From: Pseudomonadota bacterium
GTDB taxonomy: Bacteria > Pseudomonadota > Gammaproteobacteria > Acidiferrobacterales > Acidiferrobacteraceae
NCBI GenBank assembly: GCA_021777535.1
Contig: JAJYDN010000001.1
Coordinates: 1 to 64,000 of the forward strand
Length of the DNA stretch: 64,000 bases
Direction of reading: 5' to 3'
Part shown: one piece after another, positions 1 to 64,000 of the stretch
Layout: each line of letters starts with the position of its first letter
How positions within the stretch are numbered: position 1 is the first letter of the stretch
Notes under the pieces: generated by a model
The model's input: only the letters and a program-made list of their open reading frames with translations
Database searches by the model: none
Told to the model about the DNA's origin: nothing
Program-made: the position numbers and the translations under genes

Positions 1-464
1 TGATGCTTCTGGGTCCCAGGCGGCGGGTCTTGTGGCAGACCGCCGTGGCGACGGCCAAGAACGGTGTCGGCGAGGAGCCCGGCAGCTTCAGGACGCCACG
101 GGGAGGGCATGTGGTGCGCGCAAAGATCGGTCAGGGAATGCCCGCCAACACCGTCTTCGTGGGCCGCCGCCCGACAGGCGAGATCTACAGTGCCGATCTG
201 CGCAGGCTGCATCCACAGCGGGATTGGATCCTTACGCGGATTCTGTGGCTTAGCGGTACGGAAATCGGGCGCAATCGCCTGGGGCGCGTGGATACCATGC
301 GCCGGTACATCTATGTGCATGGCGCGCCCGATGATGATCCCATGGGGATTCCGTCTTCTCATGGCTGTGTCAAGATGCGCAATGCGGACATCGTCTACTT
401 GTTTGACCGGGTGGAGGTCGGTACGCCGGTCGTCATTCTTGCCGCGGAGGGAGTATGTCGCTAG
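1..464 (+). CDS. L,D-transpeptidase (YkuD domain), 5' truncated by window edge
   Basis: This is the C-terminal part of an L,D-transpeptidase catalytic domain, the periplasmic enzyme class that makes 3-3 peptidoglycan crosslinks or attaches lipoproteins to murein. The family motif is intact: His106, then SHGC with His120 and catalytic Cys122 (counting from the first ATG at position 3), followed by the conserved region running to VEVGTPVVI. The sequence at the left edge already lies inside the beta-sandwich (TAKNGVGE...GSFRTPRG), so the true start is upstream of base 1 and the ATG at position 3 is probably internal. The stop at 462-464 overlaps the nagZ start at 455, which suggests translational coupling to a murein-recycling gene. 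Which subgroup (ErfK/YbiS or other) it belongs to cannot be told from this fragment. Confidence 0.85.
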   Translation, partial: MLLGPRRRVLWQTAVATAKNGVGEEPGSFRTPRGGHVVRAKIGQGMPANTVFVGRRPTGEIYSADLRRLHPQRDWILTRILWLSGTEIGRNRLGRVDTMRRYIYVHGAPDDDPMGIPSSHGCVKMRNADIVYLFDRVEVGTPVVILAAEGVCR

Positions 465-1498
465 GTCCGGTCATGGTGGATGTGGTGGGGACGGCGCTTG
501 CGCCCACGGAGCGGGAACAACTGCATCATCCGCTGGTCGGCGGGGTGATCCTGTTTTCGCGCAATTTTGAGAGCGTAAGCCAGCTCCAGGCCCTTACCCA
601 TGATATCCATGGGTGGAGGGAGCCGCCACTCGTGATCGCTGTGGCCCACGAAGGTGGCCGGGTGCAGCGTTTCCGCGCAGGTTTTACGCCGCTGCCGCCA
701 TGCGGCGCGATCGGGTCTCTTTACGATGAAGACCCGGCGGCCGGCCGTCTGCTGGCCCGTTCGGCGGGCTTTGTGATGGCGGCCGAATTGCTCGATTGCG
801 GCGTGGACATCAGTTTTGCGCCGGTCCTCGACATCGACCGCGGCGCAAGCGCCGTGATCGGTAACCGCGCATTCCATCAGGATCCGGAGGTGGTGGCAGA
901 GCTCGCCCGTCAATACATCGCTGGCATGGCCAGCGCGGGCATGGGGGCGACCGGCAAGCATTTCCCGGGACATGGAGGGGTGGCGGGTGACTCGCATGCG
1001 GAGCTGCCCGTCGATGAGCGCATGTTCATCGACATCGAGCACACGGATCTGGTGCCGTTTGCGCATCTCGCGCCGGTTCTTGCCGGTATCATGCCGGCCC
1101 ATGTGCTCTATCCGCAGGTGGCGCCGGAGCCAGCCGGATTTTCACCCTTCTGGCTCCAGGAGGTACTGCGCAGGCGGCTGCAGTTCAACGGCGTCATCTT
1201 CAGTGACGACCTCAGCATGGCAGGCGCCCGTGGTGCAGGCGATCTCGCCGCGCGCGCACAGGCAGCCCTTGCGGCAGGCTGTGACATGGTACTTTCCTGC
1301 AACGATCCAGGCGGCCTGCCGGGCCTGCTGGCAGGCCTCCAGGGCTACGAAAATCCGGCTGCGCAGCTGCGCATCGCCCGGCTGCACGGGCGGGGTGCCT
1401 GGGGTGACGGTCCGCTGAAAACCTTGCAGGAATACACGGAAGCGTGCCGCAATCTTCAGCAATGGGCCGTAAAAACAGGCGACGGTACCAGTTGTTAG
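455..1498 (+). CDS. nagZ: beta-N-acetylhexosaminidase NagZ (GH3)
   Basis: Cytoplasmic GH3 enzyme that removes GlcNAc from anhydro-muropeptides in murein recycling. Its 347 residues match the family length. Visible signatures are VIGNRAF (135-141), KHFPGHG (168-174), the Asp179/His181 general acid-base pair in GDSHAELP, and the nucleophile region SDDLSM (250-255). One oddity: the substrate-binding motif normally read as VDQEGGRVQRF is VAHEGGRVQRF here, so the conserved Asp (Asp62 in the E. coli enzyme) is Ala64 and the following Gln is His65. The codons GCC CAC are unambiguous. The ATG at 455 overlaps the upstream transpeptidase stop, so the two genes are probably co-transcribed. The family assignment is secure; normal activity is less so. 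Confidence 0.93.
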   Translation: MSLGPVMVDVVGTALAPTEREQLHHPLVGGVILFSRNFESVSQLQALTHDIHGWREPPLVIAVAHEGGRVQRFRAGFTPLPPCGAIGSLYDEDPAAGRLLARSAGFVMAAELLDCGVDISFAPVLDIDRGASAVIGNRAFHQDPEVVAELARQYIAGMASAGMGATGKHFPGHGGVAGDSHAELPVDERMFIDIEHTDLVPFAHLAPVLAGIMPAHVLYPQVAPEPAGFSPFWLQEVLRRRLQFNGVIFSDDLSMAGARGAGDLAARAQAALAAGCDMVLSCNDPGGLPGLLAGLQGYENPAAQLRIARLHGRGAWGDGPLKTLQEYTEACRNLQQWAVKTGDGTSC

Positions 1499-1536
1499 GG
1501 GGGATATTTGGATGTGTTTTCTGAGGAGCACAGACG

Positions 1537-2175
1537 GTGCCGCGGCAGACCACGCAGACTGAGGAGGACTGCCGATCATGCGCCCGTCTGGCCGCCTTCC
1601 GGGATCAGATTCAGCTTGACCATCCAGACTACTGGTGCAAGCCGGTGCCGTCCTTCGGGTCTGCGGGGGCGTCCCTTTTGGTGGTCGGACTCGCACCGGG
1701 CCTGCATGGTGCCAATGCGAGCGGACGCCCGTTCACGGGAGACCACGCGGGCATTCTGCTCTACAGGACGCTTCATCACTTTGGGCTGGCAAGCCGCGAC
1801 ATGTCCTGCAGCCGGGACGACGGTCTTAGGCTGCATGATTGCCGGATCGTGAACACGGTCAAGTGCGTGCCGCCGCAAAACCGCCCCCTTCCGGAGGAGA
1901 TCCGCCGCTGCGCCCCCTATCTGGCGGCCGAGCTTGCCCAGGTTCCGCAGGATGGCGTTATCGTCGCACTGGGGCGTGTGGCGCATGAGGCGATCCTGCG
2001 CGCGCATGGCCGGCGGCTGCAGGAGTATCCGTTTGCGCATGGCGCCTGCCACGCGCTCGGCACACGGCGCCTGTTCGATTCCTACCACTGCAGCCGCTAT
2101 AACACGCAGACGGGGCGTTTGACTGAAGAGTCCTTCAGGGCGGTGTTCGAGGCCGCGTGTGCGGCGCGACCATGA
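1537..2175 (+). CDS. family 5 (UDGb-type) uracil-DNA glycosylase
   Basis: DNA base-excision repair enzyme of the UDG superfamily; family 5 enzymes excise uracil and some deaminated purines. Evidence: an N-terminal Cys pair (CRSC, about 12-15) and later Cys residues in NTVKC and RRC, consistent with a 4Fe-4S cluster; motif A GLAPGLHGANASGRPFTGD at about 51-69; and the C-terminal motif SYHCSRYNTQTGRLT, close to the SYHPS-NTQTGRLT form typical of this family. The start is GTG at 1537 with GAGGAG about 9 bases upstream. The TGA overlaps the uvrC ATG by four bases (ATGA), putting two DNA-repair genes in one transcript. Length 212 aa is usual. The precise substrate range cannot be deduced. Confidence 0.85.
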   Translation: MPRQTTQTEEDCRSCARLAAFRDQIQLDHPDYWCKPVPSFGSAGASLLVVGLAPGLHGANASGRPFTGDHAGILLYRTLHHFGLASRDMSCSRDDGLRLHDCRIVNTVKCVPPQNRPLPEEIRRCAPYLAAELAQVPQDGVIVALGRVAHEAILRAHGRRLQEYPFAHGACHALGTRRLFDSYHCSRYNTQTGRLTEESFRAVFEAACAARP

Positions 2176-3965
2176 GTGATCTCAAGGCGTTGGTGCGGGG
2201 GTTCGGTGATTGTCCGGGGGTCTACCGGATGCTGGATCGCGACGGAACGGTCCTCTATGTGGGTAAGGCGCGCAGCCTGCGCAAGCGCGTGGCGAGCTAT
2301 CTGCGGACCAACACGAGCCCGCGGACGGCCGCACTCATGCGCGCGACAGTCGACATCGAAGTCACGGTCACGCATACCGAGACCGAGGCGCTGCTTCTTG
2401 AAAATAATCTCATAAAGACCTTAAAACCCCGCTACAACATATTGTTGCGGGACGATAAAGGCTATCCACTCATTTTTCTTGGTCCGGACGGCGACCCGTT
2501 TCCGCGGCTCGCCTTCCACCGGGGTGCCAGGCGGCTTCCGGGCCGCTATTTCGGGCCCTATCCGAGCGCTACGGCGGTCCGCGAGACCCTACACCTCCTG
2601 CAGAAGGTTTTTCCGATTCGCCAGTGCGAGGACAGCGTGTTCCGCAACCGGACACGCCCTTGTCTTCAGTACCAGATCAAGCGTTGTTCGGGTCCCTGTG
2701 TGGGGCTCGTTTCGGCCGAGGATTACCGGCGGGATATGGAGCGTGCCACGCTCTTTCTCGAAGGGCGCAATCAGGCGCTGGTGACAGGGCTGCGGACGGA
2801 TATGGCGGAGGCGGCTGCGCGCCAGGACTATGAGCGCGCCGCGCAGCTGCGTGACCGCATCGCCGTTGTCAGCTCCCTGCAGGAACGCCAGTACGTCGAC
2901 AATCAGGGTGGCGATGCCGATGTCATCGATGTGGCCGAGGCGGATGGGGCCATCTGTATCGCGCTGCTCTTTGTGCGCGGGGGACGCCAGCTCGGCAGCA
3001 AGGTCTTCTTCCCGAAGGTGCCGCAGGAGACTTCGGGCGCCGAGGCACTGGCGGCGTTTCTTCCGCAGCATTATCTCGGCCAGAGTCCGCCGCCACGGAT
3101 CTACATGGGCTTGTCCGTGGCGGACCGCGAGCTGCTCGCGCAGGCGCTGGCCGCTGAGGCCGGGCATGCGGTGGAGATCCGGGTTCCGGCGCGGGGCGTG
3201 CCGCGGCACTGGGTGGCGCTTGCGCAGACCAATGCGCGCGATGCCTTGCGCAGGCGTCTTGCGGAACGGGCCGGTTGGGAAGCGCGGCTCGGCGCGGCGC
3301 GCACGGCGCTCAAGCTGCCGGGGCTTTCGCGCGTGGAATGTTTCGATGTGAGCCATACTCAGGGTGAGGCCACCATGGCATCCTGTGTGGTATTCGGTCC
3401 GGAAGGAGCCATAAAAAATGACTATCGGCGCTTTCGCATCGAGGGACTGACGGCGGGTGACGATTACGGCGCGATGGAGCAGGCGGTCTTTCGCCGCTAC
3501 GAAAAGGCGCCGCTTCCGGATCTTGTTCTCATCGATGGCGGCGCCGGGCAGGTGGCGCGCGCCGCCGCCGCGCTTGCGCGCCTCGGCCTGAGCGCGCCCG
3601 TGCTGGGGATCGCCAAGGGACCCCGCCGGCATTTTGGGGACGAGGAATTTTACTGGCCCAACAGCGTTGCCGCATGGACGCTGGAAGGGCATCCACAGGC
3701 TCTGCTATTGTTGGCGGAGATCCGGGATGAAGCGCACCGTTTCGCCATTACGGGTCATCGGGCCGCCCGCGGCAAGGCCCGCCTGGTGTCGGCGCTGGAT
3801 GCCATACCGGGAATTGGTCCGAAGCGGCGCCAGGCCCTCATAAAGGCGCTCGGAAGCATGCGTCTTGTGGCGCAGGCGGACCTTGCCGATCTGGAGCGCC
3901 TTCCCGGCATCACGCCGGTGCTGGCGCGCCGTATCTATGATACCTTCCATGCCGAGTCAGATTGA
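2172..3965 (+). CDS. uvrC: excinuclease ABC subunit C
   Basis: Nucleotide-excision-repair nuclease that makes both incisions around a lesion handed over by UvrB. Domains in order: GIY-YIG nuclease (GVYRML ... LYVGKARSLRKRV, about 15-90), Cys-rich region (RPCLQYQIKRCSGPC), UVR/UvrB-binding helix pair (RQDYERAAQLRDRI), RNase H-like second nuclease beginning near ECFDVSHTQG, and a C-terminal helix-hairpin-helix segment (IPGIGPKRRQALI, LPGITPVLARRIY). The chosen ATG at 2172 overlaps the upstream glycosylase stop; an in-frame GTG at 2157 would add five residues but is less likely. The protein is 597 aa, a normal length. pgsA follows closely, as in E. coli. Confidence 0.97.
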   Translation: MSDLKALVRGFGDCPGVYRMLDRDGTVLYVGKARSLRKRVASYLRTNTSPRTAALMRATVDIEVTVTHTETEALLLENNLIKTLKPRYNILLRDDKGYPLIFLGPDGDPFPRLAFHRGARRLPGRYFGPYPSATAVRETLHLLQKVFPIRQCEDSVFRNRTRPCLQYQIKRCSGPCVGLVSAEDYRRDMERATLFLEGRNQALVTGLRTDMAEAAARQDYERAAQLRDRIAVVSSLQERQYVDNQGGDADVIDVAEADGAICIALLFVRGGRQLGSKVFFPKVPQETSGAEALAAFLPQHYLGQSPPPRIYMGLSVADRELLAQALAAEAGHAVEIRVPARGVPRHWVALAQTNARDALRRRLAERAGWEARLGAARTALKLPGLSRVECFDVSHTQGEATMASCVVFGPEGAIKNDYRRFRIEGLTAGDDYGAMEQAVFRRYEKAPLPDLVLIDGGAGQVARAAAALARLGLSAPVLGIAKGPRRHFGDEEFYWPNSVAAWTLEGHPQALLLLAEIRDEAHRFAITGHRAARGKARLVSALDAIPGIGPKRRQALIKALGSMRLVAQADLADLERLPGITPVLARRIYDTFHAESD

Positions 3966-4003
3966 CAACGTGCAGTCGTGACCTTTCAGACAGAGACAGA
4001 TCC

Positions 4004-4597
4004 GTGCCCATAACCGCGCCCAATTTTCTTACTTTGTTGCGGATCGGACTGATCCCTGTCTTTGTCGTCATCTATGATCTGCCGTTCGCCTGGGGGCATA
4101 CAGTGGCGGCCGCGCTGTTCCTGCTCGCCGCGGTGACGGATTGGCTCGATGGATATCTCGCGCGGCGCCTGAACCAGTCCTCGGCATTCGGCGCGTTTCT
4201 GGATCCGGTTGCCGATAAACTGATGGTGGCGGCGGCGCTGATCCTCATTCTCGCCAATCCGTCCGTGCAGCCGTTTCTGATGAGCCGGGCGCTGTTCGCG
4301 GTGGTGGTCATCGTCATCATTGGCCGCGAAGTCGCCGTGTCGGCCCTGCGGGAGTGGATGGCGGAAGTCGGCCGCCGCAAGAGTGTCGCCGTATCCTATA
4401 TGGGCAAGTTCAAGACGACGTCACAGATGGCGGCGATCCTGCTTCTGGTCTACGAGCACCCGATCGGCGGGTGGCCCGTGTTCAGGATCGGCGAATTCCT
4501 GCTCTATGTGGCGGCCGCGTTGACGCTCTGGTCGATGGTTATCTATCTCCGGGCGGCATGGCCGGTGTTGATGAAGGGGACGGACGGCCATCCATGA
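4004..4597 (+). CDS. pgsA: CDP-diacylglycerol-glycerol-3-phosphate 3-phosphatidyltransferase
   Basis: Inner-membrane enzyme that commits CDP-diacylglycerol to phosphatidylglycerol and cardiolipin synthesis. The CDP-alcohol phosphotransferase signature is complete: Asp46, Asp49-Gly50, Ala53-Arg54, Gly63, Asp67 and Asp71. Several hydrophobic segments span the 197 residues. I prefer the GTG at 4004 (protein begins VPITAPNFLTLLR, matching the family N-terminus). A TTG at 3962 would overlap uvrC by four bases and add 14 residues that do not look like the family, though it could serve for coupling. The uvrC-pgsA-tRNA-Gly-tRNA-Cys order is the same as in E. coli. Confidence 0.95.
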   Translation: MPITAPNFLTLLRIGLIPVFVVIYDLPFAWGHTVAAALFLLAAVTDWLDGYLARRLNQSSAFGAFLDPVADKLMVAAALILILANPSVQPFLMSRALFAVVVIVIIGREVAVSALREWMAEVGRRKSVAVSYMGKFKTTSQMAAILLLVYEHPIGGWPVFRIGEFLLYVAAALTLWSMVIYLRAAWPVLMKGTDGHP

Positions 4598-4667
4598 TGG
4601 CGGGGTGTGGCGTCCATCGGCGGACCTGTTGTACAATGCCGCAGGCTCAAGATTGTTTGGTGCGATC

Positions 4668-4695
4668 TTGACACCGGCGCGGGCCTGTTTACAAT
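4668..4695 (+). promoter_or_regulatory. sigma70-type promoter of the tRNA pair
   Basis: TTGACA at 4668-4673 and TACAAT at 4690-4695, separated by 16 bases, with a GC-rich discriminator before the tRNA-Gly at 4709. The -35 hexamer is a perfect match and the -10 has one mismatch. A similar block, CCTGTTGTACAATGC, occurs about 60 bases upstream (near 4625-4639) and may be a second or older promoter copy. Confidence 0.75.
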
Positions 4696-4708
4696 GCGGG
4701 TCTCTTTC

Positions 4709-4783
4709 GCGGGAATAGCTCAGTGGTAGAGCACAACCTTGCCAAGGTTGGGGTCGCGAGTTCGAATCTCGTTTCCCGCTCCA
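4709..4783 (+). tRNA. tRNA-Gly (anticodon GCC)
   Basis: The sequence folds as a full cloverleaf: acceptor GCGGGAA (4709-4715) pairs with TTCCCGC (4773-4779), the anticodon stem CAACC/GGTTG encloses loop TTGCCAA with anticodon GCC, and the T-arm has TTCGAAT. CCA is encoded at 4781-4783. It corresponds in position to glyW of E. coli, downstream of pgsA. Confidence 0.97.
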
Positions 4784-4818
4784 AGCATTGCCTCTCCAGG
4801 AAGGAAACTTCCACTAAA

Positions 4819-4892
4819 GGCTGGGTGGCAGAGTGGTGATGCAGCGGCCTGCAAAGCCGTGTACGCCGGTTCGATTCCGACCCCAGCCTCCA
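4819..4892 (+). tRNA. tRNA-Cys (anticodon GCA)
   Basis: Acceptor GGCTGGG (4819-4825) pairs with CCCAGCC (4882-4888). The anticodon loop CTGCAAA gives GCA, and the T-loop is TTCGATT. CCA is encoded at 4890-4892 and is followed at once by a run of six T, which could help end transcription. It corresponds to cysT of E. coli; the third gene of that operon (leuZ) is not here. Confidence 0.97.
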
Positions 4893-4996
4893 TTTTTTCT
4901 TTCAGCAAGATCCCGTGGCATCCAGTAACGTCCGAGATTCGACCTGAATCAGGCCGTTCTTATGCCCCCTCCATCCACGCGCCCCCTTCCACCCAA

Positions 4997-5030
4997 AGGG
5001 GACATTTTAGAATTGTCCGGAGGGGACATT
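4997..5030. repeat. two direct copies of AGGGGACATT, possible insertion-sequence end remnant
   Basis: AGGGGACATT occurs at 4997-5006 and again at 5021-5030. The segment between contains the reverse-oriented GTCC, so the block looks like the subterminal repeats found at ends of IS21-like elements. No transposase gene or second end was found nearby. It lies in the 209-base gap between tRNA-Cys and the exonuclease gene. Assignment to an IS family is a guess from appearance. Confidence 0.35.
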
Positions 5031-5101
5031 ACTGTTTTGGGCCAACACTGCCGGGTCCGGTTGTCGTGGGCGCGATTGCCGGGGAGTGCTATCATGCGGT
5101 C

Positions 5102-5650
5102 ATGCGCGTAGCAGTCAATCCGCCAGCTGCGTTTCTTGCCCTGGATTTCGAGACGGCCAACCGCAGTCGCACGAGCGCCTGTGCGCTTGGTCTCGTGGCC
5201 GTGCGTGACGGAATGGTCGTCGCCACCGAGACCTTCCTGATCCGCCCGCCGCGGCCCCACTTCGAGTACACGCACATCCATCGCATTACATGGGAAGACG
5301 TGCGGGATGCGCCGACATTTGCCGAACTGTGGCCGCGTGTTGCCTCCTACATGGAAGCGGCCGATTTCCTCGTTGCGCACAATGCGCCATTCGATCGGGG
5401 GGTGCTGGAGCGTTGTTGCGCGCATTACGGCCTCGCGCTGCCGCGCCGGCGTTTCTTTTGTACCGTACAGATCGCTCGCCGCCAGTGGGGTATCCATCCG
5501 ACCCGGCTGCCGGACGTGTGCCGCCGGCTGGGCATCGCATTGGTGCACCATGAGGCAGGTTCGGATGCGCGTGCGTGCGCGGAGATTGCGCTGCGGGCGG
5601 AAAGGGAAGGCTGGCGCCCCTCCCTGGCGGCAGAGGGGGAGAAGACCTAG
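5102..5650 (+). CDS. DEDDh 3'-5' exonuclease (DnaQ-like fold)
   Basis: Small stand-alone exonuclease of the DNA polymerase III epsilon/RNase T superfamily, 182 aa. Motifs: Exo I DFE at 15-17 (catalytic Asp15, Glu17), Exo II HNAPFD at 93-98 (Asp98), and Exo III with His150 and Asp155 in HHEAGSDA, so all five acidic/His positions of the DEDDh class are present. An open frame continues upstream through the tRNA genes, but ATG 5102 is the first credible start after them. The substrate (DNA or RNA) is unknown. Its stop codon TAG (5648-5650) overlaps the stop of the convergent minus-strand ORF. Confidence 0.85.
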   Translation: MRVAVNPPAAFLALDFETANRSRTSACALGLVAVRDGMVVATETFLIRPPRPHFEYTHIHRITWEDVRDAPTFAELWPRVASYMEAADFLVAHNAPFDRGVLERCCAHYGLALPRRRFFCTVQIARRQWGIHPTRLPDVCRRLGIALVHHEAGSDARACAEIALRAEREGWRPSLAAEGEKT

Positions 5651-5916
5651 TCGCCGAGGCGGCCCCGTTTGTTGATGGCCTGTTTGCTGCCCCATTGCGC
5701 GAGGGATTCGACGCGCACACCAACCCACCAGTAGTCACCGATGCTGTCGTGACCGTGGCCGCCGATCAGCGCATGGCCGGGGCCAAGCTGGATGCGGTCC
5801 GCATGCAATTCGGCGTCGCCACGCCTGCGGAAAATGGACCAGTTTACGGCATTGGGTACGGGAGCGAGACTGGGCGCATCACACTCCTGATTGAGGACTT
5901 CATGGGGAGTAGTCAT
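5647..5916 (-). CDS. hypothetical small protein, 89 aa
   Basis: I do not recognise this family. It is listed because its stop overlaps the exonuclease stop tail-to-tail (CCTAG), a common arrangement of genuine convergent genes, and because the composition is protein-like. The C-terminal half is Gly/Trp-containing (GPGHALIGGHGHDSIGDYWWVGVRVESLAQWG) with a basic tail. There is no signal peptide or membrane segment. The frame on the opposite strand is also open through here, so coding is not proven. A perfect 7-bp inverted repeat lies 46 bases upstream of its start. Confidence 0.5.
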   Translation of the reverse strand: MTTPHEVLNQECDAPSLAPVPNAVNWSIFRRRGDAELHADRIQLGPGHALIGGHGHDSIGDYWWVGVRVESLAQWGSKQAINKRGRLGD

Positions 5917-5961
5917 TCATCACCTCGGATCGCGATCCTCGCAAGGATTCCAACGAAAGCG

Positions 5962-5982
5962 ATGTATGGTCAGAGCATACAT
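5962..5982. promoter_or_regulatory. operator-like inverted repeat between divergent genes
   Basis: ATGTATG (5962-5968), a 7-base spacer GTCAGAG, then CATACAT (5976-5982): perfect 7-bp arms. It sits in the 219-base gap between the minus-strand small gene (start 5916) and the plus-strand lipoprotein gene (start 6136), where a dimeric regulator could control both. The regulator is unknown. Confidence 0.45.
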
Positions 5983-6135
5983 GCTGGCGCACGCGATCAT
6001 CAAGCGGCCGGTGGCGTGGGGGGCGTTCGCCTGCCTTGCGCGTCGTTGTCGCGGCACGGCGGTCCAACTATAGTTATCGCCATGCCAGACCAAAAAAGGT
6101 TCAAATGCGGACCGTCACCGGCCGGCAGGAGAGAA

Positions 6136-6777
6136 ATGCAGCGTTTCGGCGGGTGCGCCCGCGTGTGCAGGAGATTTTTGGCGCTGGCAGTGCTTGGGCT
6201 CGGTGCCTGCGCGCCGACGCGCTATTACACGCTTGCGGTGCGGGCGCCCTTGCGCCGCGAGGCTGCCCCTGGCGTGCCTGTGAGTGTGGCGGATGTGATC
6301 CTGCCGCCGGGTCTGAACCAGCTCGCCCTGACGAGTTTTCGCAGCGGCACGCATGTGCGTGTGAGCCGCCGGGCCCGCTGGGTCAGGTCGCCGGAGAAGC
6401 TCTGCCGTGAGGTACTCGCCGAAGATCTCGCGCAACGCTTGTCGGAAACGGTCGTGGTGTTGCCGGGCCAGCGGGCGCCGACGCCGCTGCGGACACTGCA
6501 TGTCGTCATCGATCGCTTTGTGCCAAGCGGCAGCGACACTGTGGTTTTGCGCGCGCATTGGTTCGTGTCCGGATCGCTCGCAGGCCCTGTCGGGAGCGCT
6601 GACGGCACCGCGCGCATCGTTCTGACCGGTGCGCTGACCACGCTGACCGAGGCCCACGTCATGAGCGAAGCCTTGGCGCATCTGGCATCGCAGATCAGCG
6701 TGCGGTTGGCGCGGGCGAGTCAGAGCGGTATACCGCCTTTGAAGCCGCTGGATGTGCCACGGGATACGGTTTTTTAG
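6136..6777 (+). CDS. PqiC/YmbA-like ABC-transport auxiliary lipoprotein
   Basis: Outer-membrane-directed lipoprotein of the PqiC-like (former DUF330) family, which partners MCE-domain proteins in lipid transport across the envelope. The 213-aa protein has a basic N-terminus, a hydrophobic stretch and lipobox LGAC with Cys25, then the typical opening PTRYYTL. The conserved middle (PPGLNQLALTSF ... RWVRSPEKLCREVLAEDLAQRL) fits the fold. The start ATG 6136 is supported by AGGAGAG six to ten bases upstream; an ATG at 6082 would place a charged extension before the signal peptide. No pqiA, pqiB or other MCE gene is adjacent, so it is an orphan in this window. Confidence 0.8.
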   Translation: MQRFGGCARVCRRFLALAVLGLGACAPTRYYTLAVRAPLRREAAPGVPVSVADVILPPGLNQLALTSFRSGTHVRVSRRARWVRSPEKLCREVLAEDLAQRLSETVVVLPGQRAPTPLRTLHVVIDRFVPSGSDTVVLRAHWFVSGSLAGPVGSADGTARIVLTGALTTLTEAHVMSEALAHLASQISVRLARASQSGIPPLKPLDVPRDTVF

Positions 6778-6810
6778 CAGGATCCCCAAGAAAGGCGGGT
6801 AGTGGCGGTC

Positions 6811-9210
6811 TTAGCGCGCCGAAGTGGCGCGCACGGCGGCATCCTGCGGGGCGCCCCCTGTTTCGAGGAAGGGGGACGCCGGACGGATACGCAGATGCCA
6901 ATCGCGTCCGGCCCATTCACCGCTGTCATGCCAAAGAAAAGTGAAATCGAGCGTGTCCGCCTTTGCGAGCAGATGCTGGGGAATATGGACCATGTGGACA
7001 AGGCCGTGGTCGGTGGACTGTAAATCCACAGTGTCGGCCCATCCGTCGTGGCCAAGGTGCAGGGTCGCCGCATGGGGGAGCAGCATGTGCAGAATGTCGG
7101 CCGTTATTTGGCTTACTGGACTATGATATTGCCAGATCGCGTAACGGACCGCGGGGCGCGTGCCGTTGTAGCGGGCCGCTGTCTGTGTCGGCATGTCGAG
7201 GATGCGGCCGGCGGCGATACCGAGTGCGAGCTTGATGAATTCCGCATGGGCCCACACGAGCGGCATGGCGGAGCCCGACGGGCGCCCGGGGTGCAGATTG
7301 CGCGCTGGGATGGGTGGGCTGTCCCAGACTTGTTCGGGCAGTAGTCCGCCGCGGCCGACCATGCGGGCCAGCGCCTCGAGATAAGGCTCAGGTTCTTCGC
7401 CCGCGAGCAGCGCATAATGTCCCCGTTCACCCGTTAGAAGCGGCCACCCACGGCCGTGACCCGCCCCGTCGAATGCGCGGCCGTCCGTATGCTCGCCATA
7501 GCCATCCCCGTTGTAGCGGTGCCAGATGGGTCCGGAGGGCGTTTCCGTTTTCAAGAGTGCGTCGGCTGCCTGGAGCGAACTCCGGATCGTTGGCTCATCT
7601 GCGCGGCGAAGGCCATAGCGGCACAGTTGCAGGAAGTCCGTGGCAACCTGTTCATCCGCGCTCGGCGCCGCATGGTAGCGGTGATTCTTGATGGGCAGTG
7701 TCTGTTCGCGGATGTCCTGACCGGAGAGTGTGCTGGGCGGTGCGATGCGCACGTAATAGCAGGGGACGCGCAGGGCGCGGCTAAGGGGTGTGTCGTGCAC
7801 GCAGGTCCAGTCCTCGAGGCGGCTGTTCCAGTAATCGGCGACGAGGAGCGCGCACTCCCTTTCGATTGGGGGCAAAAAGCGCGCCCCTTCGACCAGCGCC
7901 GCGATCATGACCGCCATCGTGAACGTGTTGATCCCGGCATCCTCTTCCCAGCGGTCTTGCGGGGTTACCGGGCCTTCACGCAGCAAAAAACCAAGGGCGC
8001 GCCGGACCATGTTCGTCACGTCAACTCCCCGGAGGGCGTCATGATCCTCAAGCAGGCTCGCGAGGATCACCGGAAAGCCGGTTTCGTCGAGCTGCACGCC
8101 GTGCCAGAAAGGCTTGCCGCCCAGCCACTGGTTCTGCAGCCAGTGACCGTCCCGCTGTTGGGTGGCCATGAGGTAGATCAGCACTTGGCGGGCCTCATCC
8201 ATTGCGCCCAGGGCGACAAGCGCGCCTGCGCCCTCGACGACGTCTCGCGGCCACACGAGATGATAGCCGGCGCGGCTTGCGTTGGATTCTCCCCACGGGA
8301 CCGAGAGGCTGGCTACGATGGCGCCCGGGATGGTGTGATCGATATGCACCTTGAGCACTGTTGCGGAACGGAAAAATAGGCGCGAGACGGCAATCGGCAG
8401 TTCCGCTACGCGTTGCGGAACGGAAAGTGTCCGGTGCCATGCCTGCCAGCCGGCCACATATTGCGCGAAGGCATGGCGGAAGCCGTCATGGAGGGAGGCG
8501 TAGGCGAGAGTGGCCGCCGTCTCCTTGCTGGCGCCGAATCCGAGCGCGATGGTGCCTGCCGGATGCTCGAGATGCGCGCCAAGCGCCACTTCGGCGGGCC
8601 CCGCTGCTTCGTGTTCCCATGTCATGGTGCCGTGGCGGGCGAAATCCTGCCAAAGATCGCTTTGTCCCACGATTCCGACCGAGCGCCTTGCGAACGTGCA
8701 GCGGTCGTCATCGGTACGTGTGGCAAGCGCCAGACCGAATGGACCCTGCTCGGCCCATAGCACCCCTTGTCCATTCCATTCGGCGACCTGCGCGCGCATG
8801 TGCGTGGCATCCTCGCCAAGACGCGGTGCGGCCAGCACATAGACGGCAAGCGATGGATCGCCGATCAGGGTGTAATGTATGAGCAGCACATCGCGGCAGG
8901 GGTCGGTGCAGACCTGCAGGACGAACGTGAACCGTTGGTGGTGGTGCGTGATGGTGAAGGCGGGAATGTGGGAATCGTGCCACGCCACCCGATAATGGTT
9001 CAGGCGGCGGATCTCTATCCAGAAGCCGTTGCCGTCGGCTATCAGGAAACCGAGGTCTTTCAGTTGCGGGATGTCGATGCGCGGGTAATACACCTCGGTG
9101 ACGATGCCTTGCGCAAGCGTAAACCACAGGTGTGAGGTGGACAGCCCGCACCCGACGCCGTCTTTGGCGGCGCTGGCCCAGGTGGCGCAAGATCCGAAAT
9201 CGGTCGACAC
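6811..9210 (-). CDS. GH15 glucoamylase / glucodextranase-like glucan 1,4-alpha-glucosidase
   Basis: Exo-acting enzyme that releases glucose from the non-reducing ends of alpha-glucans. The 799 residues comprise an N-terminal beta-sandwich domain as in bacterial glucodextranases (about 1-270) followed by the GH15 (alpha/alpha)6 barrel (about 290-690). Landmarks are WPRDVVEGAGAL, RWEEDAGIN around residue 422 (general acid Glu) and GRGWPLLTGERGHY around 594 (general base Glu). No signal peptide is apparent, suggesting cytoplasmic action on stored glycogen. The start is GTG at 9210 with GGAG six bases upstream. It diverges from glgB across a 262-base gap in which I saw no clear operator. Confidence 0.9.
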   Translation of the reverse strand: MSTDFGSCATWASAAKDGVGCGLSTSHLWFTLAQGIVTEVYYPRIDIPQLKDLGFLIADGNGFWIEIRRLNHYRVAWHDSHIPAFTITHHHQRFTFVLQVCTDPCRDVLLIHYTLIGDPSLAVYVLAAPRLGEDATHMRAQVAEWNGQGVLWAEQGPFGLALATRTDDDRCTFARRSVGIVGQSDLWQDFARHGTMTWEHEAAGPAEVALGAHLEHPAGTIALGFGASKETAATLAYASLHDGFRHAFAQYVAGWQAWHRTLSVPQRVAELPIAVSRLFFRSATVLKVHIDHTIPGAIVASLSVPWGESNASRAGYHLVWPRDVVEGAGALVALGAMDEARQVLIYLMATQQRDGHWLQNQWLGGKPFWHGVQLDETGFPVILASLLEDHDALRGVDVTNMVRRALGFLLREGPVTPQDRWEEDAGINTFTMAVMIAALVEGARFLPPIERECALLVADYWNSRLEDWTCVHDTPLSRALRVPCYYVRIAPPSTLSGQDIREQTLPIKNHRYHAAPSADEQVATDFLQLCRYGLRRADEPTIRSSLQAADALLKTETPSGPIWHRYNGDGYGEHTDGRAFDGAGHGRGWPLLTGERGHYALLAGEEPEPYLEALARMVGRGGLLPEQVWDSPPIPARNLHPGRPSGSAMPLVWAHAEFIKLALGIAAGRILDMPTQTAARYNGTRPAVRYAIWQYHSPVSQITADILHMLLPHAATLHLGHDGWADTVDLQSTDHGLVHMVHIPQHLLAKADTLDFTFLWHDSGEWAGRDWHLRIRPASPFLETGGAPQDAAVRATSAR

Positions 9211-9472
9211 GGGAGTCTCCGTCGGGTGATGCGGGGAGAGAAAACGCGCCGCACAGGCGCGTGTCTTCTTACGGATGCCGTTGAAAAAAGTCTATGTGCC
9301 GCGCGCCCGAAACGCAAGCGCGGGCGGTCCCTGCCGCCGCCTGTGCTCGCGCTGGCCTCGCGTCACTTGCTGCCTGTGGGAAGCGGCCGTAACATAAAGG
9401 CACATCAGGGCGCATCCGGATGGATCCGGATATTCCGCGCCGATGAACAAGAAAAGTCGTGAAGGAGTAGGG

Positions 9473-11413
9473 ATGCCGCCCGACGATGGTTCTGTCCGTC
9501 CAATGTTTCCGTACCCGTTTACGGATGAAGACATCTACCTCTTCTCCGCGGGGCGCCACTGCCGCTTATATGAAAAGCTCGGCGCACATGTGTGTACGGT
9601 CGGGGGCCGCAAGGGTGTCTCTTTCGCGGTCTGGGCGCCGAACGCCGAGGCAGTGTCCGTCATCGGCGACTTCAATGGCTGGTCCGGGCAATCACACGCA
9701 CTGAGCGTTGGCACGGATGGGGCCGGTATCTGGTACGGTTTCTTTCCGGATATCCTGGAAGGCGCTCTCTACAAGTACCGGATCCGTTCGCGCTTCAATG
9801 ATTATACGGTCGACAAGGCCGATCCCTTCGCCTTTCTTGCGGAAGTGCCGCCACGCACGGCCTCGGTGGTCCATGACCTGAAGCGGCTGTGGACCGATGA
9901 GGTATGGATGCGGGAACGGCTGCGCACCGGGGCCCTCGATGCGCCGATGAGTATCTATGAAGTGCATCTCGGGTCGTGGCGGCGGGTACCCGAAGCGGGC
10001 AACCGCATGCTCACCTATCGTGAACTTGCGGACGTCCTGCCGGAGTACGTGCGCGACATGGGCTTTACACATGTGGAGTTCATGCCTATCGGCGAGCACC
10101 CCTTTTATGGTTCATGGGGTTATCAGGTGACCGGTTATTTCGCGCCGAGCGCGCGCTATGGAAGCCCCGAGGATTGCCAATATCTCATTGATGCGCTGCA
10201 TCGGCACGGTATTGGCGTGATTCTGGACTGGGTGCCATCCCATTTCCCAACCGATCAGCATGGCCTGGGATTTTTCGACGGCACGTACCTGTACGAGCAT
10301 GCCGATCCCCGCATCGGATTCCATCCGGAATGGAATTCCAGCATCTTCAACTATGGACGGCACGAAGTCGGGTCGATACTGATGTCGAGTGCGATCTTCT
10401 GGCTCGACCGCTATCACGCCGACGGCTTGCGCGTGGACGGCGTGGCATCGATGCTCTACCGGGATTACGCGCGGGCCGCGGGAGAGTGGATACCGAACGT
10501 GCATGGCGGCCACGAGAATCATGAGGCGATTCATTTTCTTCAGCAGCTGAACGAGGCCGTTTATCGGGAGTATCCCGATGTGCAGACGATCGCTGAGGAA
10601 TCGACGGCATGGCCGATGGTGTCGCGGCCGACAAGCATGGGTGGTCTGGGTTTCGGTCTGAAGTGGAACATGGGCTGGATGCACGATACGCTCGCCTACT
10701 TCCGCAGGGACCCGGTCTACCGCCGGTTCCATCACGGGGAATGGACGTTCAGCATCTGGTATGCCTTCCACGAGAACTTCGTGTTGCCGCTTTCGCACGA
10801 CGAGGTGGTGTATGGCAAGGGATCCCTGCTGGACAAGATGCCAGGAGACCTCTGGCAGAAGTTCGCGAATCTGCGGCTCCTTTTTGCTTATATGTATGCC
10901 CATCCCGGCAAGAAGCTGCTTTTTATGGGGTCTGAATTCGCGCAATGGCGTGAATGGAATCACGAGGAAAGTCTTGACTGGCACTTGCTCGGGCAGGCTG
11001 CGCACGCAGGGGTGTGGCACTGCCTGCGGGCCCTGAATGCGATGTACAGGGGCGAGCCTGCGCTCTGGCGGAGGGATTTTTCACAGGATGGCTTCGAGTG
11101 GGTGGACGTGCAGGACGCAGAAGAGAGCATCATAAGCTTCTACCGCAAGGATCCGCAGGGCGATCTGCTGCTCATCGTCTGTAACGCGACACCCGTGCCG
11201 CGATTCAATTACCGGGTGGGCGTGGCGCGTCCCGGATTGTGGCGCGAAATCATGAATACGGATGCGCAGGAATACGGCGGGAGCGGGCATGGCAACATGG
11301 GGGCCGTGCATTCCGCGCCGGTCAGCGCACATGAGCAGTACCAGTCCCTGAACCTGACCTTGCCGCCACTGGGCGCGATCGTCCTGAAAGCCCCGGCGCC
11401 CGGAGAGGCGTGA
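9473..11413 (+). CDS. glgB: 1,4-alpha-glucan branching enzyme (GH13)
   Basis: Makes alpha-1,6 branches in glycogen. The catalytic residues are Asp322 (GLRVDGVASM) and Glu375 (AEESTAW), 53 residues apart as in E. coli GlgB, plus the transition-state motif LSHDEVVYGK. The 646-aa protein starts at the CBM48 domain (VSFAVWAPNAEAVSVIGDFNGW) and lacks the extra N1 domain of the 728-aa E. coli protein; the short form is common. I chose ATG 9473 because GAAGGAG lies at 9461-9467; an in-frame ATG at 9443 has no such site. The stop TGA shares its A with the ATG of glgE. It probably branches the products of both GlgA and GlgE. Confidence 0.96.
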   Translation: MPPDDGSVRPMFPYPFTDEDIYLFSAGRHCRLYEKLGAHVCTVGGRKGVSFAVWAPNAEAVSVIGDFNGWSGQSHALSVGTDGAGIWYGFFPDILEGALYKYRIRSRFNDYTVDKADPFAFLAEVPPRTASVVHDLKRLWTDEVWMRERLRTGALDAPMSIYEVHLGSWRRVPEAGNRMLTYRELADVLPEYVRDMGFTHVEFMPIGEHPFYGSWGYQVTGYFAPSARYGSPEDCQYLIDALHRHGIGVILDWVPSHFPTDQHGLGFFDGTYLYEHADPRIGFHPEWNSSIFNYGRHEVGSILMSSAIFWLDRYHADGLRVDGVASMLYRDYARAAGEWIPNVHGGHENHEAIHFLQQLNEAVYREYPDVQTIAEESTAWPMVSRPTSMGGLGFGLKWNMGWMHDTLAYFRRDPVYRRFHHGEWTFSIWYAFHENFVLPLSHDEVVYGKGSLLDKMPGDLWQKFANLRLLFAYMYAHPGKKLLFMGSEFAQWREWNHEESLDWHLLGQAAHAGVWHCLRALNAMYRGEPALWRRDFSQDGFEWVDVQDAEESIISFYRKDPQGDLLLIVCNATPVPRFNYRVGVARPGLWREIMNTDAQEYGGSGHGNMGAVHSAPVSAHEQYQSLNLTLPPLGAIVLKAPAPGEA

Positions 11414-13422
11414 TGACCGCTGGCGCGGCAGGCAGCGGCATCCAGGCCGCCGGCCGTACGCGCGTCGTAATAGAAGACATTTCCCCGTCGGTCGACGGGG
11501 GCCGCTTTGCCGTGAAGCGGGTAATCGGCGAGCGGGTGGTGGTGGAGGCGGACGTGTTTGCCGACGGCCATGACCATGTGGTTGCGGTCTTGCTGTGGCG
11601 GCCGCCTGCGGGTGACTGGCAGGAGTCACGCATGACGGCTATCAGTAATGACCGGTTCACGGCATCTTTCGAGACCGTGGAGCTCGGCCGCTATCGGTTC
11701 CGTGTCAGTGCGTGGGTGGACCCCTTCGAGAGCTGGCGGCGGGACCTTTCCCGGCGTCCTGCCGATGACAGCGACTGGGCAGCTGCCATGGCGGTGGGGC
11801 GCGTCCTGATAGAAGAAGCGCGGTCCCGCAGTTCCGACCGGGCGGACAAAATCCTGCTCGAGGCAGCGCTCGCTGCCCTTGCGGAAGCGCCGACTGCGGC
11901 GGCGCAGCGCGCGGCCGGTCTCGACCCGGCGCTTGCGGCGGCGATGGTTCGGCAAGGGACACGCCGCCACATGGCGCAATCGGACGAATTCATTGTGCGT
12001 GCCGAAAGACCGCGGGCGGGCTATGGGGCGTGGTATGAGTTCTTTCCGCGTTCGTGCGGGACTGGCGGGCACGGCCGCCTGCGGGACTGTTTGCCGATGC
12101 TGCGGTATGTGGCGGCAATGGGCTTTCATGTGGTCTATCTGCCGCCGCTTTCGCCGATCGGATTAAGCAACCGCAAGGGGGCGAACAATGCACCGGCTTC
12201 GGATGCGAACGATGTCGGCAGTCCCTGGGCCATCGGAAACGCCATGGGGGGCCATAAGGCCATCGAACCTGCGCTTGGCACGTTGGCGGATTTCCGGTGG
12301 TTTCTTGAGGAAGCCGCGGTCCTGGGTCTTGAGGTGGCGCTTGATCTCGCTTTCCAGTGTTCGCCGGATCACCCCTATGTGAAGGAACATCCGCAATGGT
12401 TCCGCCATCGCCCCGATGGCAGCATCCAGTACGCGGAGAATCCACCAAAGAAATACCAGGACATCTATCCGCTCGATTTCGAGTGTGAAGATTGGCGCAG
12501 CCTGTGGGAGGAGCTGAAATCCGTGGTGCTGTTCTGGGTCGGGCAGGGGGTGCGCATATTTCGTGTCGATAATCCGCACACGAAGCCGTTTGCCTTCTGG
12601 GAATGGCTGATCGACGAGGTTACCGCTATGAATCCGGACACGCTCTTCCTGTCGGAGGCCTTCACCCGCCCAAAGCCGATGAAGCGTCTGTGCAAGCTCG
12701 GCTTTACCTATTCCTACACCTATTTCACGTGGCGGGTGTCACGCCACGAGATCACGCAGTACTTCGCGGAAATAACGGCGCCGTCCGTGCGCGATTTTTT
12801 CCGGGCGCATGTATGGCCCAACACGCCCGATATCCTGCCGGAACATTTGCAAGGGGCGGGGCGAAGCATGTTTGCTGTGCGGTTTGTGCTCGCCGCCACC
12901 CTGGCCGCCAATTACGGCATCTATGGTCCCGCATTCGAGCTCATGGAGAACGTTGCTGTCGCTCCTGGAAAGGAGGAGTACCGCGATTCGGAAAAATACC
13001 AGTTGCGGCACTGGAACATACATCGCCAGGACAGTCTGCGGGCGCTCATAGAACGGGTCAATGCCATCCGGGATGCGCATACAGCACTGCAATCGGATCG
13101 CACGCTGCGTTTTCATGCAACGACGAACGAGCAGATCCTCTGTTACAGCAAGGCGCCGGTGAACGGTGTCGGCCATGCAATGCTGATGGTCGTCAATCTC
13201 GACCCTTACCACCGGCAGAGCGGGATGGTCCAGTTTCCGCTCGAAGAAGCCGGGTTCATGCGCACCGAGGCCGCGCAAATGCACGATCTTCTGTCGGATG
13301 CGCGCTATATATGGATTGGTGCGGATCATTTCGTGGAGCTGGATCCGGCGGTCGCACCCGGGCATATATTCGAGCTCAAGAGGCGGGGGCGCACGGAGCA
13401 TCATTTCGACTATTTCGCGTAA
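11413..13422 (+). CDS. glgE: alpha-1,4-glucan:maltose-1-phosphate maltosyltransferase (GH13_3)
   Basis: Transfers maltose from maltose-1-phosphate to the end of an alpha-1,4-glucan. The 669 residues contain the GlgE N-terminal domain (VVIEDISPSVDGGRFAVKRVIGE...), a helical insert, then the GH13 barrel. Catalytic residues are Asp386 (FRVDNPHTKPFAFWEW) and Glu415 (FLSEAFTRPK). It starts at ATG 11413, which overlaps the glgB stop by one base. A treS-maltokinase fusion, supplier of its substrate, follows nine bases after its stop. This pathway is best known from Actinobacteria but occurs in other phyla. Confidence 0.96.
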   Translation: MTAGAAGSGIQAAGRTRVVIEDISPSVDGGRFAVKRVIGERVVVEADVFADGHDHVVAVLLWRPPAGDWQESRMTAISNDRFTASFETVELGRYRFRVSAWVDPFESWRRDLSRRPADDSDWAAAMAVGRVLIEEARSRSSDRADKILLEAALAALAEAPTAAAQRAAGLDPALAAAMVRQGTRRHMAQSDEFIVRAERPRAGYGAWYEFFPRSCGTGGHGRLRDCLPMLRYVAAMGFHVVYLPPLSPIGLSNRKGANNAPASDANDVGSPWAIGNAMGGHKAIEPALGTLADFRWFLEEAAVLGLEVALDLAFQCSPDHPYVKEHPQWFRHRPDGSIQYAENPPKKYQDIYPLDFECEDWRSLWEELKSVVLFWVGQGVRIFRVDNPHTKPFAFWEWLIDEVTAMNPDTLFLSEAFTRPKPMKRLCKLGFTYSYTYFTWRVSRHEITQYFAEITAPSVRDFFRAHVWPNTPDILPEHLQGAGRSMFAVRFVLAATLAANYGIYGPAFELMENVAVAPGKEEYRDSEKYQLRHWNIHRQDSLRALIERVNAIRDAHTALQSDRTLRFHATTNEQILCYSKAPVNGVGHAMLMVVNLDPYHRQSGMVQFPLEEAGFMRTEAAQMHDLLSDARYIWIGADHFVELDPAVAPGHIFELKRRGRTEHHFDYFA

Positions 13423-13431
13423 GGCCAAGTC

Positions 13432-16400
13432 ATGATACGCAAGTCAGTCAAGGGTGCCTTCGAAAAGGACCAGATGTGGTACAAGGACGCCGTGATCTAC
13501 GAAGTGCACGTGCGGGCGTTTTTCGACAGCAATGGCGATGGCATCGGGGATTTTTCCGGCCTTACGGACAAGCTTGACTATCTGCAGGATCTCGGTGTCA
13601 ACACGATCTGGGTATTGCCTTTTTATCCCTCGCCCGGGCGCGACGACGGATATGACATAGCGGACTATTGTGGCGTACATGCCGATTATGGAAGCGTCCG
13701 CGATTTCCGCCGCTTCGTGCGGGCTGCGCATGCGCGCGGACTGCGTGTCATCACGGAACTCGTCATCAACCACACTTCGGATGCCCACCCCTGGTTTCAG
13801 GCGGCCCGGCATGCACCGCGTGGATCGGCGAAGCGCAACTTTTATATCTGGAGCGATACGGCGAAGAAGTTCTCCAACACGCGCATCATATTTACCGACA
13901 GCGAAAAGTCGAACTGGGCGTGGGACGACGAGGCGCATGCGTACTATTGGCACCGCTTCTTTTTCCATCAGCCGGATCTCAACCACAACAATCCGCAGGT
14001 GGTAAAGGCGGTCATACGCGTAATGCGGTACTGGCTGGATCAGGGCGTCGATGGCCTGCGGCTGGATGCGCTTCCGTATCTATGTGTACGCGAAGGAACG
14101 AGCAACGAGAATTTGCCCGAGACGCATGCGGTGACGCGCTACATGCGGGCGGTGATCGATGCGCATTACGATGAACGCATGCTGCTTGCCGAAGCCAATC
14201 AGTGGCCGGAAGACGTGCGTGATTATTTTGGCAGCGGGGATGAGGTCCATATGGCCTACCATTTCCCGCTGATGCCGCGTATGTACATGGCGATCGCCCA
14301 GGAGGACCGGCATCCGGTCGTCGAGATCATGAAGCAGACGCCGGATATCCCGTCTAACTGCCAGTGGGCGATCTTTCTGCGCAATCATGATGAACTCACG
14401 CTCGAGATGGTCACCAACGGGGAGCGTGACTATATGTACAAAATGTACGGAGCAGAGCCGAAGTCCCGCCTGAATCTCGGGATAAGGCGGCGGTTGGCGC
14501 CGCTCATGGACAACGAGTTCGACAAGATTCGCCTGATGAACAGCCTGCTGTTGTCGATGCCCGGTTCGCCGATCATCTATTACGGCGATGAGATCGGCAT
14601 GGGAGACAATATCTTCCTCGGGGACCGCAACGGGGTGCGTACACCCATGCAGTGGAGCCCGGACCGTAATGGGGGCTTTTCGCGGGCCGACCCGCAGCGT
14701 TTGTTCTTGCCGCCAATCATGGATCCGGTGTACGGATTCGAGGCGGTCAACGTGGAGGCACAGGCCCGCGATCCCTCGTCACTGCTGAACTGGACCCGCA
14801 GGCTTCTTTCCGTCCGACGGGGGAGCCGTGCCTTCGGGCGGGGGGAATTGCATTTCCTCGAGCCCGGCAACCGGAAGATTCTCGCCTATCTGCGCAGTTA
14901 TGAAGACGAGATCATTCTCTGTGTCGCCAATCTGGCACGCTCCGCGCAGCCGGTGGAACTCGACTTGCGTGCCTACAAAGGATATACGCCCGTGGAACTG
15001 ATAGGGCGCGCGGTGTTCCCGCCGATCGGGGCGCTCCCCTACATGCTCACGTTGCATGGGCACGGTTTCTACTGGTTCCGGCTGGCACGGCATGAGGAAG
15101 TGCCGGCCTGGCATGAAGAGCGCCTGGCGCCGGAGGAGCTGCCGCTGCTGGTGCTCTTCGACGGCTGGCGTACGCTGTTTCGGGACCGCGTAGTGCCCTG
15201 GCGCGCCACTTTGGCGGATCGTGTGCGCGAGCAGTTCGAGGGCGAGGCGCTGCCGGCGTTCATGCGCAAGCAGCGCTGGTACGGGACCAAGAACCGTGAG
15301 ATTGGTTTCGCGCGCCTGAAAAATGCCTGTATCTGGGGCGGCGAACGGGAGGACTGGCTGCTTGCGGTGGTCGAGGTCACCGGGGAGATCGATACAACGT
15401 GCTGCTACTTTGTTCCATTGTCGGTTCTTTTCGAAAACGGGGGGCCGGAGCGCATGGAGGCGCTGGCGCCCTTTTCCATTGCCCGCGTGCGGCGGCAGGC
15501 GGAAATCGGGGTGATTGGCGATGCGATGGCGGATCCGGACTTCTGTCGCGCCATGCTGCGGGCGGCGCGCGATGGCGAGAGCTGCGACACCGGTAGCGGA
15601 GTGGTGCGCTGGCACTGGACGGCGTTGGCCGACCGGAGCATCGCGGCGCACGAGCAGGATCTGGCGGTACGGCCGCCTAGTGTGCAGAGCAGCAATACGG
15701 TGGTCAGCTTGGGTGGCAAGCTATTTTTGAAGTGCTATCGCCAGTTGCAGGAGGGTATCAATCCCGAGCGTGAAATGGGCCAGTTCCTGGCGGAGGTGGC
15801 GGGCTTCGACCGCATCGTGCCGATCTTTGCGCATATGGAATACGTTGACACGGAAGGGAAGGCGACGTCGCTTGCGATCCTGCAGCCGTTTGTCGAAAAC
15901 CAGGGGGACGCATGGGATTATACGGTGCACTACCTGGAAAAATACCTGGATCTCGCCGCGTCCGGCAGCGTGGAGGAAATGGCCGCGCACGGGACCTACG
16001 GGACCTTCATCGAGACCCTCGGGCGCCGTACGGGGGAACTGCATGCGGCACTTGCGCGCACGACCGGTAATCCGGCCTTCGATCCCGAACCGATCCGCTT
16101 GGCCGACGTCGAGGATTGGCGGACGAGGGTCGGTCATGATATCGACACGACGCTTGGAATACTCGGGGCCTACAGCGAGCACCTGCCGGATGCGGGCCGC
16201 GATCTTGCCGTGTTCGTGGTATCCCGGGGCATGCGATTGCATGAACTGCTCGGGCGCGACGCGCCGCAAACGATCCATGGTCTGCGGACACGGACGCATG
16301 GTGATTATCATCTGGGGCAGGTCCTGGTCACGCAGAACGATTTCGTGATCATAGATTTCGAAGGGGAACCTGTGCGTTCCTTTGCGGAGCGCCGCCGGAA

Positions 16401-16761
16401 GTACTCGCCGTTGCGCGACGTAGCGGGCCTTTTGCGGTCGCTCAACTATGCCGCTTATGCGGCCTCTGCGAACATGACGCGCGGGCAGGAACTGGTATAT
16501 GGCGGGTTGTCGGCGTCTCTGCGGTTGTGGGAAGAAGTGGCAACGGAGCGCTTTCTTGCGGCCTATGAGGAGGCGACGGCCGGGACGGCGTTGTGGCCGA
16601 ATTTCGGCGAGGCAAAGAGCTGGCTGCGCCTGCTGATGCTGGAGAAGGCGCTGTACGAGCTGCGCTATGAGATCGAAAAGCGCCCGCAGTGGGTGCATGT
16701 GCCGTTGCGGGGGATCGCGGATTTGATCGCCGAGCATGAGGGGCGGGAAAGAAATGGCTGA
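13432..16761 (+). CDS. treS: bifunctional trehalose synthase / maltokinase fusion
   Basis: Two-domain protein of 1109 aa. The N-terminal GH13 trehalose synthase (about 1-570) interconverts trehalose and maltose; its catalytic triad is Asp212 (GLRLDALPYL), Glu254 (LLAEANQWP) and Asp320 (FLRNHDELT). The C-terminal half (about 600-1109) is a maltokinase (Pep2/Mak) that makes maltose-1-phosphate with ATP. It carries the aminoglycoside-kinase-like catalytic loop HGDYHLGQVL (Asp958) and metal-binding DFEGEP near 974. Fusion keeps maltose close to the kinase and pulls the equilibrium toward GlgE. It lies directly downstream of glgE. There is no ribosome site of note; ATG 13432 fits the family N-terminus WYKDAVIYEVHVRAF. 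Confidence 0.95.
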   Translation: MIRKSVKGAFEKDQMWYKDAVIYEVHVRAFFDSNGDGIGDFSGLTDKLDYLQDLGVNTIWVLPFYPSPGRDDGYDIADYCGVHADYGSVRDFRRFVRAAHARGLRVITELVINHTSDAHPWFQAARHAPRGSAKRNFYIWSDTAKKFSNTRIIFTDSEKSNWAWDDEAHAYYWHRFFFHQPDLNHNNPQVVKAVIRVMRYWLDQGVDGLRLDALPYLCVREGTSNENLPETHAVTRYMRAVIDAHYDERMLLAEANQWPEDVRDYFGSGDEVHMAYHFPLMPRMYMAIAQEDRHPVVEIMKQTPDIPSNCQWAIFLRNHDELTLEMVTNGERDYMYKMYGAEPKSRLNLGIRRRLAPLMDNEFDKIRLMNSLLLSMPGSPIIYYGDEIGMGDNIFLGDRNGVRTPMQWSPDRNGGFSRADPQRLFLPPIMDPVYGFEAVNVEAQARDPSSLLNWTRRLLSVRRGSRAFGRGELHFLEPGNRKILAYLRSYEDEIILCVANLARSAQPVELDLRAYKGYTPVELIGRAVFPPIGALPYMLTLHGHGFYWFRLARHEEVPAWHEERLAPEELPLLVLFDGWRTLFRDRVVPWRATLADRVREQFEGEALPAFMRKQRWYGTKNREIGFARLKNACIWGGEREDWLLAVVEVTGEIDTTCCYFVPLSVLFENGGPERMEALAPFSIARVRRQAEIGVIGDAMADPDFCRAMLRAARDGESCDTGSGVVRWHWTALADRSIAAHEQDLAVRPPSVQSSNTVVSLGGKLFLKCYRQLQEGINPEREMGQFLAEVAGFDRIVPIFAHMEYVDTEGKATSLAILQPFVENQGDAWDYTVHYLEKYLDLAASGSVEEMAAHGTYGTFIETLGRRTGELHAALARTTGNPAFDPEPIRLADVEDWRTRVGHDIDTTLGILGAYSEHLPDAGRDLAVFVVSRGMRLHELLGRDAPQTIHGLRTRTHGDYHLGQVLVTQNDFVIIDFEGEPVRSFAERRRKYSPLRDVAGLLRSLNYAAYAASANMTRGQELVYGGLSASLRLWEEVATERFLAAYEEATAGTALWPNFGEAKSWLRLLMLEKALYELRYEIEKRPQWVHVPLRGIADLIAEHEGRERNG

Positions 16762-16899
16762 GCGTCCGTTCGCGCGAACGCAAGGGCCGTTTGGCCGAGG
16801 CCGCTGGAGGCGGGGCGCTGCTATGGTCGGTCTCGATGAGGGGGGTGTACAGGAAGCCGATGAAGGCCCAACGATGCGGCGGTGTCTGGTGGTGATGTC

Positions 16900-19041
16900 A
16901 TGAGCGACGATGTTGCCATCTGGCCGGGACGACCCTATCCGCTCGGTGCGACGTGGGATGGGGAGGGGGTCAATTTTGCGCTCTTTTCGGAGCATGCCTC
17001 CGGCGTGGAACTCTGTATTTTTGGTGAAGGCGGCCGCCGGGAGCGGGTGCGGCTGCCGGTGCGCTGGCAGACCGACCAGGTGTGGCACTGTTATCTGCCC
17101 CAGGCGCGGCCGGGCTGGCTGTACGGGTACCGGGTTTATGGTGCCTATGAACCCGAGCAGGGCCGGCGTTTCAATTCCAACAAGCTTCTGCTCGACCCTT
17201 ATGCCAAGGCCATCGTCGGCAATATCCGCTGGAACAACAGTCATTTTGGTTATCGAGTGGGCCACAAGCTGGAGGATTTGTCTTTCGACCGGACCAACGA
17301 TGCGGGCGATATGCCCAAGTGTCAGGTGGTGGACTCCGCCTTCACATGGGGCGATGACCATCTATTGCGCACGCCCTGGCATGAAACGCTGATCTACGAA
17401 CTCCATGTAAAGGGATTTACCTATCTTCACCCGCTGGTGCCCCAGGCGTTGCGGGGCACATACGCGGGATTGGCGGCGGAGCCCGTCATAGAGCATTTGA
17501 AATCGCTCGGCATTACGGCGGTCGAACTCATGCCCGTTCACGCCTTCATGGACGATCGCTCGCTCATCGAGCGTGGTCTGCGCAATTACTGGGGTTATAA
17601 CTCGATCGGATTCTTCGCGCCTGACGCGCGCTATTCGGCGACGGGGCAGGTGGCAGAATTCAAGACGATGGTAAAGACGCTGCATTCTCATGGCATCGAA
17701 GTCATTCTGGATGTCGTCTACAACCACACGGCCGAAGGCAATCACCTGGGTCCCACACTGTCGTTTCGCGGTATCGACAACGAATCCTATTACCGCCTGA
17801 AGCCGGAAGATCCGCGCTATTACACGGATTTCACCGGTTGCGGAAACACGCTGAACATGCTGCACCCGCGTGTTTTGCAGCTCATCATGGACTCATTGCG
17901 CTACTGGGTTCTCGACATGCACGTGGACGGCTTCCGCTTCGACCTGGCGTCGACGCTCGCGCGCGAACTCCACGACGTGAATCGGCTGTCGGCCTTTTTT
18001 GACATCATTCACCAGGACCCCGTGCTGTCGCAGGTCAAGCTGATTGCGGAACCGTGGGATCTCGGCGAAGGCGGATACCAGGTCGGCAATTTCCCGATTG
18101 GCTGGACAGAATGGAACGGGCGCTACCGGGATGTGGTGCGGGCCTACTGGAAGGGCGAGGGTGGCGTCATCGGGGATCTGGCCTATCGCCTCACGGGCTC
18201 GAGCGATCTGTACGGGCACAGCGGGCGTCGCCCCTATGCATCGATCAACTTTATTACCGCGCACGACGGATTCACGCTCGAAGATCTTGTGAGTTATAAC
18301 GAGAAGCACAACGAGGCCAATGGCGAGAACAACCGCGATGGAACGGACATGAACCTGTCCTGGAATTGCGGCGTCGAGGGCCCGACGAGCGATCCGGCGA
18401 TCCGCGCGATGCGCAATCAGCAAAAGCGCAACATGCTTGCGAGTCTCATCCTTGCGCAAGGCGTGCCCATGCTTTCCGGCGGCGACGAAATGGGGCGCAC
18501 GCAGCGCGGCAACAACAACGCCTATTGTCACGATGATCCGTTAACATGGGTCAACTGGGATCTGGACGAGGACGGACGGAATCTGCTGCATTTCGTGCGC
18601 CATCTGATACGTATCCGCCAGGGTCATCGGGTCTTCCGGCGACGGTCCTTCTTCCAGGGGCGCAGCATCCGCGGCCGCAATATCAAGGACATCATGTGGC
18701 TGAAGCCTGATGGCTGCGAAATGACCGACGAGGAATGGCAACAGGAATTCGCGCGCTGCCTGGGTGTGTTCATGGCGGGAGAGGGGCTCACCGAATATGA
18801 TGACCGTGGACGGGCCATTCGGGATGTGGACTTCATCCTGCTCCTGAACGCCCATCATGAGCGTATCCCGTTCGCGCTGCCGCCCAACCGGTCCGATGGC
18901 TGGCAGGTGGAAATAGACACCAGCCGCGCAGCAGACATCGGCCCGTTCCGCGCCGTCTTCGATAGCGGCGTGTATCCATTGGAGGGGCGCACGGTGGTGT
19001 TGCTGCGGGAACCGAGCGAACGGCGTGCAGGCCTCGATTAG
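16900..19041 (+). CDS. glgX: glycogen debranching enzyme GlgX (isoamylase-type GH13_11)
   Basis: Hydrolyses alpha-1,6 links of limit dextrin left by glycogen phosphorylase. The CBM48 opening [25 protein letters not shown] is typical. The catalytic Asp348 ([11 protein letters not shown]) and Glu384 ([14 protein letters not shown]) are present, with [14 protein letters not shown] as the third conserved region. Length is 713 aa. I chose ATG 16900, preceded by a GGTGGTG sequence; an in-frame GTG at 16882 would add six residues. The 138 bases after treS hold nothing I can identify. The stop lies 14 bases before the treZ start. Confidence 0.95.
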
Positions 19042-19055
19042 GAGACGGGATTGCC

Positions 19056-20921
19056 ATGGAGACAGGGAGGGAGGGGAATGTTGGCGGTGCGCGGCGGCAG
19101 ATGACCATGCGCTTTGGTGCACAGGTCCTTGATGACGGTGCCGTGCGGCTTGCGTTGTGGGCGCCGTCCGTTTCGACCGTAGAGGTGGCGCTCAGGCACG
19201 GGCGTTCGCTGTCCTATGCCTCTCTGGACCGGCAGGCCGATGGTTTTTTCAGGCTGACGACAGACCGGTTGCGAGCTGGAGACCAGTATGCCTACCGCAT
19301 CGACGGGCGCGCCTTCGACGTGCCGGATCCGGCATCCCGTTTCCAGCCGCGCGATGTCCACGGGCCGAGCGAGGTGATTGACGGACATGCCTTTGCATGG
19401 AAAGACGCGGCATGGCAGGGGCGTCCGTGGGAAGAGGCGGTGATCTATGAGTTGCATGTCGGTGCCTTTACGCCGGAAGGGAGTTTTGCGGCGGCGCAGA
19501 CGCGGTTGGCGGGGCTCGCCGAACTCGGGATCACGGCCGTGGAGCTGATGCCCGTCGGGGATTTCCCCGGTCGCTGGAACTGGGGCTATGACGGGGTTCT
19601 TCCGTTTGCCCCGGACGCCCGTTACGGGCGCCCCGAGGATCTGAAAAGATTCGTGGAGGCCGCCCATGCTCTGGGTCTCATGGTTTTCGTCGATGTCGTA
19701 TACAACCACTTCGGGCCAGACGGAAACTATCTTTCCCTCTACGCGCCGCAGTTCTTCACGCCGCGGCATAAGACCCCCTGGGGAGATGCGATCAACTTCG
19801 ACGGGCCGCACAGCGCGGTCGTGCGCGAGTTCTTCATCAGCAATGCCTTGTACTGGATCAGGGAGTACCACGCCGATGGACTGCGCGTGGATGCGGCACA
19901 CGCGATCGTGGATGAAAGTTCCTGCCACATTCTGGACGAGCTCGCTTGCGCCGTGCGCGCATCCACGGCAGGCCGCCACTGCCATCTCGTCCTGGAAAAT
20001 GACCGCAATGAGGCTTCTTACCTCCGGCGCGGTGCAGACGGGGCGGCAGAACGCTACACGGCCCAGTGGGACGATGACGTGCACCATGCGCTGCATGTGC
20101 TGATGACAGGAGAATCGGGCGGTTATTATCGGGACTATGCGGAGCAGCCAGCGCGGCTGCTGTTGCGGGGGCTCACGGAAGGGTTTTCCTATCAGGGCGA
20201 GACATCAGCGTACCGGGCGGGGGCCGTGCGCGGGGAGCGCAGCGCCGGCTTGCCACCGACGGCATTCGTGTTTTTCCTGCAAAATCATGACCAGATCGGC
20301 AACCGCGCCTTGGGAGAGCGGATCGCCGTCCTTGCCGACGAGCGCGCCGTGCGGGCCGCCACCGCGATGTTGCTGCTTGCGCCCTCTTCGCCGCTTCTTT
20401 TCATGGGGGAGGAGTGGGGATGCCGGCAGCCTTTTCCCTTTTTCTGCGATTTTTCCGGTGAACTCGCCGCCACGGTGCGCGCAGGCCGGCTGCGGGAGTT
20501 CGCTGCCTTTGCACAGTTTCGGGGATCCGGGCGGGCAGCAATCCCGGATCCGCTCGCGGAAGCGACGTTTCGGTCCGCCTGTCTGGCATGGGAGGAGGCC
20601 CAATCACCAGAGGGCCGGGACTGGCGGGCGTTTCATCACGAACTTCTGGAATTGCGGAGGGCGCAGGTCGTGCCCCGGCTCAGGAAGCACAGGATTGTTT
20701 CGCGCCGCGGCGAACTGCTCGCACCCAGGGCCTTGCGCGCGGCCTGGACGTTTTCCGACGGGGAAACGCTCTCGGTGACCGCGAATCTGTCTGCAGAAAC
20801 AGGCAGCCTGAGTTTGCCCGCAGAGGGTGTCGTTTACCAATGGCCGCGGGAGATTCCGCGGGATGCGGGTGCGCCCCCCTGGTCGGTCGTCTGGTGCCTG
20901 ACGGCAGGGGCGGGGTCATGA
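19056..20921 (+). CDS. treZ: malto-oligosyltrehalose trehalohydrolase (GH13_10)
   Basis: Cleaves the alpha-1,4 bond next to the trehalosyl end of malto-oligosyltrehalose and releases trehalose. Family features: the N-terminal beta domain (VRLALWAPSVSTVEV), then WNWGYDGVLPFAPDARYG, nucleophile Asp279 (GLRVDAAHAI), acid-base Glu314 (LVLENDRNEASYL), and FLQNHDQIGNRA. Length is 621 aa. ATG 19056 has AGGAG at 19041-19045; a later ATG at 19101 is also possible. Its usual partner TreY (malto-oligosyltrehalose synthase), which makes the substrate, is absent from this cluster, unlike the usual treY-treZ pairing. Confidence 0.93.
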   Translation: METGREGNVGGARRQMTMRFGAQVLDDGAVRLALWAPSVSTVEVALRHGRSLSYASLDRQADGFFRLTTDRLRAGDQYAYRIDGRAFDVPDPASRFQPRDVHGPSEVIDGHAFAWKDAAWQGRPWEEAVIYELHVGAFTPEGSFAAAQTRLAGLAELGITAVELMPVGDFPGRWNWGYDGVLPFAPDARYGRPEDLKRFVEAAHALGLMVFVDVVYNHFGPDGNYLSLYAPQFFTPRHKTPWGDAINFDGPHSAVVREFFISNALYWIREYHADGLRVDAAHAIVDESSCHILDELACAVRASTAGRHCHLVLENDRNEASYLRRGADGAAERYTAQWDDDVHHALHVLMTGESGGYYRDYAEQPARLLLRGLTEGFSYQGETSAYRAGAVRGERSAGLPPTAFVFFLQNHDQIGNRALGERIAVLADERAVRAATAMLLLAPSSPLLFMGEEWGCRQPFPFFCDFSGELAATVRAGRLREFAAFAQFRGSGRAAIPDPLAEATFRSACLAWEEAQSPEGRDWRAFHHELLELRRAQVVPRLRKHRIVSRRGELLAPRALRAAWTFSDGETLSVTANLSAETGSLSLPAEGVVYQWPREIPRDAGAPPWSVVWCLTAGAGS

Positions 20922-21149
20922 CCGCACATGCGTCCGGCATGCCCGCTGCGACCGGCCGCCGGCCGTTCAGGGGCCATGTCCTTCGTGCGGGGCCATGTGT
21001 CTTGGGGGCGATCGCCGGGACATCGGGACGCGGGCTTGGTGTCTATCACGTTACTTGCGGGTGCGCCGGGCCGGTCCGCTGCGCGCGAAGCCGCGTGCGC
21101 CGCGTCAGGACAGGATGAGTCGGGACTATCGGATGGCAAGGGAGAGCAG

Positions 21150-22790
21150 ATGGGGCATTTGACGATGCTGCCTGCATGGCAGGCGTTGCGCCGGCACTAC
21201 GATCAGTTCAAAAACCGGCATTTGCGGGAACTGTTTGCCGAAGATGGCGGGCGGGCGGAGCGTTATGTTCTCGAGGCGGCGGGACTTTTTCTCGACTATT
21301 CAAAGAACCGCCTGAACGACGAGACGCTGGCCTGTCTCCTTGATCTGGCGCGGGAACGCAATGTGGAGGCGCAACGCGACGCCATGTTGTCAGGCGTGCA
21401 CATCAATACCAGCGAGGATCGTCCGGCGTTGCACACCGCACTGCGGGCGCCCCGGGATGCCATTATCTGTGTCAACGGCCACAACGTCGTGCCCGATGTA
21501 CACAAGGTGCTGGATCATATGGGCGCCTTTGCGCGCGACGTGCGCAGCGCAACATGGCGCGGGCACACGGGCAAGCCCATACGCCATATCATCAATATCG
21601 GTATCGGCGGGTCCTTTCTGGGCCCGCAGCTTGTCTATGATGCGCTGAGACCATACGCGCTCGCGGGACTTGACTGCACCTTCGTCGCCAACATCGATGG
21701 CGCGGAGTTGGCGGAAGCTTTGGCAGGAAAGGACCCTGCGCAGACCCTCTTCATCGTCGCATCAAAAACCTTCAGTACGCTCGAGACCCTCACCAATGCC
21801 CGGCTGGCGCGCCGGTGGCTGATCGAGTCCCTCGGCACGGAAGAAGCGGTCGCGCGGCATTTTGTGGCGGTATCCGCGAATGTCGAGGCGGCCGTAGAGT
21901 TCGGCATCTCCCCGGAAAACGTGTTTGGTTTCTGGGACTGGGTGGGGGGCCGCTATTCGGTCGAATCGGCGATTGGCCTTGCCGCCATGGTGGCGATCGG
22001 ACGGGATGTCTTTGGCGAGATGCTGGCCGGCTCCCGGGCGATGGACGAGCATTTCCGGAGCGCGCCGCTGGCCGCCAACATGCCTGTCATCATGGGGCTT
22101 GTTTCCGTGTGGTACAACAACTTTTTTGGGGCCGAAACGCTGGCCATCTTGCCCTATGCCCACGCTTTGGCACGGCTCCCCGCCTACTTGCAGCAGCTCG
22201 TTATGGAAAGTAACGGCAAGCGTGTCGACGCCATGGGTGAGCTTGTGGAAGTGGACACGGGCCCTGTCGTCTGGGGTGAGCCGGGCGTCGACGGCCAGCA
22301 TTCGTTTCATCAGCTCCTGTATCAAGGGACGCGCCTCGTTCCGTGCGATATGATCGGCTTTGTGGAACCGTTGAGCCGTTATCACAGGAGCCATGATTTG
22401 CTTATGGCGAGTCTTTTCGCGCAATCGGAAGCCCTCGCATTCGGGCGTACCGGAGAGCAGCTGCGGGCGCTCGGAGTGCCTGCGGCGCGCGCGCAATTCG
22501 AGGCCTGCGAGGGAAACCGGCCCACCAACATGCTGCTTGGGCAGCGTCTCGACGCGGGCACGCTTGGTGCGCTCATCGCCCTCTACGAGCACAGTGTCTT
22601 CGTGCAGGGGGCCATTTGGGGGGTGGATTCCTTCGATCAGTGGGGGGTCGAACTCGGCAAGGATATGGCGCGGCACATTATCCGGGAAATCGAAACAGGC
22701 ATCGTCGGGGAACATGATGCGTCGACGCGGCAGCTGCTTGGGCGTTATCTGGCGTTGCGTCACGCGAATGGCCACCAGGTACGGGAGTAG
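21150..22790 (+). CDS. pgi: glucose-6-phosphate isomerase
   Basis: Interconverts glucose-6-phosphate and fructose-6-phosphate. Signatures are [18 protein letters not shown], the phosphosugar-binding [14 protein letters not shown], the catalytic-Glu segment [22 protein letters not shown] with ESNGKRV, and QWGVELGK near the C-terminus. Length is 546 aa, matching the 549-aa E. coli enzyme. An open frame reaches back to 20928, but its extra 74 residues are Arg/Ala/Gly-rich and unlike the family. ATG 21150 is preceded by GGGAGAG and begins [13 protein letters not shown]. Its place between treZ and glgA ties glycogen turnover to glycolysis or gluconeogenesis. Confidence 0.96.
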
Positions 22791-22831
22791 GACTGGCGGA
22801 GACGGTGGCGGGCGGGTCGTCTGGAGGGGGG

Positions 22832-24274
22832 ATGGGTCGATTGAAGGTGGCGTTTGTGGCGGCGGAGTGCGCGCCTTTTGCAAAGACGGGTGGACTGGGG
22901 GATGTAGTGGGGGCGCTGGCGGCAGCGCTTGGCCGGATCGGCGATGATGTAAGGGTGATACTGCCGCGTTACCGGTCGATCCAGGGCCTGCCCGGCGGAG
23001 GACCGGTGATTGCGACACTGGACGGCGGTACCGTCCGCGAGGCGGTGCTGGCCTCTGGGGTTACGGTATGGATGATCGACCGTCCGGATCTTTTCGATCG
23101 CGCGGGCCTCTATCAGGATGAAAAGGGCCACGACTACAGCGACAACGCCCTGCGGTTTGGCTGGTTTGGAAAGGTTGCGGCGCAGCTTGTCGGGGCTGAT
23201 GGTCCGCTTGCCTGGAAGGCAGACGTCGTGCATGCCCATGACTGGCACGCGGGACTCGTGCCGCTGTGGACGCGGCTTGCAGGCAATGGTCCGGCGTCTG
23301 TCCAGACTATCCACAATATGGCCTTTCAGGGGTGCTTTCCGGCCGATACCGTGCGTCTACTGGGTCTGCCGCCGGATATCTACCGGCCAGACGGCGCGGA
23401 GTTCTACGGTCATCTGTCTTTCCTGAAGGCGGGCCTTTACTACAGCGATGCCGTGACCACGGTCAGTCCGGGGTATGCGGAGGAAATCACGACGCCGGAA
23501 TTCGGTTTCGGTCTGGAGGGTCTGTTGCAGACGCGGCGTGATGATTTATCCGGCATCCTGAACGGTATCGATGTGGATGAGTGGGACCCCGCCCGGGATC
23601 CCTGGATCGGCCGGGCCTATGATGGGGACCACCTGGGCGGCAAGGTTGTCAACAAAACGCTCCTGCAGCAGGCGCTGGGATTACCGGCAGAGGCCGACAC
23701 GCCCCTGTGTGCGATGGTGAGCCGCATGACCTGGCAGAAGGGAAGCGACATCGTGCTCGACCTGGCGGACCGTTTGATCGGGGCGGGCGCGCAGCTGATT
23801 CTGCTCGGCAGTGGTGAGCGGACCCTCGAACAGGCTGCCACGGCGTTGGCTGCGCGCCATCCGTCGTCGGTGGCAGTGCGCATCGGTTTCGATGAGGCGC
23901 TGGCGCATCGGATGGAGGCAGGCGCCGACGTATTTCTCATGCCGTCGCGCTTCGAACCCTGCGGGTTGAACCAGATGTACAGCCAGCGGTACGGGACTCC
24001 CCCTGTGGTGCGCGCGACCGGGGGCCTGCGCGACACGGTCATCCCGTATGGCGGCGAAGAAACATTGGAGAGCGCGACGGGTTTTGTCTTTGAGGACAGT
24101 AGTGCCGACGGCCTGTGGCAGGCGCTGGCATCGGCGCTGGCGCTCTACCGGCGCAAGGACGCGTGGCTGCGAATCCAGAGAAATGGCATGCGCCGCGATT
24201 TCGGGTGGGGGCACAGCGCGCGCCAGTACAGAACAATTTACGAAAAACTGGTGGCGAGAAAAGAGAAGCGGTAA
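22832..24274 (+). CDS. glgA: glycogen synthase (ADP-glucose, GT5)
   Basis: Adds glucose from ADP-glucose to growing alpha-1,4-glucan. The N-terminal KVAFVAAECAPFAKTGGLGDV holds the ADP-glucose-binding KTGGLGD (Lys18). HAHDWHAG and the C-terminal MPSRFEPCGLNQMYSQRYGT motif, with the retaining GT-B Glu, are present. Length is 480 aa, as usual. The start is ATG 22832, supported by GGAGGGG just upstream; a GTG at 22805 would add nine Gly/Ser residues. glgC follows after 42 bases, giving the standard ADP-glucose pathway inside a cluster that also holds GlgE. Confidence 0.96.
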   Translation: MGRLKVAFVAAECAPFAKTGGLGDVVGALAAALGRIGDDVRVILPRYRSIQGLPGGGPVIATLDGGTVREAVLASGVTVWMIDRPDLFDRAGLYQDEKGHDYSDNALRFGWFGKVAAQLVGADGPLAWKADVVHAHDWHAGLVPLWTRLAGNGPASVQTIHNMAFQGCFPADTVRLLGLPPDIYRPDGAEFYGHLSFLKAGLYYSDAVTTVSPGYAEEITTPEFGFGLEGLLQTRRDDLSGILNGIDVDEWDPARDPWIGRAYDGDHLGGKVVNKTLLQQALGLPAEADTPLCAMVSRMTWQKGSDIVLDLADRLIGAGAQLILLGSGERTLEQAATALAARHPSSVAVRIGFDEALAHRMEAGADVFLMPSRFEPCGLNQMYSQRYGTPPVVRATGGLRDTVIPYGGEETLESATGFVFEDSSADGLWQALASALALYRRKDAWLRIQRNGMRRDFGWGHSARQYRTIYEKLVARKEKR

Positions 24275-24316
24275 GGGATACGCATCACCGGGAAGCAAAA
24301 CAAAAGGGGGAAGGTC

Positions 24317-25585
24317 ATGGCAGATCGACTAGGATCGCGTTTCGTCAGTCGTCTTACGCGGGACACGCTGGCACTGATTCTCGCCGGGGGGCGGGGCAGC
24401 CGTCTTGGGCCCATGACGCTCTGGCGCGCGAAGCCCGCAGTATCCTTTGGCGGCAAGTTCCGCATCATCGATTTCCCCCTGTCGAACTGCGTCAATTCCG
24501 GGATCCGCCGCATCGGTGTCCTGACCCAGTACAAGGCACACTCGCTCATAAGACATATCCAGCGCGGCTGGGGCTGGGCGCGCGGTGAATTTGGCGAATT
24601 CGTCGAACTTCTGCCGGCTCAGCAGAGGATCGAGGCGGCATGGTATGCGGGCACGGCCGATGCCGTCTATCAAAATCTCGATATCATCCGCAGTCACAAT
24701 CCGTCCTATGTGCTGATTCTCGCGGGCGATCATATCTATAAGATGGACTATGGTCCGATGCTTGCGCGCCACGTGGAAATGGGCGCGGATCTCACCATAG
24801 GTGCCGTGGAGGTGCCGCTCAAGGACGCCCATGCCTTCGGCGTATTGGAGACCGATGAATCGGGGTGGGTGCTCGGTTTTCAAGAGAAGCCTGACAATCC
24901 AAAACCCTCCTGTCCGGGCGGGAAGTTCGTGCGCGCATCCATGGGGATCTACGTGTTCAATACGGAATTTCTCTACAAGCAACTGATAGACGATGCCGAC
25001 TGTCCGGAATCAGCGCATGATTTCGGACGCAATATCATCCCGGGATCACTTGAAGAGCACCGCGTGGCGGCCTACCCGTTCCAGGACTTGCGTACACACC
25101 AGCAGGCCTATTGGCGCGATGTCGGCACGGTCGATGCGTACTGGCGGGCGAACATGGAGCTCGTGGGCGTCACGCCGGAGTTGAATCTCTATGATCCAGA
25201 CTGGCCCATATGGACATATCAGGAGCAGGTGCCACCGGCAAAGTTCGTTTTTGACGACGATGACCGGCGCGGCATGGCCGTGGATAGCATGGTATCGGGC
25301 GGCTGCCTCATATCGGGCGCCATGGTGCGGCGGTCTCTGCTTTTTTCCGGGGTCGTGGTGCATTCCTATTCGGAGGTCGTCGATTCCCTCGTGCTGCCAA
25401 ACGCGGATATCGGCCGCAATTGCCGCCTGCATCGTGCCGTGATCGACAAGGATTGCCGTTTGCCGGCAGGTACGATCATTGGCGAGGACCCCGAGGAGGA
25501 TGCCCGGCGCTTCTATGTCACCGATGACGGTGTGGTTTTGGTGACGCCAGAAATGCTTGGGCAGGCGCCGCATCATGTCCGCTGA
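24317..25585 (+). CDS. glgC: glucose-1-phosphate adenylyltransferase
   Basis: Makes ADP-glucose from ATP and glucose-1-phosphate, the regulated step of the classical glycogen route. The nucleotidyltransferase core reads [15 protein letters not shown], then [39 protein letters not shown] and [15 protein letters not shown] mark the substrate-binding regions, and a left-handed beta-helix C-terminus follows ([24 protein letters not shown]). Length is 422 aa. ATG 24317 has AAGGGGGAAGG just upstream. The 3' end overlaps the GH57 gene start by 11 bases. The allosteric effector cannot be predicted here. Confidence 0.96.
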
Positions 25586-27284
25586 CCAACGCGTGAAAGT
25601 GGTGCTGATGTGGCATATGCATCAGCCGCAGTACCGGCGCGCCGATACCGGCATGTACGCCGAGCCCTGGGTCTATTTGCACGCGATAAAGGACTACGTG
25701 GATATGGCGGCCCATCTCGAACAGGCGACCATGGCGCGTGCGGTAGTCAATTTCGTGCCCGTGTTGCTGGATCAGATCGCCGATTATGTGGAGCAGATCG
25801 ACCAATTTCTGAGGACTGGAAAGACCCTCCAGGATCCGCTCCTGAACGGCCTTGCCGGGGTATTTCCAGTGGAACCGCAGGGCCGGCTGGCGCTCATGCA
25901 GTGGTGTCTGCGTGCAAATCGCAAGCGGCTGATCGAACCGTGGCCGGTGTATGCGCAGCTGGTGGAGATGGTCGAGTGGCTCGGCACGCGTCCGCAGGCG
26001 CTCTCCTATGTGAACGATGCGTTTCTGCGCGATCTCGTCATGTGGTATCACCTCGTGTGGCTCGGCGAGACCGTGCGCCGCAGCGACGAACGCGTGAAGG
26101 CCCTCTTGCAGAAGGCGCGGGATTTCGATGCGGCAGATGCGCGGCAGATGATCGAAGTGATTGGCGGCCTGCTCAAGGGATTGCCGGCGCGGTATCGCGC
26201 CCTTGAGGATGCCGGGCGGGTCGAGCTTTCATTTAGCCCCTATTCTCATCCGATCGTGCCGCTCCTTATCGACTGGACCGTGGCCCGTGAAGCGCAGCCG
26301 GATGTCACGCTGCCGCCAGGGGCGCCGTATCCAGATGGACTGGCCCGGGCGCGCGCGCAAATAACGGCGGGCCAGGCGGCCTTCTCGCGCCATTTCGGGC
26401 GGACTGCGCGCGGCTGCTGGTTGTCGGAAGGCGGTGTCAGTCACGCAGCCTTGCAGTTGCTAGACGAGCTGCATGTCGAATGGACGGCCAGCGGGGGTGC
26501 CGTGCTGGTGCATAGTCTGGGGAATGGGGGCCCTGACCCCAGTGTGCCTTTGGGCCCCTATTGCGTGGGCGATACGCACGTGCACTGCTTTTTCCGTGAC
26601 GATGATTTGTCCGATCGTATCGGATTTCGCTACGCGGAATGGCGGGCCGACGATGCGGTCGGCGACCTCGTGGCCGGTCTCGAGAAGAGGGCGCAGGCCC
26701 TGGAGCATACGGAGTCCCCGGTCATCCCCATCATTCTCGATGGGGAAAATGCATGGGAATACTATGCGCACAACGGCTTTTATTTTCTGCAGGCCCTCTA
26801 CGAACGGCTGAGCGTGCATCCGGTTTTGTCACTGGGCACGTTCGCGGACGTGCTCGATCATGGAGCCGTGCCGCGCGCATTGCCGCGTCTGGTCGCCGGC
26901 AGCTGGGTATACGGCACTTTTTCCACGTGGATTGGTTCGGCGGACAAGAATCGTGCATGGGAACTGCTCGTGCGCGTCAAGCAGGCCGCAGACGATGCCT
27001 TGCGCAGTCGTACGTTCACCGCGGCGCAGGCGGCCGCGATCGACAGGCAGCTCATGGTATGCGAAGGGTCGGATTGGTTCTGGTGGTATGGTGACTACAA
27101 TCCGCGGGATTCGGTGGCGGCCTTCGATGCGCTGTACCGCGCACATCTGCGCCGTCTGTTCTCGTTGATGGGCGTGCCGCCACCAGATGCGCTGGAACAG
27201 GTGCTCGGCGTCGGGCACGGGGAACCCATGCGTGGAGGCACGATGCGGGCCACCCACGGCGACTTCCAAGGAGGGGCAACGTGA
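25575..27284 (+). CDS. GH57 alpha-glucan-active glycoside hydrolase (COG1449 type)
   Basis: Member of glycoside hydrolase family 57, which includes alpha-amylases, 4-alpha-glucanotransferases and branching enzymes. The start MWHMHQPQY is the family's first conserved region. The nucleophile region is [10 protein letters not shown] with Glu285, and an Asp-rich [18 protein letters not shown] at about 340-357 holds the likely acid-base Asp. [21 protein letters not shown] is also typical. Length is 569 aa with no signal peptide, so it acts in the cytoplasm. It is tightly packed: the start overlaps glgC and the stop overlaps malQ (GTGA). Exact activity is unassigned; maltooligosaccharide amylase or transferase are both plausible. 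Confidence 0.85.
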
Positions 27285-28735
27285 ACCGGGGAAAGAGGGG
27301 GATTTTCGGCGGGCGCCGGCGGGCCGGCGTCCTTCTGCATCTCAGTTCCTTGCCGCATGACAGCTACGAACCGGGCATGCAGCGGTCGGCGCGGCATTTT
27401 ATCGATTTCCTGTACGAGGCGGGATTGTCTGTCTGGCAGATGCTGCCAATTGGACCGTCACACAACGGCTCCCCGTATGACCTCGCCTCCTCGCATGCCG
27501 GGCATCCGGTTTATATCAGCGATGATCCGCTGCCCGCGGGGCTGCCGGCTGGGCTCGGGCGTGAGGAGGGCGTAGCGCGCCTCGAGGCGGCGTTTGCTTT
27601 TTGTGAAGAAAGAGGCCAGCCGCCAGAACTGGAAATTTTTCTGGCCGAGCACAGCGGCTGGATAGATGACTACGCGCTCTTTCAGACACTGAAGGCGCGG
27701 GAAGGCGGGCGCCCATGGTGGGAATGGCCGCAGCCGCTGCGCGATCACGAGAGCGCGGCCCTGGTGCCGATCCGGGCGAGCGCGGATTTCCGGCGGCACC
27801 GTTTCTGGCAATGGATATTTTTTCATCAATGGGCCGACCTGCGTCAGTACGCGCGAAACAAAGGTGTCTTGTTGTTCGGGGACATGCCGTTTTTCGTGGC
27901 ACACGACAGCGCGGATGTGTGGGCGCATCGTGATCTCTTTCGTCTGGACGACCAGGGGCGCCCGGACGTCGTGGCCGGCGTGCCGCCGGATTATTTCTCG
28001 GCCGAGGGCCAGCGGTGGGGCAACCCCGTATATCGGTGGGACGTGATGGCGAGGCAGGGTTTCCAGTGGTGGCGTGAACGCCTCAAAACGCAGTTGACGC
28101 TCTTCGATCTGGTGCGCATCGATCATTTCCGGGGACTGGAGTCGTGCTGGGAGATACCGGCCGAGGCACAGACGGCGGCCGCCGGCCACTGGGGCAAGGC
28201 ACCGGGCGAGGCGTTGCTCGACAGTCTCGAGGGGCTATGGGCCAATCTGCCTGTGGTGGCCGAGGATCTCGGGGTGATAACCGATGCGGTAATCGAATTA
28301 CGTGACCGGCATGGACTGGCGGGCATGAAGGTGCTGCAGTTTGCCTTTGGTGATGACGCGCGCAATCCCTATTTGCCCCATAATCACGTGCGGAATGCCG
28401 TAGCCTACACAGGGACGCACGACAATGACACGACGGTCGGGTGGTTCAATGGACTGGCGCCTTCCGTGCAGGACTACGTGCGCGAGTATCTCGGTGCGCG
28501 CGAACCCATGCCATGGGCGCTGATCCGCGCCGCCATGGCGTCGGTGGCCGATCTGGCCGTGGTGCCGATGCAGGATCTGCTTGCGCTGGATTCGTGTTAT
28601 CGCATGAATACACCGGGCAGTACACGAGGCAACTGGACCTATCGATTATCGTGGACCGACATCCCGGATGATCTGGCGCTGCGTGTGCGTCATCTCACCG
28701 AACTCTACGACCGGCACCGGCCGGCCGCGGACTAG
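27281..28735 (+). CDS. malQ: 4-alpha-glucanotransferase (amylomaltase, GH77)
   Basis: Disproportionates maltooligosaccharides, lengthening short chains for GlgP and releasing glucose. The GH77 hallmarks are GVLLHLSSLP ... GLSVWQMLPIGP, SPYDLASSHAG, the nucleophile in RIDHFRG (Asp281), acid-base Glu328 (VVAEDLGVIT) and YTGTHDNDTTVGWF. Length is 484 aa, the short bacterial type. It starts at GTG 27281 inside the GH57 stop, with AAGGAGGGG upstream. Its TAG stop overlaps the stop of convergent glgP (CTAG). Confidence 0.95.
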   Translation: MNRGKRGIFGGRRRAGVLLHLSSLPHDSYEPGMQRSARHFIDFLYEAGLSVWQMLPIGPSHNGSPYDLASSHAGHPVYISDDPLPAGLPAGLGREEGVARLEAAFAFCEERGQPPELEIFLAEHSGWIDDYALFQTLKAREGGRPWWEWPQPLRDHESAALVPIRASADFRRHRFWQWIFFHQWADLRQYARNKGVLLFGDMPFFVAHDSADVWAHRDLFRLDDQGRPDVVAGVPPDYFSAEGQRWGNPVYRWDVMARQGFQWWRERLKTQLTLFDLVRIDHFRGLESCWEIPAEAQTAAAGHWGKAPGEALLDSLEGLWANLPVVAEDLGVITDAVIELRDRHGLAGMKVLQFAFGDDARNPYLPHNHVRNAVAYTGTHDNDTTVGWFNGLAPSVQDYVREYLGAREPMPWALIRAAMASVADLAVVPMQDLLALDSCYRMNTPGSTRGNWTYRLSWTDIPDDLALRVRHLTELYDRHRPAAD

Positions 28736-31281
28736 AGCCAGGTCATGAGGCCGGTCTCGAAGCGGTGCGCGAGATCGGGGTGATGGGGATACATACGCAG
28801 GCGGTAGTAGTGGCGTCCGGCGAAATCCGGAGTAAAGACGAGCCGGTACAGGTGTCCCTGACCCTCGCCCATCTCGGGCTTCAGGACGAGCGTTTTGTGC
28901 ATGATTTTCTCCGTGGTGGCATCGTCGGATTCATAGATCACGCATTCGACGACCACATCCTCCGGCGCAAGCCGGTTCAGATCGACAACCACGTTCAGCG
29001 TAAGGGCCTCGCCTGCAACGGCGGTCCGCGGCATGTCACCGACGATGCGGCCGCGCACATGGGGCCACGCCGCAGCCACGCGCTGTTTCCAGTCGGCCAG
29101 GGCGCGTGCCCGCGCGCCGTGATCGGCGCCCAATGCGCGCACGAGTTCCATGGCGGGGCGGTAGAAATCCTCGAGATATTCAAGCAGCATACGTTCCGCG
29201 TTGAATACGGGCAGCGCCTGCCTCATGGCGTTCTTTGAGAGGCGGATCCACCCGGGGGAGTAGCCCTGGCCCTCGCGCGCGAAATAAAGAGGCATGATTT
29301 CGCGCTCGAGAATGTCGAGAAGTTCCCCGGCTTCGTTGCGATCACGTTCGGCTGGATCGCTGTGTATGCTCGGCGCGATCGCCCAGCCATTGTCGCCGTG
29401 AAATCCCTCGCCCCACCAGCCATCCAGTACGCTCAGATTCAGGACGCCATTCAGGGCGGCCTTCTGTCCGGATGTGCCGCTTGCCTCGAGGGGATATTGG
29501 GGTGTGTTGAGCCAGACGTCGACACCGCTCACAAGCTTGCGGGCAAGCGAGAGATCGTAGTCCTCGAGCAGGATGACCCGCCCCTCGAATTCCGGGCGCC
29601 GCGAAATTTCGTGGATCGCGCGCAACAATTCCTGACCGGGGAGGTCGTGCGGATGGGCCTTGCCGGCGAACAGGAGGAGTATCGGTCTCGATGGATCGGA
29701 TAGCAGACGCGCAAGGCGTACCGGGTCCGAAAAGATCAGTGTTGCGCGTTTGTAGGTGGCAAACCGGCGGGCAAACCCGAGAACCAGGGGATTGCACTGA
29801 TCGTCGTTCAGGTAGCGGCAGGCGCGGGTAATGGCGGATTCTGTCAGTCCGTAGCGCCGAAGCTGGTGGGCAAGACGGGTGCGCGCGGCGACCAGCATTT
29901 CGGCTTTGAGGCCGCGCCGGACGCTCCAATAGGCGTGATCCGGGATCAGGTCGAGGCGTACCCAGTATTCCTTGTTGACGAGTTCGTTGCGCCATCCGCT
30001 GCCAAGCCGCATATCGAGAAGCTGGGCCCACTCGCGGGCAAGGAAGGTGGGGACATGGACGCCGTTGGTGACGTGGCGCAACGGGTTTTCCGCGTGGGGA
30101 ATTTCGGGCCAGACATAGCCCTCCATCGCGGACGCGACGGTCCCGTGTATGCGGCTTACGCCGTTTTGCTGCCGGGATCCGCGCAGCGCAAAGGCCGTCA
30201 TGTTGAAGCCGCCGGAGTTCGCCGGGCTGCTGCCGAGGCTTGCAAACCGGCTGAAGGGGATGCCGAGCTCGTCGATGTAGCTGCCGAGATAGGCTTCGAT
30301 CAGTGTGTGATCGAAGATGTCATGGCCTGCGGCAACCGGTGTGTGTGTCGTAAATACCGTGCCGGCCGCCGTCAGTTCAAAGGCCCCGTCGAAATCCATG
30401 CCGCGATGCACCAGTTCCCGGGTGCGCTCGATCAGCTGGAAGGCGGAATGGCCTTCGTTGATGTGCCAGGCCGCTGGCGCGATGCCTGCCGCGCGCAGGA
30501 CACGCACGCCGCCGATGCCGAGCACCATTTCCTGCTGGATGCGGGTGTGGCGGTCTCCCCCATAGAGCTGGTGCGTTATCGTTCGATCGGTTGGCTCGTT
30601 TTCCGGGATGTCGCTGTCGAGAAGGTAGAGGCGGATATTGCCGACTTCGGCCACCCACACCTTGAGACGCAGTTCCCGTTCCTGCAGGCGCAGCAAAACG
30701 AACAAGGGCGAACCATCGGGACCGTAGGCTGTGCTGATGGGCAGGTCTTCGAATTCACTGCGTGTGTCGCGCACCAGCTGATTGCCGTGCTGGTCGATCG
30801 TCTGGTTGAAATAACCCTGCCGGTACAGAAGGCCGACAGCCGTGAAAGGGAGCCCGAGGTCGCTCGCTGCCTTGCAGTGATCGCCAGCCAGAATGCCAAG
30901 TCCGCCGGAATAGATCGGCAGGCTTTCGTGAATGCCGAACTCGGCACAGAAATAGGCGATACCATCGGCTGGATTGACCCAGGCCGGGGTCCGGTGGCGG
31001 CGGTCGGCGCGATAGCTGTCGAAGATGGATAGCGCGCGCTGGTATTCCTCGAGGAAAACGTGGTCCGAAGCTGCCTCGTTCAGTCTTGCCTGGGGTATCC
31101 GCTGCAGGAGGACCTTGGGATTGTGTCCGCAGGTGCGCCAGAGATGCCGGTCGAGGCGGATGAAAAGCGCGCGAATCTGGTGGTTCCAGCTGTAAAGGAG
31201 GTTGTTCGCGAGTTCCGGAAGCCGCGCGAGGCGCGCCGGAACGACCGGTCGGACATCGATGACGTGATAGCTTCCGGACAT
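28732..31281 (-). CDS. glgP: alpha-glucan (glycogen/maltodextrin) phosphorylase, GT35
   Basis: Phosphorolyses alpha-1,4-glucan to glucose-1-phosphate with a PLP cofactor. The PLP-lysine region EASGTSGQKAALNGVLNLSVLDGWW is clear, with Lys near residue 606. This Mycobacterium/Thermotoga-type short-domain form begins with DUF3417-like sequence (PARLARLPELANNLLYSWN). Length is 849 aa. I chose ATG 31281 (MSGSYHVIDVRP), preceded by GAGGAA on this strand; an upstream in-frame start at 31323 adds 14 residues with no support. It is convergent with malQ, stops overlapping, and has its own promoter region facing the DoxD-like gene's 3' end. The product feeds GlgC directly. Confidence 0.94.
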   Translation of the reverse strand: MSGSYHVIDVRPVVPARLARLPELANNLLYSWNHQIRALFIRLDRHLWRTCGHNPKVLLQRIPQARLNEAASDHVFLEEYQRALSIFDSYRADRRHRTPAWVNPADGIAYFCAEFGIHESLPIYSGGLGILAGDHCKAASDLGLPFTAVGLLYRQGYFNQTIDQHGNQLVRDTRSEFEDLPISTAYGPDGSPLFVLLRLQERELRLKVWVAEVGNIRLYLLDSDIPENEPTDRTITHQLYGGDRHTRIQQEMVLGIGGVRVLRAAGIAPAAWHINEGHSAFQLIERTRELVHRGMDFDGAFELTAAGTVFTTHTPVAAGHDIFDHTLIEAYLGSYIDELGIPFSRFASLGSSPANSGGFNMTAFALRGSRQQNGVSRIHGTVASAMEGYVWPEIPHAENPLRHVTNGVHVPTFLAREWAQLLDMRLGSGWRNELVNKEYWVRLDLIPDHAYWSVRRGLKAEMLVAARTRLAHQLRRYGLTESAITRACRYLNDDQCNPLVLGFARRFATYKRATLIFSDPVRLARLLSDPSRPILLLFAGKAHPHDLPGQELLRAIHEISRRPEFEGRVILLEDYDLSLARKLVSGVDVWLNTPQYPLEASGTSGQKAALNGVLNLSVLDGWWGEGFHGDNGWAIAPSIHSDPAERDRNEAGELLDILEREIMPLYFAREGQGYSPGWIRLSKNAMRQALPVFNAERMLLEYLEDFYRPAMELVRALGADHGARARALADWKQRVAAAWPHVRGRIVGDMPRTAVAGEALTLNVVVDLNRLAPEDVVVECVIYESDDATTEKIMHKTLVLKPEMGEGQGHLYRLVFTPDFAGRHYYRLRMYPHHPDLAHRFETGLMTWL

Positions 31282-31505
31282 GTCGTTATTCCTCGGTCGT
31301 GCCACCGGCAGGCAAGGGCGCACAGCCGTTTGCGCAGCAGCGGGGCTTTAGGAACTCCGACCAGACTAACTCAAGAAGGCGGCGCATGAAAGGCAAGGGA
31401 GGCGGAGTGGCGAGCCCCGCCCTGCCGCGCTCCATCGCCTGGACGCACATATCCAGGCGCTTTCCCAAAGAGCGCGTGGTTCGGGTACCCGTGTGCCCCG
31501 GCCGC

Positions 31506-32447
31506 CTAAAGGCCCTCGCGTTTCGTGCGCATCATGTAGCCGACCATAAGGAAGAGATAGACCAGCATATAGATGTTGCAGGTGCCGAGCACGTCACCCC
31601 GGTTACCGGTGCTGCCCAGGGCATAGGGTCCGCCCCAGCCTTCTGCGGTCGTCCATACCCCGAAAGAGTAAAGAAAGCCAATCGGCAAGAACCAGTTCTG
31701 GGCGCGCTTGAAGAGCAGACTTGCGGCAAGTACCGTCTCGGCGGTTGCGGCAAAAAGACCGAAGAAAAACGGGCCGAAGATGCCGAATATCCGGAGGGCA
31801 ATCCCGATGTAGGCGACGATCCACGCCGGCTGGCCTGCCTCTGAAGCCTGCAGGTAGGTGAGACTGTTGTGCAGAAAATCTGGTTGCCACTTCCAGAAGG
31901 CATCAAAGGCCCAGAGGAGACCGAAGAGAATCCGTACCGGTTCCAGTGCATGGGGCCCTGGCGTCGATTCGCCCGATGCGTCAAAGGTGAGGCGCCGGTT
32001 GGAGGGCACGGACAGTATCGTGAAAAAGACAAGCGCATAGACGATCGCGGTGCCCGGATCGGTGGCGCCAGCCGTGTAGGGTCCGCCAAATCCGCCAACC
32101 GTCGACCACAAGACGAGATTATAGAGAACCCCAAACCACGCAAGGGGGCGCAGGGCGACGCCCGTGAGCAGCGACAGGGCGAGAACCGCATTGATGGCGA
32201 CCGTGGCAATGGCAACGTTCTCGGCGCCGAGCGCCGAGACGACGGTTGCCATGGCGTGAATGTAGTGGGCAAGGACCGCCGGTTGGCCTTTTTCGCGCTG
32301 GATGATGGTCCCGAAAAAGGCCGTTACATAGGAGTGATTGGCCTCCAGGACGGTGTTCGCCACCCAAATCGCCCCAAAGAGAAGGCGCAACATCGCGAAG
32401 GCCAGTTCCTGATTTTTGGTATAGGCGGTCGAATTGACATTGCTCAT
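31506..32447 (-). CDS. DoxX/DoxD-like membrane protein with two tandem copies of the domain
   Basis: A 313-aa integral membrane protein. The two halves look alike: LRLLFGAIW...GQPA...SLLTGVALRPLAWFGVLYNLVLWSTVGGFGGPYTAG in the first, and VRILFGLLW...GQPA...SLLFKRAQNWFLPIGFLYSFGVWTTAEGWGGPYALG in the second. Each has about four hydrophobic segments. This resembles the DoxD subunit of thiosulfate:quinone oxidoreductase and the wider DoxX family, duplicated. The start ATG 32447 begins MSNVNSTAYTKNQE; the frame upstream is not protein-like. It is divergent from the cyo quinol oxidase operon, so a role in delivering electrons to quinone is plausible but inferred. Substrate not known. Confidence 0.75.
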   Translation of the reverse strand: MSNVNSTAYTKNQELAFAMLRLLFGAIWVANTVLEANHSYVTAFFGTIIQREKGQPAVLAHYIHAMATVVSALGAENVAIATVAINAVLALSLLTGVALRPLAWFGVLYNLVLWSTVGGFGGPYTAGATDPGTAIVYALVFFTILSVPSNRRLTFDASGESTPGPHALEPVRILFGLLWAFDAFWKWQPDFLHNSLTYLQASEAGQPAWIVAYIGIALRIFGIFGPFFFGLFAATAETVLAASLLFKRAQNWFLPIGFLYSFGVWTTAEGWGGPYALGSTGNRGDVLGTCNIYMLVYLFLMVGYMMRTKREGL

Positions 32448-32954
32448 TGCACAATCAGCTCCGGGGTGAAAAACGATGGGTTGCATTATAGCGAACTCGG
32501 CCAGCGCCCGGGAGGGAAAAAGCGACCATACGGCGGGCGATGAGCGGGGCTGGGTAGCCGTTGGGCAAATGCCCGTTTGCTGCCGAAAAGACCGGCAGAA
32601 GATGCAAGGCACAGCTGCCGGGGCGGTTTCGCGACCGCCCATCGGACAGGGTAACGGAATCATTCCGAGACCCCAGGGGACGGGTCAAGGAGGGGCAGAA
32701 AATCCCTTAGATTTGATCTAAGTCAAAGGCTGCGCACGGGTGGGGCTGCTACCCTTTGTTCGCAATTTAAGGGCTGGAATGATATTAGTTCAGGAAGGGA
32801 GCGGATCCGGCAGGATCCGGCAGCCTGGACGTTTCAAAAGAAAAGTCCATCATTAATTATAGGTTATGCAGGGGACGTTGCCCGGCGTTACGGCGGATAA
32901 CAGCCCGCATCGGGTGACGGCAACAGTCCAAGTCTGGCCACAGGATTACACAGT
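32448..32954. other. divergent intergenic region between DoxD-like gene and cyoA
   Basis: About 507 bases without a credible gene. It holds the FNR/ANR-like box at 32713-32726, followed by a possible weak -10 (TACCCT at 32750-32755), and a direct repeat of GGATCCGGCA near 32804-32821. Long open frames here on either strand are continuations of the antisense of the DoxD-like gene or its 5' extension. Confidence 0.6.
32713..32726. promoter_or_regulatory. FNR/ANR-type binding site upstream of cyoABCD
   Basis: TTGATCTAAGTCAA matches the FNR consensus TTGAT-N4-ATCAA at nine of ten positions. Its centre is about 33 bases before a TACCCT hexamer, close to the spacing of a class II activator site, though E. 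coli FNR represses cyo. It could control either or both divergent genes. Confidence 0.65.
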
Positions 32955-33917
32955 ATGTCCAAAAGAGGCATTAAAGGGGCCATCAAGGCCTTGTGCGCAC
33001 CGTTGCTTTTGATGCTTAACGGCTGCTCGAAAAGCGGGCTGTATCTGCTGGAGCCGGAAGGCACGATCTCGCGCGTTACGCACCATTACTTCAACCTCGA
33101 CGTGGGCATCATGCTGCTCATCATCATTCCGACGGCATTGCTGTCCGTATGGGCGATGTGGCGGTACCGCAAGGGCGGGGGAGGGTCGTACCGGCCGGAT
33201 TGGAGCCATTCGTGGTTCATCGAGGCCGTCGTATGGGGTATCCCGCTCATCACGGTGGGCGTCCTGTCCTACCTGTCGGTGAAGGCGATCTACAAGGTGA
33301 ATCCCTATAATCCAGGAGCCCTTGCCCATCAGGAAGCGGCGGCGGGCAAACCGCTTGAGGTGGATGTTATCGTCACCGATTGGCGCTGGCTCTTTATTTA
33401 CCCGGGACAGAGGATCGCGTCGGTCAATCATCTCGTGCTGCCGGTGGGCGTACCCGTGCATTTCCGACTGACATCGACGTCGGTCGTCAACGATTTCATC
33501 ATCCCGCAACTGGTCGGCATGATCGATGTTATTCCCGGGATGCGTACCAAGCAGACGCTCGAGGCCAGCAAGACCGGGCACTATGTCGGTTTTTCCGCCG
33601 ATTACAGCGGTGCCGGCCTGTCATGGATGAACTTCGAGACGCAGACTGTGACGAAGGCGAAGTTCGCGCAGTGGGTGAAGAAGACACAAGCCGCGCCGCA
33701 CAATATGACTGACGCAGCCTTCAATCTCTTTGCGAAGCCGTATATTTCCATCGATCACCGGCCCATGGTTTTTGGGCACGTGCAGAGTGGCCTGTTTGAT
33801 TACGTGGTCCACGAAGTTATGTCAGGGAAGGTTTGGCCGACGCCCACGGCCATGACAGAAAACATGGTGAAATACATGAACAAACAACAGGCGAACGTCA
33901 AAGCAGGAGATTATTGA
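32955..33917 (+). CDS. cyoA: cytochrome bo-type ubiquinol oxidase subunit II
   Basis: Membrane-anchored lipoprotein subunit of a haem-copper quinol oxidase. It has a signal with lipobox-like LNGC, then YLLEPEGTIS, two membrane helices (about 45-70 and 85-110) and a periplasmic cupredoxin domain. The CuA ligands of cytochrome c oxidases (Cys-x3-Cys and following His/Met) are missing: the matching region reads FSADYSGAGLSWMNF. This makes it a quinol oxidase subunit rather than CoxB. A COX_ARM-like C-terminus follows. Length is 320 aa. The ATG at 32955 has no strong ribosome site. The stop lies two bases before the cyoB ATG. Confidence 0.93.
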   Translation: MSKRGIKGAIKALCAPLLLMLNGCSKSGLYLLEPEGTISRVTHHYFNLDVGIMLLIIIPTALLSVWAMWRYRKGGGGSYRPDWSHSWFIEAVVWGIPLITVGVLSYLSVKAIYKVNPYNPGALAHQEAAAGKPLEVDVIVTDWRWLFIYPGQRIASVNHLVLPVGVPVHFRLTSTSVVNDFIIPQLVGMIDVIPGMRTKQTLEASKTGHYVGFSADYSGAGLSWMNFETQTVTKAKFAQWVKKTQAAPHNMTDAAFNLFAKPYISIDHRPMVFGHVQSGLFDYVVHEVMSGKVWPTPTAMTENMVKYMNKQQANVKAGDY

Positions 33918-33919
33918 TT

Positions 33920-35956
33920 ATGTTCGTGCATTTGCAAGGCCCATGGAATCCCGTCTGGGGGCGCCTATCCCTGCAGGCTATCCCGTACCACAATCCGATC
34001 CTGGTTGGTACGTTCCTGTTCGCAGTCGTTATCGCGCTGGCGGCTGTGGGCGCGGTTTTGTACTTCCGTGCCGGACCTTACCTGTGGCGGGAGTGGCTGA
34101 CGACCGTCGACCACAAGAAGATCGGTGTCATGTACTGCCTCCTCGGTCTCGTCATGTTGTTCCGGGGATTCGCTGATGCGCTGATGATTCGTACCCAGCA
34201 GGCGATTGCGGTCGGACCGCATTCGCCAGGTTACCTCGGCGCCCTCCACGGGTACCTGACGCCCTTTCATATCGGGCAGGTGTACACGGCACACGGCCTT
34301 ATCATGGTCGTCTTCGCGGCGACGCCGCTGCTGGTCGGCATCATGAACATCATCGTGCCCCTGCAGATCGGCGCGCGCGACATGGCCTATCCCTACCTGA
34401 ATGCGCTCGGTTTCTGGCTGACCGCAGCGGCAGCCGGACTCGTCATGCTGTCGCTGTTTGTCGGTAACTTCGCGCATGGCGGCTGGTATGGATTCCTGCC
34501 GTACTTCGAGCTGCCTTACAGTCCGGGTGTCGGTGTCGATTACTGGATGTGGGCGTTCCAGCTGAGCGCGGTCGGCACGACGCTTGGCAGTATCAATCTC
34601 ATCGCGACGATCGTCAAAATGCGCGCCCCGGGCATGACCTGGATGCGCATGCCGATCTTCACTTGGGCATCGCTCAGCACCAATCTCATTGCGCTGACTT
34701 CCTTCCCCGTTCTCATGGTGAGCCTGGCGCTGCTTGGTCTCGATCGTTATTTCGGTACGCACTTCTACACGGCGGGCAACGGCGGCAACCTGATGCTCTA
34801 TAACGACCTGTTCTGGGTCTGGGGGCATCCGGAGGTGTACTTCCTCATCCTGCCGGCGTTCGGCATGATGTCGGAAATCATCCCGACTTTCTCCGAAAAG
34901 ACGCTGTTTGGGTATACCACCATGGTCGTGGCTTCATTTGCGATCGGTGGCGTGTCCTGGGGCGTATGGCTGCATCATTTCTTCACGATGGCGGCCGAGC
35001 CGAGCGTCAACAGCTTCTACAGTGTGACGACGATGCTGGTCGGTATCCCGACCGGCGTGAAGGTCTTCAACTGGATTTTCACCATGTATCGTGGCCGGGT
35101 GCGGTTTGAGCTGCCGATGATGTGGGCGGTGCTGGCGCTCTTCCTGCTCCTTGTGGGCGGTATGAGCGGCATGATGAACGCCTTCGCCGCCAACGATTAT
35201 ATGTGGCACAACGGCGTGTTCGTGGTGGCGCACTTTCATATGATGGTGCTGCTGATTGCGGCGAGCATCTTTGGGGCGGTCGAGTACTGGTTCCCGAAGA
35301 TATTCGGGTTCAAGCTCGAGCAGCGCTGGGGCAAGTGGTTCTTCTGGTTCATGGTACTTGGTACCGCCTGGGTATTCGTGCCGATGTTCATTCTCGGATT
35401 TACCGGGATGACGCGCCGTCTCGACTACGTTCCCTATACCCAGTGGGCTCCGTACCTGCGTGTCATGCTCGTCGGTATGGCGTTCTATGTGATCGCGCTC
35501 GTCTTTTTCTTCGCGCATCTGTACGTGAGCCTGCGGGATCGCGTGAAGAATCGCGTAGGGGCGGATCCGTGGGGTACCTCGCGCAATCTTGAATGGATGA
35601 CGCATTCGCCCGTACCGGCGTACAACTTCGCCTATATTCCGCATGTGCATGCCCGGGACGAGTGGGCCTGGCGCAAGGAAAATGGCGTCGCAAGCCTGGC
35701 CAACGAATCGTTCGAGGACATTCACATGCCGCGCAATACCGGCGTGCCGGTCTTGCTGGGCGCCCTTTCCTTCGTCCTGTGCTTTGGCCTGATATGGCGG
35801 ATCTGGTGGCTGTCGGCGGCGAGCCTGGCGCTTGTGGTGCTGGTGATCATCGTGCGTTCCTTTGCGCGCAATACCGACGAGGTGATCACCGCAAAGACCG
35901 TTGCGGGTGTCGAGGGGGCGGTGGACGATGCCTTGCCTTCGGCGGCGCGGGGATAG
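33920..35956 (+). CDS. cyoB: cytochrome bo-type ubiquinol oxidase subunit I
   Basis: Catalytic proton-pumping subunit. It has the extra N-terminal helix of quinol oxidases and the quinone-site region LFRGFADAL (Arg82, Asp86, matching E. coli Arg71 and Asp75). The CuB site is WGHPEVY (His303 with cross-linked Tyr307) and WLHHFF (His352, His353). The haem ligands lie in VAHFHMM (His438, His440). The C-terminal PHVHARDEWAW and FEDIHMPRNTG also match CyoB closely. Length is 678 aa. ATG 33920 follows AGGAG in the last cyoA codons. The upstream in-frame ATG at 33833 lies inside cyoA and is rejected. Confidence 0.96.
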   Translation: MFVHLQGPWNPVWGRLSLQAIPYHNPILVGTFLFAVVIALAAVGAVLYFRAGPYLWREWLTTVDHKKIGVMYCLLGLVMLFRGFADALMIRTQQAIAVGPHSPGYLGALHGYLTPFHIGQVYTAHGLIMVVFAATPLLVGIMNIIVPLQIGARDMAYPYLNALGFWLTAAAAGLVMLSLFVGNFAHGGWYGFLPYFELPYSPGVGVDYWMWAFQLSAVGTTLGSINLIATIVKMRAPGMTWMRMPIFTWASLSTNLIALTSFPVLMVSLALLGLDRYFGTHFYTAGNGGNLMLYNDLFWVWGHPEVYFLILPAFGMMSEIIPTFSEKTLFGYTTMVVASFAIGGVSWGVWLHHFFTMAAEPSVNSFYSVTTMLVGIPTGVKVFNWIFTMYRGRVRFELPMMWAVLALFLLLVGGMSGMMNAFAANDYMWHNGVFVVAHFHMMVLLIAASIFGAVEYWFPKIFGFKLEQRWGKWFFWFMVLGTAWVFVPMFILGFTGMTRRLDYVPYTQWAPYLRVMLVGMAFYVIALVFFFAHLYVSLRDRVKNRVGADPWGTSRNLEWMTHSPVPAYNFAYIPHVHARDEWAWRKENGVASLANESFEDIHMPRNTGVPVLLGALSFVLCFGLIWRIWWLSAASLALVVLVIIVRSFARNTDEVITAKTVAGVEGAVDDALPSAARG

Positions 35957-36031
35957 AACGGCAGCCCCTGGAACTGACGCTCCGGCGGTGCGCCGGAGCC
36001 AACCGACAGTGAGCAGTGGAGTGGGAGATTC

Positions 36032-36673
36032 ATGAGTTCAACGACAGACACGCGTATACAGCCCGGATCAACGGTGCTTTGGGACAAAGGAGATGCGGCG
36101 GGGCATGACATTCTGGGTACGAGAACCTTCGGGTTCTGGTTGTACATGCTCACGGATGCCATGGTTTATGCTGCATTTTTTGCGGCGTTCGGAGTGCTTG
36201 CGCACAATGCGGGCCTAAACAGCAAATCCGTGCTGGCGGCAGTATTCAATGCGCAGGGCGCCTATCGGGAAACCATCGCGCTGTTTGCGAGCGTGCTTGC
36301 GTACGGCTACGCGATGGTAGCCCTGAAAAAGGGCAGCCGCAGCGGCGTTGCGGTCGGTACGGTCGTCGCCCTGGTCCTGGGCCTTGTTTTTCTCGGCATG
36401 GTCAGCGGCGACATGGAAAGGCTTTTCGGTCAGGGTATCGTCCCCCAGTCGAACGGGTTTTTGTCGATCGTCTTTACGCTCATCATTTACCACGCGCTCC
36501 ATATCATAGTCGGTGCGATCTGGATGCTGGTCATGCTGGCACAGATGGGCCGGGATGGTTTTACGAGCAATGTCGTCTACCGGTTGATTAATTTGCGCAT
36601 CTTCTGGCATTTCCAGGCGGTCATCTGGGTATTCATCTTCGTCTTCGTTTATCTGCAAGGGAAGGTCATATGA
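36032..36673 (+). CDS. cyoC: cytochrome bo-type ubiquinol oxidase subunit III
   Basis: Helical subunit of the quinol oxidase, 213 aa with five predicted membrane segments. The sequence GTRTFGFWLYMLTDAMVYAAFFAAFGVL resembles the E. coli CyoC start, and INLRIFWHFQAVIWVFIFVFVYL is the typical last helix. GGAG lies upstream of ATG 36032, 75 bases after cyoB. The stop overlaps the cyoD ATG by four bases. Confidence 0.94.
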   Translation: MSSTTDTRIQPGSTVLWDKGDAAGHDILGTRTFGFWLYMLTDAMVYAAFFAAFGVLAHNAGLNSKSVLAAVFNAQGAYRETIALFASVLAYGYAMVALKKGSRSGVAVGTVVALVLGLVFLGMVSGDMERLFGQGIVPQSNGFLSIVFTLIIYHALHIIVGAIWMLVMLAQMGRDGFTSNVVYRLINLRIFWHFQAVIWVFIFVFVYLQGKVI

Positions 36674-37107
36674 CGCATTCGGTCGATAATCCTCTGCATC
36701 ATCCCGAGGTAGAGCAGGCCAGCTTTGCGGGCTATCTGGCCAATTTCGTCATCACGGTGGTCGTCATGACGGCGGCCCTGTGGGTTGTGGGGGACAAGTC
36801 CCTGTCGACACTGGGATTCATCGGATGGACGACGCTTTTTGCGGTGGTGGCGGTGCTGGTGCAGGCCTATTTCCTGCTGCACATGAACTGGTCGAAGGCG
36901 CAAGTCTGGCACACCGTGGCCATGCTGATGTTCATTCCGCTCTTTGTGGTCATGATCGGATTGACGGCGTGGATGTTCCATGGACTGTATGAGCGGACCA
37001 TGATTGCCATGCCCCCTCACACGATGGCGGCACCCATGAAGAGGGCGGCGCCCGCGCAGGCGGTACCGCCGGTGAGTCAACCGGTGCCGGCGCCGAAGGC
37101 CATGTAG
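36670..37107 (+). CDS. cyoD: cytochrome bo-type ubiquinol oxidase subunit IV with C-terminal extension
   Basis: Small accessory subunit that helps assemble the CuB site. It has three membrane segments (about 20-42, 48-72, 80-103), including LVQAYFLLHMNW, typical of CyoD. At 145 aa it is longer than the usual ~110: about 30 extra C-terminal residues are rich in Met, Pro and Ala (from MPPHTMAAPMKRAAP). Translationally coupled to cyoC (ATGA). A terminator follows, and no cyoE (haem O synthase) gene is linked. Confidence 0.9.
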   Translation: MTHSVDNPLHHPEVEQASFAGYLANFVITVVVMTAALWVVGDKSLSTLGFIGWTTLFAVVAVLVQAYFLLHMNWSKAQVWHTVAMLMFIPLFVVMIGLTAWMFHGLYERTMIAMPPHTMAAPMKRAAPAQAVPPVSQPVPAPKAM

Positions 37108-37475
37108 CCGCGGCGTTTCGGGGCTGTGGTGTTTCTGGCGAGGCCGCTTGGGGAAACCCCGGCGGCCTTTTTGCGTGTGTGGCGTCGAGGGCGCGACGTA
37201 CGGGCTACAGGGAGATTGCCCGGGCAGTGCGGCGGCAGGTCCACATGGCAGTCTCCACCGTGCGCACGGGAGGGAAAAGGAGGAAGATGAGATGCATGGT
37301 GGTCCCGGCGCATGCGCCAGGGAGTCGGTCAGGCTGGGGGGTTGTGTGACGCCTGAGGGCACAGAGGAGGCGGGCATTTGAGGCCGCGTTCGCCTGTGCT
37401 GCGACATGGTTGCGTGGTGCCGGGAATGCGCCACAATATTCAGTATGGTTCGGCGAATCAGCGGAGGTGGCACCC
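37108..37475. other. intergenic region after the cyo operon
   Basis: About 370 bases. The first part holds the cyo terminator (37142-37172). The remainder shows no credible gene, repeat or operator that I could see, and presumably carries the promoter of the DUF1451 gene. Confidence 0.6.
37142..37172 (+). terminator. rho-independent terminator of cyoABCD
   Basis: GGCCGC (37142-37147) pairs with GCGGCC (37162-37167), and the inner GGGG/CCCC around AAA extends the stem. TTTTT follows at 37168-37172. It lies 34 bases after the cyoD stop. Confidence 0.88.
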
Positions 37476-37994
37476 ATGAAAGGCGGAGAATCGCACGAAG
37501 AGCTGGAAACCATGGGCGAGGCTTACAGGGAGCTTTTACAGAATGCCTTGCACAAGGCGCGCCAGACGGGCGCAAGCCTATACCATCTCATCAGTGGCGC
37601 GCGCAGGGAAGGTGTTGGGAAAAAGGTCGGGGAGACGGAATGGAAGCAGATCGAGGGCTCGGTTCGGCGCGACCTGTCGCATGCTGCGGAATATCTGCAT
37701 GAAACCGGTCAGGAATTGAAGGATTGGCTGGGCTTCGATGTCTCCTTGATCGAAAACGCATTCTGGGATGCGTTTTCCGATGCCGCAAACCAGACCATGG
37801 TCGAACTGTACAAAATTCACCTTCAGGCCGAGGCGGCGGGCTATCAGACGGGCGAATGGGTGGGCCTGGGCACACTCGTATGTGATCGGTGCGGTGAACT
37901 CCTTCAATTTCATAAGCCAGGGCGCATTCCGCCCTGCCCGCGCTGCAGTGGCACGCATTTCCATCGGCCGCCTTTTGTCCGCAAGGCGTCCTGA
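37476..37994 (+). CDS. DUF1451 family zinc-ribbon protein
   Basis: A 172-aa cytoplasmic protein with a long helical N-terminal part and a C-terminal zinc ribbon: CDRCGE, then CPRCSG, giving four Cys. The helical region around LGFDVSLIENAFWDAFSDAANQTMVEL and the linker GEWVGLGTLVC fit the conserved DUF1451 family found in many Gammaproteobacteria. Its function is unknown. ATG 37476 has CGGAGGTGG ten bases upstream; the in-frame start at 37410 is unsupported. It stands alone between the cyo terminator and the formyltransferase-like gene. Confidence 0.8.
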   Translation: MKGGESHEELETMGEAYRELLQNALHKARQTGASLYHLISGARREGVGKKVGETEWKQIEGSVRRDLSHAAEYLHETGQELKDWLGFDVSLIENAFWDAFSDAANQTMVELYKIHLQAEAAGYQTGEWVGLGTLVCDRCGELLQFHKPGRIPPCPRCSGTHFHRPPFVRKAS

Positions 37995-38228
37995 GGCGGC
38001 CGCTTCCGCGCAACGCCGGCCCTTGCGGATCTAACGGGGTCTGTGGAGGTGCTCATGGGGTCTCAGATGAAAGACAGATGGGCGCCACTTGACGGACAGG
38101 CACAATGACGCAGTGCCCAGCTGGCTTTGATCCAAAGGCCAGAACAGGGTGTGAGCGTCTGAGTGGGAGGCGGACGGCGTCATGGCAGGGATCGCAATAC
38201 GGCAGAGGAAGCCGGCTAGGGAGAGGGG

Positions 38229-39899
38229 ATGGCCAAGCTGCGTGTGGGTTATATCGTTGACGATGGGCCCCAGTCAGAATGGGTTCACGACCTGATCGAA
38301 AAGAGCCGCAGTTCCCCCTATTACACAATCGAATTGCTCATAGTCCAGAAGGTACCGGTTCCGCGGTCTGGCGCGATCGCGAAGATGGTGCGGCATGCCC
38401 GCACGAAAGGTCTCGTAAAACTCCTCGAGGCTGCACTTTTTCTGGCGATCAGCCGGATCGAGAAGGCCTCCGTCCTGCGGGATCCCCGCTACCAGGAACA
38501 GTTCCGCGCGCATGCGCTGGATACGTTTGTGGTGCCCCAACTCGCGGTCCATCCGCATGTTTCGCCAAGCGGGTTCGTGTACCGCTATGCACAAGAGGAT
38601 CTCGAGCGTGTGCGCGCGGCGCGCCTGGATGTTTTGCTGCGCGGCTGCGGGGCCATCCTGCGCGGCGACATCCTGTCGGCCTGTCCCCATGGTGTCATCT
38701 CCTTTCATCATGCAGACAATGACGTGAATCGGGGAGGGCCCCCGGCATTCTGGGAAGTCTACAACCGGGAACCTTCGACCGGTTTTGTGATCCAGCGCCT
38801 GCTCGACGAACTCGATGGCGGGGACGTGCTCATGAAGGGCGCCATTTCCACATCGCCCCTCTATATGCTGAATCTCGCCCGGCTTTACAGAAAGGCCCAT
38901 ATTTTCCTGCACAAGACGCTCGAGGAGCTGGGCAAGACCGGGCACCTGCCAGAGCCTTACCGCAAGCTGCCTTATGCCTACCCGCTTTATACGCGGCCTT
39001 CTCTCTGGCATCAGTCGCGCTACCTGACGCGCACGCTATCGCGTGTTTCCCGAAAGACGGTCAGTCGCCTGAGGGGCGTGACCTGGCGGTGGGGGGTTGC
39101 CTACCAGTTCGTGGATGACTGGCGGGTGGCCGCCTTGTGGAAATCGGTGCGGATCCAGAATCCACCACACCGGTTTTTGGCAGATCCCTTCGTTTTTCAC
39201 AAGGACGGGATGAGCGTGTGCTTCGTCGAAGACTACGATTTCCGGACAGCGAAAGGTGTCATTACCGCCTTCAAGGTGGGGAGGGCAGGCCATGAAGAGC
39301 TCGGTGTCGCCCTCGAAGAGAAGTTCCATCTATCGTATCCCTACCTTTTTGAAGCCGGCGGTTCGCTCTTTATGTGTCCGGAGACGCAGGAATCGGGGGA
39401 TATCCGCATCTACCAGTGCACGGATTTCCCGCTTGGGTGGCGGCTCCACAAGGTATTGATGACCAACGTCCGTGCCGTCGACACGAATATCTTCCATCAC
39501 GCAGGGAAATGGTGGATGTTGACGTCGTTCGATACGGGAGACGGTGGCGAACGCTCGTCCGAGTTGCACCTGTTTCATGCCGATGCGTTCGATGCCGGCG
39601 AGTGGAGCGCACATCCCGGGAATCCTATCGTTTTCGACAGCCGGAGGGCCCGCAACGGCGGGATGATCCGTGAGGAGGGTGGGGAGCTCTACCGGGTGTT
39701 TCAGGTGCAGGGATTCGATATGTATGGGGAATCCCTTGGGATTGCGCGCATCACCGAGCTGTCGCCGCATGCCTACCGGGAGGAGGTTATCACGACCATT
39801 CCACCGCGATTCTTCCCGCGCATAAAAGGCACCCATACCCTCTGTTTTTCGGGTGGACTGCTGGCGGTGGATTATGTGCGCCAGGAACCGGCGCACTGA
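38229..39899 (+). CDS. formyltransferase-like / beta-propeller fusion protein
   Basis: A 556-aa two-part protein. Residues 1-210 resemble the N-terminal domain of 10-formyltetrahydrofolate-dependent formyltransferases: GVISFHHADN around 155-164, RGGPPAFWEV and LDELDGGDVL with Asp196. The catalytic Asn-x-His of the family reads Ser158-Phe-His160, so classic formyl transfer may be altered. From about residue 285 (HRFLADPFVF ... CFVEDYDF ... YPYLFEAGGSLFMCPE ... VDTNIFHHAGKWWMLT) the sequence resembles the five-bladed propeller found at the N-terminus of plant glucosamine inositolphosphorylceramide transferases and GH43-like proteins. Such fusions are probably linked to surface-sugar modification. 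ATG 38229 follows GGGAGAGG. No neighbour gives context. Confidence 0.7.
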   Translation: MAKLRVGYIVDDGPQSEWVHDLIEKSRSSPYYTIELLIVQKVPVPRSGAIAKMVRHARTKGLVKLLEAALFLAISRIEKASVLRDPRYQEQFRAHALDTFVVPQLAVHPHVSPSGFVYRYAQEDLERVRAARLDVLLRGCGAILRGDILSACPHGVISFHHADNDVNRGGPPAFWEVYNREPSTGFVIQRLLDELDGGDVLMKGAISTSPLYMLNLARLYRKAHIFLHKTLEELGKTGHLPEPYRKLPYAYPLYTRPSLWHQSRYLTRTLSRVSRKTVSRLRGVTWRWGVAYQFVDDWRVAALWKSVRIQNPPHRFLADPFVFHKDGMSVCFVEDYDFRTAKGVITAFKVGRAGHEELGVALEEKFHLSYPYLFEAGGSLFMCPETQESGDIRIYQCTDFPLGWRLHKVLMTNVRAVDTNIFHHAGKWWMLTSFDTGDGGERSSELHLFHADAFDAGEWSAHPGNPIVFDSRRARNGGMIREEGGELYRVFQVQGFDMYGESLGIARITELSPHAYREEVITTIPPRFFPRIKGTHTLCFSGGLLAVDYVRQEPAH

Positions 39900-39928
39900 G
39901 TTCCACGGCCGAAACGGGGAAACGGGGG

Positions 39929-41137
39929 TCAAGCAGCAGGCGGGTTCGTCCGCTGCGGCGACGCGATGGTGGCGAACAGTCCTACCACCATTATGGTCGC
40001 GCCTGCGAGAAAGGGCGCCGATGGGCCGATTGTCTGCCAGAGATAACCGGCCCCCAGGCTCCCGGCGAGCATGGCCATGCCGCTTACGAGACTGAATACA
40101 CCGAATGCCGTTCCCCGCAGCGTATCGGCAGCACTGTCGGCAACCAGCGCGGCAAGCACGCCTTGCGTGAAGCCCATATGCAAGCCCCAGAGCGCGACGC
40201 CGGCCATGATCGCCCATATGTTTCCTCCGAAAGCCAGGACGAGATCCGCTGCAATCAGGATGGCGAAACCCGCGGCCAGAATGAGCCGGCGGTCTACGCG
40301 GTCTGCGAGCAGGCCGGAGAGGTAGGCTGAAGCCGAATAGACGACGTTCATGACGATCAGGACCGCGGGCATGAGCGCGATGGCAAGGCCGGCATTCTCT
40401 GCGCGCAATACCAGGAAGGCCTCGCTGAAGCGGCCCCACATGAGAATCCCGCCAATGGCGGTCACTATCCAGAAACGGCGTTCCAGCAGGCCGATATCCC
40501 GCCAATGCACGGGCGTGTGGCGGCGTTCCCTGTTTGCGCGTTCCCCAGGCTCTTTGACGAACAGGGCGAGCGTGGCGACACAAGCGGCGGCCGGCAGTAC
40601 GGCCACCCAGAACACCAGCCGGAAGTCATCATGGAAGAGCCCCATGAGTGCGAGCGCGATGACGGGCCCGCCGAATGCGCCGACGGAATCCAGCGACTGC
40701 CGGAGTCCGTAGGCGGCGCCGCGCTGGCCCTGAGGGGTCAAGTCGGCAACCAGGGCGTCGCGTGGTGCGCCACGGATGCCCTTGGCGAGCCGGTCGATGA
40801 GCCGGGCGGCAAAAACCCAGCCCGGGCTCACCGCCAGAGCAAACAGCGGCTTCGACAAGAGCGCCAGGCCATAGCCAAAGAGCGCAAATGGCTTGCGGCG
40901 TCCCAGTCTGTCGCTTGCCCAGCCCGAGAATAGCTTGGCAACTGGGGTAACGGCCTCACCCAATCCCTCGATCAGCCCAAGAAGCTCGGGGCTTGCGCCG
41001 AGCACGCTGACGAGAAATACCGGTAACAGGCTATGGATCATCTCGGAGGACATGTCCATGAGGAGACTCACAAACCCGAGTGCCCATATGCCGCCCGGCA
41101 GGCCCGATGCGCGTACTGTGCGTTTAGGTGATGCCAT
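39929..41137 (-). CDS. MFS transporter
   Basis: Twelve-helix major facilitator permease, 402 aa from ATG 41137. The loop motif GWASDRLGRRKPFALFGYG after helix 2 and the internal DRVDRRLILAAG in the second half are typical MFS signatures. It opens with MDMSSEMIHSLLPVFL, as in a bacterial MFS subgroup of unknown substrate. The ATG at 41137 has AAGGAAG upstream; an ATG at 41170 would add 11 residues. It diverges from the DUF2892 gene. No substrate can be inferred. Confidence 0.85.
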   Translation of the reverse strand: MASPKRTVRASGLPGGIWALGFVSLLMDMSSEMIHSLLPVFLVSVLGASPELLGLIEGLGEAVTPVAKLFSGWASDRLGRRKPFALFGYGLALLSKPLFALAVSPGWVFAARLIDRLAKGIRGAPRDALVADLTPQGQRGAAYGLRQSLDSVGAFGGPVIALALMGLFHDDFRLVFWVAVLPAAACVATLALFVKEPGERANRERRHTPVHWRDIGLLERRFWIVTAIGGILMWGRFSEAFLVLRAENAGLAIALMPAVLIVMNVVYSASAYLSGLLADRVDRRLILAAGFAILIAADLVLAFGGNIWAIMAGVALWGLHMGFTQGVLAALVADSAADTLRGTAFGVFSLVSGMAMLAGSLGAGYLWQTIGPSAPFLAGATIMVVGLFATIASPQRTNPPAA

Positions 41138-41526
41138 CAGGCCTCTGGCTTCCTTTGCTGAAGTGGTCATGAAACATGGGCCGGCGCATGGGCGGCTCGT
41201 GGATCGCAGCGCCTGCATGCAAAGGCATTATAGGGGCTGCCGGAAGGGAGGGCACAAGGCCATCGAAGAGCCCGGTGTGCCGGTTGATCGAGGGGTTTCT
41301 GGGTCCGTCCGCTAGTTCGTATAATGTATATTATGTCAAATAAGCGAGGGACCATCCGGCCGGGATCCCGAAAATACAGCGTCCGGCGGCTAATGAGCGC
41401 TTCCTGTGCATTGCCCTGCCGCGGGTGGCTTTGCGGCCGACCTTGAGAACGCGCGGGCGATGTCATACCGTGGGCGCATGCACAATGGGTGCATTCCACA
41501 ACCAAAAGAGCAAGGAGGAGTTACAG
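41138..41526. other. divergent intergenic region, MFS gene / DUF2892 gene
   Basis: About 390 bases with no credible gene. It holds a perfect TATAAT hexamer (41320-41325) embedded in an AT-rich inverted repeat, described separately. The remainder, including 41340-41500, shows nothing I recognise. Confidence 0.5.
41320..41334 (+). promoter_or_regulatory. TATAAT -10 element overlapped by an ATAAT-N4-ATTAT inverted repeat
   Basis: TATAAT at 41320-41325 reads on the plus strand, toward the DUF2892 gene. The repeat ATAAT (41321-41325), GTAT, ATTAT (41330-41334) covers it, a layout expected for a repressor of the ArsR/BigR kind. The -35 is weak and the leader would be about 195 bases, so this is tentative. 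Confidence 0.4.
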
Positions 41527-41730
41527 ATGACCGTCAATGAAGGGGCACTGGACCGTGGTATACGCATCGTAATCGGAATCGCTTTGATCGTTCTGGCGCT
41601 CACTCATGTGTGGGCCCCGTGGGGCTGGATTGGTGTTCTGCCGCTTTTTTCGGGACTGACGGGGTTCTGCGGGCTCTATAAGGTCCTTGGAATCAAGACC
41701 TGCCCGATGCGTGGCGGAAGCAAGCCCTGA
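41527..41730 (+). CDS. DUF2892 (YgaP-type) inner-membrane protein
   Basis: A 67-aa protein with two hydrophobic segments: GIRIVIGIALIVLALTHVW and WGWIGVLPLFSGLTGFCGLYKVLG. The N-terminal MTVNEGALDRGIRI and the Cys near the C-terminus (IKTCPMRGG) match DUF2892, the membrane part of the YgaP rhodanese. There is no rhodanese domain here. The ribosome site AAGGAGGAG lies just before ATG 41527. A strong terminator follows, so it is monocistronic. Confidence 0.85.
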   Translation: MTVNEGALDRGIRIVIGIALIVLALTHVWAPWGWIGVLPLFSGLTGFCGLYKVLGIKTCPMRGGSKP

Positions 41731-41748
41731 TCCGGGATCGGGATCATG

Positions 41749-41782
41749 AACCTGGCGCCATGCTGATGGGCGCCAGGTTTTT
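41749..41782 (+). terminator. rho-independent terminator after the DUF2892 gene
   Basis: CCTGGCGCC (41751-41759) pairs perfectly with GGCGCCAGG (41769-41777) across a nine-base loop, extended by AA/TT, and is followed by TTTTT (41778-41782). Confidence 0.9.
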
Positions 41783-42010
41783 GTTTCCGATGCGCGCCCC
41801 TTCCGTTATGCGGCTTTTTCTCTGATAAAAGACAATAATAATGTGTTGTATGTGACTGAATGGATTAGCTAAATATAGAGATACGAGTTAACTCCCGGTT
41901 CATGTGAGACTTTACTTCAAGAGAAGAAACAGAGATCTCCGCGGGGACACGTTGCCAGCGGTGCCATCGTCCATTTAGGCTAGCGTATTCGTCGCCTCAG
42001 GAGCGCAGCA

Positions 42011-42460
42011 GTGACGGAGTCCTTGGTATCTACGCAGAGCGATTTTCAGGGTCGGCTGACGGGCAGTTTCAGCAACGTTCTTACATGGGAACAACTAGCG
42101 GCGCTGTGGGCCACCGTACGGGACCAACCAGAAGGGTGGTACATATACGCAGTCGGTGAGGAGCCGCCGGAAGGGCCGGCAAGCGCCTCTGCGCTGGATC
42201 GCTTCCTGGTCGAGATCGATGCGTTGCTGCATCGGGAACATCGCGAAGACTATTGCGGGATTGTCTATGCCGACGATCGGAGCAAGCCCGCTTTCATTAA
42301 GATTTTTGATCCCCATAATCTGGGGAGTTCCTGTGGATCCTCAGGGATGATTACCCTCCCCGGCTGGTTGCTGACACGGATGAGGCCGGAATTATTGCGT
42401 GACCCGCGCGTGTTGCCCGAGGGTCGTAAGCGCTGGTGGCGTTCGCTGATCGGACTGTAG
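42011..42460 (+). CDS. hypothetical protein, 149 aa, upstream of copA
   Basis: I do not recognise a named family. It is a soluble protein with no signal or membrane segment. It contains WEQLAALWATVRDQPEGWYIYAVGE, a helix (FLVEIDALLHREH), then YCGIVYADDRSKPAFIKIFDPHNLGSSCGSS and LPGWLLTRMRPELL. The layout, a small alpha/beta protein with two Cys near the C-terminal third, looks conserved rather than random. The start is GTG 42011 with AGGAG at 41999-42003. It lies 27 bases before copA on the same strand, so co-transcription is likely. A metal-related role is possible but unproven. Confidence 0.7.
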   Translation: MTESLVSTQSDFQGRLTGSFSNVLTWEQLAALWATVRDQPEGWYIYAVGEEPPEGPASASALDRFLVEIDALLHREHREDYCGIVYADDRSKPAFIKIFDPHNLGSSCGSSGMITLPGWLLTRMRPELLRDPRVLPEGRKRWWRSLIGL

Positions 42461-42487
42461 GGTGGCACGCAGGCTAGGTGGCATGAG

Positions 42488-44959
42488 GTGACGAGCGTCG
42501 ATGTCGGCATCAATGGTATGACCTGCGCAAGTTGTGCCGCGCGGGTCGAACGCGGCTTAAAGCGCGTTGCCGGTGTCAGTGTGGCTTCGGTGAATCTGGC
42601 GACGGAACGCGCGCATGTCGAATTCGGTCCGCCTGCGCGTATCAAGGATCTCCTGGGGGCGGTGACGCAAAGCGGCTATACGCCCGTCACGGAAACCCTG
42701 GTACTCGCGATCGAAGGGATGACCTGCGCAAGCTGTGTTGCGCGTATTGAGCGCGCGCTACGGGCCCTTCCGGGGGTCGTGGATGTGTATATCAATCTCG
42801 CGACGGAGGAGGCGCGGGTAAGCTATCTCCCGTCGGTGGCTGGTGTCAGCGATTTCATCGGAGCCATCCATGCGGCAGGCTATGCCGCCTCCCCTCTTCC
42901 GAGCGAAGAGGAAAAGAATCGGCAGCAGGAGGGTGTACGGAAACGGCTCGGTGCCGATGTCTGGATTGCGGTGGCATTCACCATCCCGATTGTCGTCCTC
43001 GCCATGGGCGCAGCCTTTGTGCCCTCTTTCGCGTCGGCCCTGAGAGACACGGCTCCCTGGAAAGGTTTTTGGGACATGTGTCAAGGGTTGCTGGCTTCAG
43101 TGGTTTTGTTTGGGCCGGGGCGGCGCTTTTTCTGGCCAGGGTTCATTGCCTACCGGCATGGCTCTCCCGACATGAACAGCCTGGTGATGACGGGCACGGG
43201 CGCAGCTTACCTGTACAGCATGGTCGTCACCTTCCTGCCCTCCGTGGTTCCCGTGTTGGACCGCCACACCTATTTCGATTCGGCCGCGGTCGTTATTACG
43301 GTAATCCTGATCGGTAAGTATCTGGAAGAAAAAGCCAAGGGACGTGCCGGTGAGGCGATGCGGCACCTGCTCAAGCTGCAGGCGCCTGATGCGCACAGGA
43401 TCGGCGCCGAGGGCGAAACAACCGTGCCGGTCAGTGCGCTCTCCGTCAATGATCGTCTGGTCATTTATCCCGGTGAGCGGGTTCCGGCCGATGGTGTTGT
43501 GGAAGACGGGACAAGCGAAGTCGACGAATCCATGCTGACTGGCGAGCCCCTGCCGGTCGCCAAGCGCGCCGGGGACGAGGTTGTAGGCGGCACCATCAAT
43601 CATCAAGGCCGTCTTATCGTTCAAGTCAGGCACGTCGGACGTGACAGCGTGCTGGCCCGAATCGTCCAGCTGGTTGAATCCGCGCAAGGCAGCAAGCTTC
43701 CTATCCAGGGCCTCGCGGACCGGGTCGTGCGTATTTTTACACCTGCGGTTCTCGTCATCGCCATCTTGACGTTTGTGTCGTGGTGGTCGCTTGGGGCCCC
43801 CCCTGCCCTCACGACCGCGCTCGTCAGTACCGTGGCGGTCCTGGTCGTGGCATGCCCCTGCGCGATGGGTCTTGCGACTCCCGCCGCGATCATGGTCGGC
43901 AGCGGGCGGGCAGCCGAAATGGGTATACTTTTTCGTGAAGGGGTGTCGCTTGAGACCTTGAGTCATGTCGATACCGTAGCATTCGACAAGACGGGAACTC
44001 TCACTCTGGGCCGGCCTGAGGTTGTGGCAACCGAGCCGTCGGCAGAGGCGCACGCCATTGTCACATGGGCGGCTGCCGTTGAGCAGGCAAGCGAGCACCC
44101 TCTTGGACAGGCGATTACGGCCCATGCGCGTACGCTGGGGCTCATGATCCCGCCGGTGATGGATGCAAGGGCCGAACCCGGATCGGGCATGACAGGGTAT
44201 GTTGATGGTGTCCTGGTGGCCGCCGGTACGGCCGAATTGCTGAGCGAGCACGGATTCGACGTGGCGCCCTGGCGGCCACGGGCGCGGACGCTCGAACAGG
44301 CCGGCCGCACGGTCATCTATGTGGGCCATGGTGACGCTATTGTCGGGCTCGTTGCGCTGGCCGACATGGTGCGGCCAGAGGCGCGCCAGACGGTGCAGGC
44401 CCTGCAGAAGCTCGGTTTGCGGGTGGGGATGATCACGGGGGACAATCATGCTACGGCCAAGGCTGTAGGAAAGACCCTTGGGGTCGACTGGATCGAGGCG
44501 CAGGTGAGGCCGGATGGCAAAGCCGCGCTGGTGGCGGAAATGCAAAGGCAGGGCCGGTGTGTGGCTTTTGTGGGCGATGGCATCAATGATGCGCCGGCAT
44601 TGGCACAGTCGGATGTGGGGCTTGCCATCGGCTCTGGTACCGACATCGCGATGGAGGCGGCGGCTGTCGTACTGAATCGCCGTCACTTAAGCGCGGTGGT
44701 CGATGCGGTGCGTTTGTCGCGACGCACCATCCGCGTGATTCGCAGCAATCTGTTCTGGGCTTTTTTTTACAATATCACCCTGATTCCGCTCGCAGCCGGG
44801 GTATTCTATGTGGATTTCGGCCTGCGCCTTGATCCCATGCTTGCAGGTGTGGCCATGGGACTGTCGAGCGTATTCGTGGTCGGTAACAGTCTACGCCTGC
44901 GGCGGATCACGCCGAGCGTGAAAGATCAGCACCCGGCGGAAGCGCCGGCGGTGCCCTAA
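42488..44959 (+). CDS. copA: Cu(I)-exporting P1B-type ATPase
   Basis: Inner-membrane pump that expels Cu(I) (or Ag(I)) from the cytoplasm. Two N-terminal metal-binding domains each carry GMTCASC (Cys13/Cys16 and Cys80/Cys83). The membrane metal site is CPC at 456-458 ([13 protein letters not shown]), the phosphorylated Asp is Asp500 in DKTGTL, and TGDNHATA and [10 protein letters not shown] complete the ATPase. Length is 823 aa. It starts at GTG 42488. No CueR-type operator was recognised upstream. A hairpin lies across the stop codon, just ahead of copZ. Confidence 0.96.
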
Positions 44960-44968
44960 CCATTTTTT
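44929..44968 (+). terminator. hairpin at the copA stop codon, possible weak terminator or processing site
   Basis: GCACC-CGGCG (44929-44938) pairs with CGCCG and GGTGC (44943-44947, 44950-44954) around a GAAG loop, with a two-base bulge. TTTTTT lies at 44963-44968, eight bases after the stem, which is far for a strong terminator. It may reduce copZ transcription or protect the copA 3' end. Confidence 0.4.
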
Positions 44969-44999
44969 GTCTTGATAGATGCCAGAGGGAGACCATGCT

Positions 45000-45206
45000 A
45001 TGGCCCATACGATTACATTGTCGGTGACCGGAATGACGTGCAACCATTGCGTGGCGGCTGTGACCCGTGCGCTCAAGGCGGTCCCGGGAGTCGCTGCTGC
45101 GGATGTGAACCTGCAGAAGAAGCAGGCGGTTGTTCAGGGCGAGGCGGACGCAGGGGCCTTGGTGGCTGCCGTGAAGGAAGAAGGCTACGAAGCCAAGGTG
45201 GTGTGA
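45000..45206 (+). CDS. copZ: copper chaperone (heavy-metal-associated domain)
   Basis: A 68-aa single HMA domain that carries Cu(I) to CopA. The motif GMTCNHC places the copper-binding Cys at 14 and 17, and the ferredoxin-like fold continues to EEGYEAKVV. ATG 45000 is preceded by GAGGGAGA; an in-frame ATG at 44979 would add seven residues. It lies 40 bases after copA. Its stop overlaps the GTG of the glutaredoxin-like gene. Confidence 0.9.
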   Translation: MAHTITLSVTGMTCNHCVAAVTRALKAVPGVAAADVNLQKKQAVVQGEADAGALVAAVKEEGYEAKVV

Positions 45207-45448
45207 AGATTCTACAACTTTATGTAAGTCCAGGATGCCCTGATTGTGCCGCACTCAAGGGTTGGCTTGCCGATCATGCAATTGCCTGGGAAGAGCATGA
45301 TCTGAGTAAGTCCGGAGTGGCGGAGGACGCCAAGCGGCGGTTGGGAGTCCGAGTAGCGCCGATCAGCGTGATCCATGATCAGGTGCTTTACGGAACCTTT
45401 GCCGAGCAGTTGCCCCGTCTCAAGGTGCTTTTGGGGATAACTGACTGA
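45203..45448 (+). CDS. glutaredoxin/thioredoxin-like small protein with CPDC motif
   Basis: An 81-aa protein with a thioredoxin-fold start, ILQLYVSPGCPDCAALKGWL, where Cys12 and Cys15 form a CxxC redox or metal site. The cis-Pro is in VRVAPISVI, as in glutaredoxins. The start GTG 45203 lies inside the copZ stop (GTGA), so translation is coupled. This links it to copper handling, for example keeping chaperone thiols reduced, but that role is inferred. Confidence 0.8.
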   Translation: MKILQLYVSPGCPDCAALKGWLADHAIAWEEHDLSKSGVAEDAKRRLGVRVAPISVIHDQVLYGTFAEQLPRLKVLLGITD

Positions 45449-45473
45449 ATTTGCGGCGGGAATCGGGGGTATC

Positions 45474-46718
45474 GTGTCATCTTTGCGCCGCGTGTCGTCT
45501 TTCTTTCCCGTGCTTTCACGGCGGGATGCGCGATATCTCGTGCTGATTCGCGGAGCGCGCAGTATCGGTCAAGGCGCGCTTGCTGTGGATTTTGCGCTGT
45601 ATCTGCGCGCACTTCAGTGGACGGCGCCACAGATTGGCGCCCTCTTCATGGTGGCATTGCTCGTTTCGGCCGCGGGGGCGCTGATTGTCGGTCCTTTGTC
45701 CGACAATCGCGGGCGCAAGCATTTTCTCGTTGGCTATGAGATTGTTCAGGTAATCGCCAGCATCATTGCGCTGGCAAGCAGTTCGCCGGCGGCGGTGATC
45801 GCGGCCGCAATCGCGGGCGGCTTCGGACATGGCTTGAATGGTGGTGCCGGCCCCTTTGCGCCAGTCGAGCTTGCATGGCTGTCGACGACGGCCGAGCCGA
45901 AGGACCGGGCGGCCCTCTACAGCATCAACACGGCGGCCGGATTCAGTGGCATGGCGCTGGGATCGGTGCTCGCGAGCCTGCCGCACTTCTTCAAGATCAT
46001 TTTGCCTGGCGCCCTGAGCTATCGCCCTCTTTTCTTATTGGTTTTCCTGAGCGCGGTTGCGGGGCTCATATTATTGATGCGGCTTCCCGAGCCAGCCCCG
46101 GAGATAGACCACGGTCACGATCAGGCAGAAAGCCGCAACGTCACGCGGACCGAGAACCGCCGCCTCCTGCAGCTTCTCGGAGTCAATGCCCTGAACGGTC
46201 TCGGGATCGGTCTGCTCGGGCCCATGATGGCCTATTGGTTCGCCATCCGTTTTCATCACGGACCTCTGAGTATCGGTCCGGTCATGGCGCTTGCACTCGT
46301 CGTGACCGCAATCACGTCGCTCATGGTGGGGCGCCTTACCCACCGCTTTGGTGTCATGCGCTCGATCCTTACCATGCGCTATCTGGGGCTCGTTGTTCTG
46401 GTACTCTTGCCGCTCATGCCGGCATTCTGGATGGCGGCATGTCTCTACATAGCGCGCTCCGCTCTGAACCGCGGTACCGTCGGAGCCCGCCAGGCGCTGA
46501 ACCTCGGTATCGTGCGTGCGCACCGCCGCGGTCTCGCGGCGAGTCTCAGCAATGCGTCAACCCAGGTGCCGCGGGCACTGGGGCCGGTTTTTGCCGGCCT
46601 CCTCTATCATGCAGGATTCCTCGCGCTTCCTTTTTTTATCGCCGGCGGGTTCCAGGCGGCTTATCTCGTTGCGTATAGGCGGCTCTTTGCGGATCGCCCT
46701 TTGAATCCGACGTCGTGA
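45474..46718 (+). CDS. MFS transporter, end of the copper-locus directon
   Basis: A 414-aa permease with about twelve membrane segments. The motif GPLSDNRGRKHFLVGYE after helix 2 is the MFS signature; the second half has VGRLTHRFGVMRS. It starts at GTG 45474, 25 bases after the glutaredoxin-like gene, on the same strand. The substrate is unknown. Proximity to copA/copZ suggests, but does not show, a role in metal or stress tolerance. Confidence 0.82.
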   Translation: MSSLRRVSSFFPVLSRRDARYLVLIRGARSIGQGALAVDFALYLRALQWTAPQIGALFMVALLVSAAGALIVGPLSDNRGRKHFLVGYEIVQVIASIIALASSSPAAVIAAAIAGGFGHGLNGGAGPFAPVELAWLSTTAEPKDRAALYSINTAAGFSGMALGSVLASLPHFFKIILPGALSYRPLFLLVFLSAVAGLILLMRLPEPAPEIDHGHDQAESRNVTRTENRRLLQLLGVNALNGLGIGLLGPMMAYWFAIRFHHGPLSIGPVMALALVVTAITSLMVGRLTHRFGVMRSILTMRYLGLVVLVLLPLMPAFWMAACLYIARSALNRGTVGARQALNLGIVRAHRRGLAASLSNASTQVPRALGPVFAGLLYHAGFLALPFFIAGGFQAAYLVAYRRLFADRPLNPTS

Positions 46719-47055
46719 CCTGCCTGCCATGATGTGGATCAGGCGCGGGAGGCCAATGATGGCTATAGTCAAATTGGCGGTACAAATCGAAAGGGCTGGC
46801 ATGATGCATCACGGGGCAACGGAGAGCGTTCATAAAACGGAGGGGGGTTTCTCTTGCCGCAGCCTTCCGCTTTCCCCCCCGTCCAGTTTCCCGCCATCCA
46901 GCAGCGGGAGGACACCAGTACGACGCGATATGTTCGCTACGATATTTGCCGTTTTTAGAAAGCCGTGATCGTCTCCCCGGGGGGGGATCGCAGGAAAAGG
47001 CATTCCTGGCAGCAGGATCCAGTAGCTATGAAGGAATAAAGGAAAAGGAGGATCC
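46719..47055. other. intergenic region upstream of the beta-CASP gene
   Basis: About 337 bases with no credible gene. It contains the FNR-like box (46729-46742) and a -10 candidate (46764-46769). From 46855 to 46915 it is C/T- and G-rich without recognised structure. If the promoter is real, the mRNA leader is about 280 bases. Confidence 0.55.
46729..46769 (+). promoter_or_regulatory. candidate class II FNR/ANR-dependent promoter
   Basis: ATGATGTGGATCAG at 46729-46742 keeps the core TGAT-N4-ATCA and matches eight of ten consensus positions. A -10-like TATAGT lies at 46764-46769. If transcription starts seven to eight bases later, near 46777, the box is centred at about -41.5, the exact position of class II FNR activation. 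Confidence 0.55.
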
Positions 47056-48444
47056 ATGGAAATGAGATTTTATGGCGCAGCGGGTGGCGTGACGGGATCC
47101 TGTCACTTTCTTGCGGCAGCCGGGAAGAACATACTGATAGACTGCGGGATGTTTCAGGGAGAGCATAATATCGACGAGGAAAATCGCGCTGAATTTGGCT
47201 TCGACGCGAGTTCTATTGACGTCCTGTTTTTGACCCATGCGCATCTGGATCACTGCGGCCGTATCCCCCTCCTCGTCAAGCGCGGGTTCCGTGGAGAAAT
47301 TATCACCACTGCCGCCACGCGCGAACTTACACGGCTCGTTTTGCTCGACGCTGCAGGGCTTGCGGCCGAAGAAGCCCGGCACGCAGGGCGTTATCGGCAG
47401 CGTCAGGGCGCCGAACCACTCGAACCGCTGTACGAAATTACGGACGTCCTTGAGAGCATGGATCGTTTCGGGCGGGTGGCCGGTTACGGTGAAACCTTGA
47501 CGGTAGCGCCCGGCGTGATGGCAACTTTTGGTGACGCAGGCCATATTCTTGGATCCGCATGGATCCTCATCGAGGCGCGGGAAGGCAATCAGTCACGGAG
47601 AATCCTCTATTCCGGCGACCTGGGCAATCGCGGCAAGCCCATCATAAATGCTCCCGCCCCCGCTCCCAAGGCGGACGTGGTTGTCATGGAAACCACGTAT
47701 GGGGATCGGCTGCACAAGGCGATTGGACCCTCCATAGAGGAACTTGGTGAGGCCGTCCGGACAACGCTGGACGGCAATGGAAACGCCATCATTCCGACTT
47801 TCGCCCTTGAGCGCGCCCAGGATCTCCTCTACTACCTGCGTGAGATGACGGAAAAGCGGACCCTCCCCGTGAGCTTGCCGGTGTTTCTTGATTCTCCGAT
47901 GGCGATTTCGGCCACGAAAATATTCCGCGGCCACCCGGAGTGTTTTAACGCCGAAACGCGCCATGAGTTTGCCGATGGCCATGATCCCTTTTGGCTGCGT
48001 AATTTGCACTTCACGAGGGAGACGAGCGAATCCATTGCCCTGAATCAGATCCAAAGCGGTGCGGTGATCATGGCGGGCTCCGGGATGGCGACGGGGGGGC
48101 GCATCAAGCATCACTTGAGACACAATCTCTGGCGGCCCGATAGCAGCGTCATCTTTGTCGGCTATGCTGCGCAGGGCACCTTGGCCCGTCGCATCATTGA
48201 TGGGGCAAAGAAAGTACGCCTCTTCGGTGAGGAGGTAACGGTGAGGGCACGGATCTACACCATCGGGGGTTTTTCCGCGCATGCGGATCACGATGAGCTT
48301 TTGGCGTGGTATGGTGCGCAACGGCCAGAACACACATTTCTAGTCCATGGAGAAGACAATGGGCGTCAAGGTATCGCGAAAATCCTCGAAGGCCGGGGGC
48401 TCGCGGTTCGCATGCCGCTCATGGGTGACCGCTTTCCGTTGTAA
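47056..48444 (+). CDS. MBL-fold beta-CASP metallo-hydrolase (RNA specificity domain)
   Basis: A 462-aa enzyme of the metallo-beta-lactamase superfamily with a beta-CASP insertion, related to CPSF73-like and bacterial RNA-processing nucleases. The metal motif HAHLDH spans 61-66 (His61, His63, Asp65, His66). FGDAGHILGSA and SGDLGNRG supply further ligands, and GFSAHADHDELLAW is the C-terminal beta-CASP motif. The RNA target is unknown. ATG 47056 has AAAAGGAGG upstream. The upstream FNR-like promoter suggests induction at low oxygen; homologues are often found with anaerobic stress genes. Confidence 0.88.
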   Translation: MEMRFYGAAGGVTGSCHFLAAAGKNILIDCGMFQGEHNIDEENRAEFGFDASSIDVLFLTHAHLDHCGRIPLLVKRGFRGEIITTAATRELTRLVLLDAAGLAAEEARHAGRYRQRQGAEPLEPLYEITDVLESMDRFGRVAGYGETLTVAPGVMATFGDAGHILGSAWILIEAREGNQSRRILYSGDLGNRGKPIINAPAPAPKADVVVMETTYGDRLHKAIGPSIEELGEAVRTTLDGNGNAIIPTFALERAQDLLYYLREMTEKRTLPVSLPVFLDSPMAISATKIFRGHPECFNAETRHEFADGHDPFWLRNLHFTRETSESIALNQIQSGAVIMAGSGMATGGRIKHHLRHNLWRPDSSVIFVGYAAQGTLARRIIDGAKKVRLFGEEVTVRARIYTIGGFSAHADHDELLAWYGAQRPEHTFLVHGEDNGRQGIAKILEGRGLAVRMPLMGDRFPL

Positions 48445-48674
48445 AGGGACGCCATGTGGGTCGCGGCGCCATAAGGGGCGCCGAATACAATCCGACACAT
48501 ATGCCTGCTTGGCAGAAGATGCGGGGATATGTCACCGTATGGACGGCCGGCGCTTTCGGTTGGGCGGCTACGATTGGCTTGCGATAGCAAAAGGTGGACC
48601 AGGACGCCGCCGTAATGGACGGACAGGGCTCACCGGAGCCAGGGGTGGAGCTAAGGATCAAGGGGGACCAGGGT

Positions 48675-49469
48675 ATGAGTCGTCGCATTGTGGTGCTTGT
48701 CGCTATGGCGTGTGCGCTTTGGGGCCTGTCATGGCGGCCCGCGCAGGCGTATGTGGGAATTTCGGTTGGCATCGGCGGGCCAGGCTTCGGGGTATCCTTC
48801 GGTGAAAACCTGAATGCCTATTATGCCCCCGCTTACAGCACGTACGTCTACGCAGATGGGGGTCTTTATTACCGCTGGGTTGACGGTGGCTGGGTCTATT
48901 CCCGCGCCTTCGTGGGTCCCTGGTGGCCGCTTACGCCAGCTGTTTTCCTGCCACCCCTTCTGCTCTATGGGCCGCCACCTCCGGTCGTCACGTATCGTCC
49001 TTATTTCCTGTGGTGGCGCATGCGCGTCGCACCCTGGTATGCGCAGGCGCACCCCGTCTGGTGGATGCGCCACCGCATGTTCATGGCGCATTATGGGCTG
49101 TGGCGGACGCGGATCGTCCCCTTTTACGAGGCGCATCCGGGACTTCTCTGGCGCAGGCCGGTTGGGCGTGTGGTCTTTACGCGGCCCTTCATTCGCCGCC
49201 AGATGTTTCGCTATACGTTGCACCATCCGGAATTCGCCGCGCACCATCCTCTCATGCGCCGGCAGGCCATGCGCTATTCCTATGCGCATCCGGGTTTTGC
49301 GCGGCGTGGTCCTCTCATGCCGCAGCGCCGCTATATGAGGCCAGGTCCCCGCATGCCGCAGCGTCCATACCGGCGTTTCGTTGGGCGCCATCCGCGGTTT
49401 GTCGGTCATCCACGAATGGGCCACCGCGCGTTCCGCGGCCGCCGGGATTATGGGCGGGGTCGCCCGTGA
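48675..49469 (+). CDS. secreted Arg/His/Pro/Trp-rich protein of unknown function
   Basis: A 264-aa protein with a clear signal peptide (about 1-25: RRIVVLVAMACALWGLSWRPAQA). The N-terminal third, YVGISVGIGGPGFGVSFG with YYAPAYSTYVYADGGLYYRWVDGGW, resembles small exported glycine/tyrosine-rich proteins of other Gammaproteobacteria. The rest is extremely basic and rich in Met, His, Arg, Pro and aromatic residues. It includes two copies of a 21-residue repeat: RRQMFRYTLHHPEFAAHHPL and RRQAMRYSYAHPGFARRGPL, each followed by Met. ATG 48675 lies after GGGACCAGGG. No function can be assigned; binding to metal, polyanion or cell surface is conceivable. Confidence 0.75.
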   Translation: MSRRIVVLVAMACALWGLSWRPAQAYVGISVGIGGPGFGVSFGENLNAYYAPAYSTYVYADGGLYYRWVDGGWVYSRAFVGPWWPLTPAVFLPPLLLYGPPPPVVTYRPYFLWWRMRVAPWYAQAHPVWWMRHRMFMAHYGLWRTRIVPFYEAHPGLLWRRPVGRVVFTRPFIRRQMFRYTLHHPEFAAHHPLMRRQAMRYSYAHPGFARRGPLMPQRRYMRPGPRMPQRPYRRFVGRHPRFVGHPRMGHRAFRGRRDYGRGRP

Positions 49470-49521
49470 CGGTACGGTACCGGGTGGCCGGTTCGATTGG
49501 CGGAAACGGCCCTGTTTTGGG

Positions 49522-50133
49522 TCATGCGGGCGCGATCCGTGTAGGCCGGGTGGGACGTCCGGGATCGGATGTGTCTATGATGTGGCGGGCCGCATCACGG
49601 AAGTCGTGGGCAAGATAGTCCGGTATGCGGCTCGCCGAAAGCGTCCACGCGATCTCGTTTCCGTTGTCGATAAGAATGCTGCGGGCTCCCGCATTGTGGC
49701 CGGCTTCGACATGATCGAGCGTGTCGCCTATGCACCATGATCGCGAGAGGCTGATGGCGTGATCGCGGGCGGCTCTCTGAAAAAGTCCGGGGCGCGGTTT
49801 GCGGCAGGTGCAGGACACTCCGTAGCGGCCCACCCTTCCCTCGGGGTCGTGTGGGCAATAATAGAAGCCGGTCAGCGGGACTCCGTGGATGCGCAGGAGG
49901 TCGCGCAGGCGTTGCTCGACTATGCGTAGATCCAGGTCGGAGGAAGTGCCGTGCGCAAGGCCCGGCTGGTTGGTGACGACGATGACCCGGAACCCGCGGC
50001 CGTGCAGGCGGCGCAACCCATCCCGGACACGTGTGGCTACATGGATGCGGTCCGGGTCGGCGTTATAAGGAACGGCGTCCAGGAGGGTCCCGTCCCGATC
50101 TACGAAGATTGCGGCGTCACGTGTCACGGCCAT
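49522..50133 (-). CDS. gmhB: D-glycero-D-manno-heptose 1,7-bisphosphate 7-phosphatase (HAD-IIIA)
   Basis: Removes the 7-phosphate in ADP-heptose synthesis for lipopolysaccharide. HAD motif I is FVDRDGTLLD (nucleophile Asp12, acid Asp14), followed by VTNQPGLA. The zinc-binding loop CPHDPE...CTCRKP is specific to GmhB/histidinol-phosphatase types. IGDTLDHVEAGHNAGA gives the last motif. Length is 203 aa. It is 74 bases downstream of a heptosyltransferase-like gene on the same strand, which supports GmhB over HisB. Confidence 0.87.
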   Translation of the reverse strand: MAVTRDAAIFVDRDGTLLDAVPYNADPDRIHVATRVRDGLRRLHGRGFRVIVVTNQPGLAHGTSSDLDLRIVEQRLRDLLRIHGVPLTGFYYCPHDPEGRVGRYGVSCTCRKPRPGLFQRAARDHAISLSRSWCIGDTLDHVEAGHNAGARSILIDNGNEIAWTLSASRIPDYLAHDFRDAARHIIDTSDPGRPTRPTRIAPA

Positions 50134-50207
50134 GGCGTTTCCTCAGGTGATCCCGGCCTCCTCTGGCCTGCCGATTCCGGATGACGCCGTGGCAGCTGGG
50201 CGGACGA

Positions 50208-51212
50208 TCAGTAGACATGGGAAGATTCCCGGGCCAGCAGGGTTTTCCGAACGAACGCCCAGGCGCGATCCGTGTTGAGGCCCGTCCGGGCATCGATGCA
50301 GGAGTGAGAGGAAATCTCGTCCTGGCACCAACGCGCCGGTTCGGCGTCTGTCACAAGGGTGAGGCTTGGGACAGAAAGGGCACGGGCTATGTGGCCCGCG
50401 CCCCACTCCGGAGCGATTACGAGTTGGGCGTCAGCGATCAGGGCACCCAGTGCGCCAAGGGAAAGATGAGGCGCTTGAATGGTGCGTCCATCGGTTCGCC
50501 AGCTCTCGTTTTCGGCGTTGACGAGAACGACCGCTAAATGAGCGGTAAGCCGCTCGATGAGATCGCTCAGGCCAAAACGGCCCTGGTCATCATCGGAGCC
50601 GCCAATATCGACGACGATATAGGGCTCGCTGCCGAGGGCAGCGCGCCAGGGTTTGTGCATCAGGTCTTTGCGGTCCTTCGTCGTCAGCGGCCATTCCAGT
50701 TCCGGCGTGGCCCTTCCGCCCAAGTGGCTTATGAGGGCGTTGAGCCGTTCGCTTTCGTGTCCGCCGGGATAGGCCAGGAAATATGGGCCGGCGGCATGGG
50801 AATGACTGACGAAGCCTGCGCGATGCGTGGCCTTCAGGCGCGCGAGGATGGCATTTGTCATGTATCCGTCGCCATGAAGCTGGATGAGCCAGTCGAATGG
50901 GATGCTCATCTTGTTGACGAAATCATCGAACTTGTCGCGTCGTGTGCGCCCGTCGAGATCGGGGTGCCCGGGAAAGGCCAGAAAGTCGTCTATGTAGCAA
51001 CGAAAGCGGCTGGCAAATTCCTCCGCCCATGGCGCACTGATAAGGGTTATCGTGGCGCGGGGCGCGAGATGCCGGAGCGCACGCAGGGCCGGTACGGCAC
51101 AGACCATTCCGCCCAAGGGTTGTGCCCGAAACACGGCGATGTGGGATGCAAGGCCCGGATTTGGCCTTCCGGCGGCAGTAGCGGATGGATAATCGATGAA
51201 AAAATCCGGCAT
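50208..51212 (-). CDS. glycosyltransferase family 9 (heptosyltransferase-like)
   Basis: A 334-aa GT-B fold enzyme. HIAVFRAQPLGGMVCAVPALRALRHLAPRATITLI is the family 9 start, matching WaaC/WaaF-like ADP-heptose transferases. The C-terminal VIAPEWGAGHIARALSVPSLTL stands where family members have the nucleotide-sugar motif with a Gly-x-x-His-x-Ala pattern. ATG 51212 has GAGAAG upstream; ATG 51239 would add nine residues. Paired with gmhB, it probably adds a heptose to lipopolysaccharide core or another surface glycan. The acceptor is unknown. Confidence 0.8.
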   Translation of the reverse strand: MPDFFIDYPSATAAGRPNPGLASHIAVFRAQPLGGMVCAVPALRALRHLAPRATITLISAPWAEEFASRFRCYIDDFLAFPGHPDLDGRTRRDKFDDFVNKMSIPFDWLIQLHGDGYMTNAILARLKATHRAGFVSHSHAAGPYFLAYPGGHESERLNALISHLGGRATPELEWPLTTKDRKDLMHKPWRAALGSEPYIVVDIGGSDDDQGRFGLSDLIERLTAHLAVVLVNAENESWRTDGRTIQAPHLSLGALGALIADAQLVIAPEWGAGHIARALSVPSLTLVTDAEPARWCQDEISSHSCIDARTGLNTDRAWAFVRKTLLARESSHVY

Positions 51213-51356
51213 ATGCTTCTCGTCTGTCGCTGTGCGCATGGGGGAGTGCCCGGGAACTGCGAGGGACTGTACCGTTCAGGTGTTCCCTCCTTAATCGGGC
51301 AAACGGCGGAGACGTGAAATGTATGCTGGCGGCGAAGAGTCTCGTGAGGGTATGCG

Positions 51357-51740
51357 ATGATAAAAAATTATACGGCGCACTCGGCTAACGAGCGCACGTA
51401 CCTGGCTTGGGTGCGAACCGCCATTGCGATCATGGCATTCGGATTTCTTGTGGAGAAATTCGACATTTTTCTTTCCTACATCGCCATGGCGCTCCATCAG
51501 CAAAAGCAGGCTCACCTCGGCATCCATTCCGCCCGCGACCTTGGCATGGCTCTCGTTGTCCTTGGCATCGGCATGATGGTCGTCGCAACGTTCCGCTTCG
51601 TGCGCCTCGGGCGCGAAATAGATGAGCCTGACGAACACGCGCACAGCAACCGCTGGCCCGACCTGCTTATGATAGGTGCACTGATGGCTCTCGGCGTTTT
51701 TCTGCTCGCCTATCTCGCCCACATCACGGGACGGCCTTGA
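51357..51740 (+). CDS. DUF202 (YidH family) membrane protein
   Basis: A 127-aa inner-membrane protein with three hydrophobic segments. [26 protein letters not shown] is the DUF202 signature, and [11 protein letters not shown] follows helix 2. Function unknown. ATG 51357 starts [16 protein letters not shown]. It is convergent with the HemK-family gene, stops six bases apart. Confidence 0.87.
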
Positions 51741-51746
51741 AAAAGA

Positions 51747-52601
51747 TCAGTGATTGAGCGATCGCCGCACTGCGGCGACACGGAATTCTCCGCGCCGATC
51801 CGCTACGAGCTCGACCTTGTCGTATTCCTGCGCGCGGGTGAGCAGGCGTTCTATATGGGGCGTCTGCCCCTCCCCCATTTCGAAGAGCATCCAGCCTCCT
51901 CTTTTTAAGAATCGGCTCGCTTCACGAACTAACCTCTGGTAGAGAGACACCCCATAAGGGCCGCCGTCGAATGCAACCCGTGGCTCGTGCCGGAGGAGCT
52001 CGTCCCGCTGGCGCAGGCCGTGTGTCGAAATATAGGGCGGATTGCACACGATGATGTCGTAGTGGCCGGCATAATGTAACGGCAGGGGCTCGAACAAATC
52101 GCCGTGGTACACATGGATCCGCTCATTGAGACCCAGGCGACGGGCATTATGATGGGTAAGTGCCGCGCAATTCTCCATGAGGTCGCTTGCCCATACTTCT
52201 GCGTGCGGGAGGGCGCGCGCTATTCCGCACGCGAGGTTGCCGGATCCGCAGCACATATCAATTACCCGTGCCCCAAAACCGGAGGCGCCGTGGGATTCAC
52301 GTATGCGTATGACTGTCTCCCAGCCCAGGAGCTCTGTTTCTGAGCGGGGAATGATGACTCCCGGTGCCACGGCAATTTCTATTCCCATAAAACGTTGTCT
52401 GCCAATGACATAGCCGAGCGGTGTCCCGGATGCGCGCGCACGAGCCAATTCCAAGGCGCGTTCCCGTGTTCCCTGCGTGGAGTCGGAATCCACACATCCC
52501 AATATGTGTTCTATTTCTGTGTAAGGGTCGTCGATGCCGGCGTCGGAAAGCATTTCAAACAGTTCTGTTTGCAGCGTCCCATCGTCGCTGGTAATGCTCA
52601 T
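51747..52601 (-). CDS. HemK/PrmB/PrmC-family N5-glutamine methyltransferase
   Basis: SAM-dependent methyltransferase of 284 aa. PLGYVIGRQRFMGIEIAVAPGVIIPRSETELL is the family N-terminal block, DMCCGSGN (115-122) binds SAM, and NPPY (187-190) contacts the target glutamine. In proteobacteria PrmC modifies release factors and PrmB ribosomal protein L3. The sequence here is intermediate, and neither prfA nor aroC is adjacent, so I leave it unassigned. ATG 52601 is preceded by AAAGGAGAATGGC; the upstream frame to 52712 is not family-like. Confidence 0.85.
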   Translation of the reverse strand: MSITSDDGTLQTELFEMLSDAGIDDPYTEIEHILGCVDSDSTQGTRERALELARARASGTPLGYVIGRQRFMGIEIAVAPGVIIPRSETELLGWETVIRIRESHGASGFGARVIDMCCGSGNLACGIARALPHAEVWASDLMENCAALTHHNARRLGLNERIHVYHGDLFEPLPLHYAGHYDIIVCNPPYISTHGLRQRDELLRHEPRVAFDGGPYGVSLYQRLVREASRFLKRGGWMLFEMGEGQTPHIERLLTRAQEYDKVELVADRRGEFRVAAVRRSLNH

Positions 52602-52704
52602 GCCATTCTCCTTTGGCTCCGCCGTCGTCCATGACGGTCCGTTGTTCCTGATATGGGACTTTCGCCGATACGCGTCGTTCCCTGCTCTCCGGCGTAGGTC
52701 GGAG

Positions 52705-54099
52705 TCATCCACCGGGCAGGGAAATGCCGGTCACCTTCTTATACAGGGAGACGGCGTAAGTGTCGGTCATTCCGGATACAAAATCGGTTAGCCGCAGCAA
52801 TCTTTCGTACGGCGGCATCGGGGGTTCCCCTTCAGGAGCGAGGAATTGTGCCGGAATGAGCTTCAGGCGCATACGTTCCTTGGGGTTCAGGTGCACGTTC
52901 GCGTGGGCCTCTATAGCCTGGCCAAAGATGGCCAGCAGGCCCGCAAGCACCTCGAATCCGGCAACCTCGATCTCGACGACCGGGGGTGCCATGTAGATAT
53001 GCGCCTCGCCGAGCTCCCGCAGGCGGGCAAGACCTGCCGCCGCCGGTACGGAGGCGAGAAGTGGCTCGTCCATTTCCCCTGCGCGTAGGTAGGTTTCCAC
53101 CTCCAGAAAGCGCCGTGCAGCCTGTTCGACCAGTGCGTTGATTGCGCGGGCCCGCAGGTAGGCTATGCGAGCCTTGTCGTCCGTCATGCGCGTAAGGCGC
53201 GCCATTATTTGTTCGTTTCCTCCAATTATCCCGGACAAGACGTCCTTGACGTCTGTATAGCGGAGTATGCCAAGACGGTAAGCGTCTTCGACATCAACGA
53301 CGTGATAGCAAATGTCGTCAGCAGCCTCAACAAGAAAGGCAAGCGGATGCCGGAAGAAACTGCCATTTACACGGCGCTGAAGTCCGACGGTGCGGGCAAC
53401 GCTATCGAAATGACCGGCCTCGGCCATGAGGTAGCCGTGTTTGCGCAGACTGACACACCGGGGCAGGCTGCTCTGGTGCGCGGCCCGTGGATATTTCGTA
53501 AAGGTGGCGAGGGTGGCACATGTGAGCTGCAGGCCGCCCTCATTGTCTGGTGACTGTAAGCGCGTAAGCACACGAAATCCTTGCGCATTTCCTTCGAATT
53601 TCACGAAGTCCGCCCGCTCTTCCCGGCTAAGCGGTGCGAGGAGCTGCCGTCCCGTCTCGTGGTCGGCAAAGAACAGCCGTATGGCGTCTTCCCCGGAATG
53701 ACCAAATGGCGGATTGCCTATGTCATGTGCAAGACACGCGGCGGCGACTATGGCGCCTACATCGGCCGCCCCAAGGCCGAGATCCTGAAGGTCTTCATAC
53801 CGGTCTACGAGTTGTGCCCCGACAAGGGCGCCAAGCGACCGTCCCACACTCGAGGCTTCGAGGCTGTGGGTAAGGCGTGTCCGCACATAATCGCTCTCGG
53901 CGAGCGGGAATACTTGCGTTTTGTCCTGCAGGCGCCGAAACGCCGACGAGAAAACGATCCGATCGAAATCCCGCTGAAACTCGCTGCGACCGGGCATGCT
54001 GGGAGAGGCGTGAATGGATTCCCCAAGCCGTTTCGGAGACAACAGGGATCGCCAGTCACCAAGGAGGATATCTCGTTTTTCCAAGGCGCCCTCTTTCAC
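52705..54099 (-). CDS. dgt: dGTP triphosphohydrolase-like HD-domain protein
   Basis: Hydrolyses dNTPs, typically dGTP, to deoxynucleoside and triphosphate, controlling nucleotide pools. It has the N-terminal FQRDFDRIVFSSAFRRLQDKTQVFPL, the metal-binding RLTHSLEAS (His78), and AHDIGNPPFGHSGEDA (His125, Asp126). Length is 464 aa. The long form with an extended C-terminus fits the type 1 or 2 dGTPase group. It starts at GTG 54099 with GGGGAGG nearby upstream on this strand. A 103-base gap separates it from the methyltransferase gene downstream. Confidence 0.9.
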   Translation of the reverse strand: MKEGALEKRDILLGDWRSLLSPKRLGESIHASPSMPGRSEFQRDFDRIVFSSAFRRLQDKTQVFPLAESDYVRTRLTHSLEASSVGRSLGALVGAQLVDRYEDLQDLGLGAADVGAIVAAACLAHDIGNPPFGHSGEDAIRLFFADHETGRQLLAPLSREERADFVKFEGNAQGFRVLTRLQSPDNEGGLQLTCATLATFTKYPRAAHQSSLPRCVSLRKHGYLMAEAGHFDSVARTVGLQRRVNGSFFRHPLAFLVEAADDICYHVVDVEDAYRLGILRYTDVKDVLSGIIGGNEQIMARLTRMTDDKARIAYLRARAINALVEQAARRFLEVETYLRAGEMDEPLLASVPAAAGLARLRELGEAHIYMAPPVVEIEVAGFEVLAGLLAIFGQAIEAHANVHLNPKERMRLKLIPAQFLAPEGEPPMPPYERLLRLTDFVSGMTDTYAVSLYKKVTGISLPGG

Positions 54100-54487
54100 G
54101 CTAACCTCCCCCTATTCATGCGAATTGGCCTGCGGATTCCGGTCAGGCAGCAGCGCGTGTCTGGCTGCCTTTTTGCGACCCATGTTCCTATTGTAACCGA
54201 GGACGGTGTTCCTCTGCACGACGGCGTTTTGTCCCGATTTGGGAAAAATATGATGTGCCGCGCAGAACATCTGTAGATCGATTGACTACCGTTTATCTGG
54301 CCATTTGCATCACACCTTTCCATATATCCGGGTCGATCGCGTTTTCATCAGAAAACACTATGTGCATGCAGAAGCATTGCGGCAGCATTCCATCAGCGCG
54401 ACGGATCGCTTGCCCAATTTTTCATGTTGTCCCATATCTCCTACGGACGGTCGCTATCGGGACGGCACGTATACAGAGAGGAAACCC
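54100..54487. other. divergent intergenic region, dgt / beta-helix lipoprotein
   Basis: About 388 bases, visibly more AT-rich than its surroundings. It contains a GTAG...CTAC imperfect dyad around 54269-54287 and several T-rich tracts, but no promoter pair or operator that I would defend. The open frame from 54305 is an in-frame extension of the lipoprotein gene without a start signal. Confidence 0.45.
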
Positions 54488-56059
54488 ATGGCCATCAAGC
54501 CGATCCCGGGACAGCCAGGACTTAATATCGCCCCCTTCAGGAAGCTGCTTTTGCCGATCGCCATTGCTGCGACCTTGTCGGCATGCGTGGCCCCTGGCAG
54601 CAACCCGTCAGCTAGCAGCGGTGCGCAAGGCGCGCCGTCGACAAGCGTCGCGCCGTTGACAGGTGCCGGCGGATCGCCCGGTTCGTCAACGAGCTCACCG
54701 ACCTCATCCACGTTCAATACGCCGACCAGTACCGCAACCCCCATCACCGGCAGCAGCATCCCCTTAAGCGAGGCGACGGTGATCCCGGGCCAGGGCACCG
54801 GGCAGACCTACTATGTATCGACCACGGGTGCCGACAGCAACAACGGATTGAGCCCGCAGACCGCCTTTGCGACGATCCAGCACGCCATCGACACGGTCGG
54901 GCCCGGCGGCACCATCGAGATCATGGGCGGCACCTATGCAGGCGGCATCGTGATCGACACGACGCATGTGGGTACCGCCAATGCCTGGATCACGATGGAG
55001 CCCTACCAGAACCAGCAGGTGACGATCGACGGCAGCAAGCTCACGTCCAGTGATCCGAACGACGTCTTTTTCTATAACCCCGCCCCGACCGTCGCGACGC
55101 CTGCGTACTGGGTGATCAAGGGGCTCACCATCGCCAATGCCCCGCAGTACACGGTGCAGATGGAGATGGCGGACATCAAGCTCATCGATAACGACATCTA
55201 TGGGTCGGGTGACGATCTCGTGAAGCTCGTGCAGGGGGCCCACAACATCGTCATCTGGGGCAACAACATCCACAACAACAATGCCGCTCCCGGGAGCAAC
55301 GCCCAGGGTGTCGACATGGTCGGTTCGCAGAACGTGCTGGTGGCGCGCAATACCCTCTCCAACATCGCCTCGATCGGCCTCTACTGCAAGGGCAATGCCG
55401 GCAACGTCACCTTCGAGGACAACTCCCTGAACAACATCTACAGCCGCGGCATCATGCTGGGCGAGTCGACGGGGGTCCAATACCTGCTGCCGGGCCAGAC
55501 CTACGAGTCCTACAACAGCATCATCAAGAACAACGTCATCACCAACGACCAGAGCGCCTGCCTGGCGGAGTCCTCGTCCTATAACGCGTATATCTACAAC
55601 AACTCGTGCTACAACACGGCGATAGACCGCAAGGGGGGGATTCTGGTGACGAACGAGGCGGCGAACGGGCAGGCCGGCACCAACGTGTATATCCGCGACA
55701 ATATCATCGCAAACTTTTCCACGCGGCCTCTGGTTCTGATCGAGCCGGGCGCGATGACCAGCGATACCAGCTTGCACATCGACAATAATCTGTACTTCGA
55801 CCCGGGCGGCGTGACATTCGAATGGGACGGGCGCAGTCTGTACGGGGCGCCCTTTGCGCAATGGCAGCAGACCGGATTCGACACCTATTCGTTTGTTGCC
55901 GACCCGCTTTTTGCCAGCAACAAGACCCTGGTCCTGAAGGACGCCAGTCCGGCAAGGGAGGCAGGGGCGCCTCTGGCGCCCGTGCGGCACGATTTCAATG
56001 GTGTGCGCCGACCCCCGGACGGACCGGTAACGATCGGCGCCTATCAAATGACGGGATAG
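54488..56059 (+). CDS. right-handed parallel beta-helix lipoprotein
   Basis: A 523-aa exported lipoprotein. The signal region RKLLLPIAIAATLSAC gives a lipobox with Cys33, and a Ser/Thr/Pro/Gly linker spans about 34-100. From TYYVSTTGADSNNGLSPQTAFATIQHAIDTV (a DUF1565-like start) the sequence enters a pectate-lyase-type beta-helix with many Asn-rich turns (IVIWGNNIHNNN, NVTFEDNSLNNIY, SIIKNNVITNDQ). These proteins bind or cleave acidic or other polysaccharides. I cannot identify catalytic residues. ATG 54488 has AGAGAGGAAA just upstream. It is convergent with an outer-membrane-like protein gene 18 bases away. Confidence 0.8.
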   Translation: MAIKPIPGQPGLNIAPFRKLLLPIAIAATLSACVAPGSNPSASSGAQGAPSTSVAPLTGAGGSPGSSTSSPTSSTFNTPTSTATPITGSSIPLSEATVIPGQGTGQTYYVSTTGADSNNGLSPQTAFATIQHAIDTVGPGGTIEIMGGTYAGGIVIDTTHVGTANAWITMEPYQNQQVTIDGSKLTSSDPNDVFFYNPAPTVATPAYWVIKGLTIANAPQYTVQMEMADIKLIDNDIYGSGDDLVKLVQGAHNIVIWGNNIHNNNAAPGSNAQGVDMVGSQNVLVARNTLSNIASIGLYCKGNAGNVTFEDNSLNNIYSRGIMLGESTGVQYLLPGQTYESYNSIIKNNVITNDQSACLAESSSYNAYIYNNSCYNTAIDRKGGILVTNEAANGQAGTNVYIRDNIIANFSTRPLVLIEPGAMTSDTSLHIDNNLYFDPGGVTFEWDGRSLYGAPFAQWQQTGFDTYSFVADPLFASNKTLVLKDASPAREAGAPLAPVRHDFNGVRRPPDGPVTIGAYQMTG

Positions 56060-56077
56060 CGGTCCGCAGCCGCGGGA

Positions 56078-56794
56078 TTACAGGCGCCAGCCGACGTTGA
56101 CCCCGTAATAGGTGGATCCGGCCATGCGGTCGGCCTCGACATCGAAATTGAGCAGGCCGAGGTTCACGTCGACGCCGAGATAGATCTTGTTGTTGTAGAC
56201 CCGCACCGGCGCAAGCGGCGTGCCATCCGCACTGGCGTCCGTGCGCACGCGGCCCACGCCGATGTAAGGCGTTGCGATGGCAATTCCCTTGGAGAGACTG
56301 ACTTCGACGGACCGGGTGTTCAGCTGCAGCGGGCTTGCGCCGGTTAGGCGCGTATAAGTGCCGCGAATGGTGAGAGCGGGCGCCATGAGGCCGCCGCCGC
56401 TGATGGCATAGCTCAGGGCCCCGCCGATGACGTGCGCGGAGACGCCCGGCGCCGCATCATACAGGAGGCCGATGTCGAAATTCGCGGGGAGTCCCTTGTC
56501 GACCTGCAGTCCGATCGCGGGGAGCGCGTTTTTGTTCGATCCCGTCGCCTGTTGCCAGACCCCGGGATAGGCGAAACGCGTAGCCGACCCCGTCACGCCC
56601 ACGTCGACGCCTGTGATCCCAAGCGGCGCCGCCGGCTCCATGTCGTGATAGCTGAAGGCGTTGCCGAGGTCTGCGGCCAGATGCCCGAACTCGCCATTGC
56701 CAAGCGTGGATATTGCCCCGAAATCGGTGGCATGTGCGGGGGCCAGTGCGCACAGGGCGACCGTGGCGCAGGCGGCGGTGATAAGGCGACGCAT
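56078..56794 (-). CDS. predicted outer-membrane beta-barrel protein
   Basis: A 238-aa protein with a signal peptide (MRRLITAACATVALCALAPAHA). The mature part alternates hydrophobic residues and is Gly-rich, and it ends with a strand closing in an aromatic-leucine pattern (STYYGVNVGWRL), as expected of small barrels. I considered the YfaZ-like and similar families but cannot confirm any. ATG 56794 follows GAAGGAG on this strand; the in-frame start at 56830 lies outside the signal. It is separated from the downstream oxidase gene and probably monocistronic. Confidence 0.7.
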   Translation of the reverse strand: MRRLITAACATVALCALAPAHATDFGAISTLGNGEFGHLAADLGNAFSYHDMEPAAPLGITGVDVGVTGSATRFAYPGVWQQATGSNKNALPAIGLQVDKGLPANFDIGLLYDAAPGVSAHVIGGALSYAISGGGLMAPALTIRGTYTRLTGASPLQLNTRSVEVSLSKGIAIATPYIGVGRVRTDASADGTPLAPVRVYNNKIYLGVDVNLGLLNFDVEADRMAGSTYYGVNVGWRL

Positions 56795-56881
56795 AAGAAC
56801 TCCTTCTTCCGGCTGCGCGGATGTGCGCAACGGTCAAGAAGGAAGATAGTCAAGGGAACGCCGGTCTGCAACACGGGTCCC

Positions 56882-58264
56882 TTAAGGCAGCACAGGAAAG
56901 ACTTTGTCCGGGTTCAGGATCCCGTCGGGATCAAAATCCTTTTTGATGGCGCGCATGAGGGCGAGCGCTGCGGGTTCGATCTCCCGGCCGACATAGTCGC
57001 GTTTTTCGCGGCCTACGCCATGCTCGCCAGACAGTGTGCCCCCAAGTCCCAGTACGAGATCAAAGACGGCGCTGAGACAGGGGTGTGCCTTGCGCTCCTG
57101 TTCGGGGTCCTGGGAGTCGTACAGGAGGTTGACATGGATGTTGCCGTTGCCGGCGTGGCCGAAATTGACGATCGGAATGCCAAATTGCCTACTCAAGGCC
57201 TGCAGGCCCTCGATCAGCTCCGGTATGCGCGAGACAGGCACCACGACATCCTCATTCAGCTTGTTGGGTGCAAGTGCGCGCAGGGCCGGAGAAAGCGCTT
57301 TGCGTACCACCCATAACTTCTCCGCTTCCGCCGCCGTCTGCGCCACCGTGAGCGCCAGAAGCCCGGGTCCACTGGCGGCCGCCGACAGGCGTTCGATGGC
57401 CTCCGGCATTGCGGTCGGCGATCCATCCACTTCGATCAGCAACAATCCGCCGGCGGCAGCCGGTAGCGCCTGGCTGTAGCTGCGGATCATGGCAAGCGCG
57501 GCGCCGTCGAGAAACTCGAGAGCGCAAGGTGTGACCGGCTGCGCCATCAGGCGCGAGACTGCCTGCGCGGCGCCGTGCATGTCCGTGTAGACGGCACAGA
57601 GGGTCCGTCTGGCATCGGCAAGCGGCGTGAGCTTCAGGGTGGCCTCGGTGATGATCGCCAGGGTGCCCTCCGAGCCGATGATAAGGCGCGTCAGGTCATA
57701 GCCGACGACGCCCTTGGTGGTGCTTACGCCCGTTCGAATCAGTTCGCCGGCACCGGTGATGGCGCGCAAGCCGAGCGTATTTTCACGCACCGTGCCGTAC
57801 TTGACCGCCCGCGGCCCGCCGGAATTGACGGCGAGATTGCCGCCAACGCTGCAATAGGCGGCGCTGGTCGGATCGGGTGGCCAGAAGAAGCCGCAAGCGG
57901 CCGCCGCCTCCTGCACCGCCTGATTGGTGGCGCCGGGCTGTACGCGCAGGATCCGGTTGGCAGGATCCACTGCCAGAATCCTGTTCATTCGTTCGAGCGC
58001 CAGCACGACCCCGCCCCGCAAGGGAATGGCGGCGCCGGCCGTGCCGGTTCCCCGGCCGCGCGCAACCAGCGGGAGCCGGTACGTGCGGCATGTGCGCACG
58101 ATCCCCTGAATCTGTTCTTCCGTTGTCGCAAACACGACCGCATCGGGAAGGCTGTGCTTGCGCGAATTGTCGTACCCGTACACAAAGCAGTCGGCGGGAT
58201 CCGTTCTGACATTCGCTTCGCCGACCAGGCGCGCGAGCTCGGTGACGGCCGCCGCGGGAATCAT
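56882..58264 (-). CDS. FAD-linked oxidase, GlcD / D-lactate dehydrogenase type
   Basis: A 460-aa flavoprotein that oxidises a 2-hydroxyacid (glycolate or D-lactate). The FAD_binding_4 fold is seen in [26 protein letters not shown] and [17 protein letters not shown], with [18 protein letters not shown]. The C-terminal domain has [17 protein letters not shown] and [14 protein letters not shown], conserved His-rich motifs of the family. Its start overlaps the rfaE2 stop by four bases (ATGA), so it is the last gene of the lpoA operon, an unexpected place. No glcE or glcF subunit genes are adjacent, so a single-subunit enzyme or a remote partner is implied. Confidence 0.87.
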
Positions 58265-58734
58265 GGCGCGCGGATCGCCCGGATCAGTTTGGTTGTCGAG
58301 CGGTCGAAGCGGAACGGAATGGAGTGCACGCTGCCTCCCCAGGTCATCACCTCGGCGGCGCCGACGATGGCATCGACCGGCCAGTCGCCTCCCTTGACGA
58401 GGATTTCCGGCCGCGCCGCGAGAATCAGCGCAAGCGGCGTGTCTTCCTCGAATGGCGCGACCAGCGACACGCTTTCGAGAGCGGCCAATACGGCCGCGCG
58501 GTCGTCGAGCGTGTTGATGGGCCGTTCCGGGCCCTTGGCGAGACGCCGCACGGACGCGTCCGTGTTTACGCCCACCAGCAGCGACGCGCCAAGCGCGCGC
58601 GCCTCCTCAAGGTAGGTCACATGGCCCCGATGCAGGATATCGAAACAGCCGTTGGTGAAAACGAGCGGCCGGGGGAGACCTGCTAGCCGGGCGGCAACGT
58701 CACCGGCGCGGCACATTTTGTCGGCGATGGTCAT
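58261..58734 (-). CDS. rfaE2: D-glycero-beta-D-manno-heptose 1-phosphate adenylyltransferase
   Basis: Cytidylyltransferase-fold enzyme that makes ADP-heptose for lipopolysaccharide. The motif [13 protein letters not shown] (26-38) is the nucleotide-binding site; [17 protein letters not shown] and STTKLI (the ISTT-like motif) follow. At 157 aa it equals only the C-terminal domain of E. coli HldE, so the kinase (RfaE1) must be encoded elsewhere. Four-base overlaps join it to the BON lipoprotein gene upstream and glcD downstream. Confidence 0.92.
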
Positions 58735-59300
58735 AGGTACTGGAAGAGCTCCACGACGCTGCGGACATTGGGGACGCGGCTTGCCACACCGGCCGCGGCC
58801 TGGGCCGTTGCCCGGGTGACGAGCCCCATAAGATAAACGACCCGGTCGGCCGTTACCACTTTGATGCGGTTGGCATTCAGGTCGTGGGCGAGCAGCGCCG
58901 TTTTGACCCGCACGGTGATCCAGGTGTCCGTCAGGCGCGCACCGAAGGAACTGGGCGGCGCCACGCGGATCTGGTTGATGACCTTGCGCACACCAGGAAT
59001 CGTGCGCACGATGGTGAGAACCCGGTCGAGATCACCGCGCGTACGGGCCTCGCCGGTGAGCAAGACGATCCGGTTGATGCTGGTTGCATCGACATGCGTG
59101 TTTTCCTTGAGTGCGGGGCGCGCCGTGATGGCGGCCTCCGCTTTCATCTTGATCACCGAGTCATCGACGACGGTGCCAAGCGAGCGTTTGTCGTTGGCGA
59201 CCGCCGTGCCTGCCGCGGCGCCGCCGACCACAAGCGGCGCGCAGCCCGTTACACCGAGAGCCCCCACGATCAGCAGCAGGATCGTTGCTAGGCGGAGCAC
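58731..59300 (-). CDS. BON-domain outer-membrane lipoprotein (DolP/YraP-like)
   Basis: A 189-aa lipoprotein with lipobox VTGC (Cys20) and two BON domains (about 45-110 and 120-187), as in DolP (YraP) of E. coli, which localises to the outer membrane and supports envelope integrity and BAM function. Its place behind lpoA and diaA/gmhA is the same as yraP in E. coli. It overlaps rfaE2 by four bases and follows the SIS gene by four. Confidence 0.88.
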
Positions 59301-59304
59301 ATGC

Positions 59305-59916
59305 CTACTCCTGTCCGAGCAGCTGACAGTCGATCAGGTCACACAAGCTGTGGATTACGGCGATGTGCATCTCCTGGATGCGGGCGGTCGAGGGCGCCTT
59401 GACGAGGATGTCGACGTCGTTTTCCGTCAGTAATCCAGACGCCTCGCCCCCTTCGCGGCCGTTCAGGACCACGCACAGCATGTTGCGTTCGTGGGCGGCC
59501 TCGATGGCGCGGATGACGTTGGCCGAGTTGCCGGATGTCGTGATACCGAGGAGGACATCGCCCGCATGTCCGAGCGCGCGGACCTGCCGGGAAAAGATAT
59601 CCTCGAAATGGTGGTCGTTGGCGATGGAGGTCACCGTCGACGCGTCGGTCGTGAGCGCGATGGCGGGCAGGCCCGGGCGCTCGGTCTCGAAGCGGTTCAG
59701 GAGTTCCGAGGTGAAATGCTGGGCATCGGCCGCCGATCCGCCATTGCCGCAGGCGAGAATTTTGCGGTCGGAAAGCAGCGCGCCGATCATGATCTGTGCG
59801 CCACGCGCGACAAGCGGGGCCAGGGCGTCCTTGCACGACTCCTTGGTGCGGATACCTTCGTCGAAATTGCGCAAGACCCGCGCGGTAAGCGCGTCGGGTG
59901 CAGGTCTTTCAGGCAT
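59305..59916 (-). CDS. SIS-domain protein: phosphoheptose isomerase GmhA or DiaA
   Basis: A 203-aa sugar-isomerase-fold protein. [22 protein letters not shown] is the shared signature; [17 protein letters not shown] and [21 protein letters not shown] follow. GmhA makes D-glycero-D-manno-heptose 7-phosphate; DiaA binds DnaA and controls replication timing. Gene order (after lpoA, before the BON lipoprotein) matches diaA, whereas the linked rfaE2 argues for GmhA. The conserved His and Glu positions of GmhA seem present ([22 protein letters not shown]), so it may be a working isomerase. It lies 12 bases after lpoA. Confidence 0.88.
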
Positions 59917-59928
59917 GGGATAGGTTCC

Positions 59929-61908
59929 TCAGGGCAGTGCAATCGGGATAGCGGGATAGGATACCGGAGCGACGGCGACGGCGCCTGCCGCTGCCGCGGG
60001 CTTTTTCTCTTTGGTAAAGAGGCTGCGGTAGGGCAGGAACGTATCGGTCAGCTCGGGCAGGCCCCGCGCAAAGCGGGCCCAGACCAGGTGGCGGTGGATG
60101 ACCCCGTCGCGCTTCAGGCTGAGTTCGCCCGTAAGGCCGTCATAGCCGCCGCCGCCACCCAGACTCAGGCGGTTTAGCTGGCCAATCAGGGCGTAGGCAT
60201 CCGCCCCAAAGGCATACAGGCGCGCAAGGGGCGTGAACGCATATTGGCCTGCATGCGGCAGGACCCGGCGCAACCGCCCCGTCCGGCCATTGGCCACCAG
60301 CATCCACGGCATGTCGCCGAACTTGATGCCATCGAGATCGCGGTCATAAACGGGATCCGCACGGCCGGTGAAGATGGAGGATGTCGAGTACACCGGCAGG
60401 GTGTCCGCATGGTTGTAATCGAGCTGCGGCTTGATGAGACGTCCATCCGGGGCATCGGCGACCAGGAACACGAGGCCTATGTCCTGGCGGCGCCTGGCCG
60501 TGAAGGCCAGCGGGAAGCCGAGGATGCGCTCGAGACGGGCGGCCCGTTCACGGCTTTGGGTGACGTTCAGCAAATTCTGCACCGGTACGGCGTAGCTGTT
60601 GCGGCCCGGCGTATAGCTGCTTTCCGCCGTGACGAGCCCCCCCAAATGCCGCCAGCGCCGGGCGAACGCACGCCGCATCGCTTTGCCCCACGCGGTATCC
60701 GGGTAGAGGATGGCGGCCCGGTGATGTCCGTCGAGGTAGCCGCGTTCAGCGGCCTGTCGGGCCTCCAGGGTGCGCGCCAGGCTGAACTGGTAGACCGGCG
60801 CACCGCCGTCATCGTGCGCAAGCGGACCCGGTGCGAGCCCGAGCAGGAGCGTCGGCACATGGAATTGCGCGTTGCCCACGACATCATCGACGGCGGCCGT
60901 ACCAAGCGGCCCGACGACGAAGTCGGCGCCGCGCGCGATGGCCTCTTTATAGTAATGGTAAGCATCGGCGCCGTTGCTGCCGATGTCATAGATGACGATG
61001 TGCGGGTTGCCCGGCAAAGGGCGCACCTCCGACATGTCGACAAATCCGTTCTCGACCGCCTGCGCGGCCGTTGCGAAGGGTGAGGACAGCGGCAGCAGGA
61101 CGGCGATCGAACGCAGCGCGACCGGGCGGGGCCGGGCGCCGCCAAGGATCTTCAAAAACGCCGCGCCCAGCGGATATTGCGCGTGGGCTGCCCGCCAGGC
61201 GTTTATCGCCCGTGCAAGGCGGCGCGACCGCGGGGGATAGCGCCGTACGCGCAGGGCGAGGTCAGCCCAGGCGCGGAGGGCCGGTGTGCCGCTGTGGCGT
61301 AATGTGTGCAGTTCGCGATCGGGCATCAAAGCCAGCGCGTGCCACAGGGCGCGCTCGTTTGCGGCGATGCGCTGCGGCGACACGAGCAGGCTTTCGCGGG
61401 CAGCCAGTTCGCGCGCGGCGACGCCGGCATGACCGAGACGCAGGGCGGCCTGCGCCTTGATGCGATGGATTTGCGCAAGCAGCCGTGGTCGCAGATTGGG
61501 GAGGGAAGCTGCCGCATCGGCGTCCGCAAAGGCGCGCGCCGGCTGGTTGCTTGCGGCAGCGATCTCGGCCCGCAGGACCTTCTCGCGGGCGGCCAGGGCG
61601 GGCGGCAGCGGCGTCTTGATCTGCTTTAATTCGGCGTTTGCCTGGTCGAGGGCCCCGGAGCGCACGAAGGCGTCGGCCGCCTTCAGGAGAAAGTCCGCGC
61701 GGGTATCGCCGCGCGCCTGTTGCGCGAGACGCTGGTATGCCCGCGCCGCTTCCATATAATGTTGGTGGCGCACGGCCTCGCCGGCATTCCTTGCGCTCAC
61801 CGGCGCAGGGGCTGCCGTTTGCGTAAGCGGTGCGCAACCGGCGAGCGCGATGGTGGTCATGGCGGCGAGAAGCGCCGTTTTCGAGTGTTGCCAGGGACGT
61901 AGGATCAT
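59929..61908 (-). CDS. lpoA: penicillin-binding protein activator LpoA
   Basis: Outer-membrane lipoprotein that reaches through the periplasm to activate PBP1a. The signal ends in lipobox ALAGC near residue 24; an Ala-rich helical TPR-like N-terminal half (about 45-240) is followed by a periplasmic-binding-protein fold (from SIAVLLPLSSPFATAAQAVENGF). Length is 659 aa from ATG 61908, close to the family. No good ribosome site is visible; ATG 61944 is the only other in-frame start. It is divergent from rsmI with about 50 bases between starts, as in E. coli. The yraN gene that usually follows is missing. Confidence 0.88.
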   Translation of the reverse strand: MILRPWQHSKTALLAAMTTIALAGCAPLTQTAAPAPVSARNAGEAVRHQHYMEAARAYQRLAQQARGDTRADFLLKAADAFVRSGALDQANAELKQIKTPLPPALAAREKVLRAEIAAASNQPARAFADADAAASLPNLRPRLLAQIHRIKAQAALRLGHAGVAARELAARESLLVSPQRIAANERALWHALALMPDRELHTLRHSGTPALRAWADLALRVRRYPPRSRRLARAINAWRAAHAQYPLGAAFLKILGGARPRPVALRSIAVLLPLSSPFATAAQAVENGFVDMSEVRPLPGNPHIVIYDIGSNGADAYHYYKEAIARGADFVVGPLGTAAVDDVVGNAQFHVPTLLLGLAPGPLAHDDGGAPVYQFSLARTLEARQAAERGYLDGHHRAAILYPDTAWGKAMRRAFARRWRHLGGLVTAESSYTPGRNSYAVPVQNLLNVTQSRERAARLERILGFPLAFTARRRQDIGLVFLVADAPDGRLIKPQLDYNHADTLPVYSTSSIFTGRADPVYDRDLDGIKFGDMPWMLVANGRTGRLRRVLPHAGQYAFTPLARLYAFGADAYALIGQLNRLSLGGGGGYDGLTGELSLKRDGVIHRHLVWARFARGLPELTDTFLPYRSLFTKEKKPAAAAGAVAVAPVSYPAIPIALP

Positions 61909-61958
61909 GGTGCAAGTATCCAAAACGGTGATGCAAAAGTCCACGAGTACCCGATGAC

Positions 61959-62804
61959 ATGAGCGGCAGCCTCTATGTGGTCGCGACGCCGCTCGGCAAT
62001 CTGGGCGACATGGCGCCGCGGGCGGTCGAGACGCTCAAATCCGTGGCGCTGATATGCGCCGAGGATACCCGGCATTCCCGCAAGCTGTGCGCGCAATTCG
62101 GGATCGCGACGCCCTTGGTCTCGCTGCACGATTTCAACGAGCGCGAGCGGCAAGACGATCTGTTGGCGCGGCTGGCCGCCGGCGCCGATCTCGCCCTCAT
62201 AAGCGATGCCGGCACGCCGCTTATCAGTGATCCCGGCTATCGGCTGGTCCGCGCCGTCCGCCGGGCCGGCATGCCCGTCTATGCCGTCGCCGGCCCCAGC
62301 GCGCTCACCGCGGCCCTGTCGGTGGCCGGATTGCCGACCGACCGGTTTGTATTCGAAGGTTTCTTGCCGGCCCAGGCGGCTGCGCGCCGCGCCCACCTGG
62401 GTACTTTGGCCGGGGAGACGCGTACGCTCGTTTTTTATGAATCCCCGCATCGTCTGGCAGCCAGCCTTGCCGACATGGCGGCGGTTCTCGGTGTCGAGCG
62501 CGAGGCGGCGGTCGTCCGGGAGATCACCAAGCGCTTCGAAGAGGGGCGGCTCGAAACTTTGGGGTCGCTGAGCGCGTGGGCGGCTGCCGGAGTGCGGGGG
62601 GAGTGCGTCATCATGGTGGCGGGCGTGCCCCCTTCGTCTGGTATCGGCGAGGAGGCGGTGCGCGTATTGACAGTGCTGCTCGGCGAGCTACCCTTGCGTC
62701 AGGCCGCGTCACTTGCAAGCGAGATCACGGGCGTGTCACGAAAAGCGCTGTATGCGCACGCCTTGTCGCTCAAAGGTGGCGAGCAAGATTTGGACAAAGA
62801 ATAA
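61959..62804 (+). CDS. rsmI: 16S rRNA (cytidine1402-2'-O)-methyltransferase
   Basis: Methylates the ribose of C1402 in 16S rRNA using SAM. GSLYVVATPLGNLGDMAPRAVETLK is the family N-terminus; EDTRHSRKLCAQFGI, SDAGTPLISDPGYRLV, GPSALTAALSVAGL and FEGFLP are all conserved. Length is 281 aa. ATG 61959 starts MSGSLYVVATPLG. It is divergent from lpoA, the standard proteobacterial arrangement. Confidence 0.96.
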   Translation: MSGSLYVVATPLGNLGDMAPRAVETLKSVALICAEDTRHSRKLCAQFGIATPLVSLHDFNERERQDDLLARLAAGADLALISDAGTPLISDPGYRLVRAVRRAGMPVYAVAGPSALTAALSVAGLPTDRFVFEGFLPAQAAARRAHLGTLAGETRTLVFYESPHRLAASLADMAAVLGVEREAAVVREITKRFEEGRLETLGSLSAWAAAGVRGECVIMVAGVPPSSGIGEEAVRVLTVLLGELPLRQAASLASEITGVSRKALYAHALSLKGGEQDLDKE

Positions 62805-62896
62805 CACGAATGTCGGGTGTATACGACGATGCGCCCATCGTAACATATGAATGTGCTCAAATCTATGCGTACCCGCAAAGCGTTCGGGAGCTTGAA

Positions 62897-62911
62897 TATA
62901 ATAAATTATTA
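62897..62911 (+). promoter_or_regulatory. TATAAT element within a 13-bp palindrome upstream of the cytochrome c gene
   Basis: TATAAT lies at 62897-62902. TAATAA-A-TTATTA (62899-62911) is a perfect inverted repeat that overlaps it and extends over the likely start point. No good -35 is visible. The remaining 209-base gap between rsmI and the cytochrome gene holds nothing else I recognise. Confidence 0.4.
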
Positions 62912-63013
62912 ATGCGCGTGAATGGGTGCGACGCGGGCGATGGTGCGTGTCGCGATAAGTGAAGTCCTTAAATCAAGGGTGCCACGAGGCACGACCGTAT
63001 GGAGGTGGGCAGA

Positions 63014-63625
63014 ATGATAAAGCGAAGCGCGATCGCCGCAGCGTTGGGATTGATGGTCATGGGGAATGCGGGTGCTGCGACCACGCATGTGCCGGCTATG
63101 GTGAGCACCGTCTGTTCCGCATGCCACGGTGTGAACGGTGTCTCCATGGTTCCGACGTTTCCGGATCTAGCCGGTCAGGGGGCCCCTTACCTCATCAAAC
63201 AGATCAATGATTTCCGCGATCATACGCGTGCCGACCCGCAGGCGCAGAGCATCATGTGGGGCATGGCGGCGACGATTCCCCCCAACAAGATCACGGAAAT
63301 CGCCGATTACTTTGCAAGTCAGAAGGGTGCGCCTGGCGCCCCCCAGAATCCGCAGCTCGTTGCAGCAGGCCGGAAGATTTTCCTCGGCGGCGTCGCCTCG
63401 AAGGAACTGCCGGCCTGCGCGGCCTGTCATGGTTCATCGGGACTGGGCGTCGAGCCGTTGTTCCCGCGCCTGGCCGGCCAGCATCAGGGCTATGTCGTGA
63501 CCCAGCTTCAGTACTTCAAGGCGAAGCAGCGCACGAACGACCCGCTGCAGATCATGCAGACGGTGGCGGGCAAGCTTACGCAGAAGGAAATGCAGGAACT
63601 GGCTGCCTACATTCGCACACTCTAA
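63014..63625 (+). CDS. dihaem cytochrome c (cytochrome c4-like)
   Basis: A 203-aa periplasmic electron carrier. The signal peptide (about 1-21, IKRSAIAAALGLMVMGNAGA) is followed by two class I haem domains: CSACH at 34-38 and CAACH at 135-139. Distal Met candidates are in MWGMA and QIMQTV. The layout, FPDLAGQGAPYLIKQINDF mirrored by FPRLAGQHQGYVVTQLQYF, is that of cytochrome c4. ATG 63014 is backed by GGAGGTGGG; the upstream ATG 62999 is part of that region. It could pass electrons to a terminal oxidase, but the cyo oxidase in this window takes quinol. Confidence 0.92.
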   Translation: MIKRSAIAAALGLMVMGNAGAATTHVPAMVSTVCSACHGVNGVSMVPTFPDLAGQGAPYLIKQINDFRDHTRADPQAQSIMWGMAATIPPNKITEIADYFASQKGAPGAPQNPQLVAAGRKIFLGGVASKELPACAACHGSSGLGVEPLFPRLAGQHQGYVVTQLQYFKAKQRTNDPLQIMQTVAGKLTQKEMQELAAYIRTL

Positions 63626-63637
63626 CGGTTGGGATGC

Positions 63638-64000
63638 ATGGTCGTGTCTGAAGCGGGCTGCCTTGCGGGCAGAGCGATACTGGTGACGGGAGCGGGCGAC
63701 GGTCTGGGTCGTGCCGTGGCCAAGGGCTTTGCGGCGCAGGGAGCGGAAGTGGTGTTGCTGGGCCGGACACCCTCCAAGCTCGAAGCGGTTTACGATGAAA
63801 TCGTGGCGGCGGGTGGTCCGCAGCCGGCCATTTATCCCCTTGATCTTGCGGGAGCCAGCGCCAAGGAGTACCGGGATCTGGCGAAGGCCCTGCGCGAGCA
63901 GGTCGGCCATCTCGAGGGTCTGTTGCACAACGCCGCGATCCTCGAGTTGCTCACGCCTCTCGATGTGCACCAGTTCGATGTGTGGGAGCGCACGATGCGG
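63638..64000 (+). CDS. short-chain dehydrogenase/reductase, truncated by window edge
   Basis: An open frame runs from ATG 63638 to the right edge (121 codons, no stop). It has the Rossmann dinucleotide motif LVTGAGDGLGRAVA (about 17-30), LLGRTPSKLEAV, the D-x-D-like YPLDLAG, and LLHNAAILELLTPL (the NNAG-equivalent). This pattern matches the YciK group of SDR proteins. The catalytic Ser-Tyr-Lys lies beyond the window. GTG 63644 is an alternative start. It follows the cytochrome gene by 12 bases. Confidence 0.85.
   Translation, partial: MVVSEAGCLAGRAILVTGAGDGLGRAVAKGFAAQGAEVVLLGRTPSKLEAVYDEIVAAGGPQPAIYPLDLAGASAKEYRDLAKALREQVGHLEGLLHNAAILELLTPLDVHQFDVWERTMR

Follow-up and report, generated by a model that had tools for sequence, protein, structure and literature searches.

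An internally duplicated DoxX-like membrane protein of the Acidiferrobacteraceae and its predicted resemblance to the GGCX transmembrane domain

DoxX-like proteins (PF07681) are built on a four-helix membrane unit, and to our knowledge most of them have no assigned mechanism. TMEM35 is presumably classed with these proteins, and its member NACHO/TMEM35A is a single unit that acts as a eukaryotic receptor assembly factor. DoxD (PF04173), together with DoxA (PF07680), makes up the thiosulfate:quinone oxidoreductase DoxDA. A further quinone-handling membrane protein is the human vitamin K gamma-carboxylase, GGCX, whose transmembrane domain is of the HTTM type (PF05090). Vitamin K in GGCX sits among TM5-TM8 and is deprotonated there by the base K218, and the TM5-TM6 loop forms a cap (PMC12589487).

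We analyzed a stretch of 64,000 nucleotides of Acidiferrobacteraceae DNA (contig JAJYDN010000001.1), referred to below as the window, which encodes a protein made of two fused units of this kind. In this work we call it the tandem protein, with "N-half" and "C-half" for its two parts.

The tandem gene and its duplication

The tandem gene lies on the (-) strand at 31506..32447, stop codon included, and encodes a protein of 313 amino acids that ends after the last helix (helix 8). Its start codon is the ATG at 32447. The open reading frame extends upstream to 32663, which would give a protein of 385 amino acids; because this ATG is where the alignment with the relatives begins, the longer frame was rejected as the gene. 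Repeat 1, which is degenerate, covers residues 11-146 (32010..32417, minus strand), as placed by hhalign comparison of the halves, the helices of the structural model, residue counts and the alignment of relatives. Repeat 2, the putatively live one, covers residues 165-305 (31533..31955, minus strand), as placed by hhalign, a model of that half alone and the alignment.

The internal duplication of the tandem protein is genuine, and the duplicated unit looks like a four-helix one of DoxX type, as an earlier note on this DNA had proposed. Profiles of the N-half and C-half, built from 30 family members, align with hhalign over 133 columns at 29% identity (probability 99.57%, E 1.1e-23), and a reversed C-half control reached a probability of 0.08% against the N-half. 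Plain BLAST likewise matches residues 160-301 with the N-halves of several related proteins, with E values down to 1e-12. The repeated motifs that the note had listed are real: an alignment of halves and single units contains 17 columns (R, F, G, P, A, L, G, W, T, G, G, P, Y, G, T, G and Y) that are invariant in 13/13 rows. The predicted order of helices is likewise identical in the two halves of the AlphaFold2 model.

Single-unit relatives of ~170 amino acids were found on Mycobacterium plasmids, on a Thioclava plasmid and in one further Pseudomonadota genome (G252). They match both halves of the tandem protein, with hhalign probabilities of 99.78% and 99.85%. In a maximum-likelihood tree, the N-halves all fell to one side of one branch, and the C-halves to one side of another (support 100/99 and 100/98); its rooting is not shown, and its long branches caution against interpreting the placement of the single units. 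Since the N-halves and C-halves are each grouped, one duplication preceded the spread of the gene through the sampled lineages. One ancient duplication accounts for all of the tandem copies.

Relationship to DoxX and DoxD

Judged by its sequence, the tandem protein stands as DoxX-like, although weakly so, and not as DoxD. The predicted helix order of each half is DoxX-like, and repeat 2 has in common with DoxX an R-x13-K motif in TM1 and, one membrane helix further on, an acidic residue. Matches of the single units to PF07681 had E values of 0.0025, 0.0065 and 0.063 (14.4-18.9 bits), all below the curated cut-off of 23.6 bits, as was the match of one tandem relative (L022, E 0.017). The tandem protein itself had no PF07681 match in the Pfam profile search, and it differs from DoxX in consisting of two fused units, one of them degenerate, and in its conserved GGPY loops and the long stretch that follows TM1. 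No model was reached in Pfam by the whole protein or its halves, or in NCBIfam by the whole protein. Sub-threshold matches in these libraries to MatC_N (E 0.001), Imm11 and, on a relative, Glycophorin_A were taken as noise from membrane composition.

The earlier note had described the repeated unit as DoxX/DoxD. The DoxX-like part of that description holds, whereas the DoxD part does not; the broad fold is probably common to DoxD and the tandem protein. Neither the whole protein nor either half, searched separately, matched PF04173 or PF07680 at E values up to 10. The halves reached a probability of only 0.2-0.5% against a DoxD profile, and by direct hhalign they were at or near the reversed controls against the DoxD, DoxX and HTTM profiles, where the DoxX and DoxD profile sets are small and come from one bacterial family. 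In the DoxD of the host bacterial family, C127, D129, E130, W131, H44 and H46 are invariant, the first four being found in 13 sequences as part of a GATCIDEW motif. This motif with its invariant cysteine is absent from the 30 members of the tandem family, which have no invariant Cys or His and no Cys column above 10/30. Accordingly, the tandem protein itself contains neither a heme or thiol site nor a metal site. At the position of the R-x13-K motif, DoxD carries R-x13-R (14/14).

A genuine DoxDA fusion occurs as a separate gene in the same genome (contig C15, L001 955-2052), with scores of 104 bits for PF04173 and 48 bits for PF07680. DoxA (PF07680) is neither fused nor adjacent to the tandem gene, whose neighbors in the window are glucan phosphorylase and cyo. 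Within the host family, a DoxD match was present in 14/18 genomes, compared with 18/18 for the tandem gene.

Gene neighborhood and distribution

The tandem gene is separated by an intergenic region of 507 bases (32448..32954) from the divergent cyoA-cyoB-cyoC-(cyoD) quinol oxidase genes (32955..37107, plus strand), which the earlier note had reported correctly. Promoter-like matches in the intergenic region were not above chance. The best NCBIfam matches of CyoA, CyoB and CyoC are ubiquinol oxidase models, all below their equivalog cut-offs, and the CyoD position is without a match; by sequence, the oxidase is of a divergent bo3 type. When the loci of 30 relatives were compared, the divergent cyo genes were shared by only two, L002 and L006, which are the closest relatives. 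The note's inference of a quinone-reducing partner from the cyo neighbor fails accordingly. Also beside the tandem gene is an alpha-glucan cluster (22805-31323), in which GlgA-like, GlgC-like, GH57-like and MalQ-like open reading frames were recognized by eye and an alpha-glucan phosphorylase by its match to TIGR02094 (770 bits). In L002 and L006, too, the tandem gene is followed by genes for a phosphorylase and for MalQ-like and GH57-like proteins.

Other neighborhoods are of several kinds. Ten other loci, of the Acidiferrobacteraceae type, have tatD and mostly also holB downstream of the tandem gene. Eight Acidithiobacillus loci have genes for a CusR-type response regulator and a sensor kinase divergent from it, with outer-membrane efflux genes further out and, in seven, genes for periplasmic adaptors. 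The Thioclava single unit has genes for multicopper oxidase, rhodanese and DsrE around it, and the Mycobacterium single unit is near genes for a CsoR-type repressor, DsbA and a flavoprotein resembling sulfide-quinone reductase (SQR) or FCSD. These neighborhoods hint at metal and sulfur stress and not at a stable partner.

The metal-related neighbors could mean that the tandem protein serves in metal (copper) stress at the cell envelope and is expressed with the CusR-type two-component system and multicopper oxidase, any link to quinones being secondary or absent. The response regulator of the eight Acidithiobacillus loci is of a heavy-metal type (TIGR01387, over the cut-off in L015), a CueO-like multicopper oxidase gene is convergent in four of the eight, and the multicopper oxidase and CsoR-type genes near the single units agree with this idea. 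We nevertheless consider it improbable, given that the copper neighborhood is absent from Acidithiobacillus sp. YTS05, from the loci with tatD/holB neighbors and from the window, and that the tandem family has no conserved metal site of Cys, His or Met.

The sulfur-related neighbors bear in a similar way on the earlier note's own proposal, a DoxD-type oxidoreductase that would pass electrons from thiosulfate or another sulfur compound to quinone and work with the adjacent quinol oxidase. A DoxX-like fold in a sulfur-oxidizing acidophile lineage is in keeping with such a function, as are the rhodanese and DsrE genes in Thioclava and the flavoprotein gene in Mycobacterium. It is made very unlikely by the absence of DoxD or DoxA similarity, the lack of counterparts to DoxD C127, H44 and H46, the genuine DoxDA elsewhere in the genome and the poor conservation of the cyo adjacency. 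The quinone link proposed in the note is plausible, but we found no evidence implicating thiosulfate.

The tandem gene is present in 18/18 host-family genomes, 22/57 genomes of the host order and 25/31 genomes of the order of Acidithiobacillus, but in only 2/299 sampled Pseudomonadota, the source genome included. On this distribution, the tandem gene is a candidate marker for acidophile biology, and one left unnamed by the family libraries used (Pfam and NCBIfam). The named loci are mostly from Acidithiobacillus, Proteobacteria metagenome-assembled genomes, Acidiferrobacteraceae and Acidiphilium, which suggests a link between the tandem family and acidophily. With a single unit as query, one match was found among 385 genomes of the class of G252, and a phage search gave none.

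Some genomes have more than one tandem gene, with two copies in Acidithiobacillus sp. YTS05 (L022 and L023; NZ_CP094359.1) and three in genome G691. The tandem gene may be mobile, since insertion sequences surround the copy carried by the A. caldus megaplasmid (L032). In one family of the host order (f233, genomes G736-G742), the gene was found in 4/5 genomes of genus g429 and was absent from the two sister genera sampled; one match, in G738 (E 8.9e-85), stands out as more divergent.

Predicted structure, conserved residues and possible function

The full-length AlphaFold2 model, made from a 29-row alignment, has a pLDDT of 79.5 and a pTM of 0.83. When Foldseek candidates were re-aligned, model residues 1-306 fell on GGCX residues 47-315 with a Z score of 13.7 (248 residues, rmsd 4.7), in a range (Z 13-14) that, as the aligner cautions, helical models can reach without a clear relative. 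Because of this caution, we rate the predicted likeness of the whole chain to the GGCX transmembrane domain as suggestive. It is favored by the full coverage, with the eight-helix arrangement matching end to end, and by the gap in scores: fifteen GGCX entries lead the re-alignment at Z 11.6-13.7, and the next unrelated row is at 6.3. Foldseek's own scores for GGCX were E 1.3-3.9 and TM 0.43-0.47, and its search of the full model against the PDB gave no E below 0.001. ABC transporters, which held the first Foldseek ranks, were rejected (rmsd about 25, TM 0.11-0.14), and the otopetrin (Z 6.3) and TTYH rows were treated as background.

No sequence homology to GGCX was detected. The full-length protein reached a probability of 5% against an HTTM profile by hhalign, PF05090 had no Pfam match in the tandem protein or elsewhere in its own genome, and PDB searches with single sequences and profiles gave no useful match. 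When repeat 2 was modeled alone (pLDDT 80.3), its best solved match was NACHO/TMEM35A, with a Z of 9.0 and 12% identity; the next row was at 6.2. Against BFVD, this C-half model placed a giant-virus "DoxX family protein" on top, with a probability of 0.95 but an E of 0.83. GGCX was missing from the C-half structure search, and the register on GGCX is therefore supported by motif spacing and by the match of the whole chain, not by a residue-level structural alignment. An open-access library yielded no paper joining DoxX with cyoABCD, gamma-glutamyl carboxylase, the HTTM domain, or Acidithiobacillus and copper; earlier mentions elsewhere are possible.

Repeat 2 carries the motif in question, R172-x13-K186, in its first helix (RILFGLLWAFDAFWK; 31890..31934, minus strand); R172 and K186 (codon 31890-31892, minus strand) are invariant in 30/30 relatives. 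At the equivalent position of repeat 1, residue 35, the lysine has been lost, and Q (16/30) or E (14/30) is found instead. Repeat 2 has another conserved charged residue, E237 (31737..31739, minus strand), in the membrane helix that follows; E237 is invariant in 30/30 and retained in the single units. The R-x13-K motif also occurs in the DoxX of the host family (14/14 complete sequences), in the single units (3/3) and in bacterial HTTM proteins (2/3). In GGCX, R204 and K218 of TM5 have the same spacing, K218 being R204+14 as K186 is R172+14. Colinear mapping places repeat 2 on GGCX TM5-TM8, so that the lysine would be in the second half, as is the GGCX quinone site. In an ungapped helix test, TM1 of repeat 2 ranked 1/132 against DoxX, 3e-5 of all windows tested scoring as high, and GGCX TM5 ranked 2/258, behind GGCX TM1. 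Given that second place and a register unconfirmed by profiles, we attach moderate weight to the proposal that the tandem protein binds quinone.

The fold and the position of the lysine could be taken to mean that the tandem protein is itself a carboxylase or epoxidase like GGCX. This is barely credible for a protein of 313 amino acids that has nothing after its last helix, has no lumenal propeptide-binding domain and, among its invariant residues, no His matching H160 of the GGCX Glu pocket.

A non-redox role is another reading, which we regard as somewhat unlikely. The tandem protein would then be a membrane scaffold or assembly factor of DoxX-like fold whose conserved lysine and loops bind partners, in the way that NACHO/TMEM35A assembles receptors or mycobacterial DoxX keeps other enzymes together in a complex. 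The highly conserved stretches of the family include the loops GGPY-x-GxTD and TAEGWG-PY, the best solved match of repeat 2 is a receptor assembly factor, and the family has neither an invariant Cys nor an invariant His with which to do redox chemistry. Parts of the mycobacterial literature also name DoxX alongside a membrane-associated oxidoreductase complex. K186 and E237, however, are invariant within membrane helices, which would be unusual in a pure scaffold, and no partner gene stays adjacent across genera.

We tentatively favor a different possibility, in which the tandem protein is a periplasm-facing protein that binds quinone or quinol and has one live and one degenerate repeat. It would be an inner-membrane protein with eight main transmembrane helices, formed when a DoxX-like unit of four helices was duplicated in tandem and fused in one ancient event, with its two repeats packed as one pseudo-symmetric bundle like the GGCX/HTTM transmembrane domain. 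Repeat 1, having lost its lysine, would be mainly a structural half. Repeat 2, with the likely functional residues R172, K186 and E237 and its conserved periplasmic loops, would hold the quinone or quinol near the periplasmic face, where K186 might protonate or deprotonate the head group. The charges of the loops fit a periplasmic position of K186 by the positive-inside rule. The quinone pool could in this way be coupled, through a partner protein, to a periplasmic process involving thiols, sulfur or metal stress. Alternatively, K186, lying where TM1 ends, could be a structural anchor.

A broader idea, rather doubtful at present, is that the DoxX-like proteins and the GGCX membrane domain represent one quinone-handling design in which the lysine of R-x13-K is the quinol base, the acidophile family being an independent or ancestral tandem form. 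If this is true, the acidophile tandem family would be a carboxylase-free quinone enzyme of minimal design, required for life in acid and having one half live and the other dead. In a protein that fuses a live and a degenerate unit, a lysine spaced like the well-studied base of GGCX provides a concrete residue for testing quinone chemistry.
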